From Pseudoxanthomonas suwonensis 11-1 (lineage in GTDB: Bacteria; Pseudomonadota; Gammaproteobacteria; Xanthomonadales; Xanthomonadaceae), in the NCBI RefSeq assembly GCF_000185965.1, contig NC_014924.1, positions 2,232,001 to 2,296,000 of the forward strand: a stretch of 64,000 bases of DNA. The letters run 5' to 3'. The notes under the pieces were generated by a model. That model was not told the origin of the DNA. It made no database searches and saw only the letters and a list, made by a program, of their open reading frames with translations. Shown here piece after piece: positions 1 to 64,000 of this stretch (the first letter of the stretch is position 1; every line of letters starts with the position of its first letter). The translations under genes and the position numbers were made by a program.

Positions 1-36
1 GGGGAATGCGGAAGCCATGGGGAAGCGATCTCCGGG

Positions 37-498
37 TCAGGACGTCGCGGGCGGGCTGCCGGGTTCGTCCGGGTGCAGCCACTGTGCCGGGCCGTCGGTA
101 TAGCGTTCGTGTTTCCAGATCGGGACCCGCGCCTTGACCTGGTCGATCACATAGCGGCAGGCGTCGAAGGCCGCGTCGCGGTGGGCGGCACTCGCGCCGA
201 CCCACACCGCCAGGCCGCCGATCGGCAGCTCGCCCACCCGGTGCACGCAGTGCACGCCGGCGATGGCGAAGCGCTGGACCGCCTCCTCGACGATGCGCTC
301 GCCCTCGGCCACCGCCAGGCTGGCATAGGCCTCGTAGCACAGGCCGCTGACCGGCCGGCCGTCGTTGTGGTCGCGGATCCAGCCCTCGAAGCTGGCATAG
401 GCGCCGGCCTCATCGCGCTGCAGGCCCTGGCGTCGCGGGGCGATGTCGAAGTCGCTGTCGGCCAGCTCGAAGCGGGCCAGCGGGCGCGGTGCATCCAT
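37..498 (-). CDS. moaE: Molybdopterin synthase large (catalytic) subunit MoaE
   Basis: MoaE works with thiocarboxylated MoaD in the cytoplasm to put two sulfurs onto precursor Z, giving molybdopterin. The 153-residue product has the usual family length. It shows the N-terminal FEGWIRDHNDG block followed by YEAY (about 37-58), the HRVGELPIGG segment (about 86-95), and K122 and K129 in VKARVPIWK, which match the family's active-site lysines. The ATG chosen lies 1 bp beyond the moaD stop; a longer frame upstream has no similarity and runs through moaD. It is the last gene of the kdkA-MBL-moaACDE run, and the 36 bases after its stop reach the window edge. Confidence 0.96.
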   Translation of the reverse strand: MDAPRPLARFELADSDFDIAPRRQGLQRDEAGAYASFEGWIRDHNDGRPVSGLCYEAYASLAVAEGERIVEEAVQRFAIAGVHCVHRVGELPIGGLAVWVGASAAHRDAAFDACRYVIDQVKARVPIWKHERYTDGPAQWLHPDEPGSPPATS

Positions 499-499
499 C

Positions 500-742
500 T
501 CAGCCTCCCGAGACCGGCGGGATGAAGGCGACCTCGCCGCCGTCGCGCGGCGGATCGCACCAGGCGGCGAAGGCGCCATCCATCGCCACCCGCAGGCGCT
601 CGCGCGGCCAGGCCAGGCCATGGCGGGCGGCGGCCTCGGCGTACAGCGCGGCCAGGTCGGCGGCGGCGGTGTCGACCTCCTCGCGCTCACGGCCGGTGGC
701 CTCGCGCAACGATGCGAAGTACAGCAGCACCACCCTGGCCAT
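500..742 (-). CDS. moaD: Molybdopterin synthase sulfur carrier subunit MoaD
   Basis: This is the small ubiquitin-like sulfur carrier of molybdopterin synthase. Its C-terminal Gly-Gly is adenylated by MoeB, converted to a thiocarboxylate and inserted into MoaE. The 80-residue protein begins [17 protein letters not shown], the typical first beta strand and loop, and ends PPVSGG, so the essential di-glycine tail is intact. The start codon overlaps the moaC stop (TGATG arrangement) and moaE follows after 1 bp, so translation of moaC, moaD and moaE is likely coupled. The frame extends far upstream, but only this start gives the family length. Confidence 0.96.
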   Translation of the reverse strand: MARVVLLYFASLREATGREREEVDTAAADLAALYAEAAARHGLAWPRERLRVAMDGAFAAWCDPPRDGGEVAFIPPVSGG

Positions 743-1251
743 CAGCCCACCTTCCCGAAATCGCGCTTGCCGCCCTGCTTGCCCAGCAGTTTGGCCGGGC
801 CCAGGACGATGGCGTGCGACAGCGCCTTGGTCATGTCGTACACGGTCAGCGCCGCCACGGTGGCCCCGGTGAGGGCCTCCATCTCCACGCCGGTGCGTGC
901 GGTGGTGCGCGCGGTGCATTCGATCCGCAGCTCACGCTCGCCATGCCAGTCGATGGCGATGCGTACGCCGTCCAGCGGCAGCGCGTGGCAGAACGGGATC
1001 AGCTCGTGGGTGCGCTTGGCGGCCATGGTGCCGGCGATCACCGCGGTGTCGACGATGCCGCCCTTGTTCGAGCGCATGCCGCTGGCACGCAGCTGCGCCG
1101 CCACCGCCACCGGGAACGCGACCTTGCACTGCGCGGTGGCGCTGCGCGCGGTCACGTCCTTGGCCGAGACGTCGACCATGGCCGGACGGCCCTGGGCGTC
1201 GACATGGGTCAGCGCGGCGGGCGCGCGGGGGGATCTGCTGCGTGTGGCCAC
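742..1251 (-). CDS. moaC: Cyclic pyranopterin monophosphate synthase MoaC
   Basis: MoaC converts the MoaA product, 3',8-cyclo-GTP, to cyclic pyranopterin monophosphate (precursor Z), the first committed molybdenum cofactor intermediate. The 169-residue protein carries MVDVSAK near residues 25-31, the block [20 protein letters not shown] that forms the active site, and the late DMTKALSHA motif. The start is a GTG placed directly after the moaA stop with no spacer. It makes the N terminus a little longer than in most MoaC proteins, and a shorter start cannot be excluded. The stop overlaps the moaD start. Confidence 0.96.
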
Positions 1252-2271
1252 TCAACCTCCGATCAGGTACATCTCGATGGGCCGGCGCGCGGGCGCCTGG
1301 CCGCGGATCTCGCTGTAGCGGTCGTCGCGGGCCGACCACAACCGGGCGACAGCCTCGGCCACGCCATGTTCGCCGCCGGCCAGGGCCGGCCTGAGGTCAT
1401 GTCCGCTGCCGGCGAACAGGCAGGTATAGAGCTGGCCGTCGGCGGAGACGCGGGCACGGTGGCAGTCGCCGCAGAACGGCGCGCTGACCGAATTGATGAA
1501 GCCGACCTCGCCCCCGCCATCGGCGAACGCGTAACGTTGCGCCACCTCGCCGGTATAGCCGGCGGCCAGCGGCCGCAGCGGCCAGCGCGCGGCGATGCGA
1601 TCGCGCAGCTCGTCGGCGCGCACCACCTGGGCCGGGTCCCAGCCATTGCAGGTGCCCACGTCCATGTATTCGATGAAGCGCACCACGTGGCCGGTGCCGC
1701 GGAAATGCTCCAGCAGCGGCAGCACCTGGTGGTCGTTGGTCCCGCGCAGGACCACGCAGTTGATCTTCAGCCGGCCGAAGCCGGCGGCCGCGGCGGCGGC
1801 GATGCCTTCCAGCACCGTGGCGACCTCGCCGCGGTTCCCGGACATGGCCCGGAACACGCCAGGATCCAGCGCATCCAGGCTCACCGTCAGCCGGCGCAGC
1901 CCGGCCTCGCGCAGGGCGCGGGCCTGGGCCGCCAGCAGCGCGCCGTTGGTGGTCAGGGCCAGGTCCTCGATCCCGGGGATGCGCGCCAGCCGCGCGATGA
2001 GTTCCGGCAAGTTCCGGCGCAGCAGGGGCTCGCCGCCGGTCAGGCGCAGCTTGCGCACGCCGACCTGGACGAAGCCGCGCACCAGGGTCTCGATCTGGTC
2101 GAAGGACATGCGGCTGGCGGCGCTGGTGCCGTGGTCGTCGGGCACGCGGTCGGCCGGCATGCAGTAGCCGCAGCGGAAATTGCAGGCGTCGATCACCGAC
2201 AGGCGCAGGTCGCGCAATGGCCGCCCGAGCCGGTCCCGGGGCAGCGCCGCGCTGGCCTGCACCGCGCTCAT
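1252..2271 (-). CDS. moaA: GTP 3',8-cyclase MoaA (radical SAM)
   Basis: MoaA is a radical SAM enzyme that cyclises GTP to 3',8-cyclo-GTP as the first step of molybdenum cofactor synthesis. The 339-residue product has the SAM iron-sulfur motif CNFRCGYC (C30, C34, C37), the SAM-binding TGGEP (78-82), a second cluster site with C267, C270 and C284, and the C-terminal Gly-Gly needed for activity. Both clusters therefore look complete. The ATG overlaps the stop of the upstream MBL hydrolase gene (ATGA), which fixes the start and argues for one polycistronic message with kdkA and moaCDE. Confidence 0.97.
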   Translation of the reverse strand: MSAVQASAALPRDRLGRPLRDLRLSVIDACNFRCGYCMPADRVPDDHGTSAASRMSFDQIETLVRGFVQVGVRKLRLTGGEPLLRRNLPELIARLARIPGIEDLALTTNGALLAAQARALREAGLRRLTVSLDALDPGVFRAMSGNRGEVATVLEGIAAAAAAGFGRLKINCVVLRGTNDHQVLPLLEHFRGTGHVVRFIEYMDVGTCNGWDPAQVVRADELRDRIAARWPLRPLAAGYTGEVAQRYAFADGGGEVGFINSVSAPFCGDCHRARVSADGQLYTCLFAGSGHDLRPALAGGEHGVAEAVARLWSARDDRYSEIRGQAPARRPIEMYLIGG

Positions 2272-3047
2272 GAGGGCAGCGCCGCCGGCGCGGTGGGCGG
2301 GGCCAGGTCCAGCACCTGGCCGGGGCGGCCGACGGCATAGCCGCGGGCGGCCAGGGCATCGCCGTCGGCCGCGCTGGCGTAGTGGTACAGGACCATGCGC
2401 TGGCGCAGCCCGGCCGGATACTCGCGCTCGAGGTCGTCGATGCCGGTATGCGAGGGATTGCCGACCAGGCCGCAGTCGTGGGCGATGCGCTCGCCCTCGC
2501 TGGCGTAGCGCGCCAGGGCCTCCGGGATCGGGCGGGTGTCGCCGCTCCACACCAGGCTGCCCTGCAGGCGCAGGCCGAACGCGGTGTCCGGCCAGTGGTG
2601 GCGGACCGGGAACACCTCCAGGCGCAGGCCGTCGTGCCAGAAGGCCTCGCCCACCGGCACCAGCTGGAACGCGTCCCAGAAGTTGGCCCCACCCTCGGCC
2701 AGCACGTTGGGATAGTCGCCGACGCGCCGGTGCAGCAGCGGCACCACCGGCGCCGGCACGTACAGGCGGATGCGGCCGCGGCGCTCCGGGTTGAAGTAGG
2801 CGGAGACGAACAGGCGCTCGAAGCCGGCCACGTGGTCCAGGTGGACGTGGGTGACGAACAGCGCCTCCGGATGGCCACCGTACTGCTGCTCGTAGGCGGT
2901 CAGGCCCTCGGCGCCGCAGTCGATGGTCAGCCAGGGCTGGCCGCCGCGCTCGATGGTCGCCATCGGCGAACCCAGCGCGACCGCCGAGGCGTTGCCTACG
3001 CCATGCAGGCGCAGCGACCAGGGAGCGGCACCTGCGTTGATGTCCAT
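2268..3047 (-). CDS. MBL-fold metallo-hydrolase
   Basis: This 259-residue protein belongs to the metallo-beta-lactamase fold superfamily. It carries the zinc motif HVHLDH (H67, H69, D71, H72), further likely ligands at H150/H151, D170 (SGDT) and H222 (YHY), and no signal peptide, so it should be a cytoplasmic dinuclear-metal hydrolase. The overall layout resembles RNase Z/PhnP-like members, but the substrate cannot be read from the sequence. Its start overlaps the kdkA stop (TGATG) and its stop overlaps the moaA start (ATGA), so it is translated between a lipopolysaccharide gene and molybdenum cofactor genes. Whether it belongs to either pathway is unknown. Confidence 0.9.
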   Translation of the reverse strand: MDINAGAAPWSLRLHGVGNASAVALGSPMATIERGGQPWLTIDCGAEGLTAYEQQYGGHPEALFVTHVHLDHVAGFERLFVSAYFNPERRGRIRLYVPAPVVPLLHRRVGDYPNVLAEGGANFWDAFQLVPVGEAFWHDGLRLEVFPVRHHWPDTAFGLRLQGSLVWSGDTRPIPEALARYASEGERIAHDCGLVGNPSHTGIDDLEREYPAGLRQRMVLYHYASAADGDALAARGYAVGRPGQVLDLAPPTAPAALPS

Positions 3048-3796
3048 CAGCAGCCCCGGCTCCAGGACAGTTCGTAGGCGCGGCGCAGGCGCGAGAAGTC
3101 CTTCTCCACCTCGTCCACGCTGCGCGGGCCGCGCAGCTTGAGCAGCGAGCGCAGCAGCCGGCGCAGGTTGGCCTCGCGCCAGCCGGTGGCGGGGATGCGC
3201 ATGCGCCCCCGGTCGAAATCGATCAGCCAGCCGCGGCCGTTGCCGTCGAACAGGATGTTGTGGGCGTTGAGGTCGGCGTGCTCCAGGCCTTCGCGGTGGA
3301 AGCGCGCGATCAGGCGACCGGTCTCCTCCCAAGGGGCGCCGCTGCCGGCGACCAGGGCGCGGTCGGCCAGCGAGCGCACCCCGTCCAGGCGCTCCAGCAG
3401 GATCGCGGCCCGGTAGAAAGCGCCTTTGCGCACGTAGGAAGCCGCCAGCGGCCTCGGCACCGGCAGGCCGCGGCCGATCAGCAGGCGCATCAGCCGGAAC
3501 TCGGCGAAGCTGCGGGTGCGCTCGGCGCCGCGCCAGACATAGCGGTCGCGGCTGACGCTGGCGGCCAGGCCGCCGCGCAGGTAATGGCGCAGCACGCAGG
3601 CACCGAACGGCGCGTCCACGAACCAGGCGCTACCGCGACCGCCTGAAGCCACCGGGCGGGCACGTTCGCCCCATGAAGCGGGCACGAACAGTTCCGGCCC
3701 GGCTTGCCGCAGCCGTTCACGGTCGAACAGAATGGCGCCATAACCGCTGCCGGCGCGGTAGGGCGACAAGGCTTCGTTTGCGTCGAACGCGACCAT
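3047..3796 (-). CDS. kdkA: 3-deoxy-D-manno-octulosonic acid kinase KdkA
   Basis: KdkA phosphorylates the Kdo residue of lipid A-Kdo on the inner face of the cytoplasmic membrane. It is typical of bacteria with a single phosphorylated Kdo in the LPS core, such as Haemophilus and xanthomonads. The 249-residue product has the protein-kinase-like catalytic loop HADLNAHN (173-180, D175) and the metal-binding IDFDRG (D193). The chosen ATG starts [10 protein letters not shown] and lies 30 bp from a divergent glycosyltransferase gene, so the two share a very short promoter region. It heads the operon that continues into the MBL hydrolase and moaACDE. Confidence 0.93.
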
Positions 3797-3826
3797 CCTC
3801 GCGAGTCTAACAACACCCCGAGACCG

Positions 3827-4864
3827 ATGCGTCCTTCGATCTGCCTGTTGCGCCTGTCCGCCCTCGGCGACGTCACCCACGTGGTCCCGCTGGTGCGCAC
3901 CCTGCAGCGCGCCTGGCCCGGCGCGCACCTGCACTGGATCATCGATCCGGGCGGCAAGCGCCTGCTCGACGGGCTCGAGGGCGTCACCTTCCACGTCTAT
4001 AACAAGAAGACCGGTCTGGCCGGCATGCGCGCCCTGCGCCGCGAGCTGCCGCCGGAGCGCTTCGGGATCCTGCTGCAGCTGCAGGTTGCCGCCCGCGCCA
4101 ACCTGCTGTCGGCCTTTGTGCCGGCGCGGCGCCGGGTCGGCTACGACCGCTCGCGCTCCAAGGACCTGCACGGACTGTTCATCAACGAGCGCATCCCGGA
4201 CCGCCCCGGCATCCACGTGCTGGATGCGATCGGCAGCTTCTGCGAGCCACTGGGCCTGGTCCAGGACAGGGTCGAGTGGAACCTGCCGGTGCCGGACGAC
4301 GCCTACGAATGGGCCGCCGCGCAGTGGCCGGACGATGGCACCCCGGTGCTGATGATCTCGCCCTGCTCCAGCCACCAGCGCCGCAACTGGTACCCGGACC
4401 GCTACGCGGCCCTGGCCGACCACGCCGCCTCGCGCGGCTGGCGGGTGGTGCTGTGCGGCGGCCGCAGCGAGCTGGAGCGCAGCACCACCGATGCCATCCT
4501 CGCGGCGATGCGAAGCCCGGCGCTGGACCTGGTCGGCAAGGACACGCTCAAGCAGTTGCCTGCCCTGCTCGAGCGCGCCGACCTGCTGGTCACCCCGGAC
4601 TCGGGCCCGATGCACATCGCCAACGCCATGGGCACGAAGGTGCTGGGCCTGCACGCGGCCAGCAACCCCGCCCGCAGCGGGCCGTACTCGGACCGCCGCT
4701 ACTGCGTCGACCGCTACGACGCCGCTGCGCGCAAATACCTGGGCAAGCCGGCCCCGGCGCTCAAGTGGGGCACCAAGATCGAGCACGACGGGGTGATGGA
4801 GCTGGTCACGGTGCAGGACGCGATCGAGGCCTTCGAGCGCTACCGCAGCGACCATGGCCGCTGA
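3827..4864 (+). CDS. Glycosyltransferase family 9 (heptosyltransferase-like)
   Basis: The 345-residue protein matches family 9 glycosyltransferases, which add heptose or related sugars from nucleotide donors to the LPS inner core in the cytoplasm. It starts [18 protein letters not shown], with the LSALGDV phosphate-binding turn of the family. It has [15 protein letters not shown] at the start of the second Rossmann domain and the donor-site segment [16 protein letters not shown] near residues 250-265. The exact acceptor and donor are not decidable. It is divergent from kdkA, which fits a shared role in LPS core assembly. A longer upstream frame runs antisense into kdkA and was rejected. Confidence 0.93.
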
Positions 4865-4879
4865 CCCGGTGGGCCCGGC

Positions 4880-7800
4880 GTGACCGTCCGGGCCGGCACG
4901 CGCAACCCGGGCCCTGCGCTGCCCGCCACGGCGGTGCTGGGCCTGTTCGTGGTGTCGGGCTTCGCCGGCCTGGTCTACCAGTCGCTGTGGTCGCACTACC
5001 TGGGCCTGGTACTCGGGCACGCGGCGTACGCGCAGAGCCTGGTGCTGGCGATCTTCATGGGCGGCATGGCCCTGGGTGCCTGGGGCGCGGCGCGGCTGGG
5101 CCTGCGCTGGCGCCGGCTGGTGCTGGCCTATGCCGTGGCCGAGGCCGCGATCGGCGTGCTGGGCCTGGCCTTCCATCCGGCCTTCGTCGGCTACATGCGG
5201 GTATCGGAGGGACTGCTGGGCGCGCTGGGTGACGGCGTGGCCGCGCAGCTGTACCCATGGCTGACCGCGGCGGTGCTGATCCTGCCGGCCTGCATCCTGC
5301 TGGGCGCGACCTTCCCGCTGCTGAGCGCGGGCTGGATCCGTGCCCGCCAGGGCCAGGACGCACGCGTGCTGGGCGGCCTGTACTTCGCCAACAGCATCGG
5401 CGCGGCCGGCGGCGCGCTGGCTGCGACCTTCCTCCTGCTACCCAGGCTGGGCATGCCCGGCGCGCTGGTGGTGGCCGGAATCGCCAACCTGCTGGTGGCG
5501 GGCGTGGCAGCGTGGCTGGCGCGTGGCGAAGGGGTGGATGCCCCGCTGGCGCAGGAGGCTTCCGTTCCCGCCGGCGACACAGCGGCCGCGCGGTCACCGG
5601 TGCTGCGCGTGGTGCTGTGGGCCGGGCTGCTGTCCGGCGCGTGTTCCTTCGTCTACGAGATCGGCTGGATCCGCCTGCTCAACCAGGCCCTGGGCACGAC
5701 CGCGCACAGCTTCGAGCTGATGCTGGCCGCCTTCCTGCTCGGCCTGGCCGGCGGTGGCGCCTGGGTGCAGCGGCGCGGGGCGCGGCTGGACGATCCGCTG
5801 CGCACCGCCGGCTTCGCCCAGGTGGCGATGGGCGTGACCGCGCTGCTGTCGCTGCTGGCGTTCGCGCAATCGTTCGAATGGACCGCGGCCCTGGTCCAGT
5901 CGCTGGCGCGCAACGATGGCGGCTACCGGCTGTTCCTGATGGGCAGCGCCGGCGTGGCGATGGCGGTGATGCTGCCGGCGGCGTTCTTCGCCGGCACCAC
6001 CCTGCCGCTGTTCACCCTGGCCCTGCTGCGCGCGGGTGGGGGCGAGGGCTCGATCGGACGGCTGTACGCGGCCAATACCGTCGGCGCGATCGCCGGCGTG
6101 CTGCTGATGACCCATGTGCTGGTGCCGCTGCTGGGCGTGCGCCTGGGCCTGGTGCTGGCGGCAGTGGGCGACATCGCCATCGGCTTCTGGCTGCTGGCGC
6201 ACGCGCGCAACGAACTGCAGCCGGCGCGGCTGGCGGTGCTGTCGGGCCTGGCCATCGCCGGCCTGCTGGCGGCGCTGGTGTGGGGCCGGCCTGATCCACG
6301 CACCCAGCTCTCCGGCGCGTTCCGCACCGGCCATGCGCGGCTGGACGATTCGCTCGAGGTGCCGTTCCTGCGCGACGGCAAGACCGCGACCATCGGCGTG
6401 GTCCGTTCCAGCGCCCACGGCACCCTCTCGCTGCTGACCAACGGCAAGTCCGACGGCGCCATGGCCCTGGACCTGGACCGTCCGCCCGGCGGCGACGAGC
6501 TGACCATGGTCAGCCTCGGCGCGCTGCCGCTGGCCCTGCATCCGCAGCCGCGCCAGGTCGGCGTGATCGGCTGGGGCCTGGGCCTGTCGACCCATACCCT
6601 GCTCGGCAGCGACCGGGTGCAGCGGGTGGAGACGGTCGAGATCGAGCCCCTGGTCCACCGTGCCGGCGCGCAGCTGTTCGGGCGGCGGATCGGGCGGGCG
6701 CTGGACGACCCGCGCTCGCAGGTGCACTTCGACGACGCGCGGCGGTTCTACGCCAGCGGCCAGCGCAGCTACGACGTGATCGTGTCCGAGCCGTCCAACC
6801 CTTGGGTCAGCGGCGTGGCCGGGCTGTTCACCACCGAGTTCTACCGCTTCCTGCACGGCCACTTGGCCGAGGACGGGCTGCTGGTGCAGTGGCTGCAGAC
6901 CTACGAGATCGACGATGCGCTGCTGGCCTCGATCCTGGCGGCGCTGCTGGAGAACTTTCCCGACGCACGCCTGTACCTGGCCCAGGACAACGACCTGGTG
7001 GTGGTGGCCTGCCGCAGCACATGCCCGGCGGCCGACGCCGCGCGCCTGCGGGTCACCGGCGAACTGGCGCGCGAGACCGCGCGGGTCGGGCTGGATGGCG
7101 ACGCGGCCCTGGCCGTGCGCGAGCTCGGCGGCCGCGCCCTGCTGCAGACCTACGTGCGTGCGCTGCGTGCCAGCGCGCACAGCGATTTCCACCCGCTGGT
7201 CTCGCTGCAGGGGCCGCGCACCCGCTTCCGCGCCGACCGCGCCGACACCCTGCAACGCCTGGCCGACAACGGCCTGCCGGTGCTGGACCTGATGGAAGGG
7301 CGACGCCTGCCACCTGCCAGCGACAAGATCGCCGCCCTGCCCGGCCACAGCCTGCTGCTGGCACGCCAGCGCGCGCTCGCACTGGCCGCGGCGATGTCGG
7401 GCGGCACGTACGGCACGCCGCTGCCCACGCGCCAGCACGAGCTGGCCGAGGCCGAGAGCGAACTGCAGTCGCTGCTGGGGATGTCGCAGGGCACGGTGGG
7501 CGACCTGGCCACCTGGACCCGCAATGCCGCCGCCATCGCGGCCGCCACCCTGGGCCACCTGCCGCCGGAGGACCTGGAACGGGCCTGGATAGCCCCGGCG
7601 TGGATCCACCACGACGCCCAGCCGGCACCCGTGCGCGCGGTGCTGGACCTGTACGCGGCCGCGGCCGCACGCGATGGCGAAGGAATGCTGCGCCTGGGGG
7701 AGGCGCTGCTGCAGCGGCCGGAGGCCTATCCGCTGGAACTGCAGGAGCAGGCGCTGCTGCTGGCTCAGCTCGGTGCGCTGGGCTCAGGCAGGCCCGGCGA

Positions 7801-7942
7801 GGTCGAGCGCCTGCACCAGGGCTACGGCATCGCCCTGCCCCACAGCGACCGCCTGCGCATGGTGCGGCACATGGTCCGCATCCGCGCCCTGGAAGAGCTG
7901 GAAGCCGCGCGCGCCGCTCAGGGCGCGTCGCCGGTCCGGTAG
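4880..7942 (+). CDS. Fused membrane/spermidine-synthase-like protein
   Basis: The 1020-residue product has three parts: about a dozen or more hydrophobic segments over residues 1-465, a spermidine-synthase-like Rossmann methyltransferase domain (about 480-720), and a roughly 300-residue alpha-helical tail without a family I recognise. The glycine loop is present as [10 protein letters not shown] (about residue 562) and the second binding acidic residue as HFDDARRF. Where true spermidine synthases have their catalytic Asp in a DxxDP loop, this protein reads [11 protein letters not shown]. It is therefore probably not an aminopropyltransferase. The start is a GTG 15 bp after the GT9 stop, and the stop overlaps the convergent DUF6165 gene by 25 bp. 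Confidence 0.85.
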
Positions 7943-8325
7943 TCCTGGTAGGACTTCTCCTCGACGTAGGCCGAGCCCAGGGCGAGGTTGATCTCCTTCT
8001 TCACCCGGGCGCGCTCGTCGTTCTCGAAGTACACGCTGCGGGCCAGGCGCACGAACTCCTCGTCGAACTCCTGGGCGCGCTCCTTGAGCCGGATCTCGTC
8101 CTCGATGTCCCACAGCCGCTCGTTGACCGCCTTCAGCTGCGCGCGCAGCTGGGCGATGTCGCCACCGGCGGCCGGATGAGCCATCCAGGTCTGCTCCAGC
8201 GCCGACAGCTCCTTGCGCACGTTGGCCAGCTTGGCCTCGTCGCTCATGCGCTCGGACTTGATCTGCAGGATCGCGATCTTGTCCAGCAGTTCGCCAAAGG
8301 ACACGGGGACGAGGATTTCGGACAT
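7918..8325 (-). CDS. DUF6165 family protein
   Basis: This 135-residue, highly charged and helical protein starts MSEILVPVSFGELLDKIAIL, the hallmark of the DUF6165 family, whose function is not known. The sequence is rich in Glu, Arg and Lys from residue 25 on and probably forms coiled-coil helices. There is no signal peptide or membrane segment. In related bacteria such genes sit near LPS glycosyltransferase and TPR-glycosyltransferase genes, and here it lies tail to tail with the spermidine-synthase-like fusion, overlapping its last 25 bp. It faces away from the fimbrial operon, with 306 bp between the two divergent starts. Confidence 0.85.
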   Translation of the reverse strand: MSEILVPVSFGELLDKIAILQIKSERMSDEAKLANVRKELSALEQTWMAHPAAGGDIAQLRAQLKAVNERLWDIEDEIRLKERAQEFDEEFVRLARSVYFENDERARVKKEINLALGSAYVEEKSYQDYRTGDAP

Positions 8326-8521
8326 GGGGACAAGCCGCTGCGTTGGAAAGGCGCCAGTCTAGCGAATGGGGCCGGCTGGCAGCTGAAGGCCCCTCTCCGT
8401 CCGGCGGGGGCTGGAGTGCGCCGCGCGCCCCGACCGTTCGTCGGCAGGCAGCGAAGGAATGAGACGTTTCCGACGGCCCACGCCGGAGCACGTCCATAGG
8501 ATCGGACCGAACTGGAACCGT
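8326..8521. other. Divergent intergenic region, upstream part
   Basis: This stretch lies between the divergent DUF6165 gene and the fimbrial operon. It must hold promoters for both, but I could not pick convincing -35/-10 pairs in such G+C-rich DNA. No coding frame here looks real. The only AT-richer spot is around 8500, with TAGGAT at 8500-8505, which could be a -10 box for the plus strand. Confidence 0.4.
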
Positions 8522-8555
8522 GCTGGCGGTCACCCATCAGCCAGTGACCGCCAGC
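8522..8555 (+). promoter_or_regulatory. Perfect 12-bp inverted repeat in the fimbrial operon leader
   Basis: GCTGGCGGTCAC at 8522-8533 is repeated as its exact complement GTGACCGCCAGC at 8544-8555, with a 10-nt spacer. It lies 77 bp upstream of the pilin start. As RNA it would form a very stable hairpin without a following U-tract. As DNA it could be an operator for a dimeric regulator. The spacing is far too short for a fimS-type invertible promoter. Confidence 0.6.
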
Positions 8556-8631
8556 CCAAGGTAGCCGGCGCCGACGGCGGCCGGCTCGCTCAGCAAGGCC
8601 AGTGCAACACACTCCTGGAGAGGGGCTTCAA

Positions 8632-9168
8632 ATGAAGAGGATCACCATACCCGCAGTCGCACTCGCGGCCGGCCTGGCCGCGGGCACCGCCGCGGCATCC
8701 GACGGCACCATCACCTTCCAAGGCGTCATTACCGCCGCGACCTGCACCGTTGCCGTGAACGGTGGCACCGCGACCGCTTCCATCACCCTGCCCACCGTTT
8801 CCAGCAGCATCCTCGCCGCCAACACCGAGTCGGCGGGCGACTCCGCGTTCATCCTCGAGCTGTCCGATTGCGACCTCGACACGCTGACCGACGTGATGCC
8901 CTACTTCGAAGTCGGCCCGAACGTCGACCTGGCCACCGGCCACCTCAACAACACGGGCACCGCGACCAACGTGCAGGTCCAGCTGTTCTACGGCCAGGAC
9001 GCGAGCAAGGTGGTCAGGATCGGCAGCCTCGAACAGCTGGCGGACGCCAACGCCAACTGGCTGGCGGACGACGGCACCCTGACCTTCGGCGCACGCTATT
9101 ACGCCGCCGGGGCGGTCGTACCCGGCAGCGTCGTGACCTCCGTGACCTACTCGCTCGTCTACCGGTAG
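8632..9168 (+). CDS. Type 1-like major fimbrial subunit (pilin)
   Basis: This is a 178-residue chaperone-usher pilin, exported through Sec and polymerised on the cell surface. The signal peptide MKRITIPAVALAAGLAAGTAAA is followed by a FimA-type fold: GTITFQGVITAATCTV with C38 near the mature N terminus, a second cysteine at ELSDCDL to close the disulfide, and a C-terminal donor strand motif ending VTSVTYSLVYR with the penultimate tyrosine. The ATG has a strong purine-rich GGAGAGGGG 8 bases upstream, preferred over an upstream GTG at 8602. First gene of the fimbrial operon; a stable hairpin follows it. Confidence 0.92.
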   Translation: MKRITIPAVALAAGLAAGTAAASDGTITFQGVITAATCTVAVNGGTATASITLPTVSSSILAANTESAGDSAFILELSDCDLDTLTDVMPYFEVGPNVDLATGHLNNTGTATNVQVQLFYGQDASKVVRIGSLEQLADANANWLADDGTLTFGARYYAAGAVVPGSVVTSVTYSLVYR

Positions 9169-9203
9169 GCGCCATCCGCGGGGAAGCACGCTCCCCGGCA
9201 TCC

Positions 9204-9231
9204 CCGGCGCGGCACCCAGCCGCCGCGCCGG
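9204..9231 (+). promoter_or_regulatory. Perfect 10-bp stem-loop after the pilin gene
   Basis: CCGGCGCGGC at 9204-9213 pairs exactly with GCCGCGCCGG at 9222-9231 across an 8-nt loop. It lies 35 bp after the pilin stop and 35 bp before the chaperone start. There is no strong U-tract, so it more likely acts as a partial terminator or 3' stabiliser that lets the major pilin be made in excess over chaperone and usher. Confidence 0.6.
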
Positions 9232-9266
9232 TGTCGTTCCCTCCGCTACCGGAAGGCGACCACACC

Positions 9267-10016
9267 ATGTCCCGATCGACCGCTGCTGCGCTGGCGGCAT
9301 TCATCGCGCTCGCCTCCAGCCCTGGCACCACCGGTGCCAGCGTGGTGGTGGACGGTACCCGCGTGGTGTATCCGGCCGCCAGGCGCGAGGTCACCATCAA
9401 CCTGCGCAACCCGGGCGAGACGCCTTCGCTGGCACAGTCCTGGCTGGACGCCGGCAATGCCGAAGCGAGCCCGGGCGATGACCCGGTGCCGTTCGCGCTC
9501 ACTCCGCCCATCTTCCGGCTCGATCCCGGCCGGACCCAGACCTTGCGCCTGACCTACACCGGCGAGCCGCTGCCGACCGACCGCGAATCGCTGTTCTGGC
9601 TCAACGTGCTCGACATCCCGCCGCGGGCTCCGCTCAACCCGGATGCGCCAAACCGCCTGGAACTGGCCTTCAAGCACCGGCTGAAGCTGTTCTTCCGGCC
9701 CAGGGGACTGCCCGGCAGCGCGTTGGAAGCGCCCGCACGGGTGCAGTGGCGCCTGCGTCGCGACGGCGAGCGGCTGCAGCTGGAGGCGGTCAATCCGACC
9801 CCGTTCCATGTCTCGCTGAGCGTGATCGAACTGGGGACCGGCGAAGCCAGGCAGGCGATCCACGCCGGCATGCTGGCGCCCCTGTCCAGCCACAGGTTCG
9901 ACCTGCCGGACGGCTTGCAGGTGCCGGCCACCGGCTTGCCACTGGAATACCGCTTCATCAACGACCAGGGTGGCACCGCCACTGGCGCGGCGGTGGCGGC
10001 GCCCTCGCCGGACTGA
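9267..10016 (+). CDS. Periplasmic fimbrial chaperone (PapD/FimC family)
   Basis: The 249-residue protein is a PapD-like chaperone that binds pilin subunits in the periplasm by donor-strand complementation and delivers them to the usher. A signal peptide covers about residues 1-24. It shows the two immunoglobulin-like domains: TRVVYPAARREVTINLRN with the conserved early Arg, PPIFRLDPGRTQTLRL, and LFWLNVLDIPP at the G1/F1 region, then the second domain starting at KLFFRPRGLPG. The ATG is preceded by GGAAGG. A longer frame upstream runs through the pilin gene in another phase. The usher starts 16 bp after its stop. Confidence 0.93.
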   Translation: MSRSTAAALAAFIALASSPGTTGASVVVDGTRVVYPAARREVTINLRNPGETPSLAQSWLDAGNAEASPGDDPVPFALTPPIFRLDPGRTQTLRLTYTGEPLPTDRESLFWLNVLDIPPRAPLNPDAPNRLELAFKHRLKLFFRPRGLPGSALEAPARVQWRLRRDGERLQLEAVNPTPFHVSLSVIELGTGEARQAIHAGMLAPLSSHRFDLPDGLQVPATGLPLEYRFINDQGGTATGAAVAAPSPD

Positions 10017-10032
10017 CCCGCCAACCCACGCC

Positions 10033-12588
10033 ATGGCGATGCGACGCGACAGGTCCTGCCCCCCGCTGGCGCCACTGGCCACCGCCCTGCTGCTTGCCCT
10101 GCCCGCCGCCCACGCCGAAGAGGCCGCACCACCGCCTGTGGAGATCGAGTTCAACAGCGACTTCCTGCGCGGCACCGGCGGACAGCAGGTCGACATCTCG
10201 CGCTTCGGACGCGGCAATCCGGTGCTGCCCGGCGACTACCTGGTGGACGTGCAGCTCAACGGCCACTGGCTGGGCCGCTTCCAGGTGCGTTTCATCGTGC
10301 CGCCCGGCGGCGGCAGCGCCATGCCCTGCATCGACCGCAGCATCCTCGACCAGCTGGCGCTGGATACGGCGAAACTCGCCGACGACGCACGTGCGGCGTT
10401 GGCCGTGGCACGCGAAACCGGCTGCGCCGACCTGGCGGCGCTGGTGCCGGATGCACGCATCGATTACGACCAGTCGCGCCTGCAGCTGGCGGTAAGCATT
10501 CCGCAGGCCCTGCTGCGTCGCTCCGCCCGTGGCCATGTCAGTCCGGAGTTCTGGGATCCCGGGGTGACCTCGGCCACCCTGGCCTACCAGCTCAACGCCT
10601 ACCAGCGCGACAACGCTGCCGGGAGCAGCAGCAGCGGCTACCTGGGCCTGACCGGTGGCTTCAATTTCCAGGGCTGGCACCTGCGCCAGCGCGGCACCCT
10701 CACATCGGCACCGGGCAATCCCCATCGTTACCGCAACCTCGCCAGCCATGCGTTGCGCGACATCCCGGCCTGGCGCAGCACCCTGGCCCTGGGCGATGGC
10801 TTCAGCGACGGCGCCGTGTTCGACAGCATCGCCTACCGTGGCGTGGCACTGGCCAGCAACGACCTCATGCTGCCCGAGTCGATGCGCGGCTACGCGCCGG
10901 TGGTGCGCGGCGTGGCGCGCAGCAACGCGCTGGTGCGTATCGAGCAGAACGGCAGCCTGCTGCTGGAACTGAACGTCCCTGCGGGGCCGTTCGAGATCGA
11001 CGACCTGTACCCGACCGGCTACGGCGGCGACATTGTAGTGACCGTACTCGAGGCGGATGGCAGCCAGCAGCGTTTCAGCGTGCCGTATGCGTCGGTACCG
11101 CAGCTGCTGCGGCCGGGAGCCTGGCGCTACTCGATCGTGCTCGGCGAGCTGCGCGATACCCGCGCCGCCAATGGCGACCGCCTTGCCCAGGCGACGCTGC
11201 AACGTGGACTCGGCGACCGCTTCACCGGCTATGGCGGCGTGCTGTCGAGCGGTCACTACCGCGCCCTGCTGCTGGGATCGGCATTCAACACAGGCATCGG
11301 CGCCTTCGCCGTGGACGTAACCTCGGCAGAAGCGGACATCCCGCGCGCCGGACCGCAACGTGGCCACGGCCTGCGACTGGGCTACAGCAACCAGCTGCCT
11401 GCGACGGGCACGGTAATGATGCTGTCGGCGAACCGCCACTCCTCGCGCGGCTACTGGACCTTTGCCGACACCCTCGCCGGCCGCCAGGCGGTACGCGCCG
11501 GCCTGGATGCGGATGCGATCCACCGGCCGCGCGAGCGGCTGCTCGTGCTGCTGAGCCAGCCATTGGGCGCGCGCGGCGGTGCGCTGTTCCTCAGCGGCAG
11601 TTCGCAGCGATACCGCGGACGGGAGCACGCCGACACCCAGTACCAGGCCGGCTACAGCAACAGCTTCAGCCCGTACCACCTGCGCATCGGCTACAACCTG
11701 GCGCTGGGCCGGCAGCGCGATCCGCTGAGCGGCAGGTACGGGCGGCATGCGCAGTTCTCGCTCTCGTTCCCGCTGGGCAGTTCGCCGCGGGCACCTTCGG
11801 TGTCGGCCAGCCTCAGCCACGACGTGCTCGGGGGCGGGTCGCGGCGCATGGGCCAGCAGAGCCTGCACGGCAGCCTCGGCCGCGACAACACCTTCGGTTA
11901 CGGACTCTCGGCGAGCCAGCAGCCACGGCAGGATGCGCTGGCAGCCAACATCCAGTACCGCGGCAGCCATGCCACCGTATCGGCCGGTGCCAGCCGCAGT
12001 GGCGACTACCGCCAGCATTCGTTCGGCGCGATGGGTGCCGTGGTCTGGCATCGGGGCGGGCTGGGCTTCGCCAACCAGGCCGGCGACACGCTGGCGGTGA
12101 TCGAGGCACCCGGCGCGGAAGGTGCGCGGGTCGCCAACCAGGCCGGTACCCGCATCGATCGTCGCGGCCATGCGGTGGTGAGCCAGCTGGTGCCGTACCG
12201 GATGAACACCGTGCGCATCGATCCGGAAGGTTCCGGGTTCGATGTCGAGTTCCGCAGCACCAGCCAGCAGGTCGCGCCCTATGCGCACAGCGTGGCGCGG
12301 ATCCGCTTCGAAACCACCAGCGGGCGCGCGGTGCTGTTCCGGGTCCGGCGCGCCGATGGCTCCGCGGTGCCGTTCGGCTCCAATGCGCTTGACGCCAACG
12401 GCGCGGAGGTCGGACTCGTGGGCCAGGACGGCCAGCTGTTCGTGCGTGGCGTCGAGGAACGCGGCTGGCTGCGCCTGGCCTGGGGCGATGGCGAGGACCA
12501 GCAGTGCCGTTTCGGGTACCAGCTGCCGGCCGACGCGGGGGAACGGCTGCTGAAGCAGGACGCGACCTGCACCGCGGACGATCCATAG
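10033..12588 (+). CDS. Fimbrial outer membrane usher protein (FimD/PapC family)
   Basis: The 851-residue protein is the outer membrane pore that assembles and secretes the pilus. A signal peptide ends near AHAEE. The N-terminal periplasmic domain (IEFNSDFLRG, then DVQLNGHW) leads to the 24-strand barrel with the GDGFSDGAVFDSIAYRG segment and the plug region (SMRGYAPVVRGVARSNALV, then GPFEIDDLYPTGYGGD). The C-terminal domains end with two cysteines in the last 25 residues. Length is normal for the family and no frame is broken. A start at the second Met of MAMRR (10039) is equally possible. Confidence 0.95.
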   Translation: MAMRRDRSCPPLAPLATALLLALPAAHAEEAAPPPVEIEFNSDFLRGTGGQQVDISRFGRGNPVLPGDYLVDVQLNGHWLGRFQVRFIVPPGGGSAMPCIDRSILDQLALDTAKLADDARAALAVARETGCADLAALVPDARIDYDQSRLQLAVSIPQALLRRSARGHVSPEFWDPGVTSATLAYQLNAYQRDNAAGSSSSGYLGLTGGFNFQGWHLRQRGTLTSAPGNPHRYRNLASHALRDIPAWRSTLALGDGFSDGAVFDSIAYRGVALASNDLMLPESMRGYAPVVRGVARSNALVRIEQNGSLLLELNVPAGPFEIDDLYPTGYGGDIVVTVLEADGSQQRFSVPYASVPQLLRPGAWRYSIVLGELRDTRAANGDRLAQATLQRGLGDRFTGYGGVLSSGHYRALLLGSAFNTGIGAFAVDVTSAEADIPRAGPQRGHGLRLGYSNQLPATGTVMMLSANRHSSRGYWTFADTLAGRQAVRAGLDADAIHRPRERLLVLLSQPLGARGGALFLSGSSQRYRGREHADTQYQAGYSNSFSPYHLRIGYNLALGRQRDPLSGRYGRHAQFSLSFPLGSSPRAPSVSASLSHDVLGGGSRRMGQQSLHGSLGRDNTFGYGLSASQQPRQDALAANIQYRGSHATVSAGASRSGDYRQHSFGAMGAVVWHRGGLGFANQAGDTLAVIEAPGAEGARVANQAGTRIDRRGHAVVSQLVPYRMNTVRIDPEGSGFDVEFRSTSQQVAPYAHSVARIRFETTSGRAVLFRVRRADGSAVPFGSNALDANGAEVGLVGQDGQLFVRGVEERGWLRLAWGDGEDQQCRFGYQLPADAGERLLKQDATCTADDP

Positions 12589-12618
12589 GTGAGCAGCCAT
12601 GCACGGGAGATCCAGTCG

Positions 12619-13644
12619 ATGAGGACAGTCGCCATGCCCGGAACCCCGCTGCCATGCAGGCTGCTGGCCGCGATGCTGGCCCTGCTGGCAGGGATGGACG
12701 CGGCCTGGGCGATCCAGGTCACGATCACGCCCGCCGCACCGGTGTTTTCGCCATCAGGCCCATACGCGATCGGGCGCGATACGCCGGTCGGTGGCCAGGC
12801 GCTGGCCACGGCCTACAGCAACATCTCGGCCACGGAGTTCAGCGGGACCTGCGCCATCACCCAGACGTTCCAGGTGATCGGCAGCGAGCTGGTATCGCTG
12901 TCGGGCAACTACGCAACGGGCGTACCCGGAATCAGCGTGAACTTCCACGTGGTCGACGGCGGAAGCCGGACCAGGCTCACCGGGCCGGGAAGCATATCGA
13001 TCCCCAGGCTGCTCGACGGGCCCGGTGAACTCCCGGGCATCGAAGCCACGCTGGTGGTGACCGGTCCGGTCGGTGCCGGCACGCTGGATAACGGGAGCCT
13101 GCCGACGCTGCTGGCCTCCACCTCCGCCGAGGGCGTGGGCTGCCTGCTCCTGCCCCAGATGCAGACCATCACGCCTGTCGTCACCGAAGGGGGGGTATCA
13201 CTGGTCGGCTGCGAGGTGACCACGCCATCGATCAACGTCACCCTGCCCACCATATCGACCAGGGCATTGCATTCGAGCGGCAGCACCGCCGGCGACACCA
13301 CGTTCGACATCGGCCTGGCCTGCCAGCCCGGCACCACGGTGCACGTCGCCCTGACCGACAACGCCCATCCCGCAAACCGGAGCGAGCTCCTGGGCCTGCT
13401 CGCCTCCTCGACCGCTGGAGGAGTGAAGCTGCGCCTCTACCGCGATGACAACCCCGCGTTGCCGATGAGCTTCGGACCCGACAGCCCGGAGCCCGGTGTC
13501 GACGGCCAGTGGACGGTTGGCCCCTCGGGGAGCACCAGCGGGATCCGGCTGACGGTGCAGTACTACCGGGATGGCAGCGAGGGCGATCCGCTGCGCCCGG
13601 GGACGGTGGTCGGGCAGGCTACTTTCACATTGAGTTATTACTAG
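12619..13644 (+). CDS. Fimbrial tip adhesin-like protein (two-domain pilin)
   Basis: The 341-residue product has a signal peptide (about 1-27, ending AAWA). It then has an N-terminal lectin-like or adhesin domain with two cysteines, and a C-terminal pilin domain beginning at VSLVGCEVTTPSINVTLPTI and ending VGQATFTLSYY, the donor-strand complementary tail with penultimate Tyr. This is the layout of FimH-type tip adhesins, but the binding domain has no close family I recognise, so the receptor is unknown. The ATG has GGGAGA 8-9 bases upstream. An alternative GTG directly abuts the usher stop at 12589. Last gene of the operon. Confidence 0.85.
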   Translation: MRTVAMPGTPLPCRLLAAMLALLAGMDAAWAIQVTITPAAPVFSPSGPYAIGRDTPVGGQALATAYSNISATEFSGTCAITQTFQVIGSELVSLSGNYATGVPGISVNFHVVDGGSRTRLTGPGSISIPRLLDGPGELPGIEATLVVTGPVGAGTLDNGSLPTLLASTSAEGVGCLLLPQMQTITPVVTEGGVSLVGCEVTTPSINVTLPTISTRALHSSGSTAGDTTFDIGLACQPGTTVHVALTDNAHPANRSELLGLLASSTAGGVKLRLYRDDNPALPMSFGPDSPEPGVDGQWTVGPSGSTSGIRLTVQYYRDGSEGDPLRPGTVVGQATFTLSYY

Positions 13645-13739
13645 CCGGGCTGCGGGTGCATGGGGAACCAGCTCCGCTTCCCGGCCAGCTGCGCAGGACG
13701 GCATCGAAGTGATTTCCGGTCCCGCATGGGACTAGGGAT

Positions 13740-14262
13740 TCCCTCGGCCCTTGCGGGGCCTTGCCCTCAGGGCGGCTTCGCCGTGTAGACCACTGCCGCG
13801 CGCGGTCGAACCAAGGGGTCTGAACCAGTTCCCACCCTTCCTGTCTGGCACACGAGAAAGAGCCACGGTGAGCGAGTTCGCGTCGTGTTGGGGGGGGTCG
13901 AACCAGATCCCTCCACTCTGTCGGGCGCACGAAAAACGGCCCCTCTGAGAGGGCTGGCGTCCTGTTGATGGACTCACTCGGCCCCTGCGGAGCCTCGCCC
14001 TCCGGGCGGCTTCGCCATGCAAACCGCTGTCGCGTTTTGTGATGAGGCGCTTTGCGCCTCGCGCCACCCGCTCCGTCGGACGTACAAAAGGACCCGTGAG
14101 AGAGCTGGCGTCGTGTGGGGGGGGGATTCACTCGGCTCCTGCGGAGCCTCGCCCTCCGGGCGGCTTCGCCGTGCAAACCGCTGTCGCGGTTTGTGACGAA
14201 GCGCTTTGCGCCTCGCGCCACCCGCTGCGCGGGTGGTCGAACCTAGGGGTTCGAACCAGGCC
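13740..14262. repeat. Degenerate tandem repeat array beside tRNA-Ser
   Basis: This 674-bp gap after the fimbrial operon has no credible gene. It holds at least three diverged copies of one module, near 13741-13830, 13974-14080 and 14129-14262. Each reads roughly CTCGGC(C/T)CTGCGGAGCC, then GGGCGGCTTCGCC, then TGCAAACCGCTGTCGCG. A second module ending in GCTGGCGTCGTGT lies before each of the later copies (near 13881, 13956 and 14107). Fragments such as GGGGTTCGAACC resemble tRNA T-arms. Copies 2 and 3 are about 155 bp apart. The array probably grew by repeated recombination next to the tRNA. Confidence 0.75.
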
Positions 14263-14276
14263 ACCCCTCACCGGAT

Positions 14277-14315
14277 GCAAATAAAAAGGCCCCGCGAGGG
14301 GGCCTTTTTATTTGC
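14277..14315 (-). terminator. Bidirectional Rho-independent terminator
   Basis: A 17-bp perfect stem, GCAAATAAAAAGGCCCC with its complement around a GCGAG loop, has T-runs on both strands. It sits just beyond the 3' end of tRNA-Ser and so ends that minus-strand transcript; from the other side it would stop reading from the fimbrial operon. Confidence 0.92.
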
Positions 14316-14318
14316 GTC

Positions 14319-14409
14319 TGGCGGAGAGGGGGGGATTCGAACCCCCGAGGCGCTATAAACGCCTGCCTGATTTCGAGTCAGGTACATTCAACCACTCTGC
14401 CACCTCTCC
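14319..14409 (-). tRNA. tRNA-Ser(CGA)
   Basis: The minus strand folds as a class II tRNA with acceptor GGAGAGG/CCTCTCC, discriminator G and encoded CCA. The anticodon loop CTCGAAA gives anticodon CGA (reads UCG), and there is a long variable arm and a T-arm with GGTTCGAATCC. It is transcribed from the promoter at 14437-14465 and ends at the strong stem at 14277-14315. Confidence 0.97.
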
Positions 14410-14436
14410 GGTGGCCCGGCCGCGGCCGGGGCGGGA

Positions 14437-14465
14437 ATGATACGTGGCGCGGCGCGCGCGGACAA
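14437..14465 (-). promoter_or_regulatory. Sigma70-type promoter of tRNA-Ser
   Basis: On the minus strand TTGTCC and TATCAT are separated by 17 bp, 27 bp upstream of the mature tRNA-Ser 5' end. The match and spacing are good for a housekeeping promoter. Confidence 0.7.
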
Positions 14466-14568
14466 GCAGCACGCACGCATGAACCGCATGGCAGCCACGG
14501 CTTGCCCGCGGCACGGCCGGCCCGGATGATTGCACGCTACTCCAGCGCACTGGTCGCCCCGGGCTTTC

Positions 14569-15273
14569 ATGATCGAATTCGGACACCTCACCCACCCCGG
14601 CCTGCGCCGGGCGTTGAACGAGGACACGTATTACGGCGACAGCGAGCTGGGGCTGTGGCTGGTGGCCGATGGCATGGGCGGACACGCCTGCGGCGAAGTG
14701 GCCAGCGCGCTGGCGCGCGAGGCGATCGTGCGCGAGGTGCGCCAGGGCACGCCGCTGGCCCAGGCCCTGCGGGTGGCCGACGAGGAGATCATCCGTGCCT
14801 CCCGCCGCCGCAACGACGCCCTGCCGATGGGCACCACCGCCGTGGTGCTGCGGGTCCAGAGCGACCGTTTCGAGGTGGCATGGATCGGCGACAGCCGCGC
14901 CTACCTCTGGCGCGACGGGCGCCTGGCCCAGCTCAGCCAGGACCACAGCTACGTGCAGGAGCTGATCGCCCAGGGCAGCCTGACGCCGGAGGAAGCGCGT
15001 TCGCATCCGCAACGCAGCGCCGTGACCCAGGCCCTCGGCGTGACCGATCCTGCCCACCTGAAGGTGGCGACGATGTCGGGCGAGCTGCGCCCGGGCATGC
15101 AGCTGCTGCTGTGCAGCGATGGCCTGACCGAGGAAGTGGACGACGCGCGCATCGCCGAGGTCCTGGACTACCAGGACTGCAGTGCGCAGGAATGCGTGGA
15201 CATCCTGGTGGCCGCGGCGCTGGATGGCGGCGGCTCGGACAACATCACCGCGGTGCTGGTGCGCTGCCACTGA
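14569..15273 (+). CDS. PP2C-family serine/threonine protein phosphatase
   Basis: The 234-residue cytoplasmic protein is a metal-dependent phosphoprotein phosphatase of the bacterial PrpC/Stp type. The family motifs appear in order: RALNEDTYY, VADGMGGHACGEVAS with the metal-binding Asp, MGTTAVVL, WIGDSRAYLW, QDHSYVQEL with the SAVTQALG block, LCSDGLTEEV and GGSDNITAVLV with the last metal Asp. All expected aspartates are present. No partner kinase gene is adjacent, which is unusual since PrpC genes often lie next to a Ser/Thr kinase. The ATG giving MIEFGHLTH was preferred over an earlier one that adds 13 unconserved residues. Confidence 0.94.
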   Translation: MIEFGHLTHPGLRRALNEDTYYGDSELGLWLVADGMGGHACGEVASALAREAIVREVRQGTPLAQALRVADEEIIRASRRRNDALPMGTTAVVLRVQSDRFEVAWIGDSRAYLWRDGRLAQLSQDHSYVQELIAQGSLTPEEARSHPQRSAVTQALGVTDPAHLKVATMSGELRPGMQLLLCSDGLTEEVDDARIAEVLDYQDCSAQECVDILVAAALDGGGSDNITAVLVRCH

Positions 15274-15300
15274 GGCATCGCACGCAGGCCCCAGCGCAGC

Positions 15301-16044
15301 TCAGGCCGGCTGCAGCTCGGCTTCCGGTTCCGGCAGCGGTTCGTACTGGTCCCACAGGGCGCGCCCGGCCTTCTTGCGCAGGCGCTCCAGGCGCCGGGCG
15401 TGCGCCTCGAGCTCTTCCGGCTGGGCACTGATGCGCGGACGCTCGCCGGAGACAGGTGCGAAGCTGACCGTCGTGACCACGGGACCGCGCGATGCGGCCT
15501 CGACATCGCCGAAGCCGATCTCCTCCTGGCCGGAGGTCAGGGCGATATAGACGTCGGCGAGGATCTGGGCATCGAGCAGCGCGCCGTGCAGCTGGCGATG
15601 CGAGTTGTCCACGCCCAGCCGCTTGCACAGCGCGTCCAGCGAGTTGCGCTGGCCGGGGTAGCGCTCGCGCGCCAGCAGCAGGGTATCGACCACGCTGCAG
15701 CGGTCCACGATCCGGCCCAGGTGGGCGCCGCAGCGCGACAGCTCGTAGTCGAGGAAGCCCAGGTCGAACGCCGCGTTGTGGATGATCAGCTCGGCGCCGT
15801 CGATGTACTCGAGGAACTCGTCGACGATCTCCTCGAAGGCCGGCTTGTCGGCCAGGAACTCGAGGGTCAGGCCGGTGACTTCCTGCGCGCCGGCTTCGAA
15901 GTCGCAGTCCGGCTTCAGGTAGCGGTGGAAGTTGCGTCCGCTGGGGCGGCGCTCCAGCAGCTCCACGCAGCCGATCTCGACCACGCGGTTGCCCTTCTTC
16001 CACTCAAGGCCGGTGGTTTCGGTATCGAGGATGATCTGGCGCAT
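15301..16044 (-). CDS. dnaQ: DNA polymerase III epsilon subunit (3'-5' proofreading exonuclease)
   Basis: This 247-residue DnaQ is the proofreading exonuclease of the replicative polymerase. The Exo motifs are intact: ILDTETTGLEW (Exo I), IIHNAAFDLGFLD (Exo II) and HGALLDAQILADVY (Exo III epsilon type with His and Asp). The C-terminal linker and polymerase-binding tail is rich in Glu, Arg and Pro. The start MRQIILDTETTG is the family start; a Met 16 codons upstream is not conserved. It follows rnhA by 10 bp on the same strand, the conserved rnhA-dnaQ pair of gammaproteobacteria. Confidence 0.96.
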   Translation of the reverse strand: MRQIILDTETTGLEWKKGNRVVEIGCVELLERRPSGRNFHRYLKPDCDFEAGAQEVTGLTLEFLADKPAFEEIVDEFLEYIDGAELIIHNAAFDLGFLDYELSRCGAHLGRIVDRCSVVDTLLLARERYPGQRNSLDALCKRLGVDNSHRQLHGALLDAQILADVYIALTSGQEEIGFGDVEAASRGPVVTTVSFAPVSGERPRISAQPEELEAHARRLERLRKKAGRALWDQYEPLPEPEAELQPA

Positions 16045-16054
16045 CGGCGCAAGT

Positions 16055-16501
16055 TTACCGCGCCGCGGCCCGGGCCTGCTGGGAGGCGGCACGCGCGATC
16101 GCGTCCACGCGCTCGTTGTCCGGGTCGCCGTTGTGGCCCTTCACCCAGCGCCACTCGATCTTGTGGCGCTGGCAGGCCGCGTGCAGCCGCTCCCACAGGT
16201 CGCGGTTCTTGACCGGGTCGCCGCCGGCCGTCTTCCAGCCGCGGCGCACCCAGCCGGGCATCCATTCGGTGATGCCCTGGCGCACGTACTGGGAGTCGGT
16301 GAACAGCACCACCTCGCAGGCCTCGGTCAGCGCCTCCAGGGCGCTGATGGCGGCCATCAGTTCCATGCGGTTGTTGGTGGTGTCCGGCTCGCCGCCGGAC
16401 AGCTCGCGCTCGTGGCCCTTGTAACGCAGCAGCGCACCCCAGCCGCCAGGCCCGGGATTGCCGGAGCAGGCGCCGTCGGTGTGGATCTCGATCTTCTTCA
16501 T
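16055..16501 (-). CDS. rnhA: Ribonuclease HI
   Basis: RNase HI removes RNA from RNA-DNA hybrids in the cytoplasm. The 148-residue protein matches the family length and carries the carboxylate active site: [15 protein letters not shown] (D9), [10 protein letters not shown] (E47), LFTDSQYV (D69) and NERVDAIAR (the last Asp). It is placed between a YafS-like methyltransferase gene (upstream, 14 bp) and dnaQ (downstream, 10 bp), the same order as in E. coli, so the three are probably cotranscribed. Confidence 0.97.
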
Positions 16502-16515
16502 TCAAATCCTGTGGT

Positions 16516-17166
16516 TCAGGCCGCCGGGGCGGTGCCCGGTCGCCAGCCTGCCGGCACCGGTCCGACCGGCGCGAGCGCGCGCTTCTCGAATTCCAGCACG
16601 CATCCGGCGCGCAACGATGCCGTGCCCCCGCCGGGATTGCCAGCACTTTCGCGTGGCCGCCAGCGCGGACCGACGCAACGCGGCGGCGCCACCGCGACCA
16701 GCCCCAGGGCCTGCAGGCGCTGCACCCAGCTGGTCACCGGACGCGCCACGACCCCCGCCAGCCCGGCGCGCAGGCGGTAGGGGCTGCACGGGTTGAACGT
16801 GCACAGCCACAGCCGGCCGCCGTCCATCAGCACCCGCTCGCACTCCTCCAGCAGCGGCTGCAGGCCGGCCGAAGGGGCGTGCTGGATGACCACGCTGGCC
16901 AGGCATCCGCTGGCCACCGGCAGCGGCAGGCGGCAGCGCACTCCGCCCAGGTAGCCCTCGTGCCCGCCATGCAGCAGCAGCCCGCGCGCGGCGGGCGGAG
17001 TCCACTCCTCGGGAGCCTCCGGGCACAGCCACAGCCAGGGCTGGACGGGCCGTTCAGCCAGCCGCTGCAGCACCCACTGGCGCTCCGCCGCCAGCAGGAT
17101 CCGCCCCTGCGGGGCACTGAACCAGGCCGGGGCACCGGGTTGACGACGGGTGTCGGGCGCAGGCAT
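16516..17166 (-). CDS. SAM-dependent methyltransferase, YafS-like
   Basis: This 216-residue protein resembles the class I methyltransferase (type 11 domain) that sits upstream of rnhA in many gammaproteobacteria (yafS in E. coli). The visible parts are a later strand SVVIQHAPSAG, the LLEECERVLMDGGRLWLC segment that follows the SAM-binding core, and FNPCSPYRLR. The first glycine-rich loop is weak: LLLHGGHEGYLGG, near residues 63-75, is only a partial match, so SAM binding is inferred rather than shown. Its start is 12 bp from divergent gloB, so the two share a minimal promoter region. Substrate unknown. Confidence 0.8.
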   Translation of the reverse strand: MPAPDTRRQPGAPAWFSAPQGRILLAAERQWVLQRLAERPVQPWLWLCPEAPEEWTPPAARGLLLHGGHEGYLGGVRCRLPLPVASGCLASVVIQHAPSAGLQPLLEECERVLMDGGRLWLCTFNPCSPYRLRAGLAGVVARPVTSWVQRLQALGLVAVAPPRCVGPRWRPRESAGNPGGGTASLRAGCVLEFEKRALAPVGPVPAGWRPGTAPAA

Positions 17167-17178
17167 GGTCCCGATTCT

Positions 17179-17937
17179 ATGCGACCGACCCCGCTGCCGG
17201 CATTGCAGGACAACTATGTCTGGGCCATGGGTGCAGACAGGGCGCTGGTGGTGGATCCCGGCTCGGCCGAGCCGGTGCTGGCCGCCGCCTCGCGCGGGCT
17301 GGTGCCCGCCGCCATCCTGCTTACCCACCACCACGGCGACCACTGCGCCGGGGTGCCGGAACTGCTCGAGCGCTGGCCGGCACTGCCGGTGATCGCCCCG
17401 GAGGACCCGCGCATCCCTTACGCCAGCGAGCGCGCCGTGGATGGAGCAAGGCTGCAGGTCGCCGGCCGCGAAGTACGGGTGATCGCCGTGCCCGGGCACA
17501 CCAGCAGCCATGTCGCCTACCTGGTCGATGGCGTCCTGTTCTGCGGAGATACCCTCTTCAGCCTGGGATGTGGCCGCATGTTCGAAGGAGATGCCGAACA
17601 GATGCACGCTTCCCTGCAACGCCTGGCCGGCCTCCCGGGCGAAACCCTGGTCTGCTGCGGCCACGAATACACCCTGGCCAATGCCGCTTTCGCCGTGGCC
17701 GTGGAGCCCGGCAACCCCGCCCTTGCCCGCCGTCGCGCCGAGGCCGTGGCCCAGCGCCAGGCTGGCGAGCCGACCCTGCCGGTGACCCTGGCCAGCGAGC
17801 TCCAGACCAACCCCTTCCTGCGCTGCGCCGAGGCGGCCGTGCGCGAGGCTGCCGCGGCCCGCCTCGGCCACGCCCCGCGTAGCGATGCGGAGTGTTTCGG
17901 CGCCCTGCGCGCCTGGAAAGACGGGTTCGCCGCGTGA
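17179..17937 (+). CDS. gloB: Hydroxyacylglutathione hydrolase (glyoxalase II)
   Basis: GloB hydrolyses S-D-lactoylglutathione to D-lactate and glutathione, the second step of methylglyoxal detoxification in the cytoplasm. The 252-residue product shows the metal motif THHHGDH (about 49-55), VPGHTSSH, the bridging Asp in FCGDTLFSLGCGRMFEG, and CCGHEYT, all in the usual order. The C-terminal substrate-binding helices end NPFLRC...ALRAWKD. The ATG lies 12 bp from the divergent methyltransferase start. The stop overlaps the next gene's GTG start (GTGA). Confidence 0.96.
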   Translation: MRPTPLPALQDNYVWAMGADRALVVDPGSAEPVLAAASRGLVPAAILLTHHHGDHCAGVPELLERWPALPVIAPEDPRIPYASERAVDGARLQVAGREVRVIAVPGHTSSHVAYLVDGVLFCGDTLFSLGCGRMFEGDAEQMHASLQRLAGLPGETLVCCGHEYTLANAAFAVAVEPGNPALARRRAEAVAQRQAGEPTLPVTLASELQTNPFLRCAEAAVREAAAARLGHAPRSDAECFGALRAWKDGFAA

Positions 17938-19115
17938 GGCGCGCCTGGCCAGCGGCCCTGGTGGCGATGTCCTGCGTGGCTTTCGCGCAGGAGGCTCCAC
18001 CCGCCGCCGTGGACCCGGTACCACCGGTCGATGCAGCCGCTCCGGGCTTCCTGCCGGCCCCGGCCGAAGATGCAGCGACGGGCGATGCAGCCATGCCCGA
18101 AGGCATGCGCAACGGACGCGAGATCTTCCAGGCCTTCCGCGAAGGCCTGGCCGAACCCGGCTGCGACGCCGGCACCACCCGCTACCAGGCCCATTTCCGC
18201 CACGCCCCCTCGCGCCTGGCCGATCCGGACAGCGATGTCCTGCCGCTGTTCGGCTACGTGGTCGAAGCCCTGCGCGAGGCGCACCTGCCAACCGAGTACG
18301 CGCTGATCCCGTTCGTCGAGAGCGGCTACGCGCCCGGGGCGCGCAACGCCGCCGGCCCGGCCGGCCTGTGGCAGTTCATCACCCAGACCGCGCGCGACCA
18401 GGGCGTGCCGGTGCACAAGGGCTACGACGGCCGCCTGTCGCCGGCCGAGTCCACCCGTGCGGCGGTCGAGTACCTGCGCAAGCTCAACGGCATGCTCGGT
18501 GGCAACTGGCGGCTGACAGCCATGGCCTACAACGCCGGCGAGTCGCGCGTGCTGCAGGCCCTGCGCCGCACTGGCGCCGGCGCGCTGGAAGCCAAGCCCT
18601 CCTCGCTGCAGGGCCTGTCGCCGATCACCTATGCCTACGTGGACAAGCTCCACGCCCTGGGCTGCGTGCTGAAGCAGGCCGGCGAGCAGGACGAGTGGCT
18701 GGCGCGGCTCGACCGCCCGGTGCTGGCGCTGGAAGCGCGACCGCTGGAAGGCGCCGGCAACCTGCACGCGTGGGCGATGGGCAATGGCCAGGACGCGGAC
18801 CTGCTGCGCCGGCTCAATCCTGCACTGGCCCACCGCTGGACCAGCCCGCCGCTGGCCCTGGTGCCGGCAATCGCCGCGCCGCCGCCGGTGGCGCTGGATG
18901 CGATCCGCGCCACCGCCCCGGCCAATGAGCCGGCCGCTGCCGCGACCGCCACGGCCGCAACCGGCAACGCCCGCGTGCATACCGTGCGCAGCGGCGAATC
19001 GGCCTGGGCCATCGCCCGCCGCTATGGCGTCGCGGTGCGGAAGCTGCTGGAGCTCAACAACCTCGGCCCGAACAGCGTGCTGCGGCCGGGAATGAAGCTG
19101 CGCATCGAGGATTGA
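17934..19115 (+). CDS. mltD: Membrane-bound lytic murein transglycosylase D
   Basis: MltD cleaves the glycan strands of peptidoglycan in the periplasm. The 393-residue protein has a signal sequence (about 1-19, VRRAWPAALVAMSCVAFAQ). Its lysozyme-like SLT domain contains the catalytic Glu in IPFVESGYAPGARN and the typical GLWQFI and MAYNAGESRV motifs. One C-terminal LysM domain (HTVRSGESAWAIARRYG) binds peptidoglycan; E. coli MltD has two. There is no lipobox cysteine at the signal cleavage site, unlike E. coli. The GTG start overlaps the gloB stop; an upstream GTG at 17892 would spoil the signal peptide. Confidence 0.92.
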   Translation: MRRAWPAALVAMSCVAFAQEAPPAAVDPVPPVDAAAPGFLPAPAEDAATGDAAMPEGMRNGREIFQAFREGLAEPGCDAGTTRYQAHFRHAPSRLADPDSDVLPLFGYVVEALREAHLPTEYALIPFVESGYAPGARNAAGPAGLWQFITQTARDQGVPVHKGYDGRLSPAESTRAAVEYLRKLNGMLGGNWRLTAMAYNAGESRVLQALRRTGAGALEAKPSSLQGLSPITYAYVDKLHALGCVLKQAGEQDEWLARLDRPVLALEARPLEGAGNLHAWAMGNGQDADLLRRLNPALAHRWTSPPLALVPAIAAPPPVALDAIRATAPANEPAAAATATAATGNARVHTVRSGESAWAIARRYGVAVRKLLELNNLGPNSVLRPGMKLRIED

Positions 19116-19363
19116 GGCGGCTGCTGTCGCCCGTTGCGGCCTGCCGCAGCGCGCCCTTCGCGACATGGGTGTCGCGTAGCGGCGCTGCGCGCCCCAATCA
19201 ACCAAGACCGCCGGCGCGCATCCCGACCTGCAGGCATCTCCTGAACGTTGCGCGGGCCACGGCAACGAAGTCCGGTTCGCAGGCGTGCGCGGACGCAATG
19301 CCCTGCACCGCCTCACGACCGGGGTAACGCCGGCTCCCCGCCCACGGCGAAGCCAACGAACGC
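19116..19363. other. Convergent intergenic region mltD-ppiD
   Basis: No gene is seen here. A small perfect hairpin, TGCGGC with GCCGCA (19135-19148), lies 19 bp after the mltD stop without a T-run and may help end that transcript. The rest is unremarkable G+C-rich sequence up to the ppiD terminator. Confidence 0.5.
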
Positions 19364-19401
19364 GCAAAGAAAAAGGCGCGGACCTTGCGGGCCCGCGCCT
19401 T
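19364..19401 (-). terminator. Rho-independent terminator of ppiD
   Basis: A 9-bp stem, AAGGCGCGG (19373-19381) with CCGCGCCTT (19393-19401), is followed on the minus strand by TTTTTCTTT. It lies 20 bp past the ppiD stop. Confidence 0.85.
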
Positions 19402-19420
19402 CGTCATACAGCCAGCCCGG

Positions 19421-21385
19421 TCAGAGCTGGCTTTCGTCGACCTGCACCTTGAACTGGCTGCGGACGCGACGGATGTAGTCCTGGGCCATGGTCGCACCAT
19501 CGACCTGGGCGAACTGCTGGCGCAGCATGGCGCGCTGCTCCTGCGGAAGTTCCTCCGGCTTGCCCGGGTGCACGGCGTTGACCGCGAACACCGCCTGGCG
19601 GCCATCCGGCAGGGCGAAGCGGCCAAACGTGGCCTTGCCCTCTTCCGGCACCGGCGCGCTGAAGATCGCGCGGTTGGCTTCCGGGGTCGGCGCCGGGGCG
19701 CCACGCGGCAGGCCCGGCAGCGGCATGACCTCGCCTTCGCTGCCGACCACGGCGGCCATGGCCTCGCCCTTGCGCAGGCGTTCCAGCGCCGCTTCGGCAG
19801 CGGCGATCGCGGCCTTGCTGGTGCGGTCTGCACGCACCGCGGCCTCGACCTCGGCGCGGACGTCGGCCAGCGCGCGGGCGGCGGCCGGCTGGTGCTCGAC
19901 CACGCGGATGACCACGTTGTGCTGCGGGCCGATCTCGATCGGATCGCTGGCGGTGCCGTCCTCGACCAGTTCCTCGGAGAACGCGGCGCGCTTGACCTCC
20001 GGCGCGGCGGCGATGCCGACCATGTCATCGCGGCTGAACGGGCCGAGCTTGCGCAGCTCCAGCTTCAGCTCGTTGGCGGCCGGCTCCAGCGAGGACGGAT
20101 TCTCGTAGGCCAGGTCGGTCAGGCGGCCGAGCAGCTCGCTGTAGGCGCGCTCGCGATCGGCCTGGGCCTGCTCGCGGGCCAGCTCCTCGCGCACTTCCTC
20201 GAACGGCTTCAGCGCGCCGGGCTGCACTTCGCGCAGCTGCAGCACATGCCAGCCGAACTCGGTCTTGACCGGGCCGCTGGTTTCGCCGGCCTGCATGGCG
20301 AACAGGGCCTGCTCGAAGGGCTCGACCATCATGCCCTGCTCCACCCAGCCCAGGTCGCCGCCGGTATCGCGCGAACCCGGGTCCTCGGAATGCTCGCGCG
20401 CCAGGGCGGCGAAATCGGCGCCCGGCGCGGCGGCCTGCCCGGCCAGCTGCTTCGCCTTGGCCTCGGCCGCGGCGGCGTCGCCACCTTCCGGCACGCGCAC
20501 CAGGATGTGCGAGGCCAGGCGGCGCTCGGGATCACCGAAGCGCTGCTTCTCGGCCTCGTAGCGCTCGCGCAGGGTGGCCTCGTCGGCAGCGGCCGGTTCC
20601 GGCACCTGCAGGGCGGTCACTTCCACGTACTCGATGGCCACCTTTTCCGGGCTCATGAAGTCGGCGGTATGCGCCTCGTACCAGGCCTTGGCGTCGGCGT
20701 CGGTCACCGGCGTGGTGTCCTCGGCGATCTCCGGCATCAGCGCCAGCTCGACGTCACGGGTCTCGCCGGACAGGCGCAGCAGGCGGTCGAGTTCGGCATC
20801 GGTGACGAAGGCCGAGCTGCCCACGCCGACCGGCACCAGCGACTGGCGCAGGGTCGTGCGCACCAGGTCCTCGAACTGGCGCGGGGTGCGCGGCGGGAAC
20901 TGCGAGGACAGCGCCATCTGGTAGGCGTTCTGGTCGAACTTGCCGTCGACCTGGAAGGCCGGGATCGAGGCGATGTACTCGCGCACCGCCGCGTCGGAAA
21001 CGACCACGCCGTCGCGGGCCGATGCCAGCAGCATCACCTTCTCGTCGACCAGCTCGTCCAGGATGCGGCGCTTGTTCTCGATGCCCTCGAACTCGCGCGG
21101 ATCGAAGGCCTCGCCCTGCTGCTGGCGGGCCAGCATGCGCGCCTGCTCCAGGCGCTGGCGGAAATCCTCGACGCTGACTTCCTCGTGCTCCCATAGCAGG
21201 GAGACCGGCCAGAAGCCCGGCGCGCCCTTCCACCAGGACGGCGGCGCCTTGACCTGGGCGACGTTGTTGGCACCCATGCCACCGAGGTAGCTCTGGTCGA
21301 CCACGAAAAGGAACGGGATCATCAGCAGGGCGATGATGATCGTGGCGGCCCATCCCGAAGACCGATCACGGAGTTTCTGCAGCAT
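19421..21385 (-). CDS. ppiD: Peptidyl-prolyl cis-trans isomerase PpiD (SurA N-terminal type)
   Basis: PpiD is an inner-membrane-anchored periplasmic folding factor near the Sec translocon. The 654-residue protein has a cytoplasmic tail MLQKLRDRSSG, one transmembrane helix (about 13-29), a SurA-like chaperone region, a parvulin domain near residues 270-360 (RLASHILVRVP, then DLGWVEQGMM and GWHVLQL), and a long C-terminal region with a second, degenerate rotamase-like segment. Length is near the usual 620-650. It follows lon-hup on the same strand with two tRNAs between, an order conserved across gammaproteobacteria. The start chosen gives the conserved MLQ; upstream codons are unconserved. Confidence 0.95.
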   Translation of the reverse strand: MLQKLRDRSSGWAATIIIALLMIPFLFVVDQSYLGGMGANNVAQVKAPPSWWKGAPGFWPVSLLWEHEEVSVEDFRQRLEQARMLARQQQGEAFDPREFEGIENKRRILDELVDEKVMLLASARDGVVVSDAAVREYIASIPAFQVDGKFDQNAYQMALSSQFPPRTPRQFEDLVRTTLRQSLVPVGVGSSAFVTDAELDRLLRLSGETRDVELALMPEIAEDTTPVTDADAKAWYEAHTADFMSPEKVAIEYVEVTALQVPEPAAADEATLRERYEAEKQRFGDPERRLASHILVRVPEGGDAAAAEAKAKQLAGQAAAPGADFAALAREHSEDPGSRDTGGDLGWVEQGMMVEPFEQALFAMQAGETSGPVKTEFGWHVLQLREVQPGALKPFEEVREELAREQAQADRERAYSELLGRLTDLAYENPSSLEPAANELKLELRKLGPFSRDDMVGIAAAPEVKRAAFSEELVEDGTASDPIEIGPQHNVVIRVVEHQPAAARALADVRAEVEAAVRADRTSKAAIAAAEAALERLRKGEAMAAVVGSEGEVMPLPGLPRGAPAPTPEANRAIFSAPVPEEGKATFGRFALPDGRQAVFAVNAVHPGKPEELPQEQRAMLRQQFAQVDGATMAQDYIRRVRSQFKVQVDESQL

Positions 21386-21714
21386 TGTTGGCCCGGTAGG
21401 TAAGCGGCGAATGTAAGCCGCGCAGTGTAACCCGGGCGGGCGCCCTGCGGATTGTCCGCCGCGGCGCCGGCCGGCCCCGCCCGTCGGCCGCTGGACCCAG
21501 GCCGGGCGACCGCGGTTGGTGCCCACGCCCATCACACAAGCGGGCCACGATCGGCGCGCCGCCGCGCCGCCTGTCGCATGTCATTACATACGTGTCGCGC
21601 CGACTGGCGACGCCGTGTTCTTCGAAGACGGATCGACACCGAGTGCGCTTGTACGCGCGTACAGCGACATCGCCTCATGCAGGCCAACACGCGCATCGGC
21701 ACGCGGGACCGCGG
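21386..21714. other. Intergenic region upstream of ppiD
   Basis: This gap separates the ppiD start from the tRNA-Asp terminator. It should hold the ppiD promoter. On the minus strand TACACT (21427-21432) and TACATT (21411-21416) are possible -10 boxes, but no matching -35 is clear. No coding frame here is believable. Confidence 0.4.
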
Positions 21715-21746
21715 AAAAGAAAAAACCCCCGGTTTCCCGGGGGTTT
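21715..21746 (-). terminator. Rho-independent terminator of tRNA-Asp
   Basis: A 10-bp perfect stem, AAACCCCCGG (21723-21732) and its complement (21737-21746), surrounds a TTTC loop. On the minus strand it runs into TTTTTTCTTTTC, 11 bp after the tRNA-Asp 3' end. Confidence 0.93.
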
Positions 21747-21757
21747 CTCTTGAAAAA

Positions 21758-21834
21758 TGGCGGAGTGGACGGGACTCGAACCCGCGACCTCCGGCGTGAC
21801 AGGCCAGCATTCTAACCGACTGAACTACCACTCC
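21758..21834 (-). tRNA. tRNA-Asp(GTC)
   Basis: The minus strand has acceptor GGAGTGG/CCACTCC, discriminator G, encoded CCA, anticodon loop CTGTCAC (anticodon GUC) and T-arm GGTTCGAGTCC. It has its own promoter at 21848-21876 and terminator at 21715-21746. Confidence 0.97.
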
Positions 21835-21847
21835 GCGTGAGACAGCT

Positions 21848-21876
21848 ATTGTAAGACGATTTTTCGGTTTGTGGAA
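21848..21876 (-). promoter_or_regulatory. Promoter of tRNA-Asp, flanked by a 10-bp inverted repeat
   Basis: On the minus strand TTCCAC and TACAAT (5 of 6 in the -10 box) are 17 bp apart, 14 bp before the tRNA-Asp 5' end. The promoter is embedded in a perfect inverted repeat, TTGTAAGACG at 21849-21858 and its complement at 21880-21889. One arm covers the -10 box and the other lies just upstream of the -35. Confidence 0.75.
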
Positions 21877-21913
21877 GACCGTCTTACAAATTTTTTCACA
21901 TCGTTGCCGAAGC

Positions 21914-21988
21914 TGGTGGGTGCTGAGGGTTTCGAACCCCCGACCCTCGCCTTGTAAGGGCGACGCTCTACCGCTGAGCTAAGCACCC
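21914..21988 (-). tRNA. tRNA-Val(TAC)
   Basis: The minus strand has acceptor GGGTGCT/AGCACCC, discriminator A, encoded CCA, anticodon loop CTTACAA (anticodon UAC) and T-arm GGTTCGAAACC. It lies 33 bp after the hup stop on the same strand and may be read from the hup message. Confidence 0.97.
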
Positions 21989-22020
21989 GGGTCAGGCATC
22001 CCGCCTCGGCAGCGGGCCGA

Positions 22021-22293
22021 TCAGTTTACAGCGTCCTTCAGGGCCTTGCCAGCCTTGAACGCCGGATTCTTCGAGGCCTTGATCTTGATGGTCTCGCCGG
22101 TCTTCGGGTTACGGCCGGTACGGGCGGCGCGCTTGCGGACCTGGAAAGTGCCGAAGCCGACCAGGGTCACGGCGTCGCCCTTCTTCAGCGCCTTGGTGAC
22201 CGAGTTGACCACTGCATCGACCGCACGGGAGGCCTCGGCCTTGGTGATTTCGGCTTCGCTGGCGACGGCGTCGATCAGATCGGTTTTGTTCAT
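22021..22293 (-). CDS. hup: DNA-binding protein HU
   Basis: HU is a small nucleoid protein that bends DNA as a dimer. The 90-residue product starts [20 protein letters not shown] and has the DNA-binding arm with [18 protein letters not shown] and the proline-containing tip (KASKNPAF), as in the HU-beta group. It sits between lon and ppiD, exactly as hupB does in E. coli. A 212-bp gap to lon leaves room for its own promoter. Confidence 0.97.
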
Positions 22294-22505
22294 TCGTAGT
22301 TACTCCCTGTGCGGCCAAGCCGCGAGATATGTGACCGGGTCGCATCCGTGGAGCGTGCCGGCAAGTCTGGTTCCGCGGACTGGCCGGGCCAGTGGCGGGT
22401 GCGCCCGTTATACAGGGCGCTCCCATGGGCCGCAAGCCGGAAATGCAGCAATGGCGGGCTTTTCATGCCATTGCCGCGGTCCGACGCAAGCGTCCTCGCG
22501 GGCGC

Positions 22506-24974
22506 TCAATGCTTTACGTCGGTCCGGTCCTGCGCAGGACGCTGCCTGCGGCCGCCGCTCCGTCCACCGCCGCGGACGGCCGCCTTGGCGGCGGCAGGCG
22601 CCAGCGGGCGCTCCAGCGCCAGGTCCAGCACCTCGTCGATCCATTTCACCGGGACGATCTCCATGCCGTCGGTGACGTTGGCCGGGATATCGGCCAGGTC
22701 CTTGCGGTTCTCCTCCGGGATCACCACGGTGCGGATGCCGCCGCGCAGCGCCGCCAGCAGCTTCTCCTTGAGGCCGCCGATGGCGGTGACCTTGCCGCGC
22801 AGGGTGATCTCGCCGGTCATGGCGATGTCCGCGCGCACCGGCACCTTGGTCAGGGTCGACACCAGCGCGGTGACCATGGCGATGCCGGCGCTGGGGCCGT
22901 CCTTCGGGGTGGCACCATCGGGCACGTGCAGGTGGACGTCCTGCTTCTGCAGGAAGTCGACCTCGATGCCCAGCCGCTCGGCGCGCGCGCGCACCACCGA
23001 CAGGGCCGCCGAGGCGGATTCCTTCATGACGTCGCCCAGCTGGCCGGTCAGGATCAGCTGGCCCTTGCCCGGGACCAGGGTGCCCTCGATCTGCAGCAGG
23101 TCGCCGCCGACCTCGGTCCAGGCCAGGCCGGTGACCAGGCCGATCTCGTTCTGCTCCTCGGCACGGCCGAAGTCGAAGCGGCGCACGCCCAGGTACTTAT
23201 CCAGGTTGGCGGCATCGACCTGCACCAGCGCGCCCTTGCGCCTGGCCGGCGCCTTGCGCGCGGCCTTCTTCGCCGGCTCGGGGCCGCGCAGCGCGATCTC
23301 CTTGACCACCTTGCGGCAGATCTTGGCGATCTCGCGTTCGAGGTTGCGCACGCCGGACTCGCGCGTGTAGTAGCGCACGATGTCGCGGATCGCGTCCTCG
23401 GCGATCGACAGCTCCTCCGGCTTGAGGCCGTTGGCCTTCTGCTGCTTCGGCACCAGGTAGCGGGTGGCGATGCTCAGCTTCTCGTCCTCGGTGTAGCCCG
23501 GGATGCGGATGACCTCCATGCGGTCAAGCAGCGGCCCCGGGATGTTCAGCGAGTTGGAGGTCGCCACGAACATCACTTCGGACAGGTCCAGGTCGACCTC
23601 CAGGTAGTGGTCGTTGAAGCTGTGGTTCTGCTCCGGGTCCAGCACCTCGAGCAGCGCCGAGGACGGATCGCCGCGGAAGTCCATCGACATCTTGTCGATC
23701 TCGTCCAGCACGAACAGCGGGTTCTTCGTGCCGACCTTGTTGAGGTTCTGCACGATGCGGCCCGGCATCGAACCGACGTAGGTCCGGCGATGGCCACGGA
23801 TCTCGGCCTCGTCGCGCACGCCGCCAAGCGACATGCGCACGAACTTGCGGTTGGTGGCCTTGGCGATGGACTGGCCCAGCGAGGTCTTGCCCACGCCCGG
23901 CGGGCCGACCAGGCACAGGATCGGGCCCTTCATCTGCTTGACCCGCGACTGCACCGCCAGGTACTCGAGGATGCGTTCCTTGACCTTGTCCAGGCCGTAG
24001 TGGTCGGCGTCCAGGGTGTCCTGCGCGGCCTTGAGGTCCTTGCGCACCTTGCTGCGCTTCTTCCACGGCACGCCCAGCAGCCAGTCGAGGTAGTTGCGGA
24101 CCACCGCGGCCTCGGCCGACATCGGCGACATCTGCTTGAGCTTGTTGAGCTCGCTCTTGGCCTTGGTCTCCACCGCTTTGGGCATGCCGGCCTCGGCGAT
24201 CTTGCGCGCCAGCTCCTCCAGTTCGCCCGGCGAGTCGTCGAGGTCGCCCAGCTCCTTCTGGATCGCCTTCATCTGCTCGTTGAGGTAGTACTCGCGCTGG
24301 CTGCGCTCCATCTGCGACTTCACCCGGCCGCGGATGCGCTTCTCCATCTGCTGCACGTCGATCTCGCCCTCGACCAGGCCCACCAGCAGCTCCAGCCGCT
24401 CGCCGGTGTCGAAGGTCTCCAGCAGGCGCTGCTTGTCGGCCAGGCGCACGCCGATATGGGCGGAAATGGTGTCGGCCAGGCGGCCTGGCTCCTCGATCCC
24501 GGACAGGGTCTGCAGCAGCTCCGGGGGCAGCTTGCGGTTGGTCTTGACGTACTGCTCGAACAGGCCGGACAGGGTGCGCGCCACCGCCTCGATCTCGCGC
24601 GGGTCGCGGCTGCTGTCGGCCTCGACCAGCTCGCCACGGCCATGCAGGGCGCCGTCGCGTTCGGCGATGTCGCCGACCTGCATGCGCGCCGTGCCCTCGA
24701 CCAGCACCTTGATGGTGCCGTCGGGAAGCTTCAGCAACTGCAGGACGGTGGCCAGGGTGCCGACGGTGTAGAGGTCGCCGGCCTGGGGGTCGTCGGTCTC
24801 GGCGGACTTCTGCGCGACCAGCAGGATCTGCTTGTCGCCCTCCATCGCCTGCTCAAGGGCGCGCATGGACTTGTCCCGGCCGACGAACAGCGGGATCACC
24901 ATGTGCGGGAATACCACCACGTCGCGCAGGGGCAGGACGGGCAGTTCGAGGGCGTCGGATCGGGTGCGGGACAT
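22506..24974 (-). CDS. lon: ATP-dependent protease La (Lon)
   Basis: Lon is a cytoplasmic AAA+ protease that degrades misfolded and regulatory proteins. The 822-residue protein contains the N-terminal substrate domain (from [20 protein letters not shown]), a Walker A motif [10 protein letters not shown], Walker [11 protein letters not shown], and the C-terminal serine protease domain with DGPSAG (Ser near 695) and the catalytic Lys in [11 protein letters not shown] about 43 residues later. The tail has a basic extension of about 25 residues. It lies downstream of clpX behind a terminator and has its own heat-shock-type promoter at 25022-25050. Confidence 0.97.
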
Positions 24975-25021
24975 GGAGGCTCCGGAAAACTTTGGCCACG
25001 GCCGGGGGCCGCGTCACCCCG

Positions 25022-25050
25022 TTATGGGGGCTCTCCGGAACCGTTGCAAG
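25022..25050 (-). promoter_or_regulatory. Sigma32-type heat-shock promoter of lon
   Basis: On the minus strand CTTGCAA and CCCCATAA are separated by 14 bp, close to the sigma32 consensus CTTGAAA-N(13-15)-CCCCATNT. The element ends 48 bp upstream of the lon ATG, beyond the clpX terminator. Confidence 0.75.
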
Positions 25051-25085
25051 ACGCACCCGCAATCGCCTTCCGGATCAATGACTTG

Positions 25086-25123
25086 GGAAAAGAAAGCCCC
25101 CGTCACCTGGCGGTGGCGGGGGC
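25086..25123 (-). terminator. Rho-independent terminator of clpX
   Basis: A 12-bp stem (25096-25107 with 25112-25123, one G-U pair) around TGGC is followed on the minus strand by TTTCTTTTCCC. It lies 30 bp past the clpX stop and insulates lon. Confidence 0.88.
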
Positions 25124-25152
25124 CGGATGCAGCGTCTGCCGGGCGGCGGCCG

Positions 25153-26442
<1,290 letters not shown>

Positions 26443-26592
26443 GCTTTTGCTTTTCCAGTATTGCGTCCCGCCGGGGCGGGTTTGGGGCCGAGAATAGCAC
26501 AGGGCCGGAACCGCGCCAGAAGCGCGCCGGACCCGTTTCCCGGTGGGGTGTGAAGGGGGGCCGCGGGGTCTTCACGCCCAGCGGCCGGCCCG

Positions 26593-27222
26593 TCAGCCGG
26601 CCTGGATCGACTCGTCCGGGCGGCGCTCCAGGACCTCGTCCACCAGCCCGTAGGCCTTGGCCTCGGCGGCGCTCTTGAAGTTGTCGCGCTCGGTGTCCCG
26701 GGCGATGGTCTCGATGCTCTGGCCGGTGTGCTGGGCCAGGATCTCGTTCAGGCGGGCGCGCATGGACAGGATCTCGCGCGCGTGGATGTCGATGTCGGTG
26801 GCCTGGCCCTGGAAGCCGCCCAGCGGCTGGTGGATCATCACCCGCGAGTTGGGCAGGGCGTAGCGCTTGCCAGCGGCGCCGGCGGCCAGCAGCACGGCGC
26901 CCATGGAGGCGGCCTGGCCGACGCAGATGGTGCTCACGTCCGGCTTGATGTACTGCATGGTGTCGTAGATGGCCATGCCCGCCGTCACCAGCCCGCCCGG
27001 CGAGTTGATGTACAGGCTGATGTCCTTCTCCGGGTTCTCCGCTTCCAGGAACAGCATCTGGGCGATGATCACGTTGGCGACGTGGTCCTCGACCGGGCCG
27101 ACCAGGAAGATCACCCGCTCCTTCAGCAGGCGGGAATAGATGTCGTAGGCGCGCTCACCGCGGCTGGTCTGCTCGACCACCATCGGGACCAGGTTAAGGG
27201 CTTTGGTCGGAATCATGCTCAT
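26593..27222 (-). CDS. clpP: ATP-dependent Clp protease proteolytic subunit ClpP
   Basis: ClpP is the tetradecameric serine peptidase of ClpXP. The 209-residue protein shows the catalytic triad S106 (GQAASMGA), H131 ([11 protein letters not shown]) and D180 (ARDTERD). The N-terminal part [20 protein letters not shown] matches the mature subunit after the short propeptide. A start at the second Met (27216) is also possible; the longer frame upstream is not conserved. It is flanked by tig upstream (97 bp with two stem-loops) and clpX downstream, the standard tig-clpP-clpX order. Confidence 0.97.
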
Positions 27223-27256
27223 GCTCGAGGCGCCTCTTGCGTCATTGGGGGTGCTT

Positions 27257-27309
27257 GGCCGGAAGCTCCGGCCGGCTGCGGCGGCGGGTGGGTTCAGCCA
27301 GCCCGCCGC
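27257..27309 (-). promoter_or_regulatory. Two stem-loops between tig and clpP
   Basis: Near the tig stop, GCGGCGGG (27281-27288) pairs with CCCGCCGC (27302-27309). Then GGCCGGA (27257-27263) pairs with TCCGGCC (27267-27273). Neither has a T-run, so they look like processing or attenuation elements in a tig-clpP message rather than a full terminator. Confidence 0.5.
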
Positions 27310-27319
27310 CACGGCGCCA

Positions 27320-28618
27320 TCATGCCCGGATCGCTTCCTGGAACGACAGCGCCTGCTCGGTGTGCTGGGCGCGCTCGGCGATCCAGTCGATCACCTGCTC
27401 TTCCATCACCCGGGCCTGCAGTCCCTGCATCAGCTGGGGGTCGTTGCGGTACATCTCAATGACCGCCTCCGGCTCCTCGTAGGTCGAGGCGATCAGGCGC
27501 AGGGTGTCGTTCAGGCGCTTGGGGTCCAGGCGCAGCTCGTTGCGGCGGGCGACCTCGCCCACCAGCAGGCCGGCCAGGACGCGCTTGCGCGCCGGCTCCA
27601 GGAACTGCTGCCAAGCGTCGGCCGGCGGCTGGCCCGGGTCGCGGCCGGTGCTGCGGCGGATCTGCTCGACCTGCTGGGCCAACATGCCGCGGGCCTCGTT
27701 CTCGACCACGCGCGGCGGCAGCTCGACGTGGGCCCAGGTGGCGGTCAGCTGCTCGCCGACCTCGCGGCGCAGGCGGTTCATCAGCGCACCCTTGAGCTCG
27801 CGCTCCAGGTTGGTGCGGATGTCGTCGCGGAACTTGTCCATCTCGCCGCTCTTGACGCCGAAGCTCTTGATGAACGCGGCATCGACTTCCGGCAGGACCG
27901 GCTCGGAGACCTGCTGCAGGACCACGTGGACCTGGGCGGTCTTGCCGGCCAGCTCGGCCTGGCGCCAGTTTTCCGGGAAGGCCACGTCGATGACGTGCTC
28001 GCTGCCCTGCTCCAGGCCGGCCAGCGCGGCCTCCAGCGCCGGCAGCAGCTGGGCCGAGCCGATCACGGTGGAGAAGCGCTCCTCGCCCTCGGCCGGCTGG
28101 CGGAAGTCGCCGACCTGGGTCCACAGGGTGCCGACGACCATGTCGCCCTCGGCCGCCGCGCGCTCCACCTTGTTCCAGGTGCGGCGCTGCAGGCGCAGGT
28201 TCTCGATCATCTGGTCGATGTCGGCGTCGGTGACCTCGGCGGTGTGGCGGATCACCTGCAGCTTGGCGACGTCGATCTCGCCGAAGTCCGGCACCACCTC
28301 GAAGGTGGCGACGAAGTCCAGCTCGCCCTCGCCGGCGCGATCGATGCGCGGCGAGCCTGCCAGCTGCAGCTCGTTCTCGCGGATCGCCGAGTCGAAGGCC
28401 TGGCGGACCAGGGCGCCGAGCACCTCGGCCTTGACCTGCTCGCCGAAGCGCTGCTCGACCACCTTGGCCGGGACCTTGCCCGGACGGAAGCCCTTGATGC
28501 GGACGGTGCGCGCGATCTCGCGCAGGCGGCCACTGACGCCGGCCTCCAGCTGCTCCGCCGGCAGGCTGAAGTTAAGGCGACGCTCGAGGTTGCCCGTGGA
28601 TTCGACGGAAACTTGCAT
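27320..28618 (-). CDS. tig: Trigger factor (ribosome-associated chaperone)
   Basis: Trigger factor binds the ribosome exit tunnel and helps nascent chains fold. The 432-residue protein has the ribosome-docking signature [12 protein letters not shown] (about 43-54), a central FKBP-like domain (roughly 150-240, [18 protein letters not shown]) and the C-terminal helical cradle ending near a region rich in Glu and Gln. The FKBP motif is diverged from E. coli, so isomerase activity may be weak. A GGAG lies 9 bases before the ATG. It is the first gene of the tig-clpP-clpX run. Confidence 0.96.
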
Positions 28619-28762
28619 GTGGTTCGGCTCCTGCGCCGCGGCGCATGCCGCGGGTCGATCGGTTTAGGTGGACGGACAGCGCCGACATCCTGCCGGCGTG
28701 CGCGGAAAACGCGGTAGTTTGGCCGATCCCCGGCGGGCGCGCCAGTATTCGTCACGATGCCA

Positions 28763-28792
28763 TTGACAGGCGCATCGCGCATTCAGGACAAT
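28763..28792 (+). promoter_or_regulatory. Sigma70-type promoter of the tRNA-Pro/Arg/His cluster
   Basis: A perfect -35 TTGACA and a -10 GACAAT are separated by 18 bp, about 70 bp upstream of the mature tRNA-Pro. Between the two lies a GGAGCGGTGGTCGCTCC-like self-complementary leader. Confidence 0.7.
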
Positions 28793-28862
28793 AGCCGGCC
28801 TTGCGGAGCGGTGGTCGCTCCGGGAGCCGGATTCCGGCCTGCCGGAGCCGGAACCAGAACGC

Positions 28863-28939
28863 CGGGGTATAGCGCAGTCTGGTAGCGCGCCTGCTTTGGG
28901 AGCAGGATGTCGGGGGTTCGAATCCCTCTACCCCGACCA
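28863..28939 (+). tRNA. tRNA-Pro(TGG)
   Basis: It has acceptor CGGGGTA/TACCCCG, discriminator A, encoded CCA, anticodon loop TTTGGGA (anticodon UGG) and T-arm GGTTCGAATCC. First tRNA of the cluster. Confidence 0.97.
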
Positions 28940-28977
28940 TCCTGCTGCGACAGCAGGGCGATGCGAAACCGTGTTGT

Positions 28978-29054
28978 GCGCCTGTAGCTCAACCGGATAG
29001 AGCACCGGCCTTCTAAGCCGGCGGTTGCAGGTTCGATTCCTGCCAGGCGCGCCA
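28978..29054 (+). tRNA. tRNA-Arg(TCT)
   Basis: It has acceptor GCGCCTG/CAGGCGC, discriminator G, encoded CCA, anticodon loop CTTCTAA (anticodon UCU) and T-arm GGTTCGATTCC. It lies 38 bp after tRNA-Pro. Confidence 0.97.
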
Positions 29055-29101
29055 GTACGGGCGGATGGCGGGTAACCGTTCCGGAAGTTGTTCCAAATGT
29101 G

Positions 29102-29178
29102 GTGGCTGTAGCTCAGTTGGTTAGAGTACTGGATTGTGATTCCAGTGGTCGGGGGTTCGAATCCCCTCAGCCACCCCA
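29102..29178 (+). tRNA. tRNA-His(GTG)
   Basis: It has acceptor GTGGCTG/CAGCCAC, discriminator C73 and encoded CCA. A G at 29101 can serve as the G-1 identity base. The anticodon loop TTGTGAT gives anticodon GUG. Confidence 0.97.
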
Positions 29179-29222
29179 CCCTTCAAAGTCGGTGCCGCGG
29201 AAAGATTTTTTCAATCCCGGTA

Positions 29223-29251
29223 TTGCAAGGGTCGCAAAGTGTCATTACACT
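29223..29251 (+). promoter_or_regulatory. Sigma70-type promoter of tRNA-Lys
   Basis: TTGCAA and TACACT are separated by exactly 17 bp, and the -10 ends 18 bp before tRNA-Lys. This gives tRNA-Lys its own start inside the cluster. Confidence 0.75.
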
Positions 29252-29269
29252 GCGCGGCTCAGGTTTCAG

Positions 29270-29345
29270 GGGCCGTTAGCTCAGTTGGTAGAGCAGCTGA
29301 CTCTTAATCAGTAGGTCCAAGGTTCGAATCCTTGACGGCCCACCA
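29270..29345 (+). tRNA. tRNA-Lys(CTT)
   Basis: It has acceptor GGGCCGT/ACGGCCC, discriminator A, encoded CCA, anticodon loop CTCTTAA (anticodon CUU) and T-arm GGTTCGAATCC. It has its own promoter at 29223-29251 and is followed by a strong terminator. Confidence 0.97.
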
Positions 29346-29357
29346 CCCTGTAGAAAG

Positions 29358-29381
29358 CGCCCGGCATCGCCGGGCGTTTTT
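29358..29381 (+). terminator. Rho-independent terminator after tRNA-Lys
   Basis: An 8-bp stem, CGCCCGGC with GCCGGGCG around ATC, is followed by TTTTTCGTT. It closes the tRNA-Pro/Arg/His/Lys transcripts and separates tRNA-Leu. Confidence 0.92.
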
Positions 29382-29422
29382 CGTTGTAGAACCGCATGCG
29401 CGGGGCGGCATGCGGGGCGCGC

Positions 29423-29428
29423 TAGAAT
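29423..29428 (+). promoter_or_regulatory. Probable -10 box of tRNA-Leu
   Basis: TAGAAT lies 9 bp before the mature 5' end of tRNA-Leu and after the tRNA-Lys terminator, so a promoter is expected here. The -35 region is G+C-rich and gives no clear hexamer. Confidence 0.45.
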
Positions 29429-29437
29429 GCGCCGCAC

Positions 29438-29523
29438 GCGAAAGTGGCGGAATTGGTAGACGCACTGGATTTAGGTTCCAGCGGGTAACCCCCGTGCGGG
29501 TTCGAGTCCCGCCTTTCGCACCA
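29438..29523 (+). tRNA. tRNA-Leu(TAG)
   Basis: This is a class II tRNA with acceptor GCGAAAG/CTTTCGC, discriminator A, encoded CCA, anticodon loop ATTTAGG (anticodon UAG), a long variable arm and T-arm GGTTCGAGTCC. It is the last tRNA of the group. Confidence 0.97.
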
Positions 29524-29725
29524 TCCCCTGCTGCCCGCGCCGACGGCGCACGCAGCGCACCAGCCCGGCCGCTCAAGACGACCATGCCGGCCCTGCCACG
29601 CGGGGCCCGGCGCCAGCGTGGGCCCGGAATGCCAGGCGGTCGCATCCGCCGGTCGGCCGGTCATGCCCTGCTCCGCCTGCTGCCTGTATCCTTCGGGCAG
29701 TCCAATCATTCGACGGAGCGAAAGC

Positions 29726-30481
29726 ATGCGCAGCGGCAATCCCGCACTCAAGGAATCCACCTTCCTCGACCTCGGCAGCGGCACCGTCGTGTCGCGCGAC
29801 GGCGGTGCGATGACCCTCAACGGCACGGTCAACAAGACCGGCATCCTGCTGCTGCTGGCGGTGCTGACCGCCTCCTTCGCCTGGTCGCAGGTGCAGGTCA
29901 CCGAGTACGGCGTGACCGGCATGGGCTATGTCTGGGGCGGCCTGATCGGCGGCTTCATCCTGGCCCTGGTCACCATCTTCAAGAAGGAATGGGCGCCGGT
30001 GACCGCGCCGGCCTACGCGCTGGTCGAGGGCCTGTTCCTGGGCGCCATCTCCTCCATGTTCGAGGCGCGCTACCCAGGCATCGTGATGCAGGCGGTGATG
30101 CTGACCTTCGGCACCCTGTTCGCCCTGCTGTTCGCCTACCGCAGCGGCCTGATCCGCGCCACCGAGAACTTCAAGCTCGGCGTCGTGGCGGCCACCGGCG
30201 GCATCGCCCTGGTCTACCTGGCCACCATCGTGCTGGGCTTCTTCAACATCCAGATCCCCTTCATCCACGAGTCCGGCCTGATCGGCATCGGCTTCAGCCT
30301 GTTCGTGGTGGTGATCGCGGCCCTGAACCTGGTGCTGGACTTCGACTTCATCGAGACCGGCGTCGAGCAGGGCGCGCCGAAGTTCATGGAGTGGTATGGC
30401 GCCTTCGGCCTGATGGTCACCCTGGTGTGGCTGTACATCGAGTTTCTGCGCCTGCTGGCCAAGCTGCAGTCGCGCGACTGA
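29726..30481 (+). CDS. Bax inhibitor-1/YccA family membrane protein
   Basis: The 251-residue inner-membrane protein belongs to the Bax inhibitor-1 (BI-1/YccA) superfamily. It has seven hydrophobic segments beginning near residue 37 (TGILLLLAVLTASFAW) and ending with LMVTLVWLYIEFLRLLAK. The DFDFIETGVEQGAPK stretch carries the acidic pair that forms the pH-dependent calcium latch in BI-1 proteins. The charged N terminus NPALKESTF is typical of the bacterial subgroup. E. coli YccA modulates FtsH; whether this one does is unknown. GGAGCG precedes the ATG by 5-10 bases, and a terminator follows. Confidence 0.92.
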   Translation: MRSGNPALKESTFLDLGSGTVVSRDGGAMTLNGTVNKTGILLLLAVLTASFAWSQVQVTEYGVTGMGYVWGGLIGGFILALVTIFKKEWAPVTAPAYALVEGLFLGAISSMFEARYPGIVMQAVMLTFGTLFALLFAYRSGLIRATENFKLGVVAATGGIALVYLATIVLGFFNIQIPFIHESGLIGIGFSLFVVVIAALNLVLDFDFIETGVEQGAPKFMEWYGAFGLMVTLVWLYIEFLRLLAKLQSRD

Positions 30482-30504
30482 CCGCCTGCCGCTGGCGGAA
30501 CAGG

Positions 30505-30530
30505 AAAGGGCGCCCCCGGGGCGCCCTTTT
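30505..30530 (+). terminator. Rho-independent terminator of the YccA-family gene
   Basis: A 12-bp perfect stem, AAAGGGCGCCCC with its complement, is followed by TTTTCTTTT. It lies 24 bp after the stop codon. Confidence 0.93.
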
Positions 30531-30562
30531 CTTTTGCCTGGCTTTCCCACCGGGTGGCTACC

Positions 30563-30591
30563 AAAAGAAACGGGGCGCCGAAGCGCCCCGT
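30563..30591 (-). terminator. Rho-independent terminator of the isocitrate dehydrogenase gene
   Basis: A 9-bp stem, ACGGGGCGC with GCGCCCCGT around CGAA, is followed on the minus strand by TTTCTTTTGG. It faces the terminator at 30505-30530. Confidence 0.9.
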
Positions 30592-30618
30592 CCTTTCGTG
30601 CCGTTGTCGCCGCCGTGG

Positions 30619-31623
30619 TCAGATGCGGCTGGCGATGGCCTTGGCGAAACCCATGGTGGTGCCGGTGCCGCCCAGGTCGCCGGTCAGCGAGTCCTTGGCT
30701 TCCAGGGTCGCCACGATGGCCTTGCGCAGGCGCTCGGCGTTCTGCGGCTGGCCGATGTGGTCCAGCATCTGCGCGGCCGCCAGCAGCAGGGCGCAGGGGT
30801 TGGCGATGCCCTTGCCGGCGATGTCCGGCGCGGTGCCGTGCACGGCCTCGAAGATCGCCGCGTTCTCGCCGATGTTGGCGCCCGGGGCCAGGCCCAGGCC
30901 GCCCACCAGGCCGGCGCAGAGGTCGGAGATGATGTCGCCGAACAGGTTGGTGGTGACCAGGACGTCGAACTGCTCCGGACGCATCACCAGCTGCATGCAG
31001 GCGTTGTCCACGATCATTTCCTGGAACTCGATCTCCGGGTAGTTCGCGGCGACCTCGCGGGCGACGTTCAGGAACAGGCCCGAGGTCGACTTGATGATGT
31101 TCGCCTTGTGCACCGCGGTGACCTTCTTGCGGCCGGTGGCCCTGGCCAGCTCGAAGGCGTAGCGGACGACGCGCTCGGAGCCCTTGCGTGTGACCTTGGC
31201 GCCGGAGACCGCGACCTCGCCGTCGGCCGACACTTCCTGGCCCTCGGCCAGGTAGGCGCCCTCGGTGTTCTCGCGCACCGTGATCATGTTGATGTTCTCG
31301 TAGCGCGAACGGGTGTTCGGGAACGAGATGGCCGGGCGCACGTTGGCGTACAGGTCGAAGTGGCGGCGCAGGCTGACGTTGATCGAGGTGAAGCCGCCAC
31401 CGACCGGGGTGGTCAGCGGGCTCTTCAGGGCGACCTTGTTGCGCGCGATGGACTCCAGGGTCTCCTTCGGCATCAGGTCGCCGTGCTTCTCGAGCGCGAC
31501 GATGCCGGCGTCGGCGAACTCGTACTCCAGGCCAGCGCCAAGCTGGTCGAGCACGTGCAGGGTCGCGTCCATGATCTCCGGGCCGATGCCGTCGCCGCGG
31601 ATGACCGTGATCTTCTGGGTCAT
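30619..31623 (-). CDS. Isocitrate dehydrogenase, NAD-dependent type
   Basis: This TCA-cycle enzyme oxidatively decarboxylates isocitrate to 2-oxoglutarate. The 334-residue protein is of the short, single-subunit NAD type. It has the isocitrate-binding [10 protein letters not shown] (S-x-N) and the [17 protein letters not shown] block. The catalytic Lys is near [11 protein letters not shown] and the metal Asps are in [20 protein letters not shown] carries Asp-Ile where NADP enzymes have Lys-Tyr, a strong sign of NAD specificity. The S-x-N distinguishes it from isopropylmalate dehydrogenase. It is a single gene with its own terminator. Confidence 0.94.
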
Positions 31624-31785
31624 GTGGATAGTTCCAGACAGGCGCGGCAGGGCCCGGGGGCGGGTCCGGCTGCGCGGGGAGGGGAAAGTTGTTGCTGAAA
31701 TTATGCCCCATCCGGGCTGAATACCGCCTCAGACCTTGGCAGCATGGGCCCTCCGGCGGCCTGGAGCCCCTCCCCCGCCGGCGGC

Positions 31786-32172
31786 TCAGCCGTGGTCGTG
31801 GGCCGCCGGTTCCCCGGCCTCGCCCGCCTCCAGGCTGTCCAGGAAGTCCACGGCCCGGCGCAGGTGCGGGATCACGATCGAGCCGCCGACCACCAGGCCG
31901 ACCGAGAAGGCCTCGAAGAACTCGTCGCGGTTGACCCCGGCCTGGCGGCACTGGGCCACGTGGTAGCTGATGCAGTCATCGCAGCGCAGCACCAGCGAGG
32001 CCACCAGGCCGAGCAGCTCCTTGGTCTTCACGTCCAGGGCGCCGGCCTGGTAGGTCTGGGTGTCCAGGGCGAAGAACCGGCGCACGACCTGGTTGGGCTC
32101 GGCCAGGATGCGCTGGTTCATGCGCTGGCGGAACTCGGTGAACTCGCGGATGCGGTCCTCGCCGCCGCTCAT
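31786..32172 (-). CDS. Carboxymuconolactone decarboxylase/AhpD-like family protein
   Basis: This 128-residue all-helical protein has the AhpD-type redox motif CDDC followed by ISYH (about 74-81) and a Glu about 22 residues earlier (KELLGLVAS), the pattern expected for a proton-relay peroxidatic disulfide. It may act as a thiol-dependent peroxidase or reductase partner; carboxymuconolactone decarboxylase activity is unlikely given the motif. The tail is rich in Glu, Ala and His (EPAAHDHG). The ATG overlaps the stop of the upstream glutaredoxin gene (ATGA), which ties it to thiol redox metabolism. Confidence 0.88.
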   Translation of the reverse strand: MSGGEDRIREFTEFRQRMNQRILAEPNQVVRRFFALDTQTYQAGALDVKTKELLGLVASLVLRCDDCISYHVAQCRQAGVNRDEFFEAFSVGLVVGGSIVIPHLRRAVDFLDSLEAGEAGEPAAHDHG

Positions 32173-32456
32173 GCGCCGGCCTCCGGGGCCTGGCCGTCCA
32201 GCAGCGGCAGCAGCTTGCCGGCGCGGTGCATGGCCATCATGTCGTCGTAGCCGCCGACGTGGAAATCGCCGACGAAGATCTGCGGCACGCTGGTACGGCG
32301 GGTGATGGCCATCATCTTCTCGCGCTCGGCCGGATCCAGGTCCACGCGGACCTCGGTCCACTCCCGGCCCTGGCTCTTGAGGAAGTTCTTCGCCGCCACG
32401 CAGTACGGGCAGACGGCGGTCGAATAGATGCGGATGGCGGGGGATGCTTCGGACAC
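32169..32456 (-). CDS. grxC: Glutaredoxin 3
   Basis: The 95-residue protein is a dithiol glutaredoxin that reduces disulfides with glutathione in the cytoplasm. It has the active site CPYC (about 16-19), the cis-proline in RTSVPQIFVG and the glutathione-binding HVGGYDDMMA. The start is GTG, chosen because GGAG lies 9 bases upstream and the product then begins VSEASPAIRIYST just before the first strand; longer frames run into the divergent protease promoter. The stop overlaps the start of the AhpD-like gene. Confidence 0.94.
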   Translation of the reverse strand: MSEASPAIRIYSTAVCPYCVAAKNFLKSQGREWTEVRVDLDPAEREKMMAITRRTSVPQIFVGDFHVGGYDDMMAMHRAGKLLPLLDGQAPEAGA

Positions 32457-32608
32457 GGGAAACTCCGGCGGTGTTACGGGGTCGAAGCAGCTATGGTATC
32501 GGGCCACGGAGAAAGCGCGCGTAACGCTCCGTCCCACCCGGCCCCACCGTCGTTCCAACCGCCGGCCCGGCGCACGCGCATGCCCGGGCCATCCACGGAG
32601 TACCGCGC

Positions 32609-34288
32609 TTGCCCGCACGCCGCCCCCTCGCCGCCGCCCTGCTGCTGACGCTGATGCTGGCCCCGAACGGCCCGGCACCGGCCCAGGAAGGACTGCGCCT
32701 GCCGGACATCGGCTCGTCGGCCGGCGAGCTGCTCACGCCGGCGCGCCAGGAGGAATACGGCGGGATGATGCTGCGCGAGCTGCGCAACTACGGCTACCTG
32801 CTGGACGACCCGCTGGTCGACGACTGGCTGCAGTCCATGGGCAACCGCCTGGGCGCGCACAGCGACCGGCCGGAGCAGCACTACACGCTGTTCATGATGC
32901 GCGACCGCCAGGTCAACGCCTTTGCCACCCTGGGTGGCTACATCGGCGTCAACGCCGGCCTGGTCCTGACCGCCGAGCGCGAGGACGAGGTGGCCGCGGT
33001 GCTGGCCCACGAGATCTCCCACGTCACCCAGCAGCACGTGCTGCGCGGGGTCGAGCGCGCCCAGCGCGACCAGGTGCCGATCCTGCTGGGCATGCTGGCG
33101 GCGATCGTCGCCGCCCAGGCCGCCGGTGGCACCTCGTCCGGCGAGGCCTCGCAGGCGGCCATCGTCAGCGCCATGGGCCTGATCCAGCAGAACCAGATCA
33201 ACTACACCCGTTCCAACGAATCGGAAGCCGACCGCATCGGCATCCGCACCCTGGCCCGCAGCGGCTACGACGTGGATGCGATGGCCGACTTCTTCGCCCG
33301 GCTCTCGTTCGCCACCCGCGGCAATTCCGGTGGCTACAGCGTGCCGGAGTACCTGCGCACCCACCCGGTCAACACCACCCGCATCAGCGAGGCCAAGCAG
33401 CGCGCGGACCAGATCCGCGGCCGCACCGTCACCGCCACCACCACGGTCGGCGACGAGGAAGGCAACAGCCTGTCGCGGGTCGAGCGCGTGACCGCGACCG
33501 GCCCGACATTTACCCAGGCGCCGCCGCTGCCTGCCGGACGCAGCAATCCGCTGCTGCCGGCCGGCCTTGAACTGGCCTCGCTGGGCGCGACGGCCTCCGG
33601 TGCGACCGGCTATTTCCCGTGGGCCCAGGAACGCCTGCGCGCGCTCAGCGCGACCACCGTCGATACCGCCGTTCGCGAATACGAGGCCCTTCGCCGTGCC
33701 AGCCCCAACGGGCTCACCCCGGCCCAGCGCTACGGCCTGGCCGTGGTCCGCCTGGCCGGCGAACCGGCGGTCGCGGCGACCGAGCTGCGCCGCCTGCTGG
33801 ACGAGGATCCGCAGAACCTGTGGGTGGAGCTGGCCCTGGCCGAGGCCGAATCGCAGGCCGGACGACATGATGCGGCCAATGCCCGGCTGGACCAGCTGCT
33901 GCGCCGGCATCCGGGCAACCGCCCGGTGGCCCTGACCTACGCCCGGGTGCTGGTTGCCCAGGGCGGCGAGGCTGCCGGCCGCCGCGCCCAGGAGGTGCTG
34001 CGCCCGCTGCTGGCCCAGGCCGGCGACGACCCGGTGTTCCAGCAGACCTTCGCCCGCGCCTGCGAACTGGCCGGCGACAGCGCGCGCGCCGGCGAGGCCT
34101 ATGCCGAGGCCGCCTTCCTCAACGGCCGCCCGGAGCAGGCGCTGATCCAGCTGGAAAACCTGAAGAAGCGTGGCGACCTGGACTACGTGGCCCGCGCCCG
34201 GGTCGATGCGCGCATCGCCAGCATCACCCCGACCGTGCTCGAGCTGCGGCGCCAGGGCGTGCGCGATCCGGACATGCAGCGCCGCTGA
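32609..34288 (+). CDS. bepA: Periplasmic M48 metalloprotease with TPRs (BepA-like)
   Basis: The 559-residue protein resembles BepA (YfgC), a periplasmic zinc protease and chaperone that helps outer membrane protein and LptD assembly. It has a signal peptide (about 1-25, ending PAPAQ), the zinc motif HEISH (residues near 135) with the third ligand in NESEADRIG, and a C-terminal TPR region (about 330-530). The start is TTG with GGAG 10 bases upstream; it is the only start that keeps the signal sequence. The gene is divergent from grxC and ends 74 bp before phoB. Confidence 0.9.
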   Translation: MPARRPLAAALLLTLMLAPNGPAPAQEGLRLPDIGSSAGELLTPARQEEYGGMMLRELRNYGYLLDDPLVDDWLQSMGNRLGAHSDRPEQHYTLFMMRDRQVNAFATLGGYIGVNAGLVLTAEREDEVAAVLAHEISHVTQQHVLRGVERAQRDQVPILLGMLAAIVAAQAAGGTSSGEASQAAIVSAMGLIQQNQINYTRSNESEADRIGIRTLARSGYDVDAMADFFARLSFATRGNSGGYSVPEYLRTHPVNTTRISEAKQRADQIRGRTVTATTTVGDEEGNSLSRVERVTATGPTFTQAPPLPAGRSNPLLPAGLELASLGATASGATGYFPWAQERLRALSATTVDTAVREYEALRRASPNGLTPAQRYGLAVVRLAGEPAVAATELRRLLDEDPQNLWVELALAEAESQAGRHDAANARLDQLLRRHPGNRPVALTYARVLVAQGGEAAGRRAQEVLRPLLAQAGDDPVFQQTFARACELAGDSARAGEAYAEAAFLNGRPEQALIQLENLKKRGDLDYVARARVDARIASITPTVLELRRQGVRDPDMQRR

Positions 34289-34304
34289 ACAGGCGCCAGC
34301 GCGG

Positions 34305-34333
34305 TTGTAGTAAACCTGTAACGCAACGGTAGT
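34305..34333 (+). promoter_or_regulatory. Pho box upstream of phoB
   Basis: TTGTAGT-AAAC-CTGTAAC (34305-34322) matches the 7+4+7 layout of the PhoB binding site (CTGTCAT-AAAA-CTGTCAC). A third weaker half-site, CGGTAGT (34327-34333), follows at the same 11-bp period. It lies 30-58 bp before the phoB start, so PhoB probably regulates its own operon. Confidence 0.75.
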
Positions 34334-34362
34334 CTAATGGCCGGCGATACAGGGAGGCCCTC

Positions 34363-35052
34363 GTGCAGAAGCAGATCCTCATCGTCGACGACGAACCCGC
34401 AATCCGCGACATGGTGGCGTTCGCCCTGCGCAAGGGCGACTACGAGCCGGTGCACGCCGGCGACGCGCGCGAGGCCCAGGCCGCGATCGCCGACCGCGTT
34501 CCCGACATGATCCTGCTGGACTGGATGCTGCCCGGCACCAGCGGCCTGGAACTGGCCCGGCGCTGGCGCCGCGAGGCGCTGACCCGCGAGGTCCCGATCA
34601 TCATGCTCACCGCCCGCGGCGAGGAGAACGACCGGGTCGGCGGCCTCGAGGCGGGGGTCGACGACTACGTGGTCAAGCCGTTCTCCTCGCGCGAACTGCT
34701 GGCGCGGATCCGCGCGGTGATGCGTCGCTCGCGCGAGGACGACGAGGACGGCAGCGTGGCGGCCGGCAACCTGCGCATCGACGGCGCCGCGCACCGCGTA
34801 TTCGCCGGCGACGCCCCGGTGGCGATCGGCCCGACCGAGTACCGCCTGCTGCATTTCTTCATGACCCATCCGGACCGCGTGTACAGCCGGGCCCAGCTGC
34901 TGGACCACGTCTGGGGCGGCAGCGTGTACGTGGAGGAACGCACGATCGACGTGCATATCCGCCGCCTGCGCCGGACCCTGGAGCCGTTCGGGGCCGATGG
35001 CATGGTGCAGACGGTGCGCGGCGCCGGCTACCGCTTCTCGGCCGCGGCCTGA
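34363..35052 (+). CDS. phoB: Phosphate regulon response regulator PhoB
   Basis: PhoB is the OmpR-type response regulator for phosphate starvation. The 229-residue protein has a receiver domain with the acidic pair DDE (9-11), phospho-acceptor D53 in MILLDWMLPG and K105 in VVKPFS. Its C-terminal winged-helix domain (about 130-229) includes GPTEYRLLHFF, DHVWGG and RTIDVHIRRLR. The start is GTG with a GGAGG-like sequence 6 bases upstream. It is preceded by a Pho box and followed by phoR, ppk and ppx on the same strand. Confidence 0.96.
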   Translation: MQKQILIVDDEPAIRDMVAFALRKGDYEPVHAGDAREAQAAIADRVPDMILLDWMLPGTSGLELARRWRREALTREVPIIMLTARGEENDRVGGLEAGVDDYVVKPFSSRELLARIRAVMRRSREDDEDGSVAAGNLRIDGAAHRVFAGDAPVAIGPTEYRLLHFFMTHPDRVYSRAQLLDHVWGGSVYVEERTIDVHIRRLRRTLEPFGADGMVQTVRGAGYRFSAAA

Positions 35053-35065
35053 GCCGACCGTGCGG

Positions 35066-36481
35066 ATGGACAGCCAGCCCGATCCCCGGTCCCTCGCTGC
35101 CGCGCGCTTCAACGATCCCGATGCCGCGCCCGCCCCGCTGTCGGCGGCGGACGATGCGGCACGCCTGCGCGCGGCCTGGCGCCGCACCCTGGGTTCGGCC
35201 CTCCTGGTCCTGGCCGGGGCGGCGCTGGCAGGCTTCGCCATCGGCCGGCCCGCGGCGCTGCTGGCGCTCGCGGCGGTGGCGCTGCTGGCCTGGCACTACT
35301 GGCGCCTGCACCGGGTACTGGGCGACCTGGCCGGCCGCCAGCCGGAACCTGGCCGCGGCCGGGACGCGTGGGGCGAGCTGGACCGGCGCCTGCGCCGCAA
35401 CCAGGCGCAGATGCGCGGGCGCCAGCGACGACTGCTGGACATGCTGCGTGCCTACCGCGCGGCGACCGCGGCCCTGCCGGACGCGGTGGTGGTGGTCGAC
35501 CGCAACACCCAGCGCATCCTCTGGTTCAACCGCGCCGCCACCGACCTGCTGGGCCTGCAGCATCCGCGCGACGTGGGCGCCCCGGTGGCCGAGCGCCTGC
35601 AGCCGCTGCCGATGGCGCAGTGGATGGCATCGGGCCGCAACGCCGAGCCGATCCTCGATGCCCCCGCCCCGGCCGACGAGCGCCTGCGCCTGACCCTGCG
35701 CCTGATCCCCTATTCCGACGACTACTGGCTGCTGGTGGCGCGCGACGTCAGCAAGTTGCTGCACCTGGAGCAGATGCGGCGGGACTTCGTCGCCAACGTC
35801 TCGCACGAGCTGCGCACGCCGCTGACCGTGGTCCACGGGTACCTGGACATGCTCGACGGCGAGGAAATGCCCGAGTGGGCACCGATGCTGGCGGAGATGC
35901 AAAAGCAGTCGCAGCGCATGACCCAGCTGGTGGAGGACCTGCTGACCCTCTCCCGCCTGGAGTCGCGCGAGAGCCTGCCGGAAGAAACGGTGGCGATGGC
36001 GCCGGTGCTGGCGACCCTCAGGCGCGAGGCCGAGGCCTTCAGCCAGGGCCGCCACGTGATCGAGGTCCGCGACCTCGCCGGCTGCGACCTGCTGGGCTCC
36101 ACCCGCGAGCTGCACAGCGCGTTCTCCAACCTGGCCACCAACGCGGTGCGCTATACGCCCAGCGGCGGGACCATCACCATCGAGTTCTCCCGCAGCTCCG
36201 ACGGCGGCGCGGTGCTGGCGGTACACGACACCGGCTACGGCATCCCCGCCGAGCACATCCCGCGGCTGACCGAACGCTTCTACCGCGTGTCCAGCAGCCG
36301 CTCGCGAGAGAGCGGCGGCACCGGGCTGGGGCTTTCCATCGTCAAGCACGTGCTGGGACTGCACCAGGCCCGGCTGTCGATCCGCAGCAGCGTCGGCCAG
36401 GGCAGCGTGTTTGCCTGCCACTTCGGGCCGGAGCGGGTGCGTCCGGTGCATGATCAGGCCACCCACGGGGCCACGCCGTGA
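35066..36481 (+). CDS. phoR: Phosphate regulon sensor histidine kinase PhoR
   Basis: PhoR phosphorylates PhoB under low phosphate. The 471-residue protein has two adjacent membrane helices (about 42-80) with almost no periplasmic loop, a HAMP-like linker and a PAS domain (about 125-230) that receives the PstSCAB-PhoU signal. The HisKA motif NVSHELRTPL has His near 247, and an ATPase domain carries the N, G1 and G2 boxes (NLATNAVRYTP, HDTGYGIP, GTGLGLSIV). The N terminus is longer and more Pro/Ala-rich than in E. coli. A GTG 6 bases upstream (35060) is an alternative start. The stop overlaps the ppk GTG. Confidence 0.95.
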   Translation: MDSQPDPRSLAAARFNDPDAAPAPLSAADDAARLRAAWRRTLGSALLVLAGAALAGFAIGRPAALLALAAVALLAWHYWRLHRVLGDLAGRQPEPGRGRDAWGELDRRLRRNQAQMRGRQRRLLDMLRAYRAATAALPDAVVVVDRNTQRILWFNRAATDLLGLQHPRDVGAPVAERLQPLPMAQWMASGRNAEPILDAPAPADERLRLTLRLIPYSDDYWLLVARDVSKLLHLEQMRRDFVANVSHELRTPLTVVHGYLDMLDGEEMPEWAPMLAEMQKQSQRMTQLVEDLLTLSRLESRESLPEETVAMAPVLATLRREAEAFSQGRHVIEVRDLAGCDLLGSTRELHSAFSNLATNAVRYTPSGGTITIEFSRSSDGGAVLAVHDTGYGIPAEHIPRLTERFYRVSSSRSRESGGTGLGLSIVKHVLGLHQARLSIRSSVGQGSVFACHFGPERVRPVHDQATHGATP

Positions 36482-38607
36482 ACCTACAGGATGTCGATGC
36501 CGAGATGAGTACCGGGAACCTGCAGCCGGTCGCGCTGCCCAATGCCCAGGAACCGGCCGATCCGCTGCGCGATCCAGGGCTGTACCTCAACCGCGAGCTG
36601 TCGCAGCTGGATTTCAACTTCAGGGTGCTGGCGCAGGCGCTGGACCCGCAGGTGCCCCTGCTGGAGCGGCTGCGCTTCCTGTGCATCTCCTGCACCAACC
36701 TCGACGAGTTCTTCGAGATCCGCACCGCCGCCGTGCGCCATGCGGCGCAGCTGGGATTGCCGCCGGCGTCCGACGGCATGGCGCCGGCGCAGCTGCTGGA
36801 ATCGATCCATGCGCGCGCCACCGAGCTGGTCGAGGCCCAGTACCGCTGCTGGAACCAGGTGCTGCGCCCGGCGCTGTCGGAGGCCGGGGTGCGGATCCTG
36901 CCGCGCCAGGCCTGGGACACGCGCCAGCGGCGCTGGCTGCGCGCGTACTTCCGCAACAACGTCATGCCGGTCCTGTCGCCGCTGGGCCTGGATCCCTCGC
37001 ACCCCTTCCCGCGCATCCTCAACAAGTCGCTCAACGTGGTGGTGGTGCTGGAGGGCATGGATGCGTTCGGGCGCCCGGGCCACCTGGCCATCGTGCGCGC
37101 GCCGCGCTCGCTCAACCGCATCGTGGAGCTGCCCCCGCGCCTGCGCGGCAAGAACGAGCAGGCCTTCGTGCTGCTGTCCTCGATGCTGGCGGCCTTCGTC
37201 GACGAGCTGTTCCCGGGGATGACGGTCAAGGGCGCGTACCAGTTCCGCGTCACCCGCAATTCGGAGCTGGTGCTGGACGAGGACGAGGTGGAGAACCTCG
37301 CCTTGGCCCTGCGCAGCGAGCTGGTGGGGCGCGGCTACCGCCCCGCCGTGCGCCTGGAGATCGCCCACGATTGCCCGCGCCCGATCGTCCGCACCCTGCT
37401 GCAGAACTTCGAGCTGGGCGACAACGCGGTCTACTACATCGACGGACCGGTCAACCTCAACCGGGTGATCCAGGTGCACGAGCTGGTGCAGCGGCCCGAG
37501 CTCAAGTACCCGGCCTTCAGCCCGCGCAACCGGCTGGAGGACGGCAACGCGTTCGAGACGGTGGCCCGCGGCGACGTGCTGCTGCACCACCCGTTCGATT
37601 CCTTCAGCGCGGTGCTGGAACTGCTGCAGCAGGCGTCGGTGGACCCGGACGTGCTGGCGATCAAGCAGACCCTCTACCGCACCGGCAAGGACTCGGCCAT
37701 CGTCGATGCCCTGGTCCAGGCCGCGCGCAACGGCAAGGACGTCACCGTGGTGGTGGAGCTGCGCGCGCGCTTCGACGAGGACGCCAACCTCGGCGTGGCC
37801 GACCGCCTGCAGGAGGCCGGCGTGCAGGTGGTGTACGGCGTGGTCGGCTACAAGACCCACGCCAAGATGCTGCTGGTGGTGCGGCGCGAGGGCCGGCGCC
37901 TGCGCCGCTACGTGCACTTGGGTACCGGCAACTACCACGGCGGCACCGCGCGGGCCTACACCGACCTGGGCCTGCTCAGTGCGGATCCCGAGATCGGCAA
38001 CGACGTGCACCTGCTGTTCCAGCAGCTCTCCGGGCTGGCGCCGTCGATCCGGCTGCGGCGCCTGCTGCAGTCGCCGTTCACCCTGCACAGCGGGCTGCTG
38101 GAGCGGATCGGACGCGAGACCCGGCTGGCACTGTCCGGGCGCAACGGCCGCATCATCGCCAAGATGAACGCGCTCAACGAGCCGCAGGTGGTGCGCGCGC
38201 TCTACCAGGCATCCCAGGCCGGGGTGCAGATCGACCTGATCGTGCGCGGCGCCTGCACCCTGCGACCGGGCGTGCCGGGGGTCTCGGACAACATCCGCGT
38301 GCGCTCGATCGTCGGCCGCTTCCTCGAGCACAGCCGGGTGTACTGGTTCGGCAACGACGGCCGCCCGGAGATGTACTGCGCCAGCGCCGACTGGCTGGAA
38401 CGCAACCTGCTGCGGCGGGTGGAGATCTGTTTCCCGATCCTGGACCCGGCGCTGGCCGAGCGGATCGAGCGCGAGGTGCTGCAGAACTACCTGGCCGACA
38501 ACCTCAACGCCTGGGAACTGCAGCCTGACGGCCGCTACCGCAAGTGCGTGCCCGCGGACGACGAGGCGCCGCACTCGGCGCAGCAGGCCCTGCTGGACGC
38601 GCTTTGA
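36478..38607 (+). CDS. ppk: Polyphosphate kinase 1
   Basis: PPK1 polymerises the gamma phosphate of ATP into polyphosphate at the membrane. The 709-residue product has the N-terminal domain (LNRELSQLDFNFRVL), the head domain, and two phospholipase-D-like C-terminal domains. The autophosphorylated His (YKTHAKM, near 461) is present, as are YVHLGTGNYH and the DIGLLSAD-like TDLGLLSAD. A GTG start overlapping the phoR stop was used; an in-frame ATG at 36505 (MSTGNLQPV) is equally credible. Lying directly behind phoBR suggests control by phosphate. Confidence 0.95.
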   Translation: MNLQDVDAEMSTGNLQPVALPNAQEPADPLRDPGLYLNRELSQLDFNFRVLAQALDPQVPLLERLRFLCISCTNLDEFFEIRTAAVRHAAQLGLPPASDGMAPAQLLESIHARATELVEAQYRCWNQVLRPALSEAGVRILPRQAWDTRQRRWLRAYFRNNVMPVLSPLGLDPSHPFPRILNKSLNVVVVLEGMDAFGRPGHLAIVRAPRSLNRIVELPPRLRGKNEQAFVLLSSMLAAFVDELFPGMTVKGAYQFRVTRNSELVLDEDEVENLALALRSELVGRGYRPAVRLEIAHDCPRPIVRTLLQNFELGDNAVYYIDGPVNLNRVIQVHELVQRPELKYPAFSPRNRLEDGNAFETVARGDVLLHHPFDSFSAVLELLQQASVDPDVLAIKQTLYRTGKDSAIVDALVQAARNGKDVTVVVELRARFDEDANLGVADRLQEAGVQVVYGVVGYKTHAKMLLVVRREGRRLRRYVHLGTGNYHGGTARAYTDLGLLSADPEIGNDVHLLFQQLSGLAPSIRLRRLLQSPFTLHSGLLERIGRETRLALSGRNGRIIAKMNALNEPQVVRALYQASQAGVQIDLIVRGACTLRPGVPGVSDNIRVRSIVGRFLEHSRVYWFGNDGRPEMYCASADWLERNLLRRVEICFPILDPALAERIEREVLQNYLADNLNAWELQPDGRYRKCVPADDEAPHSAQQALLDAL

Positions 38608-38654
38608 CCACGGTCGGGGACGGTCGCGGGCCGGGCATCCGCTAAGATTCGCCG

Positions 38655-40181
38655 ATGCCCTATTCCTCCCAATCCCGCCCGCAGGTCCAGGACGGCGATG
38701 CGCTGGCAGCGATCGACCTCGGCTCCAACAGCTTCCACATGGTGCTTGCCCGCTATTCGCTGGGCGAGCTGAGGGTGGTCGACCGCCTGCGCGAGACCGT
38801 GCGCATGGCCGACGGCCTGGACGGCGACGGCGGGCTGGCACCGGAGTCGCGCGCACGCGCGCTCGATTGCCTGGCGCGCTTCGGCCAGCGCCTGCGCGGC
38901 GTCGAACGCTTGCACGTGCGCGCGCTGGCCACCAACACCGTGCGCCGCCTGCGGGAGCCGCAGGCGTTCCTGGCCGAGGCCGAGGCGGTACTGGGCCATC
39001 CGGTGGAAGTGGTTTCCGGCCGCGAGGAGGCGCGCTTGATCTACCTGGGCGTGGCCCATGCGCAGCCGCCCAAGCCGGGCCAGCAGCGACTGGTGATCGA
39101 CATCGGCGGCGGCTCCACCGAGTTCATCATCGGCCGCGGCCTGCAGACCATCGAGCGCGAAAGCCGCCAGGCCGGCTGCATCGCCTCGACCCGGCGCTTC
39201 TTCCCCGGCGGCAAGCTGTCGAAGAAGCGCTGGAGGGAGGCGCTGGCGGTGATCAGCGCCGAGTTCCGCCAGTTCGCCGGGCTGTACCGCGCGCGCGGCT
39301 GGGACGAGGTGCTCGGCTCCTCCGGCACCCACAAGTCGATCAGCGAGATCTGCGTGGCGATGGGCCTGACCAAGGGCGCGATCACCGCCGAGGCGCTGCC
39401 GCAGGTACGCGAGCGCCTGCTGCAGGCACGCAACATCGACGAGATCGACCTGCCCGGCCTGTCCTCCGAGCGCCGCCCGATCATCGCCGGCGGCATCCTG
39501 GTGCTGGAGGCCGCGTTCCAGGCCCTGGGCCTGCAGAAGCTGCTGGTCAGCAAGGCGGCCATGCGCGAGGGCATCCTCTACGACATGCTCGGCCGCGGCA
39601 GCGAGAACGATCCGCGCGACATCTCGGTGCAGGCCCTGATCCAGCGTTACGGCATCGATCAGGTACAGGCCGCGCGGGTGCAGGCCACCGCGCTGCAGCT
39701 GTTTTCGCAGGTGGCCGAGGCGTGGGCGCTGGACGAGGACGACGCACGCATGCTCGGCTGGGCCGCCAACGTGCACGAGCTGGGCCTGGCCATCGCCCAT
39801 GGCCACTACCACCAGCACGGCGGCTACATCCTCGAGCACTCCGACATCTCCGGCTTCTCCCGCCAGGAGCAGCAGGTGCTGGCGGCGATGGTGCGCACCC
39901 ACCGCCGCAACGTGCCCAGGTCGGCGTTTGATGCCCTGCCCGACCGCCTGCTACTGTCGGCGCGGCGCAAGTCGGCGCTGCTGCGGCTGGCGGTGCTGCT
40001 GCACCGCTCGCACGAGAGCGATGGCCTGCCGCCGCTGCGGCTCGTCGCCGACGGCCCGCGCCTGCGCCTGGAGCTGCCGCAGGCCTGGCTGGAAGACCGC
40101 GCCCTGCTGCGTGCAGACCTGGCCGACGAGAAGAAAGGCATGGCCGGGCTGGGCATCGAGTTCGAGCACGTCCCGACCTGA
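38655..40181 (+). CDS. ppx: Exopolyphosphatase (Ppx/GppA family)
   Basis: Ppx removes terminal phosphates from polyphosphate, and some members also hydrolyse pppGpp. The 508-residue protein shows the ASKHA-fold motifs AAIDLGSNSFHMVLARY (about 18-34), ALATNTVRR, SGREEARLIYLG and VIDIGGGSTEF, and the C-terminal HD-like domain with HELGLAIAHGHYHQH. The length matches the four-domain E. coli enzyme. It lies 47 bp behind ppk with no terminator between, so synthesis and breakdown of polyphosphate are likely encoded in one transcript. Confidence 0.94.
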   Translation: MPYSSQSRPQVQDGDALAAIDLGSNSFHMVLARYSLGELRVVDRLRETVRMADGLDGDGGLAPESRARALDCLARFGQRLRGVERLHVRALATNTVRRLREPQAFLAEAEAVLGHPVEVVSGREEARLIYLGVAHAQPPKPGQQRLVIDIGGGSTEFIIGRGLQTIERESRQAGCIASTRRFFPGGKLSKKRWREALAVISAEFRQFAGLYRARGWDEVLGSSGTHKSISEICVAMGLTKGAITAEALPQVRERLLQARNIDEIDLPGLSSERRPIIAGGILVLEAAFQALGLQKLLVSKAAMREGILYDMLGRGSENDPRDISVQALIQRYGIDQVQAARVQATALQLFSQVAEAWALDEDDARMLGWAANVHELGLAIAHGHYHQHGGYILEHSDISGFSRQEQQVLAAMVRTHRRNVPRSAFDALPDRLLLSARRKSALLRLAVLLHRSHESDGLPPLRLVADGPRLRLELPQAWLEDRALLRADLADEKKGMAGLGIEFEHVPT

Positions 40182-40283
40182 TCCCGGCGACGGCGGTGCC
40201 GGCCGGTGTTTTTCTTCTGCGGCGTTAACCCCATCGGCGCTGCTGGCACGTTTGCATGCCTGGACCCACCCGAGAGCCGGCCC

Positions 40284-42041
40284 ATGCGTACCAACCCGCT
40301 GACCCATGCCACCTTCGCCTGTGCAGCCGTCATGGCGCTGCTGCTGGGCGCCTGCAGCACCCCGACCCGGACCGCCGGACCGGCCGCCGATGCCACCATG
40401 GACGAGTTGGCCACGGTCCAGGCCCAGGCCCGGGCCAGGCACGAGGCCCGTGCCGCCGCGGAGCGCTCGCGGGTCCGCGAAGCGGCAGCGCTGCACACGC
40501 CATTCGCTCCTTCCCCCGCTTCTGCCAGCGCCCCCACGGCCGCGCTGGCCTACCGGATCGCGCCGCCGCCACCTCCGGTGCGGCCGCTGCCGCGCCCCGA
40601 GACCAACACCGAGACCTACGAGGCGCGCGAGGACAATCCCGTGCGGCGCGCGCGCGAAGTCCCGGTCTCGACCTTCTCGGTCGACGTGGACACCGGCAGC
40701 TACGCCAACGTGCGGCGCATGCTGCGCGACGGCTACCGCCCGCCGGCGGACTCGGTGCGGGTGGAGGAGATGCTCAACTACTTCGACTACGGCCACCCCG
40801 CCCCGGCCTCGCGCGAGGTGCCGTTCAAGGTGACCACCGAACTGGCGCCGGCGCCGTGGAACCCGGCGCGGCAGCTGCTGATGGTCGGGATCAAGGGCTA
40901 CGACGTGGACAAGCGCGAGCTGCCGCCGGCCAACCTGGTGCTGCTGGTCGACACCTCCGGCTCGATGGACGATCCGGCCAAGCTGCCGCTGCTCAAGCGT
41001 GCCTTCGCCCAGCTGGTGCCGCAGCTGCGGGCGAAGGACCGGGTCTCGATCGTGGCCTATGCCGGCCATGCCGGCCTGGTGCTGCCGCCGACCCCGGGCA
41101 ACCGCCACGGCGAGATCCTGGCCGCGCTGGAGGGCCTGCACGCGGCCGGCAGCACCAACGGCGGCGAAGGCCTGCGCCTTGCCTATGCGATGGCGCGGCA
41201 GGGCCATGTCGAGGGCGGGGTCAACCGGATCCTGCTGGCCACCGACGGCGACTTCAACGTCGGCATCACCGACCGCAACGCCCTGCTGACCCTGGTCGCC
41301 GACCAGCGCCGCTCCGGCATTGCCCTGTCCACCCTCGGCTTCGGCTCGGGCAACTACAACGACGCCATGGCCGAGCGCCTGGCCGATGCCGGCAACGGCC
41401 AGCACCTGTACATCGACACCCTGGACGAGGCGCGCCGGGCGCTGGTGCAGCAGATGCAGGCGACCCTGCTGACCATCGCCAACGACGTGAAGGTGCAGCT
41501 GGAGTTCAACCCGGCCGTGGTCGCCGAATACCGCCTGGTCGGCTACGAGAACCGGCTGCTGCGCGAGGAAGATTTCGCCAACGACCGCGTGGACGCCGGT
41601 GACATCGGTGCCGGCCACGAGGTAACCGCGCTGTACGAGATCACCCTGGCCGGTTCCGGTGCCGAACGCCTGCCGCCGCTGCGCTACGGCGAGGCCGCGC
41701 CGGCCGCGGCAGCGAAGGCCAATGAACTGGCCCACCTGCGCCTGCGCTACAAGCTGCCCGGCCAGGACGAGAGCCGCCTGATCGAGACCCCGGTGCTGCG
41801 CTCGTCACTGCGCACGCAGGCCAGCGAGTCGCTGCGGTTCGCTGCGGCGGTCGCCGGCTATGCCGACCTGCTGCGCGGCGGCAGGTACGTCGACCGCTGG
41901 AGCTGGGACGACGTCGAACGCACCGCGCGCGGCGCCCTGGGCCAGGACCGCTTCGGCCTGCGCCACGAGTTCGTGCGCCTGGTGGATTCGGCGCGTGCGC
42001 TGACCAGGGCCGATGCGGAGCGCGGCGAGCCCGAAGCCTGA
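40284..42041 (+). CDS. VWA-domain lipoprotein (YfbK-like, DUF3520)
   Basis: The 585-residue protein has a lipoprotein signal peptide with lipobox LLGAC (Cys near 24) and a disordered Ala/Arg/Pro-rich linker to about residue 110. A von Willebrand factor N-terminal segment (PVSTFSVDVDTGSYANVRR) follows, then a VWA domain with the MIDAS motif DTSGSMD (about 229-235) and the Thr and Asp of LLATDGDFNVG, and a C-terminal DUF3520 domain. It is probably anchored to a membrane facing the periplasm and binds a metal-dependent ligand; function is not known. The gene has its own Shine-Dalgarno region and no close operon partner. Confidence 0.9.
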   Translation: MRTNPLTHATFACAAVMALLLGACSTPTRTAGPAADATMDELATVQAQARARHEARAAAERSRVREAAALHTPFAPSPASASAPTAALAYRIAPPPPPVRPLPRPETNTETYEAREDNPVRRAREVPVSTFSVDVDTGSYANVRRMLRDGYRPPADSVRVEEMLNYFDYGHPAPASREVPFKVTTELAPAPWNPARQLLMVGIKGYDVDKRELPPANLVLLVDTSGSMDDPAKLPLLKRAFAQLVPQLRAKDRVSIVAYAGHAGLVLPPTPGNRHGEILAALEGLHAAGSTNGGEGLRLAYAMARQGHVEGGVNRILLATDGDFNVGITDRNALLTLVADQRRSGIALSTLGFGSGNYNDAMAERLADAGNGQHLYIDTLDEARRALVQQMQATLLTIANDVKVQLEFNPAVVAEYRLVGYENRLLREEDFANDRVDAGDIGAGHEVTALYEITLAGSGAERLPPLRYGEAAPAAAAKANELAHLRLRYKLPGQDESRLIETPVLRSSLRTQASESLRFAAAVAGYADLLRGGRYVDRWSWDDVERTARGALGQDRFGLRHEFVRLVDSARALTRADAERGEPEA

Positions 42042-42337
42042 GCAAGCGCCTGATCCCTCTCCCGCCATGAAGCCCCTCTCCGCATGGGAGAGGGGTTGGG
42101 GTGAGGGTCGGTAGCACTGCTTGGCCCGCGGACTGCGCGGTACCTGACCCGACTCTGCTCCGACAACCCGCACTTCGCGCAAGGACGTGCTGCCCGCTGC
42201 GCATCCTGGCAGGCGGGCGAACAGTCACCACCGCCGCCAGCGCCTGCCTTTCGCCCACCCGCTCCGCACCGCAGCCCACGTCCCCAGGACACAGGCGTCC
42301 GCCGGCACGCGCGCCAGTAGCACGCAAGCGTGCCGCC
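42042..42337. other. Convergent intergenic region with an interspersed palindrome
   Basis: No coding frame is convincing between the VWA gene and pyrB. The region contains CCCCTCTCC (42073-42081) and GGAGAGGGG (42087-42095) around a 5-nt loop, then a T/G-rich tail GGGGTTGGGGTGAGGG. Short palindromes of this kind are scattered through xanthomonad genomes and may end or protect the flanking transcripts. Confidence 0.6.
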
Positions 42338-43282
42338 TCAGCCCAGCAGATGCTCCAGCACCGCCATGCGCACGGCGACGCCGTTGGCGACCTGGCGCAG
42401 GACCCAGGACTGCGGGCCGTCGGCGACCTCGTCGGTGATCTCCACGCCGCGGTTGATCGGGCCCGGGTGCAGCACCGCCGCGTTCGGGGCAGCGCGGCGC
42501 AGGCGCCCGGCGGTGAGGCCGTAGCGGGCGTGGTAGTCCTCCAGCGAGGGCACCAGGCCCTCCTCCATGCGCTCGCGCTGCAGCCGCAGCATCATCACCG
42601 CGTCGACGCCTTCCAGCATCGCGTCGAAGTCACTGCCAACCGCGCAGCCGCTGGTGACGTCCGTTTCCGGCAGCAGCGATTCCGGGGCGCAGACGCGGAT
42701 CTCGCCGGCACCCAGGGTGCGCAGCGCGTGCAGGTCGGAACGGGCAACGCGCGAGTGCTTGACGTCGCCGACGATCAGCACCTTGAGCCTGGAGAAATCG
42801 CTGCCCTTGGCCTGGCGGAGGGTCAGCATGTCCAGCAGGCCCTGGGTCGGGTGCGCGCTGCGGCCATCGCCGGCGTTGACCAGGGCTGTGCCCTCGCCTG
42901 CCGCGTCGGCCAGCGCCTGCACCGCGCCGTCGTCCGGATGGCGCACGACGAAGCCGCGCACGCCCATCGCCTCGAGGTTGCGCAGGGTGTCGCGCGCGGT
43001 CTCGCCCTTGCGGGTGGACGAGGTGGAGGCGTCGAAGTTGAGCACGTCGGCGCCCAGCCGCTGCGCCGCCAGCTGGAACGAGCTGCGGGTGCGGGTCGAG
43101 GGCTCGAAGAACAGGGTGCAGACCGCGGTGCCGGCCAGCACCGTGCGCTTGCCCACGCGACCGACGGCGGCGTCGCGGATCTGGCCGGCGCGGTCGAGCA
43201 GCTGCAGCAGGGTCGCGCGCGGCAGGCCGTCCAGGGTCAGCAGGTGGCGCAGGCGTCCGTCGGAGTCGAGTTGGGGCGTCAT
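42338..43282 (-). CDS. pyrB: Aspartate carbamoyltransferase catalytic subunit
   Basis: PyrB joins carbamoyl phosphate and aspartate in de novo pyrimidine synthesis. The 314-residue protein has the carbamoyl-phosphate motif FFEPSTRTRSSF (about 58-69), FVVRHPDDGAVQALAD, and the aspartate-binding domain with GDVKHSRVARSD and a LRLQRERMEEG loop near the end. No regulatory pyrI or dihydroorotase-like gene is adjacent, so it may be a free trimer or assemble with a protein from elsewhere. It follows yqgE and ruvX on the same strand with a 58-bp gap. Confidence 0.95.
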   Translation of the reverse strand: MTPQLDSDGRLRHLLTLDGLPRATLLQLLDRAGQIRDAAVGRVGKRTVLAGTAVCTLFFEPSTRTRSSFQLAAQRLGADVLNFDASTSSTRKGETARDTLRNLEAMGVRGFVVRHPDDGAVQALADAAGEGTALVNAGDGRSAHPTQGLLDMLTLRQAKGSDFSRLKVLIVGDVKHSRVARSDLHALRTLGAGEIRVCAPESLLPETDVTSGCAVGSDFDAMLEGVDAVMMLRLQRERMEEGLVPSLEDYHARYGLTAGRLRRAAPNAAVLHPGPINRGVEITDEVADGPQSWVLRQVANGVAVRMAVLEHLLG

Positions 43283-43340
43283 CGGTGGTGGTCCTGTGGG
43301 GCCGGCGGCGCCGGCACGGTCGGCGTGGGAAACGGTGCGG

Positions 43341-43811
43341 TCAGGGCGGCGCGGCCAGCCCGGGGAAGGACAGCCAGCGTTCGATGATCACGGCGGCGGC
43401 CTCGGCGTCCAGGTTCTCGGCATCGCGACGGCGGCGGGTGCCGCTGGCGCGGGCGCGGGCGAAGCGCTGGGCGGCCTCGACCGAGCTGGAACGCTCGTCG
43501 ACCATGCCCACCGGCAGGCCGTAGCGCTCTCGCAGGGCATGGGCAAAGGCGCGGGCGCGGCGGCGCGCCGGCTGGTCCTCGCCGTCCAGGGTCAGGGGGT
43601 CGCCGACGATCAGGCCACCCGGACCCCACTGGCTGCGCAGCCTGTCGAGCGCGGCCCAGTCCGGGCCGGCGGCATGCACGTTGACCACCGCCACCGCGCG
43701 CGCGCCACCGAAGGCGCTGCCCACCGCCACGCCGATCCGGCGCGAACCAACGTCGAACCCGAGCACGATCGCCTCGGGCGACGGCAGCGCGGGCGCGTGG
43801 GCCTCAGGCAT
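43341..43811 (-). CDS. ruvX: Holliday junction resolvase-like protein RuvX (YqgF)
   Basis: The 156-residue protein is a YqgF/RuvX RNase H-fold nuclease, linked in E. coli to 16S rRNA 5' processing and Holliday junction resolution. The motifs are [15 protein letters not shown] with the first catalytic Asp (about 19), [11 protein letters not shown], the ERSSSVEA Glu, and a late Asp/Glu pair in [13 protein letters not shown]. It overlaps the end of yqgE by 8 bp, so the two are translated together, and pyrB follows. This yqgE-ruvX-pyrB order is common in gammaproteobacteria, usually with pyrR between. Confidence 0.94.
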
Positions 43812-44370
43812 GCCCGCTGTAGCCCGCCAGGCGGAACAGGTCCACGCCGATGCGGTTGGCCGCGGTCTGCCAGCGGTCGTCCAGCGGCAGCTCGAACAGC
43901 ACCCCGGCGTCGGCCGGCACGGTCAGCCAGGTATTCTCGGACAGCTCGTGCTCGAGCTGGCCCGCGCCCCAGCCGGCGCAGCCCAGGGCGACGATTGCAT
44001 TGACCGGGCCCTCGCCGGCGGCCATCGCCTCCAGCACGTCCCGCGAGGTGGTCAGGTACAGGCCGTCGGCGACCTTGAGGCTGGAATCCCAGGCCTGCCC
44101 GCCGTCGTGGATCACGAAACCGCGCTCCTGGTGCACCGGGCCGCCGTGCAGCACCGGGCGTGCGCACAGCGCCGCGTCCTCGCTGCCGATCCCCATCTGC
44201 GCCAGGACCTGGCCCAGGGTGTATTCGGAAGGACGGTTGACCACCACGCCCATGGCGCCGTCGTCGTCGTGCTGGCAGACCAGGGCGACGGTACGGGCGA
44301 AGTTCGGGTCGGCCAGCGATGGCAGCGCGACCAGCAGCTGGTTGGCGAGGTTGTCTTGGGGGGCGGACAT
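43804..44370 (-). CDS. YqgE/AlgH family protein
   Basis: This 188-residue protein belongs to the YqgE/AlgH family (UPF0301), whose molecular role is not established; AlgH in Pseudomonas affects alginate regulation. The family motifs are [19 protein letters not shown] at the N terminus, [27 protein letters not shown], and [16 protein letters not shown] near the end. It has no signal peptide. It is the first gene of the yqgE-ruvX-pyrB run and its stop overlaps ruvX. It is divergent from tag, with 79 bp between. Confidence 0.93.
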
Positions 44371-44449
44371 GCGCCCATTCTAGCCGGCGGCGCGCACGGG
44401 CCGGCGCGCTCCTGCGACAATCCGGGCATCCCGACGAGTTCCCGCGCCC

Positions 44450-44995
44450 ATGCCTGGCTATTGCGACATCGCCCCGGGCCATCCGCTGCACGGCCCCTAC
44501 CACGACCACGAGTACGGCGTGCCCCAGCGCGAGGAGCCGGTGCTGTTCGAGCGCCTGCTGCTGGAGATCAACCAGGCCGGACTGAGCTGGGAGACGATGC
44601 TGCGCAAGCGCGAGGGCTTCCGCCGCGCCTACGACGGCTTCGACGTGGCGAAGGTGGCGGCCTACGGCGAGGCCGACCGCGCCCGCCTGCTGGCGGACCC
44701 GGGGATCATCCGCAACCGGCTCAAGGTCGAGGCGGCGATCCACAACGCCGGGGTGATCCTGCGCATGCGCGACAGCCATGGTGGCTTCGCCAGCTGGCTC
44801 GACGCCCACCATCCGCTGGACAAGGCCGGCTGGGTGAAGCTGTTCAAGCGCACCTTCCGCTTCACCGGCGGCGAGATCACCGGCGAGTTCCTGATGTCGC
44901 TGGGCTACCTGCCCGGCGCCCACCGCCCGGACTGCCCGGCCCACCAGCGCCTGCTGGCCAGCCACGCCCTGCCCTGGATGGACGCGGCCGGCTGA
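44450..44995 (+). CDS. tag: DNA-3-methyladenine glycosylase I
   Basis: Tag excises 3-methyladenine from alkylated DNA. The 181-residue protein has the zinc-binding ends of the family: C5 and H18 at the N terminus (MPGYC; YHDHEYG) and the HRPDCPAHQ motif near the C terminus. The recognition Glu is in FERLLLEINQAGLSW (Glu near 39), and the helix-hairpin-helix region is present. The length is close to E. coli Tag (187). It is a single gene and ends 43 bp before the DUF72 gene. Confidence 0.94.
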   Translation: MPGYCDIAPGHPLHGPYHDHEYGVPQREEPVLFERLLLEINQAGLSWETMLRKREGFRRAYDGFDVAKVAAYGEADRARLLADPGIIRNRLKVEAAIHNAGVILRMRDSHGGFASWLDAHHPLDKAGWVKLFKRTFRFTGGEITGEFLMSLGYLPGAHRPDCPAHQRLLASHALPWMDAAG

Positions 44996-45038
44996 GCCTT
45001 CACCGGTCCGTGCCCGCACTGCGGGCCATGATCGGGCC

Positions 45039-45908
45039 ATGGCCATCCGCATCGGCATCTCCGGCTGGCGCTACGCCCCCTGGCGTGGCGTGTTCTACCC
45101 GTCCGCGCTGCCGCAGCGGCGCGAACTGGAGTACGCCGCGCACAGCTTCGCCAGCATCGAGCTCAACGGCTCGTTCTACTCGCTGCAGTCGCCCGCCAGC
45201 TGGGAGGCGTGGGCCGGGCAGGTGCCACGCGACTTCGTGTTCACGGTGAAGGGTCCGCGCTACATCACCCACATGCTGAGGCTGCGCAACATCGAGGCTG
45301 CGCTGGCGAACTTCTTCGCCTCCGGCGTGCTCCTGCTGGTGCGCCACCTCGGCCCCCTGCTGTGGCAGTTGCCACCGTCGATGCGTTACGAGCCGGAGGT
45401 GCTGGACGCCTTCCTGGCGCTGCTGCCGCGCGATACCGACGCCGCGCTGGCGCTCGCCCGCCGGCACGAGCCGGAGCGGATGCAGGGCCGCACCGCCCTG
45501 CCGGAAGGACCCAACCGGCGCCTGCGCCACGCGCTGGAGATCCGCCACGAGAGCTTCGACGATCCCCGCTTCATCCGCCTGCTGCGGCGGCACCGCGTGG
45601 CCCTGGGGGTCTCCGACACGCCCGACCGCTTCCCCTATGTCGAGGACGTGACCGCCGGCTTCATGTACCTGCGCCTGCATGGCGACACCGAACTGTACCG
45701 AAGCGGCTATTCGGACGAGGCGCTGGACCGCTGGGCGGCGCGCATCCGCCGCTGGGCCGACGGCGGGGAGCCCGCCGACGCCCGCAGGTATTCGGACTCC
45801 CCGGCGCCACGGGCCAAACGCCGCGACGTGTACTGCTATTTCGACAACGACGCCAAGGTGCGGGCACCGTTCGACGCCCAGGCGCTGTACGAGCGCCTGG
45901 CCCGCTGA
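45039..45908 (+). CDS. DUF72 domain-containing protein (YecE family)
   Basis: The 289-residue protein belongs to the DUF72/YecE family, a TIM-barrel-like fold of unknown activity. Family features are the start IRIGISGWRYAPWRGVFYP, SFASIELNGSFYSLQSP, FTVKGPRYITH, LWQLPPSMRY, and the C-terminal YLRLHGDTELYRSGYS, WADGG and YCYFDNDAKVRAP segments. These conserved Arg, His and Asp residues line the barrel and suggest an enzyme. It is convergent with the YitT gene, with only 4 bp between the two stop codons. Confidence 0.92.
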   Translation: MAIRIGISGWRYAPWRGVFYPSALPQRRELEYAAHSFASIELNGSFYSLQSPASWEAWAGQVPRDFVFTVKGPRYITHMLRLRNIEAALANFFASGVLLLVRHLGPLLWQLPPSMRYEPEVLDAFLALLPRDTDAALALARRHEPERMQGRTALPEGPNRRLRHALEIRHESFDDPRFIRLLRRHRVALGVSDTPDRFPYVEDVTAGFMYLRLHGDTELYRSGYSDEALDRWAARIRRWADGGEPADARRYSDSPAPRAKRRDVYCYFDNDAKVRAPFDAQALYERLAR

Positions 45909-45912
45909 GCGC

Positions 45913-46629
45913 TCAGACGCCCATGTAGCGGTTGGGCCGGTGGTTGAACATCAACACCAGGCTCAGCATCACCGCGCCGAGGGCCGAATAAAGCACCCGG
46001 TCCGGCGTCAGCACCAGCAGGGCAGCGGCCATCAGCACCGCGTCGAACACCAGCTGCACGGTGCCGGCGCTGATCCCGCGGCTGCGCTGCAGGTGCACGG
46101 CGAGGATGCCGACGCCGCCAAGGCTGGCGCGATGGCGGATGAAGAACAGGATGCCCAGCCCGCACAGCACGCCGCCGACGATGGCCGAGAATGCCGGGGT
46201 CATGTAGCCCCAGCCTGCCCAGCGCGGCAGCAGGTCGGTGGCCAGGCCGGTGGCACCGACGGCGAGGAAGGTCTTGAGGGTGAATTCCCAGCCCATCCGC
46301 CGCACCGCGATCCAGTAGAAGGGCAGGTTCACCAGCACGAACACCAGGCCGAAGCTCCAGCCGAAGGCGTAATGCAGCAGGAAGGACACGCCGGCCATGC
46401 CGCCGACCATGATCCCGCCGTGCGCGAACACCGACAGGCCCAGGGAGGCGACCAGGGTGGCCAGGACCATGCCCTGCACGTCCTCGGCCACGCTGTGGTG
46501 GAAGGCGCGGGTATCGGCGGCGGTGCCGGCCGAATCCGGTGGCGGGGTCAGCGGCCCGGACGTGACCACGACGCCGTCGTCGGGCAGCACGTCCTCGCCG
46601 GGCCGGAGGTCGGAGTCGGGGAAGGTCAC
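45913..46629 (-). CDS. YitT family membrane protein
   Basis: This roughly 238-residue inner-membrane protein matches the YitT family (DUF161). It has about five or six hydrophobic segments from residue 48 on, including SLGLSVFAHGGIMVGGMAGVS with the conserved glycines, FFIRHRASLGGVGILA, and a C-terminal LVLMFNHRPNRYMGV. Function is unknown. The start is unsure: a GTG giving VTFPDSDLRPG without an obvious ribosome site was used, because the sequence before it is unconserved. An ATG at 46758 would add 43 residues. The gene is convergent with DUF72. Confidence 0.82.
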   Translation of the reverse strand: MTFPDSDLRPGEDVLPDDGVVVTSGPLTPPPDSAGTAADTRAFHHSVAEDVQGMVLATLVASLGLSVFAHGGIMVGGMAGVSFLLHYAFGWSFGLVFVLVNLPFYWIAVRRMGWEFTLKTFLAVGATGLATDLLPRWAGWGYMTPAFSAIVGGVLCGLGILFFIRHRASLGGVGILAVHLQRSRGISAGTVQLVFDAVLMAAALLVLTPDRVLYSALGAVMLSLVLMFNHRPNRYMGV

Positions 46630-46751
46630 GGGGCGGGGTGTCGCGGTGGGGGCGCGTATTAGACACCAGACCCATGTGAAGTTGCACTTGAAACGGAGCC
46701 GGGCCGCCCGGAAGGATTCGCCACCCCTGCCCTGCCGGTGAGGCCGCCCGA

Positions 46752-46778
46752 AACGCAAAAGGCCGCCCGGAGGCGGCC
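46752..46778 (-). terminator. Rho-independent terminator of pilT-pilU
   Basis: A perfect 7-bp stem, GGCCGCC with GGCGGCC around CGGA, is followed on the minus strand by TTTTGCGTTT. It lies 30 bp after the pilU stop. Confidence 0.85.
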
Positions 46779-46807
46779 CCCTGCGCGACGCTGGCCGGAA
46801 TCCCGGC

Positions 46808-47938
46808 TCAGCGCACCTCGGCGATCTCGACCCCGTCCAGCCCCTGCGACAGGGTGCGGGCGTCGCCGCCCTGGGAGAGCTTGATGCGCAGGCGCACCTC
46901 GTTCTGCGAGTCGGCGTAGCGCAGCGCGTCCTCGTAGGAGATCTCGCCGGCCTGGTACAGCTCGAACAGGCTCTGGTCGAAGGTCTTCATGCCCAGGTTG
47001 GTCGATTCCTTCATGACCTCCTTGAGCTTGTGGATCTCGCCGTCGCGGATGTAGTCCTGCACCAGCGGCGTGCCCAGCAGGATCTCCATCGCCACGCGGC
47101 GCCCCTTGCCGTCGGGGGTCGGCACCAGCTGCTGCGCGACCACGCCCTTGAGGTTCAGCGACAGGTCCATCAGCAGCTGGCTGCGGCGATCCTCGGGGAA
47201 GAAGTTGATGATGCGGTCCATCGCCTGGTTGGCGTTGTTCGCATGCAGGGTGCACAGCACGAGGTGGCCGGTCTCGGCGAAGGCGATGGCGTGGTCCATG
47301 CCCTCGCGGGTACGCACTTCGCCGATCATGATCACGTCCGGGGCCTGGCGCAGGGTGTTCTTCAGCGCGGCCTCCCAGCTGTCGGTGTCGATGCCGACCT
47401 CGCGCTGGGTGACGATGCAGCCCTCGTGCTTGTGCACGAACTCGATCGGGTCCTCGATGGTGATGATGTGGCCGGTCGAGTTCTGGTTGCGGTAGCCGAT
47501 CATCGCCGCCAGCGAGGTCGACTTGCCGGTGCCGGTGGCGCCGACGAAGATGATGATGCCGCGCTTGGTCATCGCCAGGGTCTTGATGATCGGCGGCAGG
47601 TTCAGCTCCTCCACCGTCGGGATCCTGGTCTCGATCCGGCGCAGCACCATGCCCACCTGGTTGCGCTGGTAGAAACAGCTGACGCGGAAGCGGCCCACGC
47701 CGGCGACGCCGATGGCGAAGTTGCACTCGTGGGTCTTCTCGAACTCCTCGCGCTGGGCCGGGGTCATCACGTTGAGGACCATGTCGCGGCTCTGCTGCGG
47801 GGTCAGCGGCGTCTGCGTGATCGGCGTGATCTTGCCGTGGACCTTCATCGCCGGCGGCATGCCCGCGGTGATGAACAGGTCCGACGCCTTCTGGTGCGCC
47901 ATCAGCTTGAGGAACGAGGTGAAATCCATGGTGCTCAT
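46808..47938 (-). CDS. pilU: Type IV pilus retraction ATPase PilU
   Basis: PilU is a PilT-like hexameric ATPase that supports type IV pilus retraction and twitching. The 376-residue protein starts MSTMDFTSFLKLMAHQKASD and has Walker A GATGTGKSTSL, the Asp box TIEDPIEFVH, Walker B IMIGEVRTREGM, and the His box CTLHANNANQAMDRI. Its length and the N-terminal insertion separate it from PilT. It lies behind pilT on the same strand; the 143-bp gap contains inverted arrays of 7-bp repeats. Confidence 0.95.
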   Translation of the reverse strand: MSTMDFTSFLKLMAHQKASDLFITAGMPPAMKVHGKITPITQTPLTPQQSRDMVLNVMTPAQREEFEKTHECNFAIGVAGVGRFRVSCFYQRNQVGMVLRRIETRIPTVEELNLPPIIKTLAMTKRGIIIFVGATGTGKSTSLAAMIGYRNQNSTGHIITIEDPIEFVHKHEGCIVTQREVGIDTDSWEAALKNTLRQAPDVIMIGEVRTREGMDHAIAFAETGHLVLCTLHANNANQAMDRIINFFPEDRRSQLLMDLSLNLKGVVAQQLVPTPDGKGRRVAMEILLGTPLVQDYIRDGEIHKLKEVMKESTNLGMKTFDQSLFELYQAGEISYEDALRYADSQNEVRLRIKLSQGGDARTLSQGLDGVEIAEVR

Positions 47939-47956
47939 TGGGGCTCCTGCGGAGCG

Positions 47957-48069
47957 GTGATTCGTGATTGGTGATTGGTGATTCGAAAAAGCAGAGCGCC
48001 TTTCCTGCTCACCCATCCACGTCCACGATCACGGCTTTTACGAATCACGAATCACGAATCACCAATCAC
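47957..48069. repeat. Two inverted arrays of 7-bp repeats
   Basis: Four tandem heptamers GTGATT(C/G) occupy 47957-47984. Four heptamers of the complementary form, GAATCAC three times then CAATCAC, occupy 48042-48069. They are separated by 57 bp. The arms could form a 28-bp imperfect hairpin in single-stranded DNA or in the pilT-pilU message. I do not see further copies elsewhere in the window. Confidence 0.85.
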
Positions 48070-48081
48070 GCGCCTTTTCGA

Positions 48082-49119
48082 TCACTCGAAGAGGCGCTTG
48101 TCCTTGGCGTATTCCTTCGCCTGCTGGCGCGTGACCAGGCCGCGCTTGACCAGGTCCTGCAGGTGCTGGTCGAGGGTCATCATTCCGTACTGCTGGCCGG
48201 TCTGGATCGACGAGTACATCTGCGCGACCTTGTCCTCGCGGATCAGGTTGCGGATGGCCGGGGTGCCAACCATGATTTCCCAGGCCGCGGTACGACCGCC
48301 GCCGACCTTCTTCAGCAGCGCCTGCGAGATCACCGCGCGCAGCGATTCGGACAGCATCGAGCGCACCATCGGCTTCTCGCCGGCGGGGAACACGTCGATG
48401 ATGCGGTCGATGGTCTTGGCCGCCGAGCTGGTGTGCAGGGTGCCGAACACCAGGTGGCCGGTTTCCGCGGCGGTCAGCGCCAGGCGGATGGTCTCCAGGT
48501 CGCGCATTTCGCCGACCAGGATGTAGTCCGGGTCCTCGCGCAGCGCCGAGCGCAGGGCCTCGTTGAAGCCGTGGGTATCGCGGTGCACTTCGCGCTGGTT
48601 GATCAGGCACTTCTGCGAGGTGTGCACGAACTCGATCGGATCCTCGACGGTGAGGATGTGCCCGTACTCGTTCTTGTTGATGTGGTCGATCATCGCCGCC
48701 AGCGTGGTCGACTTGCCCGAGCCGGTCGGGCCGGTCACCAGGATCAGGCCCTGCGGCTGGTCGATGAGCTGGCGGAAGATCGGCGGGCAGCCCAGGTCCT
48801 CCAGCGTGAGGACCTCGGACGGAATGGTGCGGAACACCGCGCCGGCGCCGCGGTTCTGGTTGAACGCGTTGACGCGGAAACGGGCCAGCGAGGGAATCTC
48901 GAACGAGAAGTCGACCTCGAGGAATTCCTCGTAATCCCGGCGCTGCTTGTCCGACATGATGTCGTACACCAGCGCGTGGACCTGCTTGTGGTCCAGGGCG
49001 GGAATGTTGATCCGGCGGACGTCGCCATCGACGCGGATCATCGGCGGCAGGCCCGCGGACAGGTGCAGGTCCGAGGCCTTGTTCTTGACCGAAAAGGCCA
49101 GCAGTTCGGCGATATCCAT
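48082..49119 (-). CDS. pilT: Type IV pilus retraction ATPase PilT
   Basis: PilT drives retraction of type IV pili at the cytoplasmic membrane. The 345-residue protein has the standard length and motifs: MDIAELLAFSVKNKASDLHL, Walker A GPTGSGKSTTLAAM, the Asp box TVEDPIEFVH, Walker B ILVGEMRDLETI, the His box GTLHTSSAAKTIDR, and the C-terminal AIRNLIRE segment (PilT AIRNLI motif) needed for retraction. It is first of the pilT-pilU pair and divergent from yggS, with 115 bp between the two starts. Confidence 0.96.
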   Translation of the reverse strand: MDIAELLAFSVKNKASDLHLSAGLPPMIRVDGDVRRINIPALDHKQVHALVYDIMSDKQRRDYEEFLEVDFSFEIPSLARFRVNAFNQNRGAGAVFRTIPSEVLTLEDLGCPPIFRQLIDQPQGLILVTGPTGSGKSTTLAAMIDHINKNEYGHILTVEDPIEFVHTSQKCLINQREVHRDTHGFNEALRSALREDPDYILVGEMRDLETIRLALTAAETGHLVFGTLHTSSAAKTIDRIIDVFPAGEKPMVRSMLSESLRAVISQALLKKVGGGRTAAWEIMVGTPAIRNLIREDKVAQMYSSIQTGQQYGMMTLDQHLQDLVKRGLVTRQQAKEYAKDKRLFE

Positions 49120-49234
49120 GCGTGAGTTTTCCCCTGAATTCCCCAACCAGCCCAGTCCGTTGCGGGCTGGCGTGCAATGTCCCCTTGGCGGCAGTATAGC
49201 GCCCGATTCCCCCCTGCCAATCCCGGCCTTCACC

Positions 49235-49933
49235 GTGCCCGACCAAGCCCCCGCCGCCCGCCTCCAGGACGTCCTCGCGCGCATCGAAGCCGCCGCGAAG
49301 GCCGCCGGCCGCCCCTGCCCGCGCCTGCTGGCGGTGTCCAAGCTGCAGCCGGCCGGGGCCGTGGCCGCCTTGGCCGCGGCCGGGCAACGGGCCTTCGGCG
49401 AGAACTACGTGCAGGAGGGCGCGGCCAAGCGCCAGGCCCTGGACCCGGCGCTGGACGCCGGTCTGGAGTGGCACCTGATCGGCCACCTGCAGTCGAACAA
49501 GGCCGCCGTGGCCGCGCGCACCTTCGGCTGGGTGCACAGCGTGGACCGGACCAGCGTGATCGACGCCCTCGCCGCCAGGCGCGACCCGGCCGCCGCCCCG
49601 CTCAACGTGCTGCTGCAGGTCAACGTCGAGGGCGAGGAAGGCAAGGGCGGCTGCCGCCCTGGCGAGGTCGAGGCCCTGGCCGCCGCGGTCGCGGCGCAGC
49701 CGCGCCTGGCCCTGCGCGGGTTGATGGCGATCCCGGTGCCGCACCCGGATCCGGAGGACCGTCGCCCTGCATTCCGGGCGATGAAGCAGCTGTTCGACGC
49801 GCTGGCCGCGCGCCATCCCGGCGTCGACACCCTGTCGATGGGCATGAGCGACGACTTCGCCGTGGCGATCGCGGAAGGCGCGACCCTGGTGCGTATCGGC
49901 ACCGCCCTGTTCGGGCCCCGCCCGCCGCGCTGA
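49235..49933 (+). CDS. yggS: YggS family pyridoxal phosphate homeostasis protein
   Basis: YggS binds PLP without catalysing a reaction and balances vitamin B6 and amino acid pools. The 232-residue protein has the PLP Lys in LLAVSKLQPA (near 36), the FGENYVQEG block, WHLIGHLQSNK, LLQVNVEGE, and the late SMGMSDDFAVAIAEGATLVRIG phosphate loop in pieces. The start is GTG; it gives the family length, and no ATG is near. It is divergent from pilT and followed after 52 bp by proC, the classic pilT/yggS/proC neighbourhood. Confidence 0.93.
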   Translation: MPDQAPAARLQDVLARIEAAAKAAGRPCPRLLAVSKLQPAGAVAALAAAGQRAFGENYVQEGAAKRQALDPALDAGLEWHLIGHLQSNKAAVAARTFGWVHSVDRTSVIDALAARRDPAAAPLNVLLQVNVEGEEGKGGCRPGEVEALAAAVAAQPRLALRGLMAIPVPHPDPEDRRPAFRAMKQLFDALAARHPGVDTLSMGMSDDFAVAIAEGATLVRIGTALFGPRPPR

Positions 49934-49985
49934 GGCCACCGCGCACTGGCGCTAGACTGCGGCTTTTCCAGCGCAGGTAGCGTCC

Positions 49986-50816
49986 ATGCCCAGCAGCCCT
50001 GTCGAACTTCCCGTGATCGCCTTCATTGGCGGCGGCAACATGGCCCGCAGCCTGGTCGGCGGACTGGTCGCGCGTGGCGCCGATCCGGCGCGCATCCACG
50101 TGGCCGAGCCGGCCGATGCGCTGCGCGAGGCATTGGCCGCCGACTTCGGCGTGCACGTGCATGCCGAAGCCAGCGCGGCGGCGGAAGGCGCCGGGCTGTG
50201 GTTGCTGGCGGTCAAGCCGCAGGTGATGCGCTCGGTGTGCGAATCGCTGGCCGGGATCGCGGCGCGCGAGCGGCCGCTGCTGGTCTCGATCGCCGCCGGC
50301 ATCACCGTCGCGCGCCTGCGCGAATGGCTGGGCGCCGAGGCCGCGGTGGTGCGCTGCATGCCCAACACCCCTGCTCTGCTCGGCGCGGGTGTGACCGGCC
50401 TGTATGCCGGCCCCGGCGTGGACGAAGGCCAGCGTGCGCAGGCGGAGGCATTGCTGTCCGCCGCCGGCGCCACCGTGTGGATCGACCAGGAACCACTGAT
50501 GGATGCGGTGACCGCGGTCTCCGGCAGCGGACCGGCCTACGTGTTCCTGCTGGCCGAGGCGATGCAGGCGGCGGCGCGCGCCGAAGGCCTGGATGCGGCG
50601 CAGGCGCGCACCCTCGTCGTGCAAACCCTGCTCGGCGCGGCGCGGATGCTGGACGAGACCGGCGAGCCCGCCGACGAACTGCGCCGCCGCGTCACCTCGC
50701 CCGGCGGCACCACCCAGGCCGCGATCGAACGCTTCCAGGCCGATGGATTCGAAGCCCTGGTCGCGCGCGCGATCCACGCCGCGCGCGTGCGCGGCGCCGA
50801 GCTGGCGGGAGGCTGA
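49986..50816 (+). CDS. proC: Pyrroline-5-carboxylate reductase
   Basis: ProC makes proline from pyrroline-5-carboxylate with NAD(P)H. The 276-residue protein has the Rossmann loop IAFIGGGNMARSL (about 11-23), LLAVKPQVM, CMPNTPALLGAG, the AVSGSGPAYVF substrate loop and the C-terminal TSPGGTTQAAI motif. All key residues are present. It lies between yggS and a DUF4426 lipoprotein gene (1-bp spacing at its end), so the three are probably one operon. Confidence 0.96.
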   Translation: MPSSPVELPVIAFIGGGNMARSLVGGLVARGADPARIHVAEPADALREALAADFGVHVHAEASAAAEGAGLWLLAVKPQVMRSVCESLAGIAARERPLLVSIAAGITVARLREWLGAEAAVVRCMPNTPALLGAGVTGLYAGPGVDEGQRAQAEALLSAAGATVWIDQEPLMDAVTAVSGSGPAYVFLLAEAMQAAARAEGLDAAQARTLVVQTLLGAARMLDETGEPADELRRRVTSPGGTTQAAIERFQADGFEALVARAIHAARVRGAELAGG

Positions 50817-50817
50817 G

Positions 50818-51297
50818 ATGCGTATCCCGACCTCCGGCCTGAAGGCCTTTGCACTCTCCGCCGTGCTGCCGCTACTGGGCGCCTGCTCCGGCGGCCAGGC
50901 ACCGACCCCGGCCCAGTTCGTGCCGCCGACGCCGGCGGTCGCCGAACTGGGCGGTCAGCTGCGCGCCCGTTACACCCTGGTGCCGACCCTCGCACTGGAC
51001 CAGGCGATGGCCCGCGGCTACGGCATCGAGCGCCGCGAGGGCACGGCGCTGCTGCTGGTCGCCCTGCGCCATGACGAGGGCGACGGCAACGAGCGCGGTG
51101 TCGAAGGCGAGGTGCGGGCGCAGGCGCGCGACCTCTCCGGCCGCCAGCAGCAGGTGGCAATGCGCACCCTGCGCAGCGGCGACTACGTCGACCACGTCGG
51201 CCTGGTGGACATCGGGCCCCGCGACGTCATCCGCGTCGAAGTCGATGCAGTGGTCGAAGGACGCAGCTACCGCTTTGATTTCCAAAGAAACCTGTGA
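50818..51297 (+). CDS. DUF4426 family lipoprotein
   Basis: This 159-residue protein has a lipoprotein signal peptide with lipobox LLGAC (Cys near 23), then a Pro-rich stretch and a beta-rich domain matching DUF4426 (LRARYTLVPTLALDQAMARGYGI in pieces, and GDYVDHVGLVDI). Function is unknown; in related genomes it stands where yggT would follow proC. The ATG starts 1 bp after the proC stop, indicating coupled translation. It should be anchored in the inner leaflet of the outer membrane or in the inner membrane. Confidence 0.85.
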   Translation: MRIPTSGLKAFALSAVLPLLGACSGGQAPTPAQFVPPTPAVAELGGQLRARYTLVPTLALDQAMARGYGIERREGTALLLVALRHDEGDGNERGVEGEVRAQARDLSGRQQQVAMRTLRSGDYVDHVGLVDIGPRDVIRVEVDAVVEGRSYRFDFQRNL

Positions 51298-51307
51298 CGC
51301 GCTTCCG

Positions 51308-51337
51308 TTGCATCCGTACGCCATCGCAAGGTATGGT
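51308..51337 (+). promoter_or_regulatory. Probable promoter of the secreted protein at 51.5 kb
   Basis: TTGCAT and TATGGT are separated by 18 bp, starting 11 bp after the upstream stop codon. Transcription from here would give a leader of about 150 nt before the next start codon. Confidence 0.55.
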
Positions 51338-51343
51338 CTGGCC

Positions 51344-51496
51344 GGGAGCGTCGCCGTGGGCAGGGAGCCCGTGGCGGCAAGGGGGAAAACACACGTAGCT
51401 GGCCGCGGTGCCTGCACCGCCGGGAGCCTTGCGCGCCCGAAAGGACCAGTGGGGCATTTCTGGACCGCAGACGCGGTCCCCTTGGGGACGCTTTCA
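51344..51496 (+). promoter_or_regulatory. Long structured 5' leader with overlapping hairpins
   Basis: The leader holds three inverted repeats: GCGGTG-CCTG-CACCGC (51405-51420); GGACCGC-AGAC-GCGGTCC (51462-51479); and the 14-bp palindrome GTCCCCTTGGGGAC (51476-51489), 7 bp before the ATG. The last two share bases 51476-51479, so they cannot form together. It matches no riboswitch class I recognise. A small conserved RNA, an attenuator or an RNA thermometer are all possible. Confidence 0.45.
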
Positions 51497-51916
51497 ATGC
51501 AAAAGACGCTGATCTCGCTCGCCTTCGCACTGGGCATAGCCGCTTCTTCCACCGCGGCCGCCGCGGAGTGCCCGTCTTTGCCGCAGGGAACCGGCGTGGA
51601 ATGGCAGGAAGCCGAGGGCACGAACTACAAGGTCTGCCGCGCCATCGACGAGGCCGGCACCCAGCTGCTTGGCGTGATGCTCACGCCGGAGCCGCAGCTG
51701 AAGCTGCGCCGTCGCAACCGGGTCGAGGAAGGCATGGTCGGCCGCCACGAGGTCCACTGGTACCGCCCGGAGATCGTCGAGCCCGGCGCCGCCGAAAAGC
51801 GGGTCACGGTGATCGAGCTGGACGACGACCGCTATGCGCAGATCTGGCTGGACGCGAACGATCCGGCCCAGCTCAAGCGCGCGATGCACATCGCGCGCCT
51901 GATGGCACTCTACTGA
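51497..51916 (+). CDS. Hypothetical secreted protein
   Basis: I do not recognise this 139-residue protein. It has a clear Sec signal peptide (about 1-23, MQKTLISLAFALGIAASS then TAAAA), so it is exported. The mature part has two cysteines (near 25 and 44) that may form a disulfide, is rich in Glu, Arg and Leu, and has segments such as HEVHWYRPEIVEPG, VTVIELDDDRYAQIWL and a last helix LKRAMHIARLMALY. Both the signal peptide and the long leader with its own promoter support a real, separately regulated gene. Confidence 0.75.
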   Translation: MQKTLISLAFALGIAASSTAAAAECPSLPQGTGVEWQEAEGTNYKVCRAIDEAGTQLLGVMLTPEPQLKLRRRNRVEEGMVGRHEVHWYRPEIVEPGAAEKRVTVIELDDDRYAQIWLDANDPAQLKRAMHIARLMALY

Positions 51917-51959
51917 CGATGGTGGCGCCGGCACTGGCCGGCGCCTGCCTTCGCACGAC

Positions 51960-52820
51960 TCAGAACCGGCCTTCCTGGTAATCCACGAAGGCCTGCATCA
52001 GTTCCTGCCTGGTGTTCATCACGAACGGGCCGTAGCGCGCCACCGGTTCGCGCAGCGGCCTGCCGGCGACCAGGATCAGCCGCGCCGGCACCCCGCCTGC
52101 GCGCAGCACCAGCCTTGCACCGCCGCCCAGCACGCCCATCTCGCGTGCCTGCAGCGGGCGCGCGTCATCGCCCTCGCCCAGTCCGACCGCGCCCTCGAAC
52201 ACGTAGGCGAAGGCGTTGTGGCCTTCGGGCAACACGAACTCCCACGACGTGCCCGCGGCCAGGCTGATGTCCAGGTACAGCGGATCGGTGGCCGGCTGCT
52301 GGATCGGTCCGTCCACGCCATCGACGCGGCCGGCGATCACCTTGACCTCCACGCCCATGGCAGGCCGCACCACCGGGATGCGGTCGGCGGCGAACTCCTG
52401 GTAGCGCGGATCGGTCATCTTGTCGCGCGCCGGCAGGTTCACCCACAGCTGGAAGCCGCGCATGCGGCCGGACTCCTGCTCCGGCATCTCCGAATGCACC
52501 AGGCCGCGGCCGGCGGTCATCCACTGCACGCTGCCAGGCGTGAGCAGGCCCTCGTTGCCGTGGTTGTCGCGATGGCGCATGCGCCCGTCGAGCATGTAGG
52601 TCACGGTCTCGAAACCGCGGTGCGGATGCTCGGGGAAGCCGGCGATGTAGTCCTCGGGCCGGTCGGTGCCGAACTCGTCCAGCATCAGGAACGGATCCAG
52701 GTCGGGCAGCTCCGGTCCGCCGATGACGCGGGTCAGGCGCACGCCGGCGCCGTCGGAGGTGGGCATGCCGCGGACCTTGCGCAGCAGGCGCACCGGCTCG
52801 CCCTGGGTGTGGGTGCTCAT
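51960..52820 (-). CDS. Pirin family protein
   Basis: The 286-residue protein is a bicupin of the pirin family. The N-terminal cupin carries the metal ligands HPHRGFETVTY (two His) and GRGLVHSEMPE (His, Glu); the second cupin (about 170-270) is less conserved. Bacterial pirins may have quercetinase-like dioxygenase activity or bind regulators; the substrate here cannot be told. Start chosen at MSTHTQGEP because GGAGAG lies 5-10 bases upstream. It follows the spu operon on the same strand, 124 bp after spuH. Confidence 0.92.
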   Translation of the reverse strand: MSTHTQGEPVRLLRKVRGMPTSDGAGVRLTRVIGGPELPDLDPFLMLDEFGTDRPEDYIAGFPEHPHRGFETVTYMLDGRMRHRDNHGNEGLLTPGSVQWMTAGRGLVHSEMPEQESGRMRGFQLWVNLPARDKMTDPRYQEFAADRIPVVRPAMGVEVKVIAGRVDGVDGPIQQPATDPLYLDISLAAGTSWEFVLPEGHNAFAYVFEGAVGLGEGDDARPLQAREMGVLGGGARLVLRAGGVPARLILVAGRPLREPVARYGPFVMNTRQELMQAFVDYQEGRF

Positions 52821-52944
52821 GTCGCTCTCCATGGTGGACTGCCCCGGAGGATGGGGCCGGCCGCGGCCGTCCGGAACGGCCACGCGGACGAAGAACCGTT
52901 GCGCTGGCGGAACGGTGCCTGGGCACCGCTCGGCGGATACCGCC

Positions 52945-53790
52945 TTAGCTGTTGTCCTGCAGGGCCAGCTGCATGTCGCGCTGGCGGCGCTTGTCCTCGC
53001 GGTACATCAGCCACCAGCCGATCACCGCCGCCAGCGAGACGGCCATCATCAGCAGCGTCGCCAGGGCGTTGATCTTGGGGCTCACGCCCAGCCGCACCGA
53101 GGAGAAGATCTTGATCGGCAGGGTGGTCGATTCCGGGCCGGAGACGAAGCTCGCGATCACCACGTCGTCCAGCGACAGGGTGAAGGCCAGCAGCCAGCCG
53201 GAGACCAGGGCCGGGGCGATGATCGGCAGGGTGATCAGGAAGAACACCTTGACCCGGTTGGCGCCCAGGTCCATCGCCGCCTCCTCCAGCGACTTGTCCA
53301 GCTCCTGCAGGCGCGAGGACACCACCACGGTCACGAAGGATACGGTCAGGGTCACGTGCGCGATCCAGATCGCGACCATGCCCTTGGACGGCAGGCCCAG
53401 CGCGCCCCCCACCGAGACCAGCATCAGCAGGATCGACAGGCCGATGATCACCTCCGGCATCACCAGTGGCGCGGTGACCAGGGCGCCGAACAGGGTCTTG
53501 CCGGGGAAGCGACGGAAGCGGGTCATCACCATCGCGCCGAGGGTGCCGACCACGGTGGCCGCGGTGGCGGTCCAGAACGCGATGCGCAGGCTGACCCAGG
53601 CCGCGTCCAGCATCTGCCGGTCGCGCATCAGCTCGCCGTACCACTTCACCGAGAACCCGGCCCAGACCGTGGCCAGGCGCGAGGAGTTGAAGGAGTACAC
53701 CACCAGCAGCACGATCGGCAGGTACAGGAAGGCGAAGCCGAGGACCAGCACCGCCCAGCGCAGCATGCGCAGGCCAAGGGGCGTGTTCAT
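52945..53790 (-). CDS. spuH: Polyamine ABC transporter permease (SpuH/PotI family)
   Basis: The 281-residue inner-membrane permease is the second of the two in a PotFGHI/SpuDEFGH-type polyamine importer. It has about six membrane helices, beginning AVLVLGFAFLYLPIVLLVVY, and the EAA coupling motif LEEAAMDLGANRVKVFFLI (about 165-185) that contacts the ATPase. Its start overlaps the end of spuG (ATGA), so they are translated together. Last gene of the spu operon. Confidence 0.95.
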   Translation of the reverse strand: MNTPLGLRMLRWAVLVLGFAFLYLPIVLLVVYSFNSSRLATVWAGFSVKWYGELMRDRQMLDAAWVSLRIAFWTATAATVVGTLGAMVMTRFRRFPGKTLFGALVTAPLVMPEVIIGLSILLMLVSVGGALGLPSKGMVAIWIAHVTLTVSFVTVVVSSRLQELDKSLEEAAMDLGANRVKVFFLITLPIIAPALVSGWLLAFTLSLDDVVIASFVSGPESTTLPIKIFSSVRLGVSPKINALATLLMMAVSLAAVIGWWLMYREDKRRQRDMQLALQDNS

Positions 53791-54698
53791 GCCAGCCGCC
53801 CTTCCAGCGTCCGCTGCTGGGATCGGTTGAAGATGAGGATCGGCACCAGCAGCAGGAGCAGCATCACGATCGCCACCGCCGAGGCCGCCGGCCAGTCGCG
53901 GTTGTTGAAGAACTCGCCCCACAGCACGCGGCCGATCATCAGCGTGTCCGGGCCGCCCAGCATTTCCGGGATCACGAACTCGCCCACGGTCGGGATCATC
54001 ACCAGCATGCAGCCGGCGACGATGCCCGAACGCGACAGCGGCAGGGTGATGCGCACGAACGCCTTCCACGGCCGCGCGCCGAGGTCGTAGGCGGCCTCGA
54101 GCAGGCGGTTGTCCAGCTTCACCAGGTTGGCGTACAGCGGCAGGATCATGAAAGGCAGGTAGCAGTAGACGATGCCGATGTAGGCCGCCAGCGGGGTGTA
54201 GAGGATCCGCAGCGGCGCATCGATCAGGCCGGTCCACAGCAGGAAGCGGTTGAGGATGCCATTGGCGTCGAGGATGCCGATCCAGGCATAGACCCGGATC
54301 AGGAACGAGGTCCAAGACGGCAGCACCACCGCCATCAGCGCGATGTTGCGGGTGGACGGGTTCATCCTCGCGATGAAGTACGCCATCGGGTAGCCGATCA
54401 GCAGGCAGAACGCGGTGGAGACCACCGCGATCCTGATCGAGCTGAGGTAGGCCAGGCCGTACTGCGCGTCCATGAACAGCGCCGCGTAGTTGCCGAGGTT
54501 CAGGCGCAGGTGCAGCGCCTTGTCCACCACCTCCACGATCGGGGTGTACGGCGGCATGGCGATGGCCAGCCGCGAGAACGAGATCTTCAGCACGATCAGG
54601 AACGGGATCGCGAAGAAGAACAGCAGCCACAGGAAGGGGATGGCGATCACCGCCCAACGCCCCGACGGCAGGTAGCGGGACAGCGTGCGCAGGTTCAT
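53787..54698 (-). CDS. spuG: Polyamine ABC transporter permease (SpuG/PotH family)
   Basis: The 303-residue inner-membrane permease has about six helices and a short cytoplasmic N terminus (MNLRTLSRYLPSGRW). The first helix is VIAIPFLWLLFFFAIPFLIV, and the coupling motif LEAAYDLGARPWKAFVRI lies near 205-222. The SpuG position is fixed by its neighbours, with spuF upstream and spuH downstream. Its start overlaps the spuF stop (ATGA). It forms the translocation pore with SpuH. Confidence 0.95.
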   Translation of the reverse strand: MNLRTLSRYLPSGRWAVIAIPFLWLLFFFAIPFLIVLKISFSRLAIAMPPYTPIVEVVDKALHLRLNLGNYAALFMDAQYGLAYLSSIRIAVVSTAFCLLIGYPMAYFIARMNPSTRNIALMAVVLPSWTSFLIRVYAWIGILDANGILNRFLLWTGLIDAPLRILYTPLAAYIGIVYCYLPFMILPLYANLVKLDNRLLEAAYDLGARPWKAFVRITLPLSRSGIVAGCMLVMIPTVGEFVIPEMLGGPDTLMIGRVLWGEFFNNRDWPAASAVAIVMLLLLLVPILIFNRSQQRTLEGRLA

Positions 54699-55834
54699 GA
54701 CAGCAGCACCACGCCGTCGCTGTCGCGCCACCATACCCAGACCTCGTCGTTCCAGGTCAGCTCGTCGCTGGCCCAGCGCTGCTGGTTGGCGAAGTTGACC
54801 ATCAGCTTGGAACCGCTGGGCAGGCGCACGTGGAACACCGAGTGGCTGCCGAAGTAGGCGATGTCCTCGATGATGCCGCGGGCCTTGTTGTACGGCTGGT
54901 CGGGTTCGGCCTTGCCTATGCCCAGCTTTTCCGGGCGCAGGGCGAAGGACACCGGCTGGCCCTCGAAGCCGGTGATGCCGTGGCCGATGTAGATCGGCGC
55001 GTCGAAGAATGGGGTGCGCAGGGTCACGTAGTCCGGCTGGTCGTCGTCGATCACCGCGTCGACCAGGTTGACCGAACCGATGAACTCGGCGGCGAAGCGG
55101 TTGGCCGGCTGCTCGTAGATCTCGTCCGGCTTGCCGACCTGCTGGATCCAGCCCTGGTCCATCAGCGCGATGCGGCTGGCCATGGTCATGGCCTCCTCCT
55201 GGTCGTGGGTGACCATCACGCAGGTCACGCCGGAGGACTCGATGATGTTGACCAGCTCCAGCTGCATGCGCGAGCGCAGCTTCTTGTCCAGCGCGCCCAT
55301 CGGCTCGTCCAGCAGCAGCAGCTTCGGCCCCTTGGCCAGCGAACGGGCCAGCGCCACGCGCTGCTGCTGGCCACCGGAGAGCTGGTGCGGCTTGCGCTTG
55401 GCCAGCTTGCCCAGCTGCACCAGCTCGAGCATCTCCCCGACCCGCTTGCGCACCGCGTCGCGCGACAGGCCATCCTGCTTCAGGCCGAAGGCGATGTTCT
55501 GCTCGACGGTCATGTGCGGGAACAGCGCGTAGGACTGGAACATCATGTTGATCGGCCGCTCGTACGGCGGCAGCTCGTTCATGACCTCCCCGTCCAGCAC
55601 GATCCGGCCCTTGGTCGGCTGCTCGAATCCTGCCAGGCAGCGCAGCAGGGTCGACTTGCCGCTGCCGGAGCCACCCAGCAGGGCGAAGATCTCGCCCTTG
55701 CGGATGTCCAGGCTGACATCGTCCACGGCGACGAAGCCGTCGAATTCCTTGCGCACGTTCTCGATGCGCAGGTACCCGCCCGCTTCGCCGCCAGCGGCGG
55801 GGGTCGGGGTAGCGCGTTCGGGGCTTGACGCCAT
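54695..55834 (-). CDS. spuF: Polyamine ABC transporter ATP-binding protein (SpuF/PotG family)
   Basis: The 379-residue ATPase powers polyamine import. It has Walker A GGSGSGKSTLL (about 52-62), the Q-loop MMFQSYALFPHMTVEQN, signature LSGGQQQRVALARSLA, Walker B LLLDEPMGALD and the H-loop VTHDQEEAM. A C-terminal TOBE domain (about 290-379) may mediate regulation. The ATG has GGAG 5 bases upstream. A 69-bp gap with a perfect 9-bp stem-loop separates it from the upstream binding-protein gene. Confidence 0.95.
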   Translation of the reverse strand: MASSPERATPTPAAGGEAGGYLRIENVRKEFDGFVAVDDVSLDIRKGEIFALLGGSGSGKSTLLRCLAGFEQPTKGRIVLDGEVMNELPPYERPINMMFQSYALFPHMTVEQNIAFGLKQDGLSRDAVRKRVGEMLELVQLGKLAKRKPHQLSGGQQQRVALARSLAKGPKLLLLDEPMGALDKKLRSRMQLELVNIIESSGVTCVMVTHDQEEAMTMASRIALMDQGWIQQVGKPDEIYEQPANRFAAEFIGSVNLVDAVIDDDQPDYVTLRTPFFDAPIYIGHGITGFEGQPVSFALRPEKLGIGKAEPDQPYNKARGIIEDIAYFGSHSVFHVRLPSGSKLMVNFANQQRWASDELTWNDEVWVWWRDSDGVVLLS

Positions 55835-55860
55835 GTTTACTCCATTGGCAGGCATGGGGG

Positions 55861-55883
55861 GCGGGCCGCCGGGAGCGGCCCGC
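55861..55883 (-). promoter_or_regulatory. Intercistronic stem-loop after the second binding-protein gene
   Basis: GCGGGCCGC (55861-55869) and GCGGCCCGC (55875-55883) form a perfect 9-bp stem around CGGGA, 20 bp after the stop codon and without a T-run. Stem-loops at this place in ABC operons usually protect the upstream binding-protein message. Confidence 0.55.
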
Positions 55884-55903
55884 ACCTGCGGTAAGCGGGC
55901 AGC

Positions 55904-57031
55904 CTAACGGCCGCTCTTCAGTTCGGTCCAGATCCGGGTGTAGAGGCGGTCCACCTCGGGCGGGATCACCGCCAGCATGAACAGCTTTTCCGACACTTCC
56001 GGCGGCGGATAGATCGTCGGGTCATTGCGGATTTCGTCGTCCACTTGCGCCAGCGAGGCCGGCACGGGGTTGGGGAAGCTGACGTAGTTGGTGTTGGCCG
56101 CGGCCACGTCCGGGCGCAGCAGGAAGTCGATGAAGGCGTAGGCCTGGTCGACGTTCCTGGCATCCTTGGGGATGGCCAGCATGTCCACGAACAGCGGCGC
56201 GCCTTCCTTCGGGATCGAATAGGCGACCTTGACCCCGTTGCCGGCCTCGTCGGCGCGGTCGCGGGCCTGCAGCACGTCGCCGGACCAGCCCATCACCAGG
56301 CAGGCGCTCCCATTGGCCAGGGCATCGATGTACTGGCTGGAGTGGAAGCTGCGGATGTGGGGACGGATCTTGGCCAGCAGCGCGGCGCCCTTGCGGATCA
56401 CCTCGGGGTCGGTGCTGTTGGGATCCTCGCCCAGGTAGTTCAGCGCGGCCGGGATCGCCTCGGTCGGCGTGTCCAGGATCATCACGCCGCAATGGGCCAG
56501 CCTGGACACGTTCTCGGGCTTGAACAGCAGGTCCCAGCTGTTGGCGACCTCGGTGCCGCCAAAGGCCTCGGTGACCTTGTCGACGTTGTAGCCCAGGCCG
56601 GTCGTGCCCCACAGGTAGGGGATCGAATACTGGTTGCCCGGGTCCTGCACGGCGATGCGCTGCATCAGTTCGGGGTCGAGCCCGGCGTAGTTCTGCAGGC
56701 GGGAGGTGTCCAGCGGCTGGAACACGCCGGCCTGGATCTGGCGGCCAAGGAACTGCAGGGAGGGCACGACCACGTCGAAGCCGGAGCCGCCGGCCAGCAG
56801 CTTGGCTTCCAGCACCTCGTTGCTGTCGAACACGCCGTAGGTGACCTTGATCCCGGTTTCCTCCTGGAAGCGGGGGACCGTGTCCTCGGCGATGTAGTCG
56901 GACCAGTTGTACACATGCACCACCCCGGCGCCGGAAGGCTTGCCGCCCTCCTTGCCGGTTTCGCCCGACTGGCCGCACGCGGCCAACCCGAGCACCATCA
57001 GACCAAGCAACCCAGCCTTGCACGTACCCAT
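55904..57031 (-). CDS. Polyamine-binding lipoprotein (SpuD/SpuE/PotF family), second copy
   Basis: The 375-residue extracytoplasmic binding protein captures a polyamine for SpuFGH. A lipoprotein signal ends at LAAC (Cys19), so it is membrane-tethered rather than free in the periplasm. Pocket residues by alignment to PotF are W43 in YNWSDYI, the MGWSGD Trp and Asp, and F281 with D283 in EGAPLFVDM. A Phe at this place is the putrescine-type residue (E. coli PotF F276, P. aeruginosa SpuD F273), which suggests putrescine. It stands in the spuE position of the operon. Confidence 0.93.
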   Translation of the reverse strand: MGTCKAGLLGLMVLGLAACGQSGETGKEGGKPSGAGVVHVYNWSDYIAEDTVPRFQEETGIKVTYGVFDSNEVLEAKLLAGGSGFDVVVPSLQFLGRQIQAGVFQPLDTSRLQNYAGLDPELMQRIAVQDPGNQYSIPYLWGTTGLGYNVDKVTEAFGGTEVANSWDLLFKPENVSRLAHCGVMILDTPTEAIPAALNYLGEDPNSTDPEVIRKGAALLAKIRPHIRSFHSSQYIDALANGSACLVMGWSGDVLQARDRADEAGNGVKVAYSIPKEGAPLFVDMLAIPKDARNVDQAYAFIDFLLRPDVAAANTNYVSFPNPVPASLAQVDDEIRNDPTIYPPPEVSEKLFMLAVIPPEVDRLYTRIWTELKSGR

Positions 57032-57149
57032 CGCATCCCCTTTGCCCCATCGGGCGAGTGGTGGTCCCCGGCGCCATGGCAGGGGACGGCGGCCGGATCA
57101 CTCCGGCTGCCGCCCTGACAGGCCGCGGCCCTCCGACGGATGCGAAACC

Positions 57150-57169
57150 GGCGCCGCCTCGGCGGCGCC
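57150..57169 (-). promoter_or_regulatory. Intercistronic stem-loop after the first binding-protein gene
   Basis: GGCGCCGCC (57150-57158) and GGCGGCGCC (57161-57169) form a perfect 9-bp stem just after the stop codon, then GGTTTCG on the minus strand. It looks like a stabilising or weakly terminating element between the two binding-protein genes. Confidence 0.55.
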
Positions 57170-57180
57170 TGGCGGCCGGG

Positions 57181-58305
57181 TCAGCGGCCGGTCTTGATCT
57201 CCGTCCAGAGCCGCGTGTACAGCTTGTCCGTCTCCGGCGAGTTGATCGCGTAGGTGAACATGCGCTCGGCCACGTCCTCCGGCGGGTAGATCGTCGGATC
57301 GTTGCGGATCGCCTCGTCCACCAGCGGCGTCGCGGCGCTCACCGGGTTGGCGTACTGGATGTAATTGGTGTTGTTGGCGGCCACCTGCGGCTCGAGCAGG
57401 TAGTTGATGAACGCGTACGCGTTCTCCGGGTGCTTCGCATCGGCCGGGATGGCCAGCATGTCGAACCACTGCGGGGCGCCTTCCTTCGGGATCGAATAGG
57501 CGACGTTGACGCCGTTCTCCGCTTCCTCGGCGCGGTCGCGGGCCTGGATGATGTCGCCGGACCAGCCCACTGCCAGGCAGGTGCTGCCATTGGCCAGCGA
57601 GCTGACGTACTGGCTGGAGTGGAAGTTCTGCACGTACGGGCGGATCGACTTGATCAGGTCGGCGGCCTTCTGCAGCTTTTCCGGGTCCTCGCTATGCGGA
57701 TCCTCGCCCAGGTAATGCAGGGCGATCGGCAGCATGTCCGCGGGGGTATCCAGCAGGGTCACGCCGCAGTCCTTCAGCTTGCTGATGTTCTCCGGCTTGA
57801 AGACCAGGTCCCAGCTGTCGGCGACGTCGGTGGAGCCGAAGATCTCGGTGATCTTGTCGACGTTGTAGCCGATGCCGGTGGTACCCATCATGTAGGGCAC
57901 GCCGTACTCGTTGCCCGGATCCTGGCCGGCGATGCGCTCGAGCACCTTCGGGTCCAGGTTGGCCAGGTTCGGGATCCTGCTCTTGTCGAGCTTCCTGAAC
58001 ACGCCGGCCTGGATCTGGCGGCCGAAGAAGTTCAGGGTCGGCACGACGACGTCGTAGCCGCTGGAACCGGCCAGCAGTTTGGTCTCCAGCACTTCGTCGC
58101 TGTCGTAGACGTCATAGGTGACGCGGATGCCGGTCTGCTCCGTGAAGCCGGGGATGGTGTCCTCGGCGATGTAGTCGGAGTAGTTGTAGACGTTGAGGAC
58201 CTTCTCCTCGGCGCCACCTCCCGGCCCCTGCGCGGCATCGTCCTTGCCGCCACAGGCGGCAAGCAGGGTGGCGGCAATGCCCAGGGTGAGCAGGCGGAGC
58301 TTCAT
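57181..58305 (-). CDS. Polyamine-binding lipoprotein (SpuD/SpuE/PotF family), first copy
   Basis: The 374-residue lipoprotein (lipobox LAAC, Cys18) is a paralogue of the next gene downstream. The family parts are YNYSDYI (Y42 instead of the usual Trp), VGWSGDIIQARDR, and EGAPQWFDM with W280 and D282. A Trp at this pocket position is the spermidine-type residue (PotD W255; SpuE W271), so I infer spermidine binding although the gene is in the spuD position. It is transcribed after spuC, with 71 bp between. Confidence 0.93.
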   Translation of the reverse strand: MKLRLLTLGIAATLLAACGGKDDAAQGPGGGAEEKVLNVYNYSDYIAEDTIPGFTEQTGIRVTYDVYDSDEVLETKLLAGSSGYDVVVPTLNFFGRQIQAGVFRKLDKSRIPNLANLDPKVLERIAGQDPGNEYGVPYMMGTTGIGYNVDKITEIFGSTDVADSWDLVFKPENISKLKDCGVTLLDTPADMLPIALHYLGEDPHSEDPEKLQKAADLIKSIRPYVQNFHSSQYVSSLANGSTCLAVGWSGDIIQARDRAEEAENGVNVAYSIPKEGAPQWFDMLAIPADAKHPENAYAFINYLLEPQVAANNTNYIQYANPVSAATPLVDEAIRNDPTIYPPEDVAERMFTYAINSPETDKLYTRLWTEIKTGR

Positions 58306-58376
58306 CGTAGGTGTCCTCGGGGGGATGGGTTCAGGCGGTTCAGGTTAGCGCTGGCGAGGGGCTTTGCCCATCCCTT

Positions 58377-59741
58377 TCAGCGGCCGATCGCCTCCGCGGT
58401 CTCGCCCAGGGCCTTCCACGCCTTTTCGAACAGCTCGTCCACCTGCTCGCGGGTCAGCACCAGCGGCGGCGACAGCAGCATGGAGTCGTACGTGGCGCGC
58501 AGGATCAGGCCGTGGCGCAGTGCGGTATCGCGGCACAGGCCGCCGACCTTGCCACGCTCGGGGAAGAACTCCCGCCTGCCCTTGTCCGGGACCAGCTCCA
58601 GCGCGCCCATCATGCCGACGATGCGGGCCTGGCCCACCAGCCGGTGCTCGCCCAGTTCGGCCCAGCGCTGGGCCAGGTACGGGGCGACCTCCTCGCGGGC
58701 GGTGTCCACGATCCGCTCCTCGCGCATGATCCGCAGGTTCTCCAGCGCCACCGCCGCGCACACCGGGTGGCCCGAATAGGTGGCGCCGTGGGCCAGCTCG
58801 CCGCCGACGTCCTTCAGCACCCCGGCCACGCGGTCGTTGAACAGCGCCGCGCCCAGCGGGATGTAGCCGGAGGTGATGCCCTTGGCGATGGTCATCACGT
58901 CGGGCTGGATGCCGAAATGCTGGCTGCCGAACCACTGCCCGGTACGGCCGAAGCCGCAGATGACCTCGTCGGCCACCAGCAGCACGTCGTACTGGCGGCA
59001 GATCCGCTCGATCTCCTTCCAGTAGCTCATCGGCGGGATGTACACGCCGATGGCGCCCATCACCGGCTCGCCGATGAAGGCCGCGACCCGGTCCGGGCCC
59101 AGCTCCAGGATCTTCTGCTCCAGGCGGCGGGCGGCGACCAGCCCGTACTCCTCCTCCGACAGGTCGCCGCCGTCGGCGAACCAGAACGGCGGGTCGATGT
59201 GGTGGATGTCCGGGATCGGCAGCCCGCCCTGCTCGTGCATGCCCTTCATGCCGCCCAGGCTGGCGCCGGCAACGGTAGTGCCGTGGTAGCCGTTGTGGCG
59301 GCCGATGAAGATGTTCTTCCGCGGCTTGTCCTGGACCGCCCAGAAGTGCCGCACCAGGCGCAGGATGGTGTCGTTGGCCTCGGAGCCGGAGTTGACGAAG
59401 AAGGCGTGGTTGAGGTCGCCCGGCGCCAGCCCGGCCAGCTCGGCCGCCAGGCGGATGGTCGGCTCGGTGGTGCACTGGAAGAAGCTGTTGTAGTAGGCCA
59501 GCTGCTCCATCTGCCTGGCCGCCGCCTGGCCCAGCTCCTTGCGGCCGTAGCCGATGTTCACGCACCACAGGCCGGCGAAAGCGTCCAGCAGCTTGTTGCC
59601 CTCCGCATCCCAGACGTAGCAGCCCTCGCCCCGTACCAGTACCCGGGTACCCCGCTTCGCCAGCGCGGCGTTGTCGTTGAACGGGTGCAGGTGGTGGACG
59701 GCGTCCAGGCGCTGGAGTTCGGGAAGGTCGATCGGGGCCAT
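58377..59741 (-). CDS. spuC: Polyamine:pyruvate aminotransferase SpuC (class III)
   Basis: SpuC transfers the amino group of putrescine or related amines to pyruvate with PLP. The 454-residue class III aminotransferase has FVNSGSEANDTILRL (about 108-122), the NGYHGTTVAGASLGG loop, the cofactor Asp in LLVADEVICGFGRTG, and the Schiff-base Lys in TIAKGITSGYIPLG (Lys near 288). It is part of the spu operon, behind spuB by 55 bp and ahead of the binding proteins, so its substrate is most probably imported polyamine. Confidence 0.94.
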   Translation of the reverse strand: MAPIDLPELQRLDAVHHLHPFNDNAALAKRGTRVLVRGEGCYVWDAEGNKLLDAFAGLWCVNIGYGRKELGQAAARQMEQLAYYNSFFQCTTEPTIRLAAELAGLAPGDLNHAFFVNSGSEANDTILRLVRHFWAVQDKPRKNIFIGRHNGYHGTTVAGASLGGMKGMHEQGGLPIPDIHHIDPPFWFADGGDLSEEEYGLVAARRLEQKILELGPDRVAAFIGEPVMGAIGVYIPPMSYWKEIERICRQYDVLLVADEVICGFGRTGQWFGSQHFGIQPDVMTIAKGITSGYIPLGAALFNDRVAGVLKDVGGELAHGATYSGHPVCAAVALENLRIMREERIVDTAREEVAPYLAQRWAELGEHRLVGQARIVGMMGALELVPDKGRREFFPERGKVGGLCRDTALRHGLILRATYDSMLLSPPLVLTREQVDELFEKAWKALGETAEAIGR

Positions 59742-59796
59742 GCGGCGTTGTCCTTCGGGTTTTCGGGCCGTGCGCCGGCGGCCGGCGCGCGGCGGG

Positions 59797-61188
59797 TCAG
59801 ACGTTCAGCAGCAGGAACTCGCGCTCCCAGGAGCTGATCACGCGGAAGAAGGTCTCGTATTCCTTGCGCTTGACCGACACGTAGGCGCGCACGAAGCGCG
59901 GCCCCAGCAGGGTCGCCAGCGGGGTGCAGGTCTCCAGCTCGTCCAGCGCCTCGCCCAGCGAGCGCGGCAGGTCGTAGCCCAGTTCCTTGGCGCTGACCTC
60001 GGTCGGGGCGGTCGGGGTGAGCTGCTCGCGGATGCCCAGCAGGCCGCAGGCCAGGGTCGCGGCCATGGCCAGGTACGGGTTGGCGTCGGAGCCGGCGAAG
60101 CGGCTCTCCACGCGCTGGTTCTCCGGGGTGTCCATCGGCACGCGCAGGCCGCAGGTGCGGTTGTCGAAGCCCCAGCGCACGTTGCTCGGCGAGACCTCGC
60201 CGAACATCAGCCGCCGGTAGGAGTTCACGTTCGGGGCGAAGAAGGCCATCGCCATCGGCACGTACTTCTGCAGGCCAGCCAGGTAGTTGCCGAACACCGG
60301 GCTGAACTCGCCCGGCTTCTTCCCGGTGAACACGTTGCGGCCCTTGCGGTCCACCAGGCTCTGGTGGATGTGCATCGCGCTGCCGGGCTCGGTCTCCATC
60401 GGCTTGGCCAGGAAGGTGGCGTACACGCCGTGGCGCATCGCCGCCTCGCGCATGGTGCGCTTGAACAGGAACACCTGGTCGGCCAGCGACAGCCCGCCGG
60501 CGTGGGTGAAGTTGACCTCCAGCTGCGCCGCGCCGGACTCGTGGATCAGGGTGTCCACGTCCAGCTCCATCGCGTCGCAGTAGTCGTACATCAGGTCCAG
60601 GATCGGGTCGAATTCGTTGACCGCGTCGATCGAGTACGACTGCCGCGCCGTCTCCGGGCGGCCGGAGCGGCCGGCCGGGGGCAGCAGCGGGAAATCCGGG
60701 TCGGTGTTCTTCTGCACCAGGAAGAACTCCAGCTCCGGCGCCACCACCGGACGCAGGCCTTCCTTCTCGTACTCGGCCAGTACCTTGCGCAGCACGTTGC
60801 GCGGGGCCAGCTCGTGCGGATGGCCGTCCTTGGTGTAGCAGTCGTGGATGATCTGGGCGGTCGGGTCGGTGGCCCAGGGCACCATCCGCACCGTATCCGG
60901 ATCCGGCCGCAGCAGCATGTCCGAGTCCGAGGGGGAGGTCAGTTCGTAGTAGTCGTCCGGATAGTCGCCGGTGACCGTGGTGGCGAAAATACCTTCCGGC
61001 AGGCGGGTGCCGTAGTCGTGGCTGAACTTGTCGGCGGGGATGATCTTGCCGCGCGCATTGCCGGTGATGTCCGGCACCAGGCACTCCACCTCGGTGATGT
61101 GCCGCTCCTTGAGCCAGCGCCGGAGCGAGTTCTCCTGCTGCTGTTCGGTGCTCGGCTCGGGTTTTCGGGTGCGTTTGCGGGTACTCAT
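59797..61188 (-). CDS. spuB: Gamma-glutamylpolyamine synthetase (glutamine synthetase family)
   Basis: The 463-residue protein is of the glutamine synthetase fold. It is of the PuuA/SpuB type that ligates glutamate to a polyamine with ATP. Motifs include VPDITGNARGKIIP, PELEFFLVQKNTDPDF, the catalytic GSAMHIHQSL, the NSYRRL and NRTCGLRVP ATP loops, and ESRFAGSDANPYLA. It differs from GlnA in lacking the conserved adenylylation segment. It follows spuA with overlapping stop and start (4 bp), so SpuA and SpuB are made together. Confidence 0.94.
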   Translation of the reverse strand: MSTRKRTRKPEPSTEQQQENSLRRWLKERHITEVECLVPDITGNARGKIIPADKFSHDYGTRLPEGIFATTVTGDYPDDYYELTSPSDSDMLLRPDPDTVRMVPWATDPTAQIIHDCYTKDGHPHELAPRNVLRKVLAEYEKEGLRPVVAPELEFFLVQKNTDPDFPLLPPAGRSGRPETARQSYSIDAVNEFDPILDLMYDYCDAMELDVDTLIHESGAAQLEVNFTHAGGLSLADQVFLFKRTMREAAMRHGVYATFLAKPMETEPGSAMHIHQSLVDRKGRNVFTGKKPGEFSPVFGNYLAGLQKYVPMAMAFFAPNVNSYRRLMFGEVSPSNVRWGFDNRTCGLRVPMDTPENQRVESRFAGSDANPYLAMAATLACGLLGIREQLTPTAPTEVSAKELGYDLPRSLGEALDELETCTPLATLLGPRFVRAYVSVKRKEYETFFRVISSWEREFLLLNV

Positions 61189-61973
61189 GCGGTTGTCCGG
61201 GTGCGGTCGGGGGCCGGCGTGGCGGCGCGGCGTTCGGCCCAGGCCCGGCATGCATCGCCGAACGCGCGGAAGATCGCCAGGTAGAAGGGATTGGAGCTGA
61301 CCTGCCATTCGGGATGCCACTGCACCCCGAGCAGGAAACCGGGGCCGGTGCCGCGGAAGGCCTCGACCAGGCCGTCCGGCGCTCTGGCCTCGGCGACCAG
61401 GCCCTCGCCCAGACGGGCGATGCCCTGGCCGTGCAGCGAATTCACCCGGACCCGCGAGGTGCCGGCCAGTGAGGCCAGCAGGCCGCCGGGGACCAGGTCG
61501 ACGTCGTGCGCCGGACCGTACTGCGCGTCCAGCGGATCCTCTGGGTTCTCGCGGTGGTCCATCATCCCGGGGACCTCGTGCACCTTCTGGTGCAGGCGAC
61601 CGCCCAGGGCGACGTTGACCTCCTGCAGGCCGCGGCAGATCGCCAGTACCGGCAGGCCCATGGCGATCGCACGCGGGGCCAGGGCCAGGGTGTTGGCGTC
61701 GCGGGCGGGGTCGTGCAGGTTGCCCTCCCAGCTGGGCTCGTCGCTGTAATGGTGCGGCTCGATATTGCTGACCGCGCCGGTGAGCAGCAGGCCGTCCAGG
61801 CGGGAAAGCCACGTGTCCGGATCCGGGGCCGGCTGCAGCGAGGGCATCAGGACCGGGATGGCATCGGCGCCGTCGACCACCGCGCGCACGTACTTCTCGC
61901 CGGCGGCGAGGAAGGGGTGCGGACCGATCAGTTTGCGGTCGGTAGGCAGTCCGACCAGCGGCGTCAGGGCCAT
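61185..61973 (-). CDS. spuA: Gamma-glutamyl-GABA hydrolase (class I glutamine amidotransferase)
   Basis: SpuA/PuuD hydrolyses gamma-glutamyl-GABA to GABA and glutamate, the last step of the gamma-glutamylated putrescine route. The 262-residue protein has the nucleophile Cys in LAICRGLQEVNVALGG (Cys near 113) and the catalytic His and Glu in GVQWHPEWQ (near 217-225). The overall peptidase C26 layout (VGLPTDRK at the N terminus) is intact. It is the first gene of the operon, divergent from spuI, with 165 bp between. Confidence 0.94.
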   Translation of the reverse strand: MALTPLVGLPTDRKLIGPHPFLAAGEKYVRAVVDGADAIPVLMPSLQPAPDPDTWLSRLDGLLLTGAVSNIEPHHYSDEPSWEGNLHDPARDANTLALAPRAIAMGLPVLAICRGLQEVNVALGGRLHQKVHEVPGMMDHRENPEDPLDAQYGPAHDVDLVPGGLLASLAGTSRVRVNSLHGQGIARLGEGLVAEARAPDGLVEAFRGTGPGFLLGVQWHPEWQVSSNPFYLAIFRAFGDACRAWAERRAATPAPDRTRTTA

Positions 61974-62138
61974 GCGAGCAGCGTCCGATGGCGTTCAGGC
62001 AACTTACCCCGGCCGTTTTATTTTTACAACACGAGGCCATTACCCACGCGACAGGCGGCGCCGCGGCGGGCGATGGCGTTGAGTATTCTTGACGACAGCA
62101 CCGCTGTTACCCTCGTCTGGACCCGCCGAGCCACCGCC
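61974..62138. promoter_or_regulatory. Divergent promoter region spuA-spuI
   Basis: This 165-bp gap separates the two divergent polyamine transcripts. It contains an unusually A+T-rich block, CCGTTTTATTTTTACAACACG (about 62013-62033), suited to a promoter or regulator site. On the minus strand TAAAAT is a possible -10 for spuA. On the plus strand TTGAGT or TTGACG near 62081-62096 may be a -35 for spuI. No gene is seen. Confidence 0.5.
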
Positions 62139-63521
62139 ATGACCCCACCGTCCACGTCCGCACTTCCCGCCGGCGACCTGGCCACCCTGCAGGCCCTCGG
62201 GAGCGCGCCCGACGCCCATGTCGACCTGCTGCTGCCGGATGCCAACGGCGTGCTGCGCGGCAAGCGCGTACCCGCCTCCGCGCTGGAGAAGGTCTACGCC
62301 AATGGCGTCTGCCTGCCGATGTCGCTGGTGGCCGCCGACATCCTCGGCAACACCGTCGAGGAGACGGGCCTGGGCTACGACATCGGCGACGAGGACCGCA
62401 TCTGCCGCCCCGTCCCCGGCAGCCTCAGGCCGGTGCCATGGTCGCCGCGCCCTGCCCTGCAGCTGCTGCTGCAGATGGAGGATGCCGAAGGCGGCTGGTT
62501 CGAGGCGCATCCGCGCCGGGTGCTGCAGCGGGTGCTGGACCGCTTCGCCGCCGCGGGGCTGGCCCCGGTGCTGGCGGTGGAGCTGGAGTTCTACCTGTTC
62601 GACCGCCTGGCCGATGCCGACGGCCGCCCGCAGGCGACGATCAACAGCGCCACCGGTCGCCGCAACGACAGCACCCAGGTCTATTCGATCGACGACCTGG
62701 ACGAGAACGCCGGCTTCATCCATGCCGTGGCCAGCGCCTGCCGCGCCCAGGGCATCCCCGCCGACACCGCCGTGGCCGAGTACGCGCCGGGCCAGTTCGA
62801 GATCAACCTCGCCCATCGCGCCGACGCGCTGGCCGCGTGCGACGACGCGGTACTGCTCAAGCGCGTGATCAAGGCCGTCGCCCAGCAGCACGGCGCGCTG
62901 GCCAGCTTCATGGCCAAGCCGCTGGCGGGCCAGGCCGGCAGCGGCATGCACCTGCACGTGAGCCTGCTCGACCGCGACGGCCGCAACGTGTTCGCCTGCT
63001 CCCCGGATGCGCCGGCCGACGCCCTGCGCCACGCCGTGGCCGGGCTGCAGGCCAGCGCGCGCGACAACCTGCTGCTGTTCGCACCGCACGCCAACAGCTA
63101 CCGCCGCTTCGTCGCCAACGCCTTCGTCCCGCTCAACGACAGCTGGGGCTTCAACAACCGCACCGTGGCCCTGCGCATCCCGCACAGCGACCCGCGCAAC
63201 ACCCGCATCGAGCACCGCATCGCCGGCGCCGATGCCAATCCCTACCTGGTCGCCGCGGCGGTGCTGGCCGGCATCCTGCACGGGCTGGAAACCCGCCAGG
63301 ATCCGGGCCCGCCGGTGGCCGGCAACGCCTACGAACAGTTCGAAGTCCAGCAGCCGCATTGGCGCCAGGCGATCGACGACTTCCTCGCCAGCGAGTTCGC
63401 CGCCCGGTGGTACGGCGAGTCCTTCCGCCACGTCTACGGCCAGCAGAAGCGGCGCGAGATGCTGGACTTCAACACCCTGGTCCCCGACATCGACTATGCC
63501 TGGTACCTGCGCAGCGTCTGA
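62139..63521 (+). CDS. spuI: Gamma-glutamylpolyamine synthetase SpuI (glutamine synthetase family)
   Basis: This is a second, 460-residue glutamine-synthetase-like ligase, divergent from spuAB. Motifs are LLLPDANGVLRGKRVP, VELEFYLFDR, the GSGMHLHVSLLDRDG catalytic block, NSYRRFV, NRTVALRIP and EHRIAGADANPYL. In P. aeruginosa spuI occupies this exact place. It probably glutamylates another polyamine or monoamine; the substrate is not readable. The ATG chosen (MTPPST) excludes 22 unconserved upstream residues. An FAD oxidase gene starts 21 bp after it. Confidence 0.93.
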   Translation: MTPPSTSALPAGDLATLQALGSAPDAHVDLLLPDANGVLRGKRVPASALEKVYANGVCLPMSLVAADILGNTVEETGLGYDIGDEDRICRPVPGSLRPVPWSPRPALQLLLQMEDAEGGWFEAHPRRVLQRVLDRFAAAGLAPVLAVELEFYLFDRLADADGRPQATINSATGRRNDSTQVYSIDDLDENAGFIHAVASACRAQGIPADTAVAEYAPGQFEINLAHRADALAACDDAVLLKRVIKAVAQQHGALASFMAKPLAGQAGSGMHLHVSLLDRDGRNVFACSPDAPADALRHAVAGLQASARDNLLLFAPHANSYRRFVANAFVPLNDSWGFNNRTVALRIPHSDPRNTRIEHRIAGADANPYLVAAAVLAGILHGLETRQDPGPPVAGNAYEQFEVQQPHWRQAIDDFLASEFAARWYGESFRHVYGQQKRREMLDFNTLVPDIDYAWYLRSV

Positions 63522-63542
63522 TACCGCCCGCGGGGGCCGCCA

Positions 63543-64000
63543 GTGAGCGCGCCCTATCCGCCCAGCTGGTACGCGGCCAGCGCCGCGCCGCTGCCGGAAC
63601 AGCCGGTGCTGGAGGGCGCGGTCGAGGCCGATGTCTGCATCCTCGGCGCCGGCTATACCGGCCTGACCGCGGCGCTGGAACTGGCCGAGGCTGGCTATTC
63701 GGTGGTGGTGGTCGAGGCGCAGCGGGTCGGCTGGGGCGCCTCGGGCCGCAACGGCGGCCAGGCCATCGTCGGCTACGGCTGCGAGCAGGAAACGCTGGAA
63801 CGGCTGCTTGGCCCGGACGAGGCGCGGCTGCTGTTCGATTACTCGCGCGAGGCCATGGACCGCCTGCGCGGACGCATCGCCCGCCACGGCATCGAATGCG
63901 ATTGGCGCGACGGCCATGCCCACGTGCCGATCAAGCCGCGCCAGGAACGCGCCCTGCGCGCCGGCATCATCGAGATGGCCGGGCGCTACGACTACCCGCT
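63543..64000 (+). CDS. FAD-dependent gamma-glutamylputrescine oxidase-like protein (partial)
   Basis: The frame is open to the window edge, so only about 152 residues are seen. It begins at a GTG (VSAPYPPSWYAASAAPLP) and has the FAD dinucleotide loop VCILGAGYTGLTAALELAEAG (about 34-54) and GWGASGRNGGQAIVGYG, both typical of the DAO/PuuB group that oxidises gamma-glutamylputrescine. Placed 21 bp after spuI, it likely forms the second transcript of the polyamine pathway. The 3' part, and hence the final assignment, lies outside the window. Confidence 0.85.
   Translation, partial: MSAPYPPSWYAASAAPLPEQPVLEGAVEADVCILGAGYTGLTAALELAEAGYSVVVVEAQRVGWGASGRNGGQAIVGYGCEQETLERLLGPDEARLLFDYSREAMDRLRGRIARHGIECDWRDGHAHVPIKPRQERALRAGIIEMAGRYDYP

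Follow-up and report, generated by a model that had tools for sequence, protein, structure and literature searches.

The window analyzed here, a stretch of 64,000 nucleotides from the genome of Pseudoxanthomonas suwonensis 11-1, contains two tandem genes for substrate-binding proteins within a spu-like cluster for polyamine uptake and catabolism (Table 1). Read along the minus strand from 61973 to 52945, the cluster encodes an amidotransferase-like hydrolase, a glutamine-synthetase-like protein, a class III aminotransferase, the binding proteins in the D and E positions, an ABC ATPase and two permeases; a second glutamine-synthetase-like gene and an FAD-dependent oxidoreductase lie on the opposite strand. 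The arrangement matches spuABCDEFGH of P. aeruginosa, with a divergent spuI. PotG, PotH and PotI are the best-scoring models for the importer ATPase and permeases, yet the scores fall below those equivalog cut-offs; the ATPase passes the cut-off of the potA subfamily (410 bits, cut-off 355.6) and contains ABC_tran and TOBE_2 domains. The glutamine-synthetase-like gene in the SpuB position probably encodes a gamma-glutamylpolyamine synthetase. A scan of positions 52800-62400 returned no promoter-like sites (0.8 expected) and three terminator-like sites (3.7 expected). The nearest named relatives of the D-position protein, among the best 80 of 158 relatives, come from P. suwonensis (95%) and Pseudoxanthomonas sp. 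J31 (93%). Genome-wide (one contig, 3.42 Mb), SBP_bac_8 has three matches, the D/E pair and one at 1405339. The protein at 1405339 has a LAGC lipobox, and the adjoining frames, judged by eye, resemble ABC permeases.

Table 1. Genes, lipoboxes and pocket codons of the spu-like cluster, in coordinates of the window.
Feature	Position	Strand	Length or basis
D-position substrate-binding protein (P0001), Tyr37/Trp276 type	57181..58305	-	374 aa
E-position substrate-binding protein (P0002), Trp37/Phe276 type, PotF-like pocket	55904..57031	-	375 aa
D-position lipobox LAAC, residues 15-18 (Cys18)	58252..58263	-	sequence and motif scan
E-position lipobox LAAC, residues 16-19 (Cys19)	56975..56986	-	sequence and motif scan
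Tyr42 codon, D-position protein (PotF W37 site)	58180..58182	-	alignment numbering
Asp190 codon, D-position protein (PotF E185 site)	57736..57738	-	alignment numbering
Trp280 codon, D-position protein (PotF F276 site)	57466..57468	-	alignment numbering
Tyr352 codon, D-position protein (PotF L348 site)	57250..57252	-	alignment numbering
Trp43 codon, E-position protein (PotF W37 site)	56903..56905	-	alignment numbering
Phe281 codon, E-position protein (PotF F276 site)	56189..56191	-	alignment numbering
ABC ATPase, PotG-like, SpuF position	54695..55840	-	PotG model 514.7 bits (cut-off 613)
Permease, PotH-like, SpuG position	53787..54698	-	PotH model 441.6 bits (cut-off 489)
Permease, PotI-like, SpuH position	52945..53790	-	PotI model 378.5 bits (cut-off 476)
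Class III aminotransferase, SpuC position	58377..59741	-	NF005682 739.9 bits (cut-off 510); PF00202
Glutamine-synthetase-like, SpuB position	59797..61188	-	PF00120
Peptidase C26 / amidotransferase-like hydrolase, SpuA position	61185..61973	-	PF07722
Second glutamine-synthetase-like gene, divergent, SpuI position	62166..63521	+	PF00120
FAD-dependent oxidoreductase, start only (window end cuts gene)	63543..64000	+	PF01266

Both binding proteins fall within the broad PotF fold family. Similarity to PotF, SpuD and SpuE is full-length (phmmer E-values of 1e-123 to 1e-134), and identity to E. coli PotF reaches 53% for the D-position and 56% for the E-position protein. Their AlphaFold models (pLDDT 91.1 and 91.2) align with the structures of PotF, SpuD and SpuE along 330-342 residues, at VIA-align Z scores of 43-49; in both models the first 30 residues, the anchor region, are poorly predicted (block means 41-52). 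The closest structure to the D model is apo-SpuE (3ttl; Z 48.2, rmsd 1.2, 335 aligned residues), and the closest to the E model are PotF/D variants (7oyu; Z 49.2, rmsd 1.4, 340 aligned). We rejected the models as a discriminator of ligands, taking their differences as model openness. The pair resembles the PotFGHI putrescine importer of E. coli (PotF; PDB 1a99, 6ye0) both in fold and in its PotG/H/I-type importer genes, but scores 472.7 and 474.3 bits against the NCBIfam PotF equivalog NF007962, below the cut-off of 636. Membership of PotD was rejected (NF007048; 185.1 and 196 bits, cut-off 582). The fold is shared with E. coli PotD (1pot) and Treponema pallidum TpPotD (2v84) at Z of about 35-38, with identities of about 27-34%, and the distal residues D168 and Q327 of PotD (PMC8666671) correspond to Thr and to Tyr or Leu in the window pair.

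Pockets were compared over the 12 PotF contact residues as grouped by Kroger and colleagues (PMC8666671). The residues singled out in the original prediction, Tyr42 (VYNYSDY) and Trp280 (QWFD) of the D-position protein and Trp43 (VYNWSDY) and Phe281 (LFVD) of the E-position protein, are all present and align with W37 and F276 of PotF. The amine-coordinating acids D39, D247 and D278 are kept as D44, D251 and D282 in the D-position protein and as D45, D252 and D283 in its neighbor. In PotF numbering, the E-position pocket reads W37 S38 D39 S85 Q87 T182 E185 W244 D247 F276 D278 L348; it matches PotF at 10/12 contacts, SpuD at 8/12 and SpuE at 6/12, retains the aromatic-box Trp (W43) and, judged by W37, E185, F276 and L348, is of the PotF type. 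The D-position pocket reads Y37 S38 D39 T85 N87 T182 D185 W244 D247 W276 D278 Y348 and agrees with PotF, SpuD and SpuE at only 5/12, 4/12 and 5/12 contacts, respectively. The aromatic-box Trp is replaced by Tyr42, and beyond the two sites first pointed out the protein has T90, N92, T187, D190 and Y352 at PotF S85, S87, A182, E185 and L348. Going by Y37, T85, N87, T182, D185, W276 and Y348, this pocket is remodelled, and it is strictly conserved.

The combination of Tyr37 and Trp276 occurs in 81/81 rows that are 75% or more identical to the D-position protein (the window protein and 80 named loci, the best 80 among 158 relatives), where a 16-site signature is uniform except at site 184 and for one S38N. 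Over 85 rows, each of the 12 contacts of the D pocket is at least 97% fixed. Since the 81 rows, and likewise all 85 Tyr37 rows, agree, neither the Tyr37/Trp276 pair nor the lipoboxes discussed below can be put down to chance. Tyr37 was found in 93 distinct mature Lysobacteraceae sequences (112 rows, as L152-L179 partly repeat sampled genomes), all of the D type and all with Trp276, and is absent from the other 163 distinct sequences compared: 117 outside the Lysobacteraceae and 45 within have Trp37, and one further outside sequence (L101) has Ser aligned at the site, while L207 is incomplete and does not include residue 37. Phylum-wide, Trp37 is present in 75/75 rows among the matches listed, these rows being the better-scoring matches among those listed, with some genes represented twice (e.g. 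L180 and L245). A published survey of 250 PotF homologues gives W37 in 100% and E185 in at least 96% (PMC8666671). Asp185 alone is not unusual, as 32 of the 117 distinct outside sequences carry it, and its frequency elsewhere weakened an apparent concentration, in the 12 contacts, of columns fixed specifically in D, from 3/8 in a first sample (P 0.0017) to 2/9 in a larger one (P 0.036), on which we do not lean.

The original prediction read Trp at site 276 as spermidine and Phe as putrescine, and so assigned spermidine to the D-position and putrescine to the E-position protein. For the latter the assignment gains support from ten PotF contacts and not only from Phe281, and binding of putrescine-class diamines is a sound prediction from these contacts. 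For the former, the Trp rule is weak. PotF with F276W still prefers putrescine about 50-fold (KD 0.21 uM, against 11 uM for spermidine), each affinity having shifted only about threefold, and it is F276W together with A182D that strongly reverses the preference (putrescine 83 uM, spermidine 3.1 uM; PMC8666671). Trp276 is also the commoner state in relatives (87/117 distinct sequences outside the Lysobacteraceae, with Phe in 24/117 and other residues in 6/117); on both grounds we rejected Trp276 as a sufficient mark of spermidine binding. The distal site of the D-position protein contains neither D182 nor Q348, which with F276W favored spermidine in PotF mutants; with T182 and Y348, the protein is not of the engineered spermidine type.

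Spermidine nevertheless remains our best guess for the D-position protein, one that we put at about an even chance of being right. SpuD is putrescine-preferential and SpuE spermidine-specific with a KD of 14 nM (PMC4971474), and the N87 and W276 that the D-position protein has in common with SpuE are the best argument for its taking spermidine, although this sharing fits the simple Trp rule as well. The ligand is under-determined by the pocket because F276W is insufficient, Trp276 is common and the protein differs from SpuE at 7/12 contacts. Most likely, the residues suggest rather loosely, it would take a longer polyamine, with spermidine first and cadaverine second. Spermidine predominates among the polyamines of Pseudoxanthomonas arseniciresistens (PMC5860741) and of four Stenotrophomonas species, two of which are also cadaverine-rich (PMC5817250), figures which describe cell content and not import. 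Among the open-access literature matches listed, we found no work on PotF/SpuD-like binding proteins of xanthomonads.

It is conceivable, if doubtful, that the D-position protein binds some other ligand (cadaverine, agmatine, or an acetylated or glutamylated polyamine), with Tyr37 and Asp185 marking the change. Its pocket matches none of PotF, SpuD and SpuE at more than 5/12 contacts and Tyr37 occurs in no other relative compared; three P. aeruginosa proteins predicted to bind spermidine/putrescine are reported not to have bound spermidine, one binding GABA (PMC6829864). Stenotrophomonas rhizophila and S. pavanii are the cadaverine-rich species, S. pavanii with only traces of putrescine (PMC5817250), and the Stenotrophomonas loci sampled have mostly kept the D-type gene alone. 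Yet all three amine-coordinating acids are retained, the neighboring genes look like polyamine catabolism, Asp185 is not special to this group, and the polyamine content of a cell says nothing of what it imports. We also regard it as unlikely that both proteins are broad putrescine/spermidine binders separated mostly by affinity or expression rather than by specificity. PotF does bind putrescine and, weakly, spermidine, and responds to F276W with only the threefold shifts given above (PMC8666671), and a single binding protein suffices in 74 of the 92 Lysobacteraceae loci described below; the near-invariance of the D pocket at every contact, however, suggests a narrow constraint.

The relationship of the pair to SpuD and SpuE was examined in two trees, a quick one of 95 rows and a careful one of 38 rows (nine D, nine E, nine Trp/Trp family rows and 11 others). 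The 16 inspected pocket columns were left out of both, and the underlying alignment is without 18 duplicate-genome or since-extended loci (L081-L091, L093, L096, L107-L109, L112 and L113). Both trees group SpuD with SpuE and place the D, E and Trp37/Trp276 forms inside a separate clade of Lysobacteraceae proteins. In the 38-row tree one clade unites SpuD, SpuE and the pair from genome G309 (support 100/96) and another the Lysobacteraceae proteins of the cluster slot (99/97), so that neither window protein groups with SpuD or SpuE. AU tests reject all four one-to-one orthologies: E with SpuD (p 1.6e-38), D with SpuE (p 8.8e-9, and 1.6e-4 on the 95-row tree), E with SpuE (p 1.5e-7) and D with SpuD (p 1.6e-9), p-values that hold for predefined groups; the D, E, SpuD and SpuE groups were predefined, but the representative D and E rows were chosen by us. 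The duplication behind the pair took place within the Lysobacteraceae and is distinct from the one that gave SpuD and SpuE in Pseudomonas. Gene position therefore carries no inherited specificity, and reading it as function was rejected on the trees and the AU tests.

These results undo the claim that the pair is SpuD and SpuE with swapped specificities. The order of residues at site 276 is indeed reversed: in family f160, which includes the G309 pair, 13/13 SpuD/SpuE-like pair loci (11 genomes) carry Phe in the first copy and Trp in the second, and in Lysobacteraceae D/E pairs Trp precedes Phe. An exchange between true orthologues through a Trp/Phe switch is nonetheless very improbable, as orthology is rejected whether the genes are paired by position or by residue, the preference of PotF is not switched by F276W alone (PMC8666671), and the D-position protein departs from PotF at six of the 12 contacts besides site 276. 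The window pair is like SpuD (3ttm) and SpuE (3ttl) in gene order, in being a tandem pair and in having one Phe and one Trp at site 276, and differs in its separate duplication, its reversed order and the Trp37 that both SpuD and SpuE carry. The better account is a separate duplication that left one PotF-like and one remodelled copy; the residues had been observed correctly, and their interpretation was half right.

Within the Lysobacteraceae the course of this divergence can be followed in part. The 38-row tree has one change at residue 37 and four at residue 276. The sisters of the D clade (support 99/95) are Trp37/Trp276 proteins, and because four of these five rows already have T85 and N87, those two residues may have preceded Y37, D185 and Y348. 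E-type (F276) rows are not monophyletic in the free tree, although a single clade is not rejected (p-AU 0.096); their history may involve a single duplication followed by losses or conversion, or else repeated duplications. Pairs with Trp in both copies occur in G016 and G117; the more distant pair L218 has Phe then Trp, and L220, L221 and L254 are Trp/Trp.

The B and F genes were both found in 92 Lysobacteraceae loci; 18 of these have two binding proteins (L119 and L120, both Trp/Trp pairs, among them) and 74 have one. All 18 two-protein loci contain the aminotransferase and the second synthetase; the single-protein loci include 41 with neither enzyme, 30 with both and three with the aminotransferase only. 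In the five D-carrying Stenotrophomonas genomes of the Lysobacteraceae sample (G029, G071, G098, G124 and G145) no such aminotransferase was found at an E-value of 1e-150. This co-occurrence of the enzymes with the second protein fits a role for the E-position protein in serving putrescine, but reflects few evolutionary events, and 30 single-protein loci keep the enzymes.

The presence of a LAAC lipobox in both proteins was borne out (Cys18 and Cys19), and from this motif both are predicted to be lipidated and membrane-located. By a PROSITE-like pattern, lipoboxes occur in 85/85 Tyr37 rows, in 18/22 Lysobacteraceae Phe276 rows (the other four have LAGC with a Cys at -4, which the pattern bars), in 19/19 Lysobacteraceae W37/W276 rows and in 4/4 rows of a separate lower Lysobacteraceae group. 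Other gammaproteobacterial rows have one in 7/25 cases and, by a slightly widened pattern, phylum rows in 3/75 among the matches listed. No lipobox was detected in the SpuD/SpuE-like genome rows (L142 and the f160 rows); the SpuD and SpuE crystal sequences are themselves without signal peptides. The contrast with Pseudomonas drawn earlier thus holds for the genome rows compared, but these counts make lipid anchoring look like a habit of Lysobacteraceae proteins and not a feature of this pair. E. coli PotF, in contrast to the predicted window lipoproteins, is soluble. Lipoproteins that bind polyamines have a precedent in TpPotD (2v84, titled a lipoprotein), and lipid-anchored binding proteins of Gram-negative importers have one in MetQ of Neisseria, though for methionine rather than polyamines and in another importer family (PMC8416018). 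In both proteins Gly directly follows the lipobox Cys. By the E. coli rule, in which Asp after the Cys retains a lipoprotein in the inner membrane (PMC5727369), this is no inner-membrane retention signal.

We consider it probable, with some reserve, that the locus encodes paralogous polyamine-binding lipoproteins serving one PotGHI-type importer within a spuABC(D/E)FGH-like catabolic cluster, the E-position protein having a PotF-type and the D-position protein a remodelled pocket. Polyamines would enter the periplasm, where two lipid-anchored receptors with differing pockets would load the single importer, whose sharing is suggested by the single set of importer genes; the imported cargo would then be glutamylated or transaminated by the enzymes encoded nearby, if these have the roles that their family names suggest. 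More tentatively, the D clade of Xanthomonas, Stenotrophomonas and Pseudoxanthomonas might constitute a separate functional class of the PotF fold, its Tyr37/Asp185/Tyr348 pocket recognizing a polyamine or a derivative of one in a mode new with respect to PotF, PotD, SpuD and SpuE, and the same Phe/Trp split may have arisen after tandem duplication at least twice (L218 being a third candidate).

In the pairs of Pseudomonas and the Lysobacteraceae, one operon slot has twice undergone tandem duplication, separately, with the same Phe/Trp split in opposite order. These pairs amount to a natural experiment on the evolution of polyamine specificity, in which one copy has lost an aromatic-box Trp that the survey of 250 PotF homologues gives as 100% conserved (PMC8666671). 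They are also a warning that polyamine binders should not be named from gene position or from a single residue, which may affect annotation in Xanthomonas and Stenotrophomonas.

In Xanthomonas-type loci, the binding-protein gene or genes and the ATPase gene of the polyamine uptake operon are separated by genes on the same strand. The ATPase gene lies ~4.7-5.3 kb away from the binding-protein gene(s) in five sampled loci (L028, L045, L066, L071 and L079, as gap lengths). Domain assignments made with Pfam cover L062 and L066, while the intervening stretch is represented by open frames only in L028, L045 and L071 and by the gap only in L079. Judged from the domains of L062 and L066, the uptake operon is split by a predicted efflux-pump-like module. 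The two domains, MFS transporter and outer membrane efflux protein, share one open frame in L066, whereas they occupy separate frames in L062.

Coordinates of features in the sampled loci
Locus	Position	Strand	Feature
L062	11306-15667		intervening genes, among them MFS transporter and outer membrane efflux protein (Pfam)
L066	12915-15635		single open frame, 907 aa, spanning both domains (Pfam)
L218	3717 and 4799	+	tandem binding-protein pair, Phe276 first, Trp276 second
L130	7924-9036		long-branched Phe276 binding protein, genus g13
L135	7336-8472		long-branched Phe276 binding protein, genus g13

In most Stenotrophomonas clusters (L009, L011, L014-L023 and others) three genes are absent: that of the E-type binding protein, that of the aminotransferase and the second of the glutamine-synthetase-like genes; L038, L050 and L057 are exceptions as regards the two enzymes. 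The record JAHREJ010000019.1 (L037; binding protein at 78% identity) looks mislabelled or contaminated, because its xanthomonad cluster sits under the title Bacillus subtilis subsp. subtilis strain SK7B5.

L218, which belongs to a distant family within the same taxonomic order, carries its own tandem pair, possibly a third independent case of a Phe276/Trp276 pair (PotF numbering). Within genus g13, the same slot holds the Phe276 type in two genomes and the Trp276 type in three others, a replacement or differential loss. Asp182 and Trp276 are combined in a separate PotGHI-type system (L137-L140, L211 and L212), which is without A-C genes within the stretches read. These proteins are a natural counterpart to the engineered, spermidine-favouring PotF double mutant (PMC8666671).
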